DNA of 23,190 nucleotides. Source: a virus. Positions 1 through 23,190 of this stretch are shown here, piece after piece (position 1 is the first letter of the stretch; the number at the start of each line of letters is the position of its first letter). A program made the translations under genes and the position numbers. The notes below the pieces were generated by a model. It saw only the letters and a program-made list of their open reading frames with translations, was not told where the DNA came from and did no database searches. The stretch lies in the IMG/VR virus record IMGVR_UViG_3300008261_002294, positions 1 to 23,190 of that record; one strand, given 5' to 3'.

Positions 1-313
1 CAAGATCAAGGTAGGAGATAAATTAATTGAAGAAAAAATTGGTAGAACTATTAAGTGGGAACTACAGTTCTCCAAAACCTCTCCAGGGTTCCAGTCTGGT
101 GAGTATGATTTTTATTTTAGAGGTGACGATATTGGTCTTGATACCATTGGTGACTTGGTCACTACCGCAGAACTAAATGGTATTGTAGAGCGCACTGGTG
201 CTTGGTACATACTTCCTGACGGATCAAAGGTTCAAGGCAAGGAAGCATTTGTTAATCGTGTAAGAGAGGATCTTGATTTGCAAGAATCTATCAAGGCCAA
301 ACTGAATGGCTAA
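1..313 (+). CDS. recA: RecA recombinase, C-terminal part (5' truncated)
   Basis: This reading frame (codons from base 2) is open from the window edge to the TAA at 311-313, giving about 103 residues. It matches the end of RecA: a core strand (IKWELQFSKTSPGFQSGEYD) like the 'EI..NK.A.PF...EFDI' segment after loop L2, then the C-terminal domain with VERTGAWYILPDGSKVQGKE, equivalent to the bacterial 'IEKSGAWYSY.GE.IGQGKE' motif. RecA forms filaments on single-stranded DNA and drives strand exchange. The Walker A and B motifs lie upstream of the window. The stop overlaps the next gene by 8 bases, suggesting an operon with the resolvase and nuclease genes that follow. It could be a phage UvsX-like RecA. 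The family call is firm, the subfamily is not. Confidence 0.85.
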   Translation, partial: KIKVGDKLIEEKIGRTIKWELQFSKTSPGFQSGEYDFYFRGDDIGLDTIGDLVTTAELNGIVERTGAWYILPDGSKVQGKEAFVNRVREDLDLQESIKAKLNG

Positions 314-482
314 TTTTACTGTATACCAAGGCCAATGGGTTTGCCACACATGCAAGACTATAGTCCCAACATTAAGATGCTATGCAGATGAAAAAATGCT
401 AAGTTGGATGTGTAAAGATAAACACTTAACAAAAGTTTATCTTGGAAGAAGAAAGAAGAAGGACTTTGACGGAGAAGAGTGA
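306..482 (+). CDS. Small zinc-ribbon protein (58 aa)
   Basis: An ATG at 306 sits 8 bases inside the end of recA and opens a 58-residue frame ending at TGA 480-482. The protein has a CHTC pair (Cys13, Cys16) and later cysteines at about 25 and 36, followed by a basic stretch (GRRKKK) and an acidic end. This pattern fits a small zinc-binding nucleic-acid protein. Its overlap with recA before it and with the resolvase-like gene after it (41 bases) supports translational coupling in a recombination operon. The function is not known. The call rests on cysteine spacing and gene packing only. Confidence 0.55.
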   Translation: MANFTVYQGQWVCHTCKTIVPTLRCYADEKMLSWMCKDKHLTKVYLGRRKKKDFDGEE

Positions 483-747
483 GTCTAAAAGAATAGGTGC
501 AAAACAGCATAAGAATTCTGGACGAAACACTCAAAAGGGAGATGCTTCCTGGAAAAACTTTGTCGTAGACTTTAAAGAAGTTGGAAAGTCTTTTACATTA
601 AATAAAGAGGTTTGGGCAAAGGCTACCACCGATGCCATGAAGAATGGGAAGGATCCAGCCATAGTGGTCGTTATGGGCGAGGGTAACTCTAAAGTAAGAC
701 TTGCTATAATTGAGATGAGTATATTAGAAGATCTAGTGGAGGAATAA
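442..747 (+). CDS. Holliday junction resolvase-like PD-(D/E)XK protein
   Basis: This 101-residue protein begins at a TTG (442), with another possible TTG at 466. It has the layout of small phage Hjc-like resolvases: a basic N-terminal 'SKRIGAKQHKNSGR', then QKGD (Asp34), then VVDFKEV (Asp43-Phe-Lys45) as a PD-(D/E)XK-type metal site, then a strand AIVVVMGEG and a helical end. Such enzymes cut four-way junctions made during recombination or in replicated concatemers before packaging. It lies directly behind recA and ends in a TAATG overlap with the next gene. A second, unrelated resolvase candidate (RuvC-like) sits at 2160-2750. The fold assignment is by motif; the junction-cleaving role is inferred. 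Confidence 0.6.
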   Translation: MEEERRRTLTEKSESKRIGAKQHKNSGRNTQKGDASWKNFVVDFKEVGKSFTLNKEVWAKATTDAMKNGKDPAIVVVMGEGNSKVRLAIIEMSILEDLVEE

Positions 748-1052
748 TGGAACAACAACAAACAACGATAGACATGGTAAATGGTTTGGCTGAGATTGCA
801 GACTATATGCAGGATGAAGAGTTGACTACGGCTCTAACATTCATTGCTAAGATTATTATAAAGCCAGACATTCCTTTGAATGTGGCTCATATAGAAATTG
901 TAAGACTTCAAGCAATTGCAGCAAAGATGGCCTTCAAGGCAACATGGATGGCAAATGTTGACAAGTCAGATAGAGGCAAGAAGAATCTTTATTATACGGC
1001 AGCAGAGTCGTTAAATAATTTGGTGTCTGCACTAAAGTACATAACCCGATAA
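747..1052 (+). CDS. Conserved-looking phage protein of unknown function (101 aa)
   Basis: I do not recognise this protein. It is 101 residues, predicted mainly helical, without cysteine clusters or membrane segments. The C-terminal half (MAFKATWMANVDKSDRGKKN followed by an amphipathic helix) is basic. It starts at ATG 747 in a TAATG overlap with the resolvase-like gene, so it is probably translated together with it. Its position between recA/resolvase and a Cas4-like nuclease makes a recombination accessory role (mediator or DNA binding) plausible, but this is context only. A possible promoter follows its stop codon. Confidence 0.5.
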   Translation: MEQQQTTIDMVNGLAEIADYMQDEELTTALTFIAKIIIKPDIPLNVAHIEIVRLQAIAAKMAFKATWMANVDKSDRGKKNLYYTAAESLNNLVSALKYITR

Positions 1053-1054
1053 TC

Positions 1055-1069
1055 TGCTATACTTATACT
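1055..1069 (+). promoter_or_regulatory. Putative promoter before the Cas4-like gene
   Basis: An extended -10 element (TGC followed by TATACT, 1058-1063) is directly followed by a second TATACT (1064-1069). Transcription from either would start at about 1070-1076, 11-17 bases before the ATG at 1087, leaving a short leader with a purine-rich GAAACGAGAAA. No clear -35 is seen. Confidence 0.45.
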
Positions 1070-1086
1070 AACAGAAACGAGAAATC

Positions 1087-1902
1087 ATGACGAAGAATTT
1101 ATTGCATACGGTAATGATAAAGCCAGAAGAAAAGCCAATTCACCCTATCGATATTGCGGGACTTGAGGCAAAGATTAAAGAAGGCTATACGATTACCCGT
1201 GTAGATAAGCATACAACAAAGAAGACTTTTGCTCCATCGACTATTGCCTACGGGCATGGAGAGTGTGCCAGATACTGGTACCTTGCCTTTGATGGTCAAA
1301 TGTTTGAAGATAATGCAGATGCTTATAGTGCAGCCAACATGACTGCAGGAACACTATCACATGCAAGAATTCAAAACGCAATGATGAATGCTGGAATAGT
1401 TAAGGTTTATCGTGATGACGATAATGAGCCTACAACAGAGTTTAAAATTAGACATGATGATCCACCTATCTTTGGGTATGGAGATGTTATGTTTGATTGG
1501 CAAGGCCAAGAACTCATTGGTGAAATTAAAACAATGATGAACGAAGGGTTTGAATATAGAAAGGCATCAGGCAAGGCTAAAAATGGTCACCTAATGCAGT
1601 TGCTTATTTATATGAAGATCTTAAAGAGACCAGTTGGCGTAATGATTTATGAAAATAAAAATAATCATGAACTCCTCTTGATCCCTGTAGATGTAAACGA
1701 TCATTACCGTCGGTGGGTAGACCAGGCATTTGATTGGATGAGACTAGTTCGCAAGACATGGGAAGATAAAACCCTGCCAAACAAAAACTATAGATCAAAC
1801 TCCAAGATATGCAAGTCATGCCCAATTAAAAAAGCATGTGAGTCTGCAGGTCCAGGCGTGTTAAAAATAGCACCCTTGGAGATTCTCGGTGAACAATTGT
1901 AA
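1087..1902 (+). CDS. Cas4/RecB-like PD-(D/E)XK exonuclease with Fe-S cysteines
   Basis: This 271-residue protein has the RecB-family nuclease core: His92 in GTLSHARIQ, Asp133 in GYGDVMFD, the Glu146-x-Lys148 pair in IGEIKTM, and Gln171 in LMQLLIYM. It also has the four cysteines typical of Cas4/AddB-like nucleases that hold a [4Fe-4S] cluster: Cys60 (HGECARYWY) and the C-terminal trio Cys242, Cys245 and Cys251 (CKSCPIKKAC). Family members degrade DNA from ends. In phages they act with RecA-type recombinases or in genome processing. No CRISPR array or other cas gene is present, so this is a stand-alone phage nuclease. It starts at ATG 1087 behind its own putative promoter and overlaps the next gene by 14 bases. 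Confidence 0.82.
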   Translation: MTKNLLHTVMIKPEEKPIHPIDIAGLEAKIKEGYTITRVDKHTTKKTFAPSTIAYGHGECARYWYLAFDGQMFEDNADAYSAANMTAGTLSHARIQNAMMNAGIVKVYRDDDNEPTTEFKIRHDDPPIFGYGDVMFDWQGQELIGEIKTMMNEGFEYRKASGKAKNGHLMQLLIYMKILKRPVGVMIYENKNNHELLLIPVDVNDHYRRWVDQAFDWMRLVRKTWEDKTLPNKNYRSNSKICKSCPIKKACESAGPGVLKIAPLEILGEQL

Positions 1903-2173
1903 ATGCTGCGATAATCAGTTTGAGCCAACAGTATCTTACCAGATATATTGCTCTCCAAACTGTAGAGATATTGCAACAAAAGAAAAAATTGCAATAAGAT
2001 ATTTGCAATCAAAAAGGCAAAAAAGAAAAGGAAAAGTAAGGCTTTGTAAGTCTTGCTCAAACCCTCTTTCTATCTATAACGATGATCCAGTGTGTTCATC
2101 TTGTAGTGTAAACCCTGACGCAGTTCTTAAAGCAATAAAAGAAATAAAAGGAAAAATAAATGGTAAAAAATAA
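1889..2173 (+). CDS. Double zinc-finger protein (94 aa)
   Basis: This frame starts at GTG 1889, inside the end of the Cas4-like gene, and overlaps the RuvC-like gene by 14 bases. The 94-residue protein has two cysteine clusters: an N-terminal one (CKCC, then CSPNC at about 21-25) and a second near the middle (CKSC, then CSSC). They are separated by a strongly basic helix (LQSKRQKRKGK), and the tail is also lysine-rich. The pattern suggests a zinc-stabilised DNA- or RNA-binding protein. The location between two DNA-processing enzymes fits an accessory factor. The precise family is not recognised. Confidence 0.6.
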   Translation: MNNCKCCDNQFEPTVSYQIYCSPNCRDIATKEKIAIRYLQSKRQKRKGKVRLCKSCSNPLSIYNDDPVCSSCSVNPDAVLKAIKEIKGKINGKK

Positions 2174-2750
2174 GTGGGGGCTAGAAGTAAAGCCACATAC
2201 AATTTGCGCTATTGATGCTAGTACTAATAGCCTTGCCTTTTCTTTGTTTGCTGGAGAAGATCTTGGATCAGTTGGAAAGATTAATTTTGAAGGAAACAAT
2301 ACCTATGAAAAGGTCATGGACGCAGGCAAAAAAGTAAAGGGATTTTTTGATATATATGGTGGGTTTGAGGCAATAATTATTGAGCACACTGTGTTTATGA
2401 ATAGCCCAAAGACTGCTGCTGATCTTGCATTAGTACAAGGAGCAATCCTTGGGGCTGCAGGTCAATCAGGAACAAAAGTTATTGGAACTGTGTCACCAAT
2501 TACTTGGCAAAACTATATAGGAAATAAAAAAATATCTAAAGATGAGCAGTTGTTCATTCGTTCACAGCATCCTGGAAAGTCAGTTTCCTGGTATAAAACT
2601 TACGAAAGAAACCTTCGCAAAGAAAGAACTATAAAGTTTATTAATACAATCTATGATAGAACTATTACTGATAATGATGTTGCCGATGCTTGTGGTATTG
2701 GACACTGGGCCATAAAAAACTGGGGTAAAGCAATTGGAATTGACAAATAG
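2160..2750 (+). CDS. RuvC-like Holliday junction resolvase
   Basis: This 196-residue RNase H-fold protein has the RuvC layout: a first strand with the catalytic aspartate (ICAIDASTNSLAFS, Asp19), a second acidic site (AIIIEHTVF, about residue 75), and a C-terminal acidic helix (TDNDVADACGIGHWA) that supplies the last metal ligands. RuvC-type enzymes cleave four-way DNA junctions. In phages they resolve recombination intermediates and branches before packaging. The ATG at 2160 overlaps the zinc-finger gene upstream by 14 bases. It coexists with a PD-(D/E)XK resolvase-like protein at 442-747. The assignment is by motifs, and the fold call is confident. Confidence 0.8.
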   Translation: MVKNKWGLEVKPHTICAIDASTNSLAFSLFAGEDLGSVGKINFEGNNTYEKVMDAGKKVKGFFDIYGGFEAIIIEHTVFMNSPKTAADLALVQGAILGAAGQSGTKVIGTVSPITWQNYIGNKKISKDEQLFIRSQHPGKSVSWYKTYERNLRKERTIKFINTIYDRTITDNDVADACGIGHWAIKNWGKAIGIDK

Positions 2751-2754
2751 TATC

Positions 2755-2910
2755 ATGGCTGCTAAACTATATACAAGTGAGACTTTTATGCGTAAGAGAT
2801 ATCTTATGGATAAGAAGACTCCAGAAGAGATTGCAAAGGAATGCGGAGTGAGTCTAGAGACCATATATGTATACCTTGCTAAGTTTGGATTAAGGAGGTC
2901 GAAACGATGA
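2755..2910 (+). CDS. Small helix-turn-helix DNA-binding protein (51 aa)
   Basis: This 51-residue frame starts at ATG 2755, five bases after the RuvC-like stop. It contains a clear helix-turn-helix: TPEEIAKECGVSLETIYVYL, followed by a basic end (KFGLRRSKR). This resembles the homeodomain-like/sigma-region-4-like HTH of resolvases and small phage regulators. No other domain is present. Its stop overlaps the next start (ATGA at 2907-2910), so it is co-translated. A purine-rich AAGGAGG near its 3' end serves as the ribosome site of that next gene. The target is unknown. Confidence 0.6.
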   Translation: MAAKLYTSETFMRKRYLMDKKTPEEIAKECGVSLETIYVYLAKFGLRRSKR

Positions 2911-3029
2911 ATAAAATCGAAAAAGCATTAGTGGCACTTGCTGTAGCAGGTACTGTTGGCTTTGCTTTTGCCTTTGCTGCACTAAAAGGAATTCCAGAAG
3001 CATTTGATTGGGAGTCAGACGATGAGTGA
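2907..3029 (+). CDS. Small single-pass membrane protein (40 aa)
   Basis: This 40-residue protein starts at ATG 2907 behind AAGGAGG, an excellent ribosome-binding site about 8 bases upstream that supports the gene being real. It has a short basic head (MNKIEK), one Ala/Gly/Phe-rich membrane segment (about residues 7-27) and an acidic tail (DWESDDE). A cleavable signal peptide is less likely because almost nothing would remain. It overlaps the DUF3310 gene by 8 bases. The function is unknown. Confidence 0.55.
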   Translation: MNKIEKALVALAVAGTVGFAFAFAALKGIPEAFDWESDDE

Positions 3030-3264
3030 TAACTTAAACATAACGGTTGACCAAGTTAATAATCCTTTACACTACACATCAGACCCGTCTGGTATTGAGT
3101 GCATTGAAATAACTCGTCATCGTAATTTTAATATTGGTAATGCCTTTAAGTATTTGTGGAGAGCAGGACTTAAAGATGAGGAAAAGACAATACAGGATCT
3201 TGAGAAAGCAATTTTTTATATCAAGGATGAAATCAATAGACTAGAGGGAAAATATGTCAACTGA
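3022..3264 (+). CDS. DUF3310 family protein
   Basis: The 80-residue protein from ATG 3022 matches the phage DUF3310 (SaV-like) family: an N-terminal VNNPLHYTSDPSGIECIEIT motif, then the core 'NIGNAFKYLWRAGLK' and a helical 'QDLEKAIFYIKDEI'. The family is widespread in phages and is sometimes labelled nucleotide-kinase-like without proof. A longer frame from TTG 3004 exists, but the ATG gives the normal family N-terminus. It overlaps the membrane peptide gene upstream and the terminase small-subunit gene downstream (11 bases). Confidence 0.85.
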   Translation: MSDNLNITVDQVNNPLHYTSDPSGIECIEITRHRNFNIGNAFKYLWRAGLKDEEKTIQDLEKAIFYIKDEINRLEGKYVN

Positions 3265-3790
3265 AGATGATCTAGTTAAGCACCTTGATCAAGTAAATCA
3301 GGTAGTAGAAGAATATCTTAAGGGTAATGATCCAACAGTAATTTCAAAACAACTTGACATTCCAAGACAAAGAGTTGTTACTCTCATCAATGAATGGAAA
3401 GTCATGGCTTCGGCTAATGATGCTATCCGTGCTCGTGCTAAGGAAGCCCTGGCTGCAGCAGATACACACTATAGCAAACTGGTTTCTCGTACATATGAAG
3501 TTATTGATGAAGCATCAATGACAAACAATCTTAGCGCAAAGACTGCAGCAATTAAACTTGTTATGGACATTGAATCTAAGCGTATTGACATGCTACAAAA
3601 GGCTGGTCTGCTTGAGAACAAGGAACTTGCAGAAGAGATGATGGAGATTGAAAAAAGGCAGGAAGTTCTTGTTCTTATTCTAAAAGATATAGCATCAGAA
3701 TACCCACAAATTCGTGATGAGATTATGCGTAGACTATCTTCATTTGCAAAAGACAACGAGGTGATTACAGTTGTCCACGATGTTCAATGA
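3254..3790 (+). CDS. Putative terminase small subunit
   Basis: This 178-residue protein directly precedes and overlaps the large terminase gene, the usual place of the small subunit that recognises phage DNA and regulates packaging. Its N-terminal third contains a helix-turn-helix-like segment (NDPTVISKQLDIPRQRVVTL). The rest is a long, highly charged helical region (about residues 55-165) that could form the oligomer core. No ATPase or nuclease motif is present. Small terminases diverge strongly, so the call rests mostly on gene order, size and the HTH. Confidence 0.65.
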   Translation: MSTEDDLVKHLDQVNQVVEEYLKGNDPTVISKQLDIPRQRVVTLINEWKVMASANDAIRARAKEALAAADTHYSKLVSRTYEVIDEASMTNNLSAKTAAIKLVMDIESKRIDMLQKAGLLENKELAEEMMEIEKRQEVLVLILKDIASEYPQIRDEIMRRLSSFAKDNEVITVVHDVQ

Positions 3791-5555
3791 GTTTCTTGAG
3801 GTACTAAAAGATAACCATTTTCAAGAAACCCCAGTAGATGCAAAGACATTCGTTGAGGGTGAAGCATACCTGGGTCAACCTGGATTGTCTGATATCCAGT
3901 ACGATATTGTAGAGGCCATGAGCCAGATTTATCGTAAAGAAGATCTCATCGATATAATGGGAGAAGAAGAAGGAACAAGGTATTTTGAAAAATATACAAA
4001 GAATGAGATTATCCTGCAACTTGGCAAGGGATCTGGAAAAGACTTCGTATCAACAGTAGCATGTGCGTATATTGTATACAAATTATTGTGTTTGAAAGAC
4101 CCAGCAAAGTATTTTGGTAAGCCAAGTGGAGATGCTATTGACCTAATCAATGTGGCTATTAACGCACAACAGGCTAAAAATGTTTTCTTTAAAGGTTTTA
4201 AATCAAAGATTGAAAGATCCCCGTGGTTTTCTGGAAAGTATTATGCAAAAGCAGACTCTATTGAGTTTGACAAGTCTATAACTGTTTACTCTGGCCACTC
4301 AGAAAGAGAATCACATGAGGGTTTAAACCTTCTTCTTGCAGTGCTTGATGAGATTTCTGGTTTTGCATCTGAAGTTGGAACAGGTAACGAACAAGGAAAA
4401 ACTGCTGAGAATATCTACAAGGCATTCCGTGGATCAGTTGACTCTCGCTTTCCAGACCTTGGCAAAGTTGTTTTGCTTTCATTCCCAAGATACCCAGGAG
4501 ACTATATCTCAGAAAAGTACGATGCAGTTATTGCTGAGAAAGAGGTAGTTGAAAGAACTCACGAGTTTATTATTAATCCATTACTTCCTGATACAGACCC
4601 AGATAATAAGTTTGAAATTTCCTGGGATGAAGATCACATCATCTCATACAAATATCCAGGGGTGTTTGCATTAAAAAGACCAACATGGGAAGTAAACCCA
4701 ACAAGACAGATTGACGATTTTAAGATTGCCTTTATGACTGACCTTGGAGATGCAATGATGCGCTTTACATGCGTACCAACCTTTGCTTCTGATGCATTCT
4801 TTAAGCAACAGGAAAAAGTAAGAGCCTGTATGACACTTAGAAACCCTGTGGATAACTTTAGAAGGTTTGACGAAGCCTTTAAACCAGATCCAACTAAGAA
4901 GTATTATGTACACGCTGACCTTGCCCAGAAGCACGATAAGTGTGCAGTTGCTATTGCACATGTAGAAAAATGGGTAAACATACAAGTCATTAACAACTAC
5001 GAACAAGTAGCACCAATTGTAGTAGTAGATGCAGTAGCATGGTGGGAACCAAAAATAGAAGGCCCAGTTAATCTTTCAGAAGTTAAACAATGGATTCAGA
5101 ACCTTAGAAGGATAGGGTTTGATATTGGAATGGTTTCTTTTGACCGTTGGCAATCATTTGATATTCAAAATGAATTAAAGCAGGTTGGAATGAAGACTGA
5201 TACTGTTTCTGTTGCTAAGAAGCACTATGAGGATATGGCTATGCTTGTATACGAGGAAAGACTTGCTATGCCTGCAATTGATTTATTATTTGAAGAACTA
5301 ACCCAGTTAAAGATCATGAAAAATGACAGAGTTGACCACCCCCGCAAAAAGTCTAAGGACTTAGCAGATGCGGTATGTGGAGCAATATTTGGGGCAATAT
5401 CACATACCCCAAAAAATATGGATACAGAGGTAGAGGTTCATACATTTAGGGATAGGCCTAAGCAGTTTGACGAACTACCCGACAATGTGATACACTATAA
5501 ACCTAGCCAAATAGAAGACATAAAAGACTATTTGGATGGATTAAAAACACTATAA
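3780..5555 (+). CDS. terL: Terminase large subunit
   Basis: The DNA-packaging motor: an ATPase that pumps DNA into the prohead and a nuclease that cuts concatemers. In the 591-residue protein from ATG 3780, Walker A is LGKGSGKD (Lys about 87) and Walker B is LLLAVLDE (Asp190-Glu191). The C-terminal RNase H-like nuclease has three acidic sites: HADLA (about Asp380), SFDRW (about Asp455) and KDLADAVCGAI (about Asp527/530). The length is normal for the family. An upstream in-frame TTG at 3771 would add three residues; the ATG is preferred. It overlaps the small-subunit gene by 11 bases. What follows is not a portal gene but an exported surface protein. Confidence 0.93.
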   Translation: MFNEFLEVLKDNHFQETPVDAKTFVEGEAYLGQPGLSDIQYDIVEAMSQIYRKEDLIDIMGEEEGTRYFEKYTKNEIILQLGKGSGKDFVSTVACAYIVYKLLCLKDPAKYFGKPSGDAIDLINVAINAQQAKNVFFKGFKSKIERSPWFSGKYYAKADSIEFDKSITVYSGHSERESHEGLNLLLAVLDEISGFASEVGTGNEQGKTAENIYKAFRGSVDSRFPDLGKVVLLSFPRYPGDYISEKYDAVIAEKEVVERTHEFIINPLLPDTDPDNKFEISWDEDHIISYKYPGVFALKRPTWEVNPTRQIDDFKIAFMTDLGDAMMRFTCVPTFASDAFFKQQEKVRACMTLRNPVDNFRRFDEAFKPDPTKKYYVHADLAQKHDKCAVAIAHVEKWVNIQVINNYEQVAPIVVVDAVAWWEPKIEGPVNLSEVKQWIQNLRRIGFDIGMVSFDRWQSFDIQNELKQVGMKTDTVSVAKKHYEDMAMLVYEERLAMPAIDLLFEELTQLKIMKNDRVDHPRKKSKDLADAVCGAIFGAISHTPKNMDTEVEVHTFRDRPKQFDELPDNVIHYKPSQIEDIKDYLDGLKTL

Positions 5556-5574
5556 AAGAAAAGGAACAAATTAA

Positions 5575-6735
5575 ATGAACTCATTTAAGAAAATCGCACT
5601 AGCCATGGTTGCAGCCATGACTTTGGGCACAATGGTAGCAACACCTGCAAGTGCTGCTGTAATGACAGTCGCTGTATCGCTTGACACTGTAGCAAATACT
5701 ACAAACTCAGCAATTGCAACGCCTGCATCATTACCAGTACCTGCAGACAACACAGTAGATGCTGCTGACGCACTAAAGTTTATTGCAACAGTTGATGTTG
5801 GAACAAGCGTAACAGTCGCAGCAACAAATGCAACAATCGTGTCTGCACTACACACAACTGCTGCACCAGTAGGAGCAACATCAGGATCTTCATCTTTGAC
5901 AATTGCCACTGGTACAGGAACAACAGCAACATTTTATGTCTACACAAAGACAACAGCAATTGGTACAGTTGTAATCACTAACGGTGGAACACAACTTACA
6001 TACTACGTACAGGGAACTGCTGGTAAGATTAACACTCTAACAGTATCTGCTCCTGCTACAGGTGCTGCTGGCACAAAGCAAGATGTTACAGTAACTGCAA
6101 CAGATACATTTGGTAACAAGGTTTCTGGTAAGTCAATTACTGCAACAGTATTTGCTGCAACAGCAACACTAGATACAGCAACAGCAACAACTGGCGCTAC
6201 ACTTTCAGACTTTGGAGTTGCAAAGTTTGTTGCAACACTTCCAGCATCTGGAACACGATCACTAATCACATTTTCACCTACAACATCATCAGATGCAACA
6301 TCTGCAGATGTAGTTGGTCTGCCAGTTCGTGTGCTATCACCGTTCGCAGAAATTACAGTTCGTGATCTAGTATCAGAACTTTCTGCACAGATTGCTGCAA
6401 AGGATGCAGCACTTGCTGCAAAGGCTGCTTCAGACGCAGCCAAGGCTGCTTCAGATCTAGCACTAGTCAGAGCAACTGCAGAGCATGTCGCTCTACTTGC
6501 TGCTGAAAAGGCTGCTTCTGTTAAGGCACTTGCAGACGCAAAGACTGCTTCAGACAAGGCACTTGCTGATGCAAAGACTGCCTCAGACAAGGTTGTTCTT
6601 GATAAGGATGCAACTATTGCTAAGTTGACAGCAGATAATGCTGCTGCACTTAAGGCAATTAAGACATCATTCAATGCACTTGCTAAGAAGTGGAATGCAA
6701 AGAATCCAAAGGCTAAGGTTACTTACCTTAAGTAA
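5575..6735 (+). CDS. Secreted Ala/Thr-rich surface protein with Ig-like region and coiled coil
   Basis: The 386-residue protein starts with a typical Sec signal peptide (NSFKKIALAMVAAMTLG, cleavage near TPASA-A, residue about 27). The next ~230 residues are rich in Ala, Thr, Val and Ser with alternating beta-like patterns. One segment (DVTVTATDTFGNKVSGKSIT) is typical of bacterial Ig-like repeats. From about residue 270 there is an Ala/Lys/Asp coiled coil with near-repeats of ALADAKTASDK, ending in a basic tail (WNAKNPKAKVTYLK). It resembles host cell-surface or S-layer-type proteins more than a virion protein. A GGAACA ribosome site precedes ATG 5575, 19 bases after terL, and a strong terminator follows. 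The role is unknown; adhesion or surface coating is inferred. Confidence 0.72.
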   Translation: MNSFKKIALAMVAAMTLGTMVATPASAAVMTVAVSLDTVANTTNSAIATPASLPVPADNTVDAADALKFIATVDVGTSVTVAATNATIVSALHTTAAPVGATSGSSSLTIATGTGTTATFYVYTKTTAIGTVVITNGGTQLTYYVQGTAGKINTLTVSAPATGAAGTKQDVTVTATDTFGNKVSGKSITATVFAATATLDTATATTGATLSDFGVAKFVATLPASGTRSLITFSPTTSSDATSADVVGLPVRVLSPFAEITVRDLVSELSAQIAAKDAALAAKAASDAAKAASDLALVRATAEHVALLAAEKAASVKALADAKTASDKALADAKTASDKVVLDKDATIAKLTADNAAALKAIKTSFNALAKKWNAKNPKAKVTYLK

Positions 6736-6750
6736 TTAGTCCAACGACTG

Positions 6751-6784
6751 GGGGAGTGGGGAAACCTGCTCCCCTTTTTGTTTT
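6751..6784 (+). terminator. Rho-independent terminator after the surface protein gene
   Basis: A ten-pair stem (GGGGAGTGGG 6751-6760 with CCTGCTCCCC 6765-6774, including two G-T wobbles) closes on a GAAA tetraloop. It is followed by TTTTTGTTTT. This is a textbook intrinsic terminator, 16 bases after the stop codon. The next promoter begins ten bases after it. Confidence 0.92.
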
Positions 6785-6790
6785 AGGTAA

Positions 6791-6804
6791 TGGTATAATT
6801 TAGT
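6791..6804 (+). promoter_or_regulatory. Extended -10 promoter, leaderless start of the cupin gene
   Basis: TGG-TATAAT (TATAAT 6794-6799) is an extended -10 element. The ATG at 6805 is five bases after it, so transcription should begin at or beside the start codon. There is no room for a Shine-Dalgarno sequence on the mRNA. No -35 is visible; the upstream region is the terminator tail. Confidence 0.75.
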
Positions 6805-7380
6805 ATGTTTAATTTAATAAAAGAAGCAAAAGAAAACAAGCACGAGGTGCTATTTGAAAAATATCAAACCCCAGAAATAACATGGGAGGATATGATGAAC
6901 TACATATATAAAGAGTCTACTATAGAAAATAAAAACTTAAAAGAAAGAGTAGAAAAGGTAAACAATCCTTCTGCTTTAGACTATATTGGAAATATACAAA
7001 TACAAGAAAGGTTTTGGCTTGCCCCACAAACTCATAACCTTTTCGATGAGTTTGCTGGAGTATCAGAACTGCTATATAAGATAAACAACTCTGTAGATAA
7101 TAGAGATTGTGGCTATTATAAAAAGCAAACACATAACTGCTCTTCTGACTGGCATCCGCAGGGCATTAGGATGTCCCTTTCTAATAGGTTAGTCAGCGAT
7201 CACAATGATCCACACGATGTTTTTTACTGGCAAATACTTGGAACATCTTTTTGGAAGATAGATAATAAAAAAACATATGAATTAAAACCAGGGGATATGC
7301 TTTACCTTCCTTTAGAGAACTCACATTCAGTTTGGTGTGATGGGCCAAGAGCAGGATTGCTCATTGACAATCTTAATTAA
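6805..7380 (+). CDS. Cupin/JmjC-like putative Fe(II) oxygenase
   Basis: In this 191-residue protein the C-terminal half has a cupin signature: His133-x-Asp135 (SDHNDPHDVFYWQILG), a strand with FWKI, then YELKPGDMLYLPLENSHSVW with His174. An HxD...H triad on a double-stranded beta-helix is the iron site of JmjC/Cupin_4-type 2-oxoglutarate hydroxylases and of some sugar epimerases. The N-terminal half is charged and not recognised. The gene is isolated: terminator before it, leaderless promoter at its start, another promoter right after its stop. That is the layout of a moron. Substrate unknown; a cupin with another chemistry is possible. Confidence 0.62.
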   Translation: MFNLIKEAKENKHEVLFEKYQTPEITWEDMMNYIYKESTIENKNLKERVEKVNNPSALDYIGNIQIQERFWLAPQTHNLFDEFAGVSELLYKINNSVDNRDCGYYKKQTHNCSSDWHPQGIRMSLSNRLVSDHNDPHDVFYWQILGTSFWKIDNKKTYELKPGDMLYLPLENSHSVWCDGPRAGLLIDNLN

Positions 7381-7381
7381 A

Positions 7382-7390
7382 TGATATAAT
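7382..7390 (+). promoter_or_regulatory. Extended -10 promoter of the PA14 adhesin gene
   Basis: TGA-TATAAT (TATAAT 7385-7390) lies directly after the cupin gene stop. The predicted transcript starts near 7397 with a small hairpin at its 5' end (CAGAC 7399-7403, GTCTG 7408-7412) and then a strong purine-rich ribosome site. Confidence 0.7.
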
Positions 7391-7398
7391 AACCTTAT

Positions 7399-7425
7399 CA
7401 GACATCAGTCTGCAAGGGGGAAAGG
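7399..7425 (+). promoter_or_regulatory. 5' hairpin and ribosome-binding site that fix an ATT start
   Basis: A five-pair hairpin (CAGAC-ATCA-GTCTG) at the expected 5' end of the mRNA is followed by AAGGGGGAAAGG (7414-7425). The only in-frame codon at a workable distance is ATT 7429. The codon just before it, 7426-7428, is an in-frame TAA, which excludes any start further upstream. Confidence 0.65.
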
Positions 7426-7428
7426 TAA

Positions 7429-9513
7429 ATTAATAGACTAATACGCATATTTGCAGCCACAATCCTAGCATTTGGCTGGCTTATTATCTCCCCAGAAGGT
7501 GCCCACTCTGATGATCCCCTCACAGTTGCAGCCCAAGAAATACAAGAACTCAACGATAGCATAGACGACCTTGGCTACCAAGATGAATTCATATCCTTAA
7601 TTGAAGAGGCAGAAGCCAAGTATGACCTTGCAGTATCTGCAAAAGAAACTCAGACACAAACCTCTGACCTATATGATGATTCCCTTGACGCAGAAACCAC
7701 GGCACTTGAAGAAAAAGACTTAGCCCAATCAGCAGTAGATGGACAAACAGTAGAGGTATCCACTGCTTTAGAAAATAAGAATGATGCCTACGATGCACTT
7801 GGAGTAGCCAACATTAATCTTTCAAACGCTCAGCAAGCATTAGACAGTGCTGGTTCTGCTGGTTTGGCATACGATGTTTATAGTTTAATTAGGGTTAATG
7901 GACTTGCAGCCACGGATCAACTACTATGTAGTGGTACATGGAATTCAAACTCAATGCAACTTCCAGTTTGCGGTAATCGGTATGAAAACTTTATAGTTAA
8001 TTTTAGTGGTCGGATTACAGTACCTTCATGGTTTACGCAGGCATACTTTGCAGGTTACACAGATGACGGTTTTAGAATGTATATTGACGGATCATTGGCC
8101 ATAGACAACTGGGTAGAGCAAGGAACAACTTGGAGTGATTACTCTCCTGTATATGATGTAACTACAGACAAAACATTTGATGTAGAGATTTGGTGGTACA
8201 ACGGTGGAGGACCTGGATCTTATCATCTTGGTTGGGGTATTCCTGGAGGATGGACTGGAGCAGGATGTGACTATGCTGGAAATCCAAGAGTATGGGGACA
8301 AAACTTTAGTTGTAATCTAAATACATTTTCTCATGGATCTGGAGCAACCCAAGAACAAACCAATGACTACAACAACGCACTTGCTGCAAAGAACTTAGCA
8401 CAGGATGTCTACAATGATAAATTAAATGTTTATAACCAAGCAGTATCAACACTTAATGGTTACAATCAAACACTAACTAATAAAACAAATGAGTACAACA
8501 ACGCAGTTTTAAATGTTGCAACGGCACTCCAAAATAAAAATAATGCAATCAGCGCATACAATCAAGCAATTAGTAATGTTAACAGCGCAATTGATAACGC
8601 ATGGCGTTACTATGACGAACAATCACAAAGAGAAATTCAATCTGCTATTGCTCAAGCAGCAGCCAATGCTGCAGCCAATCAACCTACCCCAGAACCAAGC
8701 CCAGAGCCAACTGCTGAAGAGCCACCTACTCCTGAGCCAAGTCCAGAACCAACTGCTGAGGAACCACCAACACCAGAACCAAGCCCTGAACCTACAGCAG
8801 AAGAGCCTCCCACCCCAGAGCCTTCTCCAGAGCCTACAGTAGACCCTACAGACCAGCCTACACCTGAGCCTACCCCAGAGGAACCACCAACTCCAGAGCC
8901 TTCTCCAGAACCAACTCCAGAGACAACTGAAGAGCCTGCTCCAGAACCTTCACCAGAACCTGGGCCAGAGCCAGAACCAGAAGAGAACCCTTGGAATGAA
9001 CCAGATGTAGAAATTACTGATGAGGTATTAGCAGCCCTTGTTCCTGAAAAGGGAACTGGAACAGAAGAAGATTTATCTGGAGTTATTGCTAACCTTACAA
9101 GCAAGGATAATAAGTTGGTTGTTCTTTCTGCTGAACAAATCACAGCAGTTAGTCAAACACTTAAAGCATTAACGCAAGAAGCAAAGCAAGAGGTTGCAGA
9201 AGATCTTGGTATTAAGCCTTCAGAAGTTGCAGAGATTGCTGAGCAGATGAAGTCTAATCCAGAACTTGCAGAAGCATTTGTTGAGTTTACTGACAGAGCA
9301 GAATCTGCAGGGGATACAGCAATGCCATTTACATTAGCAGATGCAGTAACAGAAGTACAAACAGAAGCATTCTTGGCAGACCCACTTGGAGCAGTATTTG
9401 AAGTGGATGTTACAGAACTCCTATCTAATTTCTCTGAGTTAGGTATGGATATGACAGACGATCAGAGAGAGAAAGCGCAAGAAGTAATTGTCCCAGTGAT
9501 CATCGTAGTTTAA
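7429..9513 (+). CDS. Exported PA14-domain adhesin with Pro-Glu repeat stalk (ATT start)
   Basis: From ATT 7429 the frame encodes 694 residues. A Sec signal peptide (NRLIRIFAATILAFGWLIIS, cleavage near GAHS-D, about residue 27) is followed by an acidic coiled coil (about 30-140). A PA14-like domain comes next (about 146-310; diagnostic AGYTDDGFRMYIDGSLAIDN). Then follow an Asn/Gln-rich coiled coil (about 320-410), a stalk of PTPEPSPEPTAEEP-type repeats (419-520) and a helical acidic end with a hydrophobic terminus (VIVPVIIVV). PA14 domains often bind carbohydrates. Without the ATT start the first ATG/GTG/TTG candidates lie deep inside and would discard the signal peptide and first coiled coil. 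The role is probably surface adhesion; virion-tip or cell-wall location is open. Confidence 0.72.
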   Translation: MNRLIRIFAATILAFGWLIISPEGAHSDDPLTVAAQEIQELNDSIDDLGYQDEFISLIEEAEAKYDLAVSAKETQTQTSDLYDDSLDAETTALEEKDLAQSAVDGQTVEVSTALENKNDAYDALGVANINLSNAQQALDSAGSAGLAYDVYSLIRVNGLAATDQLLCSGTWNSNSMQLPVCGNRYENFIVNFSGRITVPSWFTQAYFAGYTDDGFRMYIDGSLAIDNWVEQGTTWSDYSPVYDVTTDKTFDVEIWWYNGGGPGSYHLGWGIPGGWTGAGCDYAGNPRVWGQNFSCNLNTFSHGSGATQEQTNDYNNALAAKNLAQDVYNDKLNVYNQAVSTLNGYNQTLTNKTNEYNNAVLNVATALQNKNNAISAYNQAISNVNSAIDNAWRYYDEQSQREIQSAIAQAAANAAANQPTPEPSPEPTAEEPPTPEPSPEPTAEEPPTPEPSPEPTAEEPPTPEPSPEPTVDPTDQPTPEPTPEEPPTPEPSPEPTPETTEEPAPEPSPEPGPEPEPEENPWNEPDVEITDEVLAALVPEKGTGTEEDLSGVIANLTSKDNKLVVLSAEQITAVSQTLKALTQEAKQEVAEDLGIKPSEVAEIAEQMKSNPELAEAFVEFTDRAESAGDTAMPFTLADAVTEVQTEAFLADPLGAVFEVDVTELLSNFSELGMDMTDDQREKAQEVIVPVIIVV
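8683..8988 (+). repeat. Pro-Glu repeat region in the adhesin (14-residue units)
   Basis: Consecutive 42-base units encoding PTPEPSPEPTAEEP begin at 8683, 8725 and 8767. A fourth and later units vary (PTVDPTDQ, PTPETTEEPAPEP). The protein repeat is exact in the first three units while the codons differ, so the repeat is old and conserved at protein level. It probably forms an extended stalk. Confidence 0.85.
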
Positions 9514-9523
9514 AGACGCAGGA

Positions 9524-9673
9524 ATGGAATTAATCGCACAGGCATTCACCCTCCTTGGCTTCTTTATCGCATGGCTAACTTTGACGGGATCAGCAAGAGA
9601 CATTGTTGGTATTGCAGTACTTGCAACCACAGTGATATGGCTTATTACAATCCCGCTAAGAAAGGAGGACTAA
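9524..9673 (+). CDS. Small two-span membrane protein, holin-like (49 aa)
   Basis: An ATG at 9524, ten bases after the adhesin stop, opens a 49-residue protein of almost only two hydrophobic segments (ELIAQAFTLLGFFIAWLTL and about residues 26-44). A short turn with Ser-Ala-Arg-Asp separates them, and the tail is basic (LRKED). Size and topology fit a small phage holin or antiholin. Its last codons contain the ribosome site (AAAGGAGG) of the next holin-like gene, so the two are coupled. No sequence family is recognised. Confidence 0.55.
   Translation: MELIAQAFTLLGFFIAWLTLTGSARDIVGIAVLATTVIWLITIPLRKED
9661..9668 (+). promoter_or_regulatory. Shine-Dalgarno site that fixes the start of the second holin-like gene
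   Basis: AAAGGAGG at 9661-9668 lies seven bases before ATG 9676. This selects ATG 9676 over a longer frame that would start at 9571 and would simply overlap the preceding small membrane gene. Confidence 0.75.
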
Positions 9674-9675
9674 AT

Positions 9676-9960
9676 ATGGCAACTAAAAAGGTAGTAGAGC
9701 CTCCTAAGAAGGAGCACCCACAAAAGGCAATTACTAATATCCTTATGCGTATTGTCGCAGTCTTTGCAGCATCTGGTCTATCAGTACTTGGTGCTGGAGC
9801 AGTTGTAGGAATTGACACAGCACAGGCAGTGCTGTTGGCAGGACTATTAGGCGTAGCAACCGTCATTGAAAGGCTTGCAAGGGCTTTTTTAGACGATGGC
9901 AAACTCACATTGGCAGAGATCAATGATGCGTTTAAAACGGTAGATAAAAAGGCTAATTAG
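9676..9960 (+). CDS. Putative holin (94 aa)
   Basis: The 94-residue protein has a basic head (ATKKVVEPPKKEHPQK), two hydrophobic segments (about residues 18-42 and 46-64) and a charged C-terminus with a calcium-loop-like stretch (DDGKLTLAEINDAF). This is the usual layout of class II phage holins, which open the membrane at lysis. The endolysin lies about 3.2 kb downstream (13180), and another holin-like gene is at 17672, so which one is the lysis holin is unclear. A hairpin/promoter region follows the stop. Confidence 0.6.
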   Translation: MATKKVVEPPKKEHPQKAITNILMRIVAVFAASGLSVLGAGAVVGIDTAQAVLLAGLLGVATVIERLARAFLDDGKLTLAEINDAFKTVDKKAN

Positions 9961-9976
9961 TCATTATTGACCTTAG

Positions 9977-10006
9977 TTGACAGCCCTCTCTGGGCAATGG
10001 TATACT
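9977..10006 (+). promoter_or_regulatory. Consensus promoter of the proteasome-like gene
   Basis: A perfect -35 TTGACA (9977-9982) and TATACT (10001-10006) are separated by 18 bases. Transcription would start at about 10012-10014, giving a 26-base leader that includes GGAGAGG (10023-10029) before ATG 10039. Confidence 0.82.
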
Positions 10007-10035
10007 TAAGTATCACCTATCTGGAGAGGGCTTTT
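9982..10035 (+). promoter_or_regulatory. Hairpin enclosing the -10 box and masking the ribosome site
   Basis: AGCCCTCTC (9982-9990) is exactly complementary to GAGAGGGCT (10024-10032). Wobble and Watson-Crick pairs extend this to 9994/10020. The right arm contains the GGAGAGG ribosome site; the loop contains the -10 box and the predicted start of transcription. Read-through RNA would fold and hide the site, while RNA from the local promoter lacks the left arm. The TTTT after the stem (10032-10035) means it could also be a terminator of the upstream genes. Confidence 0.6.
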
Positions 10036-10038
10036 GCC

Positions 10039-10563
10039 ATGACTTGTATTGCAGTTGTACGCCATGAAGATAAAATTTACATGGCTGGAGATCGTGGAGC
10101 ATCAGATGATGGTACCATTCTAGCACTTGAAGCACCAAAGGTTTGGAAGATAGGTCCATACTTAATTGGATATGCAGGAGCAATGGACGGAGAAAGAATC
10201 CGTTATAACTTTAAACCAACTGCTCCCAACATTAAAGACACAGATAAGTTTATGCAGACAAGATTTATCAAAGAACTTCGTGAATTCTATAATGAGTTTT
10301 GGGTTGACACATCTAAAGACGGAGACCTTGGTTTGATCATTGCGGTTCGTGGAGAAATCTATGAGCATAGTTCTGCAGATATGTCTTTATCTAAATATAC
10401 ACTACCGTACCTTGCTATGGGTTCTGGGGCAGAGTATGCTTATGGAGTTTTATATGCAACAGATAAACAAAAAAATGCAAGAAATAGAGTAATGCAAGCA
10501 GTAAATGCTGCTATCAAGTTTAACCCATCATGCATGGGTCCAGTTGACATTGTCAGTCTTTAG
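10039..10563 (+). CDS. Proteasome-beta/HslV-like Ntn hydrolase
   Basis: The 174-residue protein begins Met-Thr-Cys-Ile-Ala-Val. Counting the Thr as residue 1, it has Asp17 (AGDRGAS) and Lys33 (APKVWKIG), the catalytic Thr1/Asp17/Lys33 set of proteasome beta subunits and HslV. A later GSGAEYAYGVL corresponds to the 'GSG..YA' segment of the family. Start codon ATG 10039 places Thr at position 2 with no propeptide, as in HslV, so Met removal would expose the nucleophile. A longer frame from TTG 9967 would run through the promoter hairpin and is rejected. No unfoldase gene (HslU, Mpa) is visible. Possible roles are host proteolysis or protein maturation; both are inferences. Confidence 0.8.
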   Translation: MTCIAVVRHEDKIYMAGDRGASDDGTILALEAPKVWKIGPYLIGYAGAMDGERIRYNFKPTAPNIKDTDKFMQTRFIKELREFYNEFWVDTSKDGDLGLIIAVRGEIYEHSSADMSLSKYTLPYLAMGSGAEYAYGVLYATDKQKNARNRVMQAVNAAIKFNPSCMGPVDIVSL

Positions 10564-10572
10564 GAGTATACT
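10544..10572 (+). promoter_or_regulatory. Consensus promoter inside the proteasome-like gene
   Basis: TTGACA (10544-10549), a 17-base spacer and TATACT (10567-10572) lie at the 3' end of the proteasome-like gene. The start of transcription should be at about 10579, the A of the next ATG, so the transcript is leaderless. Confidence 0.85.
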
Positions 10573-10578
10573 TTTAAT

Positions 10579-10797
10579 ATGAGCGAAGAATTTGAAGAGA
10601 TTCTAAAAGGAATTCAAGATACAGAAGCAGACTTCAATGAGTTTGAAATCTGGCTTGAAAACGGAATTGAGCGAGGATGGGTAACAGAGCCATTCTGCAA
10701 CACTCATGAAGGTGATCCTTATATGACAGACGAAGAGTCCCAAGAATGGGATGACGGCGGGGATCCATGTCAAGTAGTTTTAAAAATCAAACAATAA
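10579..10797 (+). CDS. Acidic conserved-looking phage protein (72 aa)
   Basis: This 72-residue, strongly acidic protein contains a compact motif: WVTEPFCNTHEGDPYMTDEE, then GGDPCQVVLKIK. The two cysteines and a histidine could bind metal. Similar short proteins ('TEPFC.TH.G.P.. ..GGDPC') are, to my recollection, common in actinobacteriophages, always without known function. It is expressed from a consensus leaderless promoter that lies inside the gene before it. A ribosome site (AAGGAG) for the subtilase gene follows the stop. Confidence 0.65.
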   Translation: MSEEFEEILKGIQDTEADFNEFEIWLENGIERGWVTEPFCNTHEGDPYMTDEESQEWDDGGDPCQVVLKIKQ

Positions 10798-10822
10798 AAA
10801 CAACAAAAACAAGGAGAAAAAA

Positions 10823-11683
10823 ATGAAGAAAACACTACTAGCACTACTATCAGCAACACTTTTACTATCAACATTTAGTCCAGCACAAGCAGAGGACCAA
10901 CGAGTTCTAGCAATTATTGACACTGCTATTAATTCTGAAAAGCATCCTTCAGTAATCTATGAAGCATGCGTAACATCGGTAGCAGGTAATATGGCTTGTC
11001 CTAATGGAAAAGATTTTATGGAAGGTAAAGGGTCAGCGCTAGCACCATGGCCAACTAATCTAAATTCTGGAACATACCATGGAGACTACATGGTTAAGGC
11101 TGCTCTTGTAGCAAATCCAAATGTTAAGATCTTGTTTGTTAGATACTCAGATGTAACTACTCTTGGTAATCTATACAATGATCCACAAACATTAATGAAA
11201 GCAATTTCTTGGGTCTCAGCAAATGCTGAAAAGTATAGCGTTGACGCTGTCTCAATTAGTCAAGGTTCAATTTCGTCTGGCAACTTGGCAAGATGTTCTG
11301 ACACAACAATGGTTAATGCTATTAGTTATCTAAATACAAAAAACATTCCAACCTTTGCTGCTACAGGGAATGACTCATCTTTAACTAAAATTGGATTTCC
11401 ATCTTGTGTTCCTGGAATCACTGCGACTGCAGCGTTGGTATCTGAGTCTGTATTTGAAAAGGCATCAAATAGAGGTCCAGGAGTAGATCTTACTGCCATT
11501 GGAAAGACTCCCGTTACAAAGTACAACGGTTATGCAATCGACCTGTACGGTACTTCTGCTGCAACAGTTAAGTCAGCAGCCACATTTGTTGGAAAAAATA
11601 CGACTACAAGTTTTTCAGAGTACCTAGGTTCTTTGAGTAAGGCTGTGGTTTTGGGCATATCTTACCCATTCGGATCCCGATAA
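10823..11683 (+). CDS. Secreted subtilisin-like serine protease (S8)
   Basis: The 286-residue protein has a signal peptide (KKTLLALLSATLLLSTFS, cleavage AQA-E, residue 23). It carries the subtilase triad: Asp33 (AIIDTAIN), His86 (GTYHGDYM) and Ser245 (LYGTSAATVKSAA), with the oxyanion Asn183 (AATGND). The catalytic Asp lies only ten residues after the signal cleavage site, so there is no inhibitory propeptide, unusual for secreted subtilases. The protease would act outside the membrane. A good site (AAGGAG) precedes ATG 10823. It may process the exported surface proteins or host envelope proteins; this is inference. Confidence 0.85.
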   Translation: MKKTLLALLSATLLLSTFSPAQAEDQRVLAIIDTAINSEKHPSVIYEACVTSVAGNMACPNGKDFMEGKGSALAPWPTNLNSGTYHGDYMVKAALVANPNVKILFVRYSDVTTLGNLYNDPQTLMKAISWVSANAEKYSVDAVSISQGSISSGNLARCSDTTMVNAISYLNTKNIPTFAATGNDSSLTKIGFPSCVPGITATAALVSESVFEKASNRGPGVDLTAIGKTPVTKYNGYAIDLYGTSAATVKSAATFVGKNTTTSFSEYLGSLSKAVVLGISYPFGSR

Positions 11684-11719
11684 AAAGTGTCCTGGGTATG
11701 ACTAAAACTGCCCTCAAAC

Positions 11720-11737
11720 AACACTTAAAATAGTGTT
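11720..11737 (+). promoter_or_regulatory. Perfect 18-base palindrome at the GPx-like promoter (putative operator)
   Basis: AACACT-TAAAAT-AGTGTT is a perfect inverted repeat with six-base arms. Its last base is the first base of the -10 box (TATAAT 11737-11742), so a bound repressor would block the promoter. The RNA would not contain it, so it acts as DNA if it acts at all. Confidence 0.45.
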
Positions 11738-11742
11738 ATAAT
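11734..11742 (+). promoter_or_regulatory. Extended -10 promoter, leaderless GPx-like gene
   Basis: TGT-TATAAT (TATAAT 11737-11742) lies six bases before ATG 11749. No ribosome site is present between them. Confidence 0.75.
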
Positions 11743-11748
11743 ATAAAC

Positions 11749-12540
11749 ATGAAATCAATCTATGACATCCAATTAAACTCTGCAGAAGGCAATCCAAATC
11801 ACCTACAGCAATATAAAGGCAAGGTTACACTAGTTGCCAATACAACAGTTGGTTGTGGCAATGCTAATCAACTTGAAGTTTTACAGATGCTACAAGATAA
11901 ATATAACAGCGAAGACTTTGAAATTATTGCTGTTCCTACAAATGACTACTGTGGTCCAGGAGTAACTAAGGGTAAATGGTCACAAGGAATAACCTGTGGT
12001 CTAGACTCAAAGGCTTACGGACAAGAAGTCTACAACACAACTTTTAAATACTCAGAAATGGTTTCTTCTGTTCCTCATGAACTACTAAACGAGGTATTAG
12101 AAAATGGACTTAGTGCTGGGACCAATGGGTTAGGTCATCCAACCCTACCTCCTCACGAACTATACCAAGAGATTTCATCTCAGATGGAAGAATTAAGATC
12201 AATGAGAGATTCTTTAGAAGATGGAAATGTTGACGGTAAGTTTAAGTCTCCTTGGTTAAATATCGGTTTCTACGATGGAACTAAAATGGGTGGCAACTAT
12301 GAAAAGTATTTGATCGATAAAGATGGCTATGTAATGAAACACTTTACATGCACAGTTCTAAACTACGACATTGAAAAAACTTTAAAAGAAGCAATGATCG
12401 AAGAAGGAAAGACTCCAATGATGGGCTCTGACAGATCACCAGAAATTTTTGAAGAAGAATTTGCTTTTGTTTGTTCTGAAATTGAAAAAGCAATCGCAGG
12501 CTCAAGATCTGCACTAAATTCAAAAGTATCTGTTATTTAA
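11749..12540 (+). CDS. Glutathione peroxidase-like thioredoxin-fold protein
   Basis: The 263-residue protein starts with the GPx layout: a short lead, then QQYKGKVTLVANTTVGCG with a cysteine (Cys36) at the peroxidatic position, then LQDKYNSEDFEIIAVPTNDY where GPx has 'FPCNQF'. Near the end NYEKYLIDKDGYVMKHF matches the closing 'F.KFLVD.DG.VV.RF' strand. Between them, about residues 70-165 form a long helical insert absent from ordinary GPx (about 160 residues), and there is an extra ~50-residue C-terminal helix region. The GPx Gln and Trp of the catalytic tetrad are not clearly present. Peroxidase activity is therefore possible but unproven. It ends tail-to-tail with the minus-strand oxygenase, overlapping by 4 bases. 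Confidence 0.68.
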   Translation: MKSIYDIQLNSAEGNPNHLQQYKGKVTLVANTTVGCGNANQLEVLQMLQDKYNSEDFEIIAVPTNDYCGPGVTKGKWSQGITCGLDSKAYGQEVYNTTFKYSEMVSSVPHELLNEVLENGLSAGTNGLGHPTLPPHELYQEISSQMEELRSMRDSLEDGNVDGKFKSPWLNIGFYDGTKMGGNYEKYLIDKDGYVMKHFTCTVLNYDIEKTLKEAMIEEGKTPMMGSDRSPEIFEEEFAFVCSEIEKAIAGSRSALNSKVSVI

Positions 12541-13094
12541 TTTAACCTCAAGAATGCTGTCATAGAGTATCTTGTTCCAGAAGACACTTCTTTTACTCCG
12601 TGCCTATATGCTTCATGTGCTGGATGAAGAACTAAACTACAAGACTCTGGCTTAATTTCCACTCCAACATTAGGATAAAATATTTCTCCTCCAACATAAT
12701 CATCATTTAAATATAAAACAATTCCATACTTAAACTTAGGACCTAGACCAGAATCGCTATGAGTTTTCATTGCTTGACCAACAACTGACCTATAGATCAT
12801 ATTAAATCCAGTATAAACATATATATCTTTGTTGAGTATTGTATTAATTTCTTTTTTTATTTTTGTGAATAAATCAGTAACAATCTTATTTGTGTTATCG
12901 TCAAACCCAACACATTTATCTATAATAAGAATTCTATCTTCCCATTCATTTCCAGCACTTTTTTCTATATGGTTGTAGTTAGACCACTCATCAATGGTTG
13001 CATTCTTTGCTAAATCAATAAGAAGATTGGCTTCTTCTTTTTTTATAAAATTTTTGATTACAAAAATATTTGGATCTGGATTTGTTATTATCAT
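12537..13094 (-). CDS. 2OG-Fe(II) oxygenase, prolyl-4-hydroxylase-like
   Basis: The only minus-strand gene in the window. The 185-residue protein has the iron- and 2-oxoglutarate-binding set: His112-x-Asp114 (MKTHSDSG), distal His165 (YRHGVKEV) and Arg175 (SGTRYSMTAFL), plus the typical YLNDDYVGGEIFY strand. The family hydroxylates prolyl residues or other substrates. In phages the target is rarely known. Its start is at 13094, seven bases from a TATACT box, so it appears leaderless. It converges on the GPx-like gene and diverges from the lysin gene, a placement typical of an inserted cargo gene. Confidence 0.85.
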   Translation of the reverse strand: MIITNPDPNIFVIKNFIKKEEANLLIDLAKNATIDEWSNYNHIEKSAGNEWEDRILIIDKCVGFDDNTNKIVTDLFTKIKKEINTILNKDIYVYTGFNMIYRSVVGQAMKTHSDSGLGPKFKYGIVLYLNDDYVGGEIFYPNVGVEIKPESCSLVLHPAHEAYRHGVKEVSSGTRYSMTAFLRLN

Positions 13095-13100
13095 ATACCT

Positions 13101-13106
13101 AGTATA
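13101..13106 (-). promoter_or_regulatory. -10 box of the minus-strand oxygenase gene (leaderless)
   Basis: Read on the minus strand, TATACT (13106 to 13101) is followed by AGGTAT and the ATG at 13094, a six-base gap. It lies back-to-back with the lysin promoter, 16 bases from that promoter's -35, so the two may compete. Confidence 0.65.
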
Positions 13107-13122
13107 CAGGATAAAGTCGTGT

Positions 13123-13152
13123 TTGACAGGGGCACTTCAAATATGCTATAAT
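13123..13152 (+). promoter_or_regulatory. Strong consensus promoter of the lysin operon
   Basis: TTGACA (13123-13128), an 18-base spacer and TGC-TATAAT (TATAAT 13147-13152) form a full -35/extended -10 promoter, the best in the window. Transcription should begin near 13158, and AAGGAGG (13165-13171) precedes ATG 13180. Confidence 0.9.
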
Positions 13153-13179
13153 TAAGTAGAACTTAAGGAGGCCACAAAC

Positions 13180-13857
13180 ATGGCAATTAAAGGATCAGTA
13201 CAGGCAATCATTGAGGTTGCAAAAAAGGAAGTTGGGACAATAGAGGGCCCAAAAGATAACGAAACAAAATATGGTAAGTGGACTGGAATGAACTTTCAAC
13301 CATGGTGCCAGTCGTTCGTTTCTTGGTGTGCATTTACATCAGGAGTAAAGTCATTCCCTAAGTCAGCAGCAACAATTGCTGCATCAGATTGGTTTAAGAA
13401 GGCTGAGCGTTGGTCAGATGCTCGTAATGATGATCCTACACCAGGTGATTGGATTTATTTTGATTTTCCAGAAGACGGTGTAAATCGTATTTCACATGTT
13501 GGTCTTTGCATTAAGAACAACGGAGACGGAACTATTCAGGTTATTGAAGGAAATACTTCAGGAACTGCAAAGGGAGACCAACGCAACGGAGGAATGTGCG
13601 TAGAGAAGACTCGTGGCTATATTAAAAATAATAAAAAGAAGTTAATTAATGCTGTAGTTGGTTGGGGTCGTCCAGTTTATGCTGGAGAAGAAGATGCACC
13701 ACTTCTTAATAAGTTAGCAGCACCCGCTGCAACTCCAGCAAAAGCAGATCTTGGATCAGCAATGCAAAAGTTTAAAGAAAAAGAAGCAAAAGATGAAGCA
13801 GCAGCAGTTGCAAAAGCAAAGGCTGCAGCAAATGCTAAGGGAAAAGTTGGAAGATAA
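13180..13857 (+). CDS. CHAP-domain peptidoglycan hydrolase (endolysin)
   Basis: The 225-residue protein is a CHAP-type amidase/endopeptidase: Cys43 in PWCQSFVSWC, His106 in ISHVGLC, and the third site in VIEGNTSG (Glu123, Asn125). The N-terminal helix and 'VGTIEGPKDNETKYGKWTG' match actinobacteriophage lysins. CHAP enzymes cut stem peptides or the amide bond of peptidoglycan to lyse the host. After residue ~175 comes an Ala/Lys/Glu-rich low-complexity tail (KAKAAANAKGKVGR), which may bind the cell wall or be a linker remnant. There is no signal peptide, so release needs a holin. It has a full promoter and ribosome site and overlaps the next gene by one base (TAATG). Confidence 0.88.
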   Translation: MAIKGSVQAIIEVAKKEVGTIEGPKDNETKYGKWTGMNFQPWCQSFVSWCAFTSGVKSFPKSAATIAASDWFKKAERWSDARNDDPTPGDWIYFDFPEDGVNRISHVGLCIKNNGDGTIQVIEGNTSGTAKGDQRNGGMCVEKTRGYIKNNKKKLINAVVGWGRPVYAGEEDAPLLNKLAAPAATPAKADLGSAMQKFKEKEAKDEAAAVAKAKAAANAKGKVGR

Positions 13858-14057
13858 TGGAATCAACAAAAAGAACTCTGCTTAAAACAGCAAGTTGGGA
13901 AACATTTCATCTAGTCGGTGTTGCTGGAGTTATTTATATTTTTACTGGTGAGTGGGAATATGCTAGCCTTGGAGCACTTTTATATATTGGTTGGGAAGCA
14001 CTTGGATATTTCTTACATGAAAGAGTCTGGGCTAAATTTGGAAAGGGCATTAAGTAA
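13857..14057 (+). CDS. DUF2061 membrane protein
   Basis: The 66-residue protein matches the DUF2061 pattern: 'KRTLLKTASWETFHLVGVAG', a second hydrophobic segment (about residues 33-53) and the closing YFLHERVWAKFGKG (family: 'Y.LHER.W'). It spans the membrane twice. DUF2061 has no defined function. Its position immediately after the endolysin in the same transcript could mean a role in lysis or in the envelope. It overlaps its neighbours by one base on both sides. Confidence 0.8.
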   Translation: MESTKRTLLKTASWETFHLVGVAGVIYIFTGEWEYASLGALLYIGWEALGYFLHERVWAKFGKGIK

Positions 14058-14164
14058 TGCGTATTAAAATTATTAGATTTGTAGTAAAAGCACTTGGTTA
14101 CCAGTGGGGCGGAGACTCACTCAATGCACCAGTCTGGACAGTAAAAGCAAAAAAGAAGAAGTAG
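14057..14164 (+). CDS. Very small basic protein (35 aa)
   Basis: An ATG at 14057 overlaps the DUF2061 stop (TAATG) and opens a 35-residue, strongly basic peptide (RIKIIRFVVKALGYQWGGDS then VKAKKKK). Coupled translation in the lysin operon supports it being expressed. An amphipathic basic N-terminus would suit membrane binding. No family is recognised. Confidence 0.45.
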   Translation: MRIKIIRFVVKALGYQWGGDSLNAPVWTVKAKKKK

Positions 14165-14167
14165 TCT

Positions 14168-14353
14168 ATGGCATTGTACGAATATGATTGCATGCCATGT
14201 GCACAAAGATATACCAAAGAAAGATCTATCAGAGATGATGATCCTGGGTATATATGTGAGACTTGCAATACTTCTTTAGTTCGTGTATACTCTAATGTAG
14301 GAGCAGTTTTCAACGGTAGTGGATTTTATTCCACTGATAACAGGAAGAAATAG
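14168..14353 (+). CDS. FmdB-family zinc-ribbon protein
   Basis: The 61-residue protein has the FmdB (CxxC_CxxC_SSSS) pattern: MALYEYDCMPCAQRY at the start, a second CETC pair, then VRVYSNVGAVFNGSGFYSTD, where the family has 'F.GSGFY.TD'. FmdB proteins are small putative regulators found in bacteria and often in actinobacteriophages; the function is unproven. It begins three bases after the preceding small gene. Confidence 0.85.
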   Translation: MALYEYDCMPCAQRYTKERSIRDDDPGYICETCNTSLVRVYSNVGAVFNGSGFYSTDNRKK

Positions 14354-14357
14354 GCAG

Positions 14358-14363
14358 TATACT
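14358..14363 (+). promoter_or_regulatory. Possible -10 box at the DUF7455-like gene
   Basis: TATACT at 14358-14363 directly abuts ATG 14364. Start of transcription would fall near 14370, so such an mRNA could use only the second in-frame ATG (14373), nearly leaderless. Confidence 0.45.
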
Positions 14364-14618
14364 ATGAATACAATGATTGATGAATATTTAGAATTAAAAG
14401 AGTGGACACTATCTCCACTAGATAGATGTGATACTTGCTCTGCTGAGGCCTTAGTTCAAGTAACGGGCATAACTGGAGATTTAATGTTTTGCGGACATCA
14501 CTATAACAAGATTATGGACAGTGCTGATGGATACAAAAAAATGATGTCTTTTGCACTTACAATTCTTGACGAAAGAGAAAAACTTGTTGAAAATAAATCA
14601 AAGGGTAAGGATTATTAA
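14364..14618 (+). CDS. DUF7455-like zinc-binding protein
   Basis: From ATG 14364 the protein is 84 residues, or 81 from ATG 14373. The core LDRCDTCSAEALVQVTGITG followed by LMFCGHHYNKI is the signature of DUF7455-like proteins of actinobacteria and their phages ('DRCD.C.A.A...V....G.L.FC.HH'). The cysteine and histidine ligands point to zinc binding; the function is unknown. The C-terminal helix (ILDEREKLVENKSKGKDY) is charged. A TATACT box abutting the first ATG makes the second ATG the better start for transcripts made there. The stop is followed immediately by the nuclease start. Confidence 0.75.
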   Translation: MNTMIDEYLELKEWTLSPLDRCDTCSAEALVQVTGITGDLMFCGHHYNKIMDSADGYKKMMSFALTILDEREKLVENKSKGKDY

Positions 14619-15026
14619 ATGTATGAATATTATGTAAGAAAAGTAGAGAATGTTGTAGATGGAGATACCATTGATGTTCTTATTGATTTAGGGTTTGATA
14701 TCCTGTTTGCATCCCGTGTCAGACTGGCTGGTATTGATACGCCTGAGTCACGCACAAAGGATCTTGCTGAGAAGGCTCTTGGACTTGAAGCCAAAGAGTA
14801 CTTAAAGAAGTCTTTAAAGGATGCCAAATCTGTTGTAATCAAAACTGAGAAGATGGACTCATCTGAAAAGTATGGTCGCATTTTAGGCTGGGTATATGTA
14901 GATGGAAACACCATTTCACTTAACGACATGATGATCAATGATGGTTATGCATGGGGATATCTGGGAGACACAAAGGTTAAAGATTTTGCTCTACTTGCAA
15001 AGGTTAGAAAAAAGTCTGGCAAATGA
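14619..15026 (+). CDS. Staphylococcal-nuclease-like (TNase) nuclease
   Basis: This 135-residue protein has the SNase active site with nearly standard spacing: VVDGDTIDV (Asp14, Asp16), RVRLAGIDTPESR (Arg35, Asp40, Glu43) and EKYGRILG (Arg87). SNase-type enzymes hydrolyse DNA and RNA using calcium. There is no signal peptide, so it should act in the host cytoplasm, for example in host DNA breakdown for nucleotides. The start follows the preceding stop codon directly with no gap. Confidence 0.88.
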   Translation: MYEYYVRKVENVVDGDTIDVLIDLGFDILFASRVRLAGIDTPESRTKDLAEKALGLEAKEYLKKSLKDAKSVVIKTEKMDSSEKYGRILGWVYVDGNTISLNDMMINDGYAWGYLGDTKVKDFALLAKVRKKSGK

Positions 15027-15029
15027 GCC

Positions 15030-15359
15030 ATGGATGAATTTGATATTGTTGATAATCTAATCCTTAACGGTGGACTAGAGTATGCAGGTAAAGATTCTGA
15101 GACTGGAGAGATACTCTACAAGCCTACAGAAAGGCTTAAGGAGATAGACTCTAAACTTAGTAATGATTTGTCTATATACTTTTCAGAAGTAACATTAAAA
15201 CTTTGGGAAAAAGGTTTTCTTGATATGGATGTAACGGACATAGATCCTTTAGTAAAACTAGGGCCAAAGGCATATGACGCTATGGCAATTAAGTCTTTAC
15301 CAACGGATGAGAGAGTAGTTATGGAAGAGATCGTAAGGGCTCTTTTTAACAAAAACTGA
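15030..15359 (+). CDS. Hypothetical acidic protein (109 aa)
   Basis: I do not recognise this 109-residue protein. It is acidic and mostly helical, with no cysteines or membrane spans. A recognisable block is 'LKLWEKGFLDMDVTDIDPLV'. It starts three bases after the nuclease stop, so it belongs to the same transcript. Its stop overlaps the TGA of the next extended -10 promoter (15357-15365). Confidence 0.6.
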   Translation: MDEFDIVDNLILNGGLEYAGKDSETGEILYKPTERLKEIDSKLSNDLSIYFSEVTLKLWEKGFLDMDVTDIDPLVKLGPKAYDAMAIKSLPTDERVVMEEIVRALFNKN

Positions 15360-15365
15360 TATACT
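15357..15365 (+). promoter_or_regulatory. Extended -10 promoter before a membrane protein gene
   Basis: TGA-TATACT (TATACT 15360-15365) overlaps the stop of the preceding gene. The leader would be about 13 bases with a weak TGGGAG ribosome site before ATG 15384. Confidence 0.55.
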
Positions 15366-15383
15366 GGGTGTCTGGGAGTATTA

Positions 15384-15800
15384 ATGAATAATTTATATGG
15401 TGCTATCGGAACAACAATAACTGTCTTGATGCTTTTTTATATTTACCTATTAAGAAGTAGGGTAAAAAATAGCAAACAAGATATTATAAGTCAGTCAATG
15501 CTGCAGCATAGATACAGTAATCGTAAAAACAACTCAAGAAGATTGAAGACAAAGTCACAATCAAAAATTCACTTTGACAAGACTAACATTAAAGTTATTA
15601 TTTTTGATAATAGTGCTTACTGGATTAAAGATAACATTTTTTATAAAGCCCCTCTGGTCAACCAACTAATAGATAAAGATGCTGCAGAGCAAGTTGACAC
15701 GATACATATGGATAAGGTACAATTAGATAAGATGCTTTTTATAATGGATAGATTAAGAGAAGGGATTAAGGATGATAGTAGGGGTTCAGGGGACGAGTAG
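15384..15800 (+). CDS. Hypothetical protein with N-terminal membrane anchor (138 aa)
   Basis: This 138-residue protein has one N-terminal membrane segment (about residues 5-23) followed by a basic cytoplasmic stretch (RSRVKNSKQ, then NRKNNSRRLKTKSQSK). A small domain comes next, with beta-like KVIIFDNSAYWI, then a helix with LDKMLFIMDRLREG and an acidic end. No family recognised. The stop lies 29 bases inside the next gene, which suggests coupled expression. Confidence 0.55.
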   Translation: MNNLYGAIGTTITVLMLFYIYLLRSRVKNSKQDIISQSMLQHRYSNRKNNSRRLKTKSQSKIHFDKTNIKVIIFDNSAYWIKDNIFYKAPLVNQLIDKDAAEQVDTIHMDKVQLDKMLFIMDRLREGIKDDSRGSGDE

Positions 15801-16122
15801 TTTTGATAACTACCAAGTCTTCCTAAGATCAATGGCTGTTGCCCTTTCTGAGTTATTGGAAGAAGATAAAACCTTTCACATATATTCTGCAGGTCCAAAC
15901 AATATTAATATGATGGCTATGGAGTTTTCAAACCTATCTGAAAAAGGAATGAAGTCAAGAGGAAAGTCTATTAAATTTATTAAGGTCACTCCTCAATGGC
16001 TAGAAGAAAACATATCCGAAGTTAATCACTTTGCTTTCTTGGCTAACCCAAAAGAGCCAGTGTCAAAAATCGTTCATATATCAAAACTAAATAACATCAA
16101 TACAAATGTATACAATTTTTAA
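15772..16122 (+). CDS. Hypothetical Rossmann/SLOG-like protein (116 aa)
   Basis: The 116-residue protein begins with a beta strand and glycine turn (MIVGVQGTSSFDNYQVFLRS), then FHIYSAGPNNINMMAMEF, then IKFIKVTPQWLEENISEVNHFAFLA. A first strand ending in G-x-x-G/S, a second strand leading to 'SAGP..IN' and a later segment naming a partner strand resemble the SLOG/DprA-like nucleotide-binding fold, but no diagnostic residue set is present. SLOG proteins bind nucleotides or their derivatives. The start overlaps the membrane protein gene by 29 bases. Confidence 0.5.
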   Translation: MIVGVQGTSSFDNYQVFLRSMAVALSELLEEDKTFHIYSAGPNNINMMAMEFSNLSEKGMKSRGKSIKFIKVTPQWLEENISEVNHFAFLANPKEPVSKIVHISKLNNINTNVYNF

Positions 16123-16128
16123 ATAGTG

Positions 16129-16157
16129 TTGACAAATAAGTCTATATCTGTTAGAAT
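16129..16157 (+). promoter_or_regulatory. Consensus promoter of the WhiB transcription unit
   Basis: TTGACA (16129-16134), a 17-base spacer and TGT-TAGAAT (TAGAAT 16152-16157) form a strong promoter just after the preceding stop. The start of transcription should be near 16163. It probably drives everything to the terminator at 17953. Confidence 0.85.
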
Positions 16158-16162
16158 TTAGT

Positions 16163-16219
16163 ATGCTTCAAATGTGCTTTAGCACACAAACAGAACGGAA
16201 ACATAATGAAACTAATTAA
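16163..16219 (+). CDS. Possible leaderless 18-residue upstream peptide
   Basis: An ATG sits exactly at the predicted start of transcription (16163) and opens MLQMCFSTQTERKHNETN. It ends at TAA 16217-16219, overlapping the start of the next gene (16206) out of frame. A hairpin TGTGC-TTTA-GCACA (16173-16186) lies inside it. Ribosomes on this frame would unfold the hairpin and reach the downstream start. It could be a regulatory leader peptide or simply a chance frame. Confidence 0.3.
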   Translation: MLQMCFSTQTERKHNETN

Positions 16220-16418
16220 CTCTTTAGAGACTATGGAATCAATAGTCACAAAGAACAAGCAACTATCTTGGGATGGTTGGTCAGTAGTCGAGACATTTCC
16301 ATCAGAGAAAGCCTACTACTCAAAGTTTGGTATTTATAAAAACGGTAAGTGGCAAATGAAAAAAGAGTTTATTCCTTCTAGGCAAGGATGGGAAATCCCT
16401 GATAAGTATGTGATCTAA
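16206..16418 (+). CDS. Hypothetical protein (70 aa), first gene of the WhiB unit
   Basis: This 70-residue protein is not recognised. It is rich in Trp and Lys (SWDGWSVVETFPSEKAYYSK, then KNGKWQMKKEF) with a likely small beta-sheet core. GGAA (16197-16200) is a weak ribosome site six bases before ATG 16206. It is the first gene behind the consensus promoter at 16129 and ends directly before the WhiB-like gene (TAA-ATG). It may be an adaptor of the regulator, judged from position only. Confidence 0.6.
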   Translation: MKLINSLETMESIVTKNKQLSWDGWSVVETFPSEKAYYSKFGIYKNGKWQMKKEFIPSRQGWEIPDKYVI

Positions 16419-16700
16419 ATGAATAAGTTTAAATGGAAAGACGATGCAGTCTGCTTAGACTATGATACAAACTTATTCTTTGAAAAGTATGAAGATGATG
16501 AACTACTAAGGCCAGCAATTGATGCGCTGTGTTCTTCCTGTCCAGTAAGAAAAGAATGTTTTTCTGTTGGAATTTCAGGAAAAGAATGGGGCGTATGGGG
16601 TGGAGTATTCTTAGAAAATGGCGAGATATCAAAAGAGTTTGCCAGCCATAAGAGTAAAGATGACTGGGGAATGACTTGGCAATCATTAACGATGGAGTAG
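16419..16700 (+). CDS. WhiB-like Fe-S transcriptional regulator
   Basis: The 93-residue protein shows the WhiB signature: Cys12, then Cys38-x-x-Cys41 and Cys47 (CSSCPVRKEC) for a [4Fe-4S] cluster, followed by the turn GVWGG (58-62). The usual basic AT-hook-like tail after the turn is replaced by an acidic/neutral end (SKDDWGMTWQSLTME), so direct DNA binding is doubtful. WhiB proteins act by binding the sigma factor and occur only in actinobacteria and their phages, which fixes the host phylum. Phage WhiB proteins such as WhiBTM4 can repress host WhiB functions; a similar role is inferred here. Confidence 0.92.
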   Translation: MNKFKWKDDAVCLDYDTNLFFEKYEDDELLRPAIDALCSSCPVRKECFSVGISGKEWGVWGGVFLENGEISKEFASHKSKDDWGMTWQSLTME

Positions 16701-16701
16701 C

Positions 16702-16941
16702 ATGTACACAGATGCAATGAAAAGAGCCTTTAGATCTCTTGAATGTCCTAAAAACTTTTCTTTAGAGGTCATAGACAATGATCATTTTATAACAGTAAAA
16801 GCAAAAGAAAAAGATTTTATGTCACTTGAAACAGTAGAACTAAAAAGGCAGGCAATTGAGTATATGATTCGTGTAAAAAAAGCACTAGAAGATAATGGAG
16901 CCATTGTTCTTTTAGTTCGAGAGGGTGGAAAAGAATTATGA
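16702..16941 (+). CDS. Hypothetical protein (79 aa)
   Basis: This 79-residue protein is not recognised. It has a small alpha-beta pattern (FSLEVIDNDHFITVKAKEKD, a helix, then NGAIVLLVREGGKEL). There are no metal-binding clusters or membrane spans. It begins one base after the WhiB stop and overlaps the next start by ATGA, so it is translated as part of the WhiB unit. Confidence 0.55.
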   Translation: MYTDAMKRAFRSLECPKNFSLEVIDNDHFITVKAKEKDFMSLETVELKRQAIEYMIRVKKALEDNGAIVLLVREGGKEL

Positions 16942-17345
16942 TTCAGACAATATCTTTAATTATACTATCAGTCTTATCAACAACATTTGCTTTTCTTTTT
17001 TATATTCAAAGGAAAAAAAATATACAAATGCTTGCTCAGACACTTGAATTTTTTATGCTACAGCAAGCCCAGCAAGAACAAACAAAAACAGATAAAGAGC
17101 AGTTTAACGAAGACTTTTTAAAATTTATTTCAGATTCTCGTGACTGGGCCTATACCTATATTGAAGATGTACAAGCGTCATTAGATAAGTTCATTACTGA
17201 TATTGAGCCAGAAATATTATTCTTTGACCAGTATGGTGATCTGATGGCTGCAGAGCCAAACTATAATGCTATGAAAAAAATATCAGTTGCTTATAAGGAA
17301 TTAAAGAAATTTCTACCAGAGGACTATGGTAAACTAGATACATGA
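16938..17345 (+). CDS. Hypothetical protein with N-terminal membrane anchor (135 aa)
   Basis: This 135-residue protein has a single N-terminal membrane segment (about residues 3-23), a basic stop (QRKKN) and a long Gln/Glu-rich helix that looks coiled-coil (AQTLEFFMLQQAQQEQTKTD). A helical domain with aromatic residues and an end in KKFLPEDYGKLDT complete it. The topology recalls an inner-membrane spanin or a membrane-tethered regulator, but no family is recognised. It overlaps both neighbours by ATGA junctions. Confidence 0.55.
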   Translation: MIQTISLIILSVLSTTFAFLFYIQRKKNIQMLAQTLEFFMLQQAQQEQTKTDKEQFNEDFLKFISDSRDWAYTYIEDVQASLDKFITDIEPEILFFDQYGDLMAAEPNYNAMKKISVAYKELKKFLPEDYGKLDT

Positions 17346-17506
17346 TAAGATTTAAGTCACGAGAAGATCTAGCCCATGATGCCTTTTATTCATGTCATGT
17401 TCTTGGCTGTGAAGTTGAAGCAGAAAAAATATATGCGACACAGTCAAGCATCATCGATGTATGCTTGAATCACCACAAAGAATTAATGGAAAAGGATTAT
17501 CAATGA
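17342..17506 (+). CDS. Small Cys/His protein (54 aa)
   Basis: The 54-residue frame starts at ATG 17342 in an ATGA overlap and ends in another ATGA overlap with the XapX gene (17503-17506), so it fills the gap between two coupled genes. It contains CHVLGC (Cys18, Cys23), a later Cys41 and a His-His pair (LNHHKELME), a plausible zinc site as in small 'C..C...C..HH' ribbons. The function is unknown. Confidence 0.55.
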   Translation: MIRFKSREDLAHDAFYSCHVLGCEVEAEKIYATQSSIIDVCLNHHKELMEKDYQ

Positions 17507-17661
17507 AAGATGTATTGCTATCAATACTAACAGGTTTTGGATGTGGCGTAGTATTTGCTGCATTCAAATTGCCAGTACCAGCACCACCAGTTTTTGCGGG
17601 AGTCGCAGGAATTATTGGATTATGGATTGGCTTCACAGTACTAACAAAAGTTATATCCTAG
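17503..17661 (+). CDS. XapX-domain membrane protein (DUF1427)
   Basis: From ATG 17503 the 52-residue protein matches the XapX domain: 'LSILTGFGCGVVFAAFKLPV', then PAPPVFAGVAGIIGLWIGF, the characteristic 'P.P.PP...G..GI.G...G'. It spans the membrane twice. The function of XapX is unknown. A longer frame from 17461 exists, but AAGGA before ATG 17503 and the family N-terminus favour the shorter form. Its stop overlaps the AGGAGG ribosome site of the next gene. Confidence 0.82.
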   Translation: MKDVLLSILTGFGCGVVFAAFKLPVPAPPVFAGVAGIIGLWIGFTVLTKVIS

Positions 17662-17671
17662 GAGGAATAAT

Positions 17672-17941
17672 ATGAACACAGCACAACTAAAAGCACTACT
17701 TGCATCATATGGAAGATCAGTTCTTGGTGCAGCAATTGCACTCTACGCTTCTGGCGTAACCGATCCAAAGACACTTGCTTATTCATTGCTCGGAGCCATC
17801 GTGCCTGTAGCAATCAGAGCAGTCAATCCTAACGATTCTGCATTTGGCAAGTTGCCATCAGCAGCAGAGGTTGATGTAGCAGTAAAGACTGCAAAGGTAG
17901 TTAAGAAAGCACCTGCAAAGAAAGCAGCAGCAAAGAAGTAA
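17672..17941 (+). CDS. Holin-like membrane protein with Lys/Ala tail (89 aa)
   Basis: The 89-residue protein has two membrane segments (about residues 13-30 and 36-52), a short linker (NPNDSAFGKLPS) and a strongly basic tail (KKAPAKKAAAKK) like that of histone H1-type proteins. The layout fits a phage holin whose tail interacts with nucleic acid or membrane phosphate. It has a perfect AGGAGG (17660-17665) site and is the last gene before the terminator at 17953. It may be the true holin or a second membrane protein beside those at 9524 and 9676. Confidence 0.55.
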   Translation: MNTAQLKALLASYGRSVLGAAIALYASGVTDPKTLAYSLLGAIVPVAIRAVNPNDSAFGKLPSAAEVDVAVKTAKVVKKAPAKKAAAKK

Positions 17942-17952
17942 AACAATAGATT

Positions 17953-17990
17953 AACAGGCTTGTTTTTTGGCAGGCCTGTTTTTCTGTTTT
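17953..17990 (+). terminator. Rho-independent terminator closing the WhiB unit
   Basis: AACAGGCTTG (17953-17962) pairs with CAGGCCTGTT (17971-17980), ten pairs with one wobble and an eight-base loop, followed by TTTCTGTTTT. It is 11 bases after the last stop and directly before the carbamoyltransferase promoter. Confidence 0.9.
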
Positions 17991-17997
17991 GCTTTTG

Positions 17998-18003
17998 TAA
18001 AAT
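17998..18003 (+). promoter_or_regulatory. Putative -10 box, leaderless carbamoyltransferase gene
   Basis: TAAAAT at 17998-18003 lies four bases before ATG 18008 and just after the terminator tail. No ribosome site could lie on such an mRNA. Confidence 0.5.
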
Positions 18004-18007
18004 ACAA

Positions 18008-19441
18008 ATGATAATACTTGGTATCAACGAAACATCACATGATGCATCTGTATCTTTAATAAAAGATGGAGAGATCCTTTTTGCTGGTCATGCAGAAAGA
18101 TATAGCAAACAAAAAAATGACTGGTATGTGAATGATAATTTAATTAATAATGCTCTTCAATACGGCACCCCTAACGCTATAGCCTACTATGAGAAACCGC
18201 TTCTAAAGGCCTCTAGACTGGCTTTAAAGGGTGGATCTGGAGAATGGAAGCCAAGGTTTGATATACCAGGAATACCTAGAAAATCTTTTAGCCATCATTA
18301 TTCTCATGCAGCAGCAGGCTACTATACAAGTTCTTTTAATGATGCGGTAATCGTAGTTCTCGATGCTATTGGCGAATACAATACCTCCACAATCTGGGTT
18401 GGAGAAGGAGATAAGATTAAATTAAAATACAAACAGAACTATCCTATTAGTTTTGGATTATTTTATTCTGCATTCACTCAACTTATAGGTCTAATGCCAA
18501 ACCAAGAAGAATATATTATGATGGGAATGGCTGCCTATGGAGACTGGACAAAATATTATAGGAAGGTTGACGAGTACTTTCCTTCATACACTAAACAAAA
18601 ATATAACTTTCATAAGGGGATAACTGACTGGGGATGGATTGAGTCAGAGCAGGATAAGTTTGACATCGCTGCAGCAGTCCAGGTTGTTTATGAGCAAAGG
18701 CTAAATGACTTTATGCGTATGGCAAAGTCTTTAACTGGAAAAAACAACTTAGTATTTATGGGTGGTTGTGCCCTTAACTCTTCAGCAAATACCCTGCTCT
18801 GGAATATTTTTGATATGATTTGGATCATGCCAAACCCTGGTGATGCTGGAAGTTCTTTGGGAGCAGCAGCAGCCCTATACGGAAAGCATCTTGATTGGAA
18901 TACTCCTTACCTTGGTTATGATCTTGGCGGAGAGTATCCTGTTCAGCAAATTGTGGACGGTATATTAAAAGATGGAATAGTAGCAGTAGCAACAGGTAGA
19001 GCAGAGTATGGTCCAAGAGCACTAGGAAACAGAAGCATACTTGCAGATCCAAGAGATCCATTAATTAAAGACAAGGTTAATCTAATTAAACAAAGAGAGT
19101 TGTTTAGACCATTTGCTCCAGTAGTTATGGAAGAGTGTGCTTCTAAATGGTTTGATATGGACTTTACAAGCCCTTACATGCAGTACACAGTAAAGTGCTT
19201 ACAGCCTGACAAGATACCTTCTGTAGTTCATGCAGATGGAACATCAAGGGTTCAGACTGTAAACAAAGATCAGCATCGTGGGCTATGGAGAGTAATCAAT
19301 AAGTTTTACTTGCAAACTGGTGTTCCAGTACTTCTTAATACTAGTTTAAATATAAAAGGACAGCCATTGCTCAATGATGAAAATGATATAGAGTTATGGG
19401 AAGAAACTTATAAATTTCAGATCTGCAAAGGATTTAAGTAA
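18008..19441 (+). CDS. Carbamoyltransferase, NodU/CmcH/TobZ family
   Basis: The 477-residue protein has both domains of the family. The Kae1-like N-terminal domain: IILGINETSHDAS (His11), AERYSKQK, the metal motif SHHYSHAAA (His96, His97, His100), VVLDAIGE (Asp119) and MMGMAAYG. Next come GGCALNSSAN and PGDAGSSLGAA. The C-terminal YrdC-like-associated domain follows: GRAEYGPRALGNRSILADPR and LLNTSLNIKGQP. Family members carbamoylate sugar hydroxyls using carbamoyl phosphate and ATP. The ORF can be extended to 17960 upstream, but that passes through the terminator, so ATG 18008 is chosen. It is coupled (one-base overlap) to an SGNH gene, suggesting joint modification of a glycan. Confidence 0.9.
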   Translation: MIILGINETSHDASVSLIKDGEILFAGHAERYSKQKNDWYVNDNLINNALQYGTPNAIAYYEKPLLKASRLALKGGSGEWKPRFDIPGIPRKSFSHHYSHAAAGYYTSSFNDAVIVVLDAIGEYNTSTIWVGEGDKIKLKYKQNYPISFGLFYSAFTQLIGLMPNQEEYIMMGMAAYGDWTKYYRKVDEYFPSYTKQKYNFHKGITDWGWIESEQDKFDIAAAVQVVYEQRLNDFMRMAKSLTGKNNLVFMGGCALNSSANTLLWNIFDMIWIMPNPGDAGSSLGAAAALYGKHLDWNTPYLGYDLGGEYPVQQIVDGILKDGIVAVATGRAEYGPRALGNRSILADPRDPLIKDKVNLIKQRELFRPFAPVVMEECASKWFDMDFTSPYMQYTVKCLQPDKIPSVVHADGTSRVQTVNKDQHRGLWRVINKFYLQTGVPVLLNTSLNIKGQPLLNDENDIELWEETYKFQICKGFK

Positions 19442-20322
19442 TGGTTTGTCATTGGAAAGATTTTCTTAATTTAAAAAATATTGACACACTAGACACAAGA
19501 ACAATGCCATCCTCTGTATTAGAAAGAGATGCTAATGGATATTATTCAACAAGAAATGTTGGACACAAATTGGTAGTCCCTGGCCCAGAAGTAATGTATA
19601 AAATAAATATGGATGGGTATAGAACAAAACATTTTACCTTATTTGATAATTCAAAAGATACTATTTTATTTGCTGGATGCTCTTGGACTTTTGGTGAAGG
19701 ATTACCACTAGGGTATACATGGCCCCACCTTGTATCACAAAATTTTGAAGATGCTGACCATTATAACATTGGGTATATGGGTATGTCTATTAATCATATA
19801 ATTAAAAATGTATACTCTTTTATTAGATCTTATGGTAAGCCAAAATATTTATTTATATGTTTCCCAGACATAGGAAGAAATCTATACTATTCAGAGAACT
19901 TGCAATCTTATATAAAGGCATATCCAAATACATCTTTTATAGGTGGTAAAGATAAGGATAGAGAAAGATATACGCTAGAGCATCAAAGTGAAAACAACCT
20001 TCTTCTTGCAACAACTCAAATTTCTGCTTTAGAAGACTACTGCATGGAAGCAGGAATCAATCTTGTCTGGACGACATGGGTTTACAGTGACTATGCAATC
20101 TATAAAGATTTAGAATTTAAGTTTTTAATGGATCCAGATACTAGTTTTGTACAATCAAACCCATCATACAATAAATCAAAAACTCCATACTATCCAAACA
20201 TTGATAACCTACCATACTGGGAAGAAGCAAAAGATGGCGCACACCCAGGGACAGCCTGGAACAGGCATATATCTAAAAAATTTATTGAAGCGATTGGCAG
20301 GACAAATGAAAAGAAGAATTAA
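19441..20322 (+). CDS. SGNH/GDSL hydrolase, first copy
   Basis: The 293-residue protein has the SGNH active site: Ser81 in ILFAGCSWTFGEG, the block II glycine in NIGYMGMSIN, and Asp265-x-x-His268 in DGAHPGTAWNRH. SGNH enzymes are esterases or acyltransferases, often removing or adding acetyl groups on cell-surface or exopolysaccharide sugars. No signal peptide is seen, so it acts in the cytoplasm or on virion-bound glycan. Start ATG 19441 overlaps the carbamoyltransferase stop by one base. The next large gene is a diverged copy. Confidence 0.8.
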   Translation: MVCHWKDFLNLKNIDTLDTRTMPSSVLERDANGYYSTRNVGHKLVVPGPEVMYKINMDGYRTKHFTLFDNSKDTILFAGCSWTFGEGLPLGYTWPHLVSQNFEDADHYNIGYMGMSINHIIKNVYSFIRSYGKPKYLFICFPDIGRNLYYSENLQSYIKAYPNTSFIGGKDKDRERYTLEHQSENNLLLATTQISALEDYCMEAGINLVWTTWVYSDYAIYKDLEFKFLMDPDTSFVQSNPSYNKSKTPYYPNIDNLPYWEEAKDGAHPGTAWNRHISKKFIEAIGRTNEKKN

Positions 20323-20395
20323 ACTTGCTATATTTATTGTATTTAACTATAAGAAATACAAGAAACTAAAAAAGAAAAATGGGTTTATTTACTAG
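20306..20395 (+). CDS. Possible 29-residue basic peptide
   Basis: An ATG at 20306 overlaps the SGNH gene end by 17 bases and opens a 29-residue, very basic peptide with a short hydrophobic centre (KRRIKLAIFIVFNYKKYKK). It fills the gap before the next promoter. There is little ribosome-site support, so it may be a chance frame. Confidence 0.3.
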   Translation: MKRRIKLAIFIVFNYKKYKKLKKKNGFIY

Positions 20396-20403
20396 CAACT
20401 TAG

Positions 20404-20412
20404 TGATAAAAT
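20404..20412 (+). promoter_or_regulatory. Extended -10 box, leaderless second SGNH gene
   Basis: TGA-TAAAAT (TAAAAT 20407-20412) lies six bases before ATG 20419. Confidence 0.6.
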
Positions 20413-20418
20413 AAGACT

Positions 20419-21273
20419 ATGAGTGATATAGACCCTGAGCATAAGTCAAAGCAAAACACAATCCCTGATATTTTTATTAATAGATCTTTGGAGGATATGA
20501 GTTATCATGCTTCTGCTAATGCTAAAGCAGACTCTGTTCCAATAAAATACAAAAACAATTCTTATGGATATAGGTGTGACGAGTTTAATAATCAAGAAAT
20601 TTTAACGCTGGGATGTTCTCAAACAGAAGGTCACGGACTGCCAATAGAACTAACTTGGCCATACTTGATATCAAAAAAAATAAACAAAGACTATGTAAAT
20701 TTAGCAAAAGGTGGAGATGGAATGCAGGCACAAATAACTAAAGCATTTCAATTTTTTAAAGAATTCCATCATCCAAAATATATATTTGCGGTATTTCCAA
20801 TAACAAGGATGGAAGTTCCACTAATAGGTTTTACAGCAAAACACGACATAGATAAAAAATATTTAAAATCTAGAGAAAATGTAGGTAAGGCACTTCTAAG
20901 CAACGGATCAATTAAAAAAATTTCTAAGGCCCCATACACGGCAGAAGATGTTTTGCCAGAAGAATTTGCAATTTTTTATAATTTATTATTTTTAAAAATG
21001 TTTATTCAGTATTGCGAAACTAATAATATAAGATTAGCATGGACCTACTACAACGATTCTTCTTTAGAAAAATACTCATTTAAAAATTTTACAAATACAT
21101 ACTTTGAAAGCCCATATTTAAATGAAAAAATACCAGAAGAGAATGCTTGCCATCTAGAGTTTTCTAATAATGTCTTTTTTGATTATGCAGCAGACTATGA
21201 TTACTGGCCACCTGGACATTGGGGATTTCATCAACAAATTCATGTTGCAGAGTCTATATACAATGTGCTATAA
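20419..21273 (+). CDS. SGNH/GDSL hydrolase, second copy
   Basis: The 284-residue protein shares the framework of the preceding SGNH gene: ILTLGCSQTEGHGLPIELTW (Ser67) aligns with its ILFAGCSWTFGEGLPLGYTW, LAKGGDGMQAQ with its NIGYMGMSINH, and HHPKYIFAVFP with its GKPKYLFICFP. The C-terminal block has YDYWPPGHWGFHQQIH (His267) with Asp261 near, in place of DGAHPG, so the DxxH spacing is altered. The copies are tandem but strongly diverged, and each has its own start signal. It probably acts on a different substrate. Without the carbamoyltransferase context this would simply be an esterase-like protein. Confidence 0.75.
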   Translation: MSDIDPEHKSKQNTIPDIFINRSLEDMSYHASANAKADSVPIKYKNNSYGYRCDEFNNQEILTLGCSQTEGHGLPIELTWPYLISKKINKDYVNLAKGGDGMQAQITKAFQFFKEFHHPKYIFAVFPITRMEVPLIGFTAKHDIDKKYLKSRENVGKALLSNGSIKKISKAPYTAEDVLPEEFAIFYNLLFLKMFIQYCETNNIRLAWTYYNDSSLEKYSFKNFTNTYFESPYLNEKIPEENACHLEFSNNVFFDYAADYDYWPPGHWGFHQQIHVAESIYNVL

Positions 21274-21274
21274 T
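21266..21274 (+). promoter_or_regulatory. Extended -10 promoter before the Hsp20 gene
   Basis: TGC-TATAAT (TATAAT 21269-21274) overlaps the stop of the second SGNH gene. The leader is about 50 bases, starting with the palindrome CCCATATGGG (21287-21296), and contains GAAAGGGGAA before ATG 21332, so this gene, unlike its neighbours, has a real leader. Control through leader structure is possible but not evident. Confidence 0.65.
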
Positions 21275-21331
21275 ATTCTTGCCTGCCCATATGGGGGGTA
21301 AATTAACTTATTCGCTTGAAAGGGGAATAAA

Positions 21332-21736
21332 ATGGTAAAAACAGCACTGGATCTTTTTAATGATCCTTTTTTCAATACCTTCTCAAACCTACAGAAGGTA
21401 ACAACAACAACAAACTATCCACCTTACAATCAAATCAAACTAAATGATAAAGAGTATATTCTTTCATTTGCTTTGGCTGGGTTCTCTAAGGATGATGTCT
21501 CAGTATCGCTAGACAATCGCAAACTTACAATCAAGGGCGAAAAGCAGGATGCTGAGTTACCAGAGGGTGCAGAGTATCTACACAAGGGAATTGCTGCTCG
21601 AAAGTTCACTGATATCTTTACTCTTCCTGAGTTTGTCGAAGTTGTTGGGGCTGAATTCAATGACGGTATCTTAGATATCAGACTTGAAAAGCAGATCCCA
21701 GAAGATAAACTACCAAAAACTATTGAAATTCAATAG
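21332..21736 (+). CDS. Small heat-shock protein Hsp20
   Basis: The 134-residue protein has the alpha-crystallin layout: a short N-terminal arm (LFNDPFFNTFSNLQKVTTTT) and a beta-sandwich with YILSFALAGFSKDDVSVSLD and KLTIKGEKQ. A later 'A..F.L....V.GAEF.DGIL.I.L.K' strand with EFNDGILDIRLEK follows, and the C-terminal I-x-I-like anchor is KTIEIQ. sHsps hold unfolding proteins. Phage copies, common in T4-like cyanophages, are thought to help virion assembly or stressed hosts. Ribosome site GAAAGGGG precedes ATG 21332. A structured-RNA promoter begins right at its stop codon. Confidence 0.9.
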   Translation: MVKTALDLFNDPFFNTFSNLQKVTTTTNYPPYNQIKLNDKEYILSFALAGFSKDDVSVSLDNRKLTIKGEKQDAELPEGAEYLHKGIAARKFTDIFTLPEFVEVVGAEFNDGILDIRLEKQIPEDKLPKTIEIQ

Positions 21737-21742
21737 TATAAT
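21737..21742 (+). promoter_or_regulatory. -10 box of a candidate small RNA
   Basis: TATAAT at 21737-21742 directly follows the Hsp20 stop. Start of transcription would be at about 21748-21749, where the structured segment begins. No TGn or -35 is seen. Confidence 0.5.
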
Positions 21743-21748
21743 AGTAAA

Positions 21749-21863
21749 CATTCCGCTATAAAACTTTAAAAGGTTTTGCAACGGATGCTCCTATGAGTGG
21801 AGAGTTAGCAGAAGTTGAATCTTCGTGGCTGATAGACCTGAGCAGTCGTCTATAAACTGCTCA
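21749..21863 (+). ncRNA. Candidate structured small RNA A (about 115 nt)
   Basis: Between hsp20 and pstS lie ~200 bases with no convincing ORF, the first ~115 of which fold almost fully. (1) CA-TCCG 21749-21755 with CGGATG 21782-21787, enclosing AAAAC/GTTTT (21760-21764 and 21773-21777). (2) CTCC/GGAG (21788-21791, 21799-21802). (3) TTAGC/GCTGA around GAAG/CTTC (21805-21832). (4) TGAGCAGT/ACTGCTCA (21839-21846, 21856-21863). The segment TAGAC 21833-21837 also complements GTCTA in the loop of stem 4, which would make a pseudoknot or an alternative fold. A TATAAT box sits seven bases upstream. No known RNA family was recognised, and no U-rich terminator follows. It is not a tRNA. Confidence 0.42.
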
Positions 21864-21925
21864 CTATTCATCTAAATTTAATTCCCAGTTTACCAATTAT
21901 AACAAAATTTTATAGTCATGTCCTA

Positions 21926-21931
21926 TATACT
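21926..21931 (+). promoter_or_regulatory. -10 box, leaderless pstS
   Basis: TATACT at 21926-21931 lies six bases before ATG 21938. A GTTTACC (21888-21894), one mismatch from the actinobacterial PhoP half-site GTTCACC, lies upstream; a single half-site is weak evidence for phosphate control. Confidence 0.6.
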
Positions 21932-21937
21932 ATAAGT

Positions 21938-22981
21938 ATGAAATTTAAATTCATTGCTTTACCAGTAGCATTAGCCATATTTGCTAATGCTTTTTTTATT
22001 ACCCCTTCACATGCCGATAACCTTCAAGGTGCTGGATCCACATTTGCTGCTAATTTTATAGACAGATGCAGGGTCGAATTTATGAAATCAACAGGAGATT
22101 CTGTTGTCTATGGAGCATCTGGCTCAGGTGCTGGAAAGAATATGTTTTCAAACGGAGTAACAGACTTTGCTATGTCAGATGTTCCTTACTCTGGTACAGA
22201 AGTAAAGCCATCAAAAGATTTTACATATGTTCCATTGGTAGCAGGACCAATTGGAATTATCTACAAACTTGATGGATATAGAGTTACTATTAAGATGAGC
22301 AAAGACACACTTGCCAAAGTTTTTGCGGGACAAATAACAATGTGGAATGATCCACAGATACTAAAAGAAAACCTAATAGGAACAAGACTACCAAAGATAC
22401 CAGCAACTAAGATTAGGGTTGTATATCGTGTTGATGGTTCTGGAACTTCAGAGGTTTTCACTTCATATCTTAATGCAGTTGCTCCAACAATCTGGACAAA
22501 GCCAGGAAACAAAAACTTTGCAACCGCATTCCCTGGAGATATATCTAAGCAGTACATGAACAGTGCTTCTGGATCACATGGAATTGCAATGGTTCAGGGA
22601 ACTACAAATGGATCTATTGGATACAATGAGATATCATATGCAAGAGGACTAAAGACAATCTCTATTGAGAATGAGGCTGGAAGGTTTATCCAGCCAACAG
22701 TAAGTGCAGCGTCAGTATTCCTTGGAGACTTTGTTCCAGACAAGAGTGGCGTAGTTAAAATTAATTACAAGAACCCTAACAAACTATCTTACAACATATC
22801 TACCTTTACCTACGGCATAGCATACAAAGAAAAGAACTCAAAGAATGATTCAGTTAAAAAGTTCTTTAACTTCATGCTTGACACTTGTGGGAAGAAGGCT
22901 GAAGACCTTGGCTACTCCCCAATCAGAAGTGCTATGCTTAAGTTCTCAAAAGCAAGAGTAGCAGAAATAAGTTCAAAGTAG
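21938..22981 (+). CDS. pstS: Phosphate-binding protein PstS
   Basis: The 347-residue protein has a signal peptide (residues 1-26, cleavage HA-D) and the phosphate-site pattern of PstS: LQGAGSTFAANF, ASGSGAGKNMF, DFAMSDVPYS, RVDGSGTSEVFTSYL and SGSHGIAMVQGTTNGSIGY. It binds periplasmic or surface phosphate for the PstCAB transporter. No lipobox cysteine is seen, so the protein would be exported in soluble or loosely bound form rather than as a lipoprotein. The phage carries none of PstC, PstA or PstB here, so it must use the host transporter. Phage pstS is known from cyanophages as an auxiliary metabolic gene. It is expressed leaderless from its own -10 box. Confidence 0.92.
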   Translation: MKFKFIALPVALAIFANAFFITPSHADNLQGAGSTFAANFIDRCRVEFMKSTGDSVVYGASGSGAGKNMFSNGVTDFAMSDVPYSGTEVKPSKDFTYVPLVAGPIGIIYKLDGYRVTIKMSKDTLAKVFAGQITMWNDPQILKENLIGTRLPKIPATKIRVVYRVDGSGTSEVFTSYLNAVAPTIWTKPGNKNFATAFPGDISKQYMNSASGSHGIAMVQGTTNGSIGYNEISYARGLKTISIENEAGRFIQPTVSAASVFLGDFVPDKSGVVKINYKNPNKLSYNISTFTYGIAYKEKNSKNDSVKKFFNFMLDTCGKKAEDLGYSPIRSAMLKFSKARVAEISSK

Positions 22982-22984
22982 CAG

Positions 22985-22990
22985 TATAAT
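22985..22990 (+). promoter_or_regulatory. -10 box of the second candidate small RNA
   Basis: TATAAT at 22985-22990 lies just after the pstS stop. The expected start is 22996-22997, exactly the first base of the long closing stem of RNA B. Confidence 0.55.
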
Positions 22991-22996
22991 AGAAGT

Positions 22997-23080
22997 GTCC
23001 CACACAGGACCTTAGTGATGGATTAGTTACCCATTGGATAGAGACCGTGGCGCAAGTCAGGTGAATTGCTTGTGTGGGAC
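22997..23080 (+). ncRNA. Candidate structured small RNA B (84 nt)
   Basis: GTCCCACACA (22997-23006) is exactly complementary to TGTGTGGGAC (23071-23080), and the stem extends by two further pairs to 23008/23069. Inside, TGATGG (23016-23021) pairs with CCATTG (23031-23036), and a weaker ACC/GGT (23044-23046, 23060-23062) pairing is possible, giving a three-way junction. The 5' end coincides with the start predicted from the TATAAT box seven bases upstream. It is 84 nt, closed at both ends, and lies between pstS and the next gene. tRNA was tested and rejected. There is no T-rich terminator, so the 3' end may be made by processing. Confidence 0.45.
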
Positions 23081-23094
23081 CTAACATTTGGCGG

Positions 23095-23100
23095 TATAAT
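23095..23100 (+). promoter_or_regulatory. -10 box, leaderless 3'-end gene
   Basis: TATAAT at 23095-23100 lies seven bases before ATG 23108. Confidence 0.6.
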
Positions 23101-23107
23101 AATATCA

Positions 23108-23190
23108 ATGACTGACAAAGAGTTAGACCATTATAATAAGCAGCAGTATAAGAAGATGCTTGCTAAGATAAAAGAGGATTCTGGCTGTGT
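23108..23190 (+). CDS. Start of an unidentified gene (cut by window end)
   Basis: An ATG at 23108, seven bases after a TATAAT box, opens a frame that stays open to the window edge (27 residues). It is charged and helical (TDKELDHYNKQQYKKMLAKI) and ends in KEDSGC. A cysteine after a basic helix would fit the start of an HNH/endonuclease VII-type protein, but too little is visible to name it. Confidence 0.5.
   Translation, partial: MTDKELDHYNKQQYKKMLAKIKEDSGC

Follow-up and report, generated by a model that had tools for sequence, protein, structure and literature searches.

What kind of element lies between the hsp20 gene and the pstS-like gene of the virus record IMGVR_UViG_3300008261_002294 (IMG/VR), and what could its pseudoknot-like 3′ end be for? 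The record in its length of 23,190 nt is the window analysed here. The nearest relatives of its terminase belong to Streptomyces phages, e.g., Wofford and StarPlatinum (54% identity), and therefore the virus is most likely an actinophage. Further auxiliary genes of the phage are a glutathione-peroxidase-like gene (window 11749–12540) and a gene for a Nol-like carbamoyltransferase (17960–19441). The features of the locus are collected in Table 1.

Table 1. Features of the hsp20–pstS locus (window coordinates)
Feature	Position	Strand	Remarks
hsp20 (small heat-shock protein)	21332–21736	+	phrog_432, E 1.1e-37; PF00011; constant neighbour upstream of RNA A
−10 box TATAAT	21737–21742	+	directly 3′ of the hsp20 stop codon; good −35 absent
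Small RNA A, type A1	21750–21863	+	34 distinct A1 homologues; covariation
P1, TCCG with CGGA	21752–21755 with 21782–21785	+	encloses P2 (span 21752–21785); invariant in 31 sequences
P2	21760–21766 with 21771–21777	+	91.5% paired; 2 pairs changed on both sides
P3 hairpin, CTCC/GGAG	21788–21802	+	3 pairs changed on both sides
P4, TTAGC/GCTGA, inner GAAG/CTTC	21805–21832	+	2 pairs changed on both sides; 99–100% paired
H-type pseudoknot of RNA A	21833–21863	+	covariation of both stems across the family
Pseudoknot S1, TAGAC with GTCTA	21833–21837 with 21848–21852	+
Pseudoknot L1	C21838	+
Pseudoknot S2, TGAGCA with TGCTCA	21839–21844 with 21858–21863	+
Possible S2 extension, GT/AC	21845–21846 with 21856–21857	+
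Pseudoknot L3	begins at T21853	+
TATACT box of the pstS-like gene	21926–21931	+	ends 6 nt before the pstS ATG
pstS-like phosphate-binding protein	21938–22981	+	phrog_5385, E 2.4e-40
−10 box of unit B	22985–22990	+
Unit B	22997–23080	+

The putative small RNA A in the hsp20 locus

The preliminary description had placed a TATAAT box immediately after hsp20; the box is indeed there, and every relative with enough sequence (78/78) has TATAAT or TACAAT no more than 16 nt from the stop codon of hsp20. We collected 80 viral loci bearing a near-identical hsp20 and read the DNA 3′ of this gene. The −10 box is followed by a unit of type A1 (26 loci), A2 (25) or A3 (9), or by unit B directly (23). The three A types have different 5′ parts and a common 3′ end, CCTGAGCA...AAACTGCTC, and in some loci such units are also found upstream of hsp20 (e.g., L045:2814–2926). 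While hsp20 is constant, the DNA 3′ of RNA A varies: it may hold unit B, pstS, opposite-strand genes or other genes. Given these variable downstream neighbours, the constant neighbour of RNA A is hsp20, not pstS, and a link with phosphate limitation, suggested earlier on account of pstS, finds no support. The pstS gene itself is apparently leaderless, having its own TATACT box close to the ATG and no SD (window 21926–21940).

The core of RNA A, ATTCCG...TGCTC, comprises 113 nt (21750–21862), to which the A closing S2 (21863) is added. The nested fold of 21743–21875 has −33.8 kcal/mol (z −2.0), and 7 of 200 shuffled sequences fold equally well; the folding energy alone is thus weak evidence, and the case for the structure of RNA A rests on its relatives. 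We aligned 31 distinct A1 sequences and counted pair changes for each named helix. The four helical regions proposed before were recovered: 96.7% of the helix cells pair in these 31 sequences, compared to 40–50% when the partners are slid by 1–3 columns. In P3, C-G is exchanged for U-A or G-C, and in P4 U-A for C-G and A-U for G-C. P2 also covaries, its support appearing weaker than that of P3 and P4, and the outer helix P1 never varies in A1, so that it carries no covariation information. The stems of the pseudoknot are likewise invariant within A1; their support comes from the wider family described below. A protein-coding explanation for this stretch fails, since the A1 units are 109–116 nt long with differences that are not multiples of three, and a search for ORFs in the RNA A stretch returned only those of 20–26 aa, i.e., of chance size.

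Unit B lies within 260 nt of hsp20 in 49 of the 78 hsp20 loci. In it, GTCCCACACA...TGTGTGGGAC closes a strongly conserved RNA whose inner part is nearly unchanged in dozens of relatives, and its GGATTAGTTACCCATTGGATAGA module recurs in the L199 leader, which ends in the pseudoknot. Another recurring module, CTGCACCCCGTCACTGGGGAGTCGCAG, is located between the −10 box and the pseudoknot in the leaders after hsp20 of L096, L171, L187 and L190; these leaders precede a gene starting MFEYYVKKVTKVVDGDTI (nuclease-like, as judged by eye).

A pseudoknot family beyond the hsp20 locus

The strands TAGAC and GTCTA, the latter in the loop of the last hairpin of RNA A (GAGCAGT 21840–21846 with ACTGCTC 21856–21862), lie where the preliminary description had put them. 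It had proposed a possible H-type pseudoknot from them without recognizing the knot as a family of its own, found far outside the hsp20 locus. Scanning IMG/VR for CCTGAGCA-gap-AAACTGCTC yielded at least 120 stretches. The search patterns did not include S1; among the matches listed, the nucleotides just 5′ of CCTGAGCA pair with those just 3′ of CCTGAGCAN in 137 of 168 unique instances, with 65 different S1 combinations; about 31 are expected when the upstream parts are shuffled among the instances. The non-pairing rest of this set is mostly of the A1 type, where S1 pairs at a different spacing.

The second stem was tested in whole-collection scans with patterns of equal length. S2 changed on both sides (GGGCA/TGCCC) occurs in at least 120 viral stretches, and S2 changed on one side (GAGCA/TGCCC) in 6. 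Among the matches listed for GGGCA/TGCCC, S1 is kept in 107 of 110 unique instances (about 24 by shuffling). There are further S2 versions (GGCCA/TGGCC, GGGTA/TACCC, AGACA/TGTCT and others), and a shuffled control of the collected loci produced 0 matches to the S2 versions. The GAGCA version alone was met 30 times in 14 large phage records, the reversed pattern 0 times; copies of the pseudoknot occur several times per genome.

The family consensus reads nnnC-C-U-RRRYA-N-Gnnn-nn-AAAC-URYYY-A, with an S1 of 4 bp, an L1 of 1–2 nt, an S2 of 5–6 bp, an L2 of 1 nt and an L3 of about 6 nt ending in AAAC. The set behind it was selected for pairing, so that its 100% pairing exists by construction and only the unselected columns are informative. 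In this motif-selected set, the loop bases CU, A, G and AAAC are common to copies with many different stems.

With the strand order S1a-S2a-S1b-S2b and compensatory changes in both stems across the family, the H-type pseudoknot can be regarded as real, and the 3′ end of RNA A is, on this comparative evidence, a member of a large family of phage pseudoknots. The loop across the first helix had been given as two to three bases; it has 3 nt if S2 is fully extended, in agreement with that estimate, and 5 nt (UAAAC) with the consensus S2 of 5–6 bp, which departs from it. Either length is plausible for an H-type knot. The preliminary description had also considered that the last two helices might be alternatives of a switch. 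This is not favoured: in hundreds of relatives, paired changes preserve the two stems jointly, as one compact knot would lead one to expect, although RNA A itself may have an alternative state.

Placement of the pseudoknot and a possible 3′-end cap

The positions of 329 instances follow a clear pattern. An ORF stop codon lies 8–13 nt upstream of the CCT in 147 of them, compared to 1.7% for random positions. In 25 instances (1.0 expected) a same-strand tRNA follows at a distance of no more than 40 nt, which is 3–14 nt in 24 cases; several tRNA-Asp cases among these 25 are probably related by descent and hence not all independent. Neither an opposite-strand tRNA nearby nor a tRNA within 20 nt upstream was found for any of the 329.

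Another neighbour is the type III hammerhead, of which the 3.6 Mb of collected DNA contain 10 (nine detected by a structure scan and the one in L241 by Rfam). In 6 of the 10, the predicted cleavage site is located 6–13 nt after a pseudoknot: 13 nt in L084, 6 and 6 nt in L215, 7 nt in L241, 8 nt in L269, where S1 of the adjoining knot has only 3 bp, and 6 nt in L295. The remaining four (three in L269 and one in L113) have a plain hairpin just before the cut, and so the knot and the hairpin look interchangeable at this place, as would be expected of a barrier. L269 bears four type III hammerheads within 2.7 kb (3900–6600, + strand), each directly preceded by a stable structure, either a pseudoknot or a hairpin of 8–10 bp. 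It speaks against a general coupling to known cuts that only about 8% of all copies are next to a tRNA and about 2% next to a hammerhead; in the window, the DNA downstream of RNA A is without a tRNA, a hammerhead or another known cleavage site.

An element that follows stop codons, precedes the cuts of two unrelated machines and can be replaced by a hairpin argues for a barrier that would guard the 3′ end of the upstream RNA. From this position we infer that the pseudoknot acts as a 3′-end cap against 3′→5′ exonucleases, set ahead of cleavage sites, and that it ends RNA A; we give this reading a probability of roughly 0.6. RNA A would be transcribed from its own −10 box as a small, modular phage RNA, the last ~31 nt of which fold into the compact H-type pseudoknot. 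In general, the knot would close off the portion of the transcript that is retained, a short way 5′ of the point at which RNase P (at a tRNA), a hammerhead ribozyme or host nucleases cut, and from there it would presumably block the entry of 3′→5′ exonucleases. In mRNAs it stands 8–13 nt after the stop codon, and in RNA A it would form the end of the small RNA itself, which would be trimmed back to the knot and probably persist as a stable stand-alone RNA. Most simply, the variable 5′ modules of RNA A would be small-RNA bodies or leaders that have one 3′ cap in common.

More tentatively, and at slightly less than even odds, we propose that a single, undescribed class of pseudoknot serves as a general 3′-end cap in tailed phages of many bacterial phyla, coupled to RNase P sites, hammerheads or other cuts, releasing and protecting mRNAs and small RNAs from polycistronic transcripts. 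If true, phages would have in common a portable RNA part that marks and protects 3′ ends in hosts of very different kinds. The processing of long phage transcripts to gene-length mRNAs would become easier to understand, as would the positions of hammerheads and tRNAs in phage genomes, and annotators of uncultured viruses could use a simple pattern to locate transcript ends. If such a knot of ~30 nt resists exonucleases in many hosts, it could moreover serve as a stabilizing tag.

Several other readings have to be weighed against the cap. The pseudoknot might be a 5′-leader element controlling translation of the downstream gene, by analogy with the leader pseudoknot of T4 gene 32, which is bound by the gene's own protein. 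In L096, L105 and L120, phages of the hsp20 group, it does stand between a −10 box with a structured leader and an SD and start codon 18–20 nt downstream; S. aureus and Lactobacillus-type prophages have it ~60 nt before their scaffold genes, and a terminator-like hairpin precedes it in some Firmicutes prophages. Such copies look leader-like and speak against the cap. The tight spacing, however, is to the upstream stop codon rather than to the next start, and the downstream features are mixed, including untranslated tRNAs and hammerheads, so we consider control of the next gene unlikely. Distinctly unlikely, in our opinion, is that the knot recruits a phage or host RNA-binding protein (for antitermination, processing or packaging) that reads CU, A, G and AAAC. 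These loop bases, shared in the motif-selected set by copies with many stems, fit such recruitment, as do the several copies per genome, and the conserved CU and AAAC could equally mark a protein-binding site. Yet with hosts so different, a protein common to all of them would need to be universal and encoded by the host, and plain hairpins occupy the place of the knot in one locus.

A transcription terminator or a pause signal for the phage or host RNA polymerase would agree with the location at gene ends and with the mildly T-rich DNA at +7 to +9, where T reaches its maximum of 0.48 at +8/+9. Directly 3′ of the stem, however, there is no U-tract but A (0.74) followed by C/T and C/T, the first 10 nt being G-poor; tRNAs and hammerheads begin 0–14 nt later and must be co-transcribed, and the next genes, with SD sites, come close behind. 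We therefore regard this reading as very unlikely, and the combination of a G+C-rich stem with an immediate U-tract that defines intrinsic terminators was not found. Least probable by far is a signal for programmed frameshifting or stop-codon readthrough. The spacing from the stop codon to S1 resembles that of viral recoding knots, as generally known, but no open frame continues beyond the stop, as in the recoding class: the three frames extend for a median of 10, 11 and 5 codons with no excess of long extensions, and many copies have a non-coding unit before them or a tRNA behind them.

Comparison with known systems and occurrence

The proposed cap may be compared with several known elements. 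In E. coli, REP elements and 3′ stem-loops shield the message upstream of them against 3′→5′ exonucleases. Like these, the knot is intercistronic, follows stop codons and is proposed to protect the upstream message; unlike them, it is a sequence-conserved pseudoknot rather than a hairpin, occurs in phages of many bacterial phyla and stands ahead of RNase P and hammerhead sites. The viral exoribonuclease-resistant RNAs (xrRNAs), which block 5′→3′ enzymes, share with it the compact pseudoknot and the proposed role of an exonuclease stop, whereas the fold is another one and the barrier would here face 3′→5′ enzymes. With the H-type recoding knots of the luteovirus and SRV-1 type it has in common a short L1 over an S2 of 5–6 bp and an A-rich L3 over S1; it differs in its S1 of mostly only 4 bp, with no slippery site noted and no frame past the stop codon. 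The preQ1-I, SAM-II and guanidine-III riboswitches are also small H-type pseudoknots in bacterial RNA, but they have other conserved bases, and the knot has no Rfam match and no common class of downstream genes. In ToxI-type antitoxin RNAs, tandem pseudoknot repeats lie beside a ToxN-like toxin gene; copies of the present knot are single in most loci, with hsp20, pstS, scaffold genes, tRNAs and the like as neighbours.

According to a published proposal, the hammerheads that flank phage genes divide the long transcripts of the phage into mRNAs of gene length (PMC3088659). In the available part of that article an upstream knot is not mentioned, and the pseudoknot described there is an intra-ribozyme one, distinct from the separate element that we find upstream of the cut.

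No Rfam 15 family covers the pseudoknot: scans at the gathering score and with looser limits (E of 5 or less for the window region, of 1 or less for 29 loci with other copies) returned nothing but tRNAs, hammerheads and apparent chance matches. When the entire A region was compared with named phages by BLAST, chance matches alone were obtained. A literature search for the motif, with the 2017 survey of 224 candidate RNAs lying outside its scope, found no name or prior description.

The named phages with the pseudoknot infect Staphylococcus, Arthrobacter, Mycobacterium, Corynebacterium, Paracoccus, Moorella, Nostoc and Synechococcus. Arthrobacter phage Molivia has the knot after the ssb stop codon and a tRNA 3 nt beyond the knot; the arrangement in Nostoc phage NMeng1 is in line with the placement pattern, and in the S. 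aureus phages 3MRA and B166 the knot comes after a minor head gene. In bacterial genome contigs, S1 has at least 3 bp in 89 of 119 instances, and several of these copies adjoin phage scaffold and head genes. Nine loci in bacterial contigs (L203, L220, L221, L226, L229, L240, L244, L258 and L308) bear a conserved mini-ORF of about 20 aa, MKRF.IPR.AHC..GC...S, whose TGA stop codon lies inside the CCTGAGCA of the pseudoknot; the contigs come from Aminicenantes, Deltaproteobacteria and Actinomycetes.
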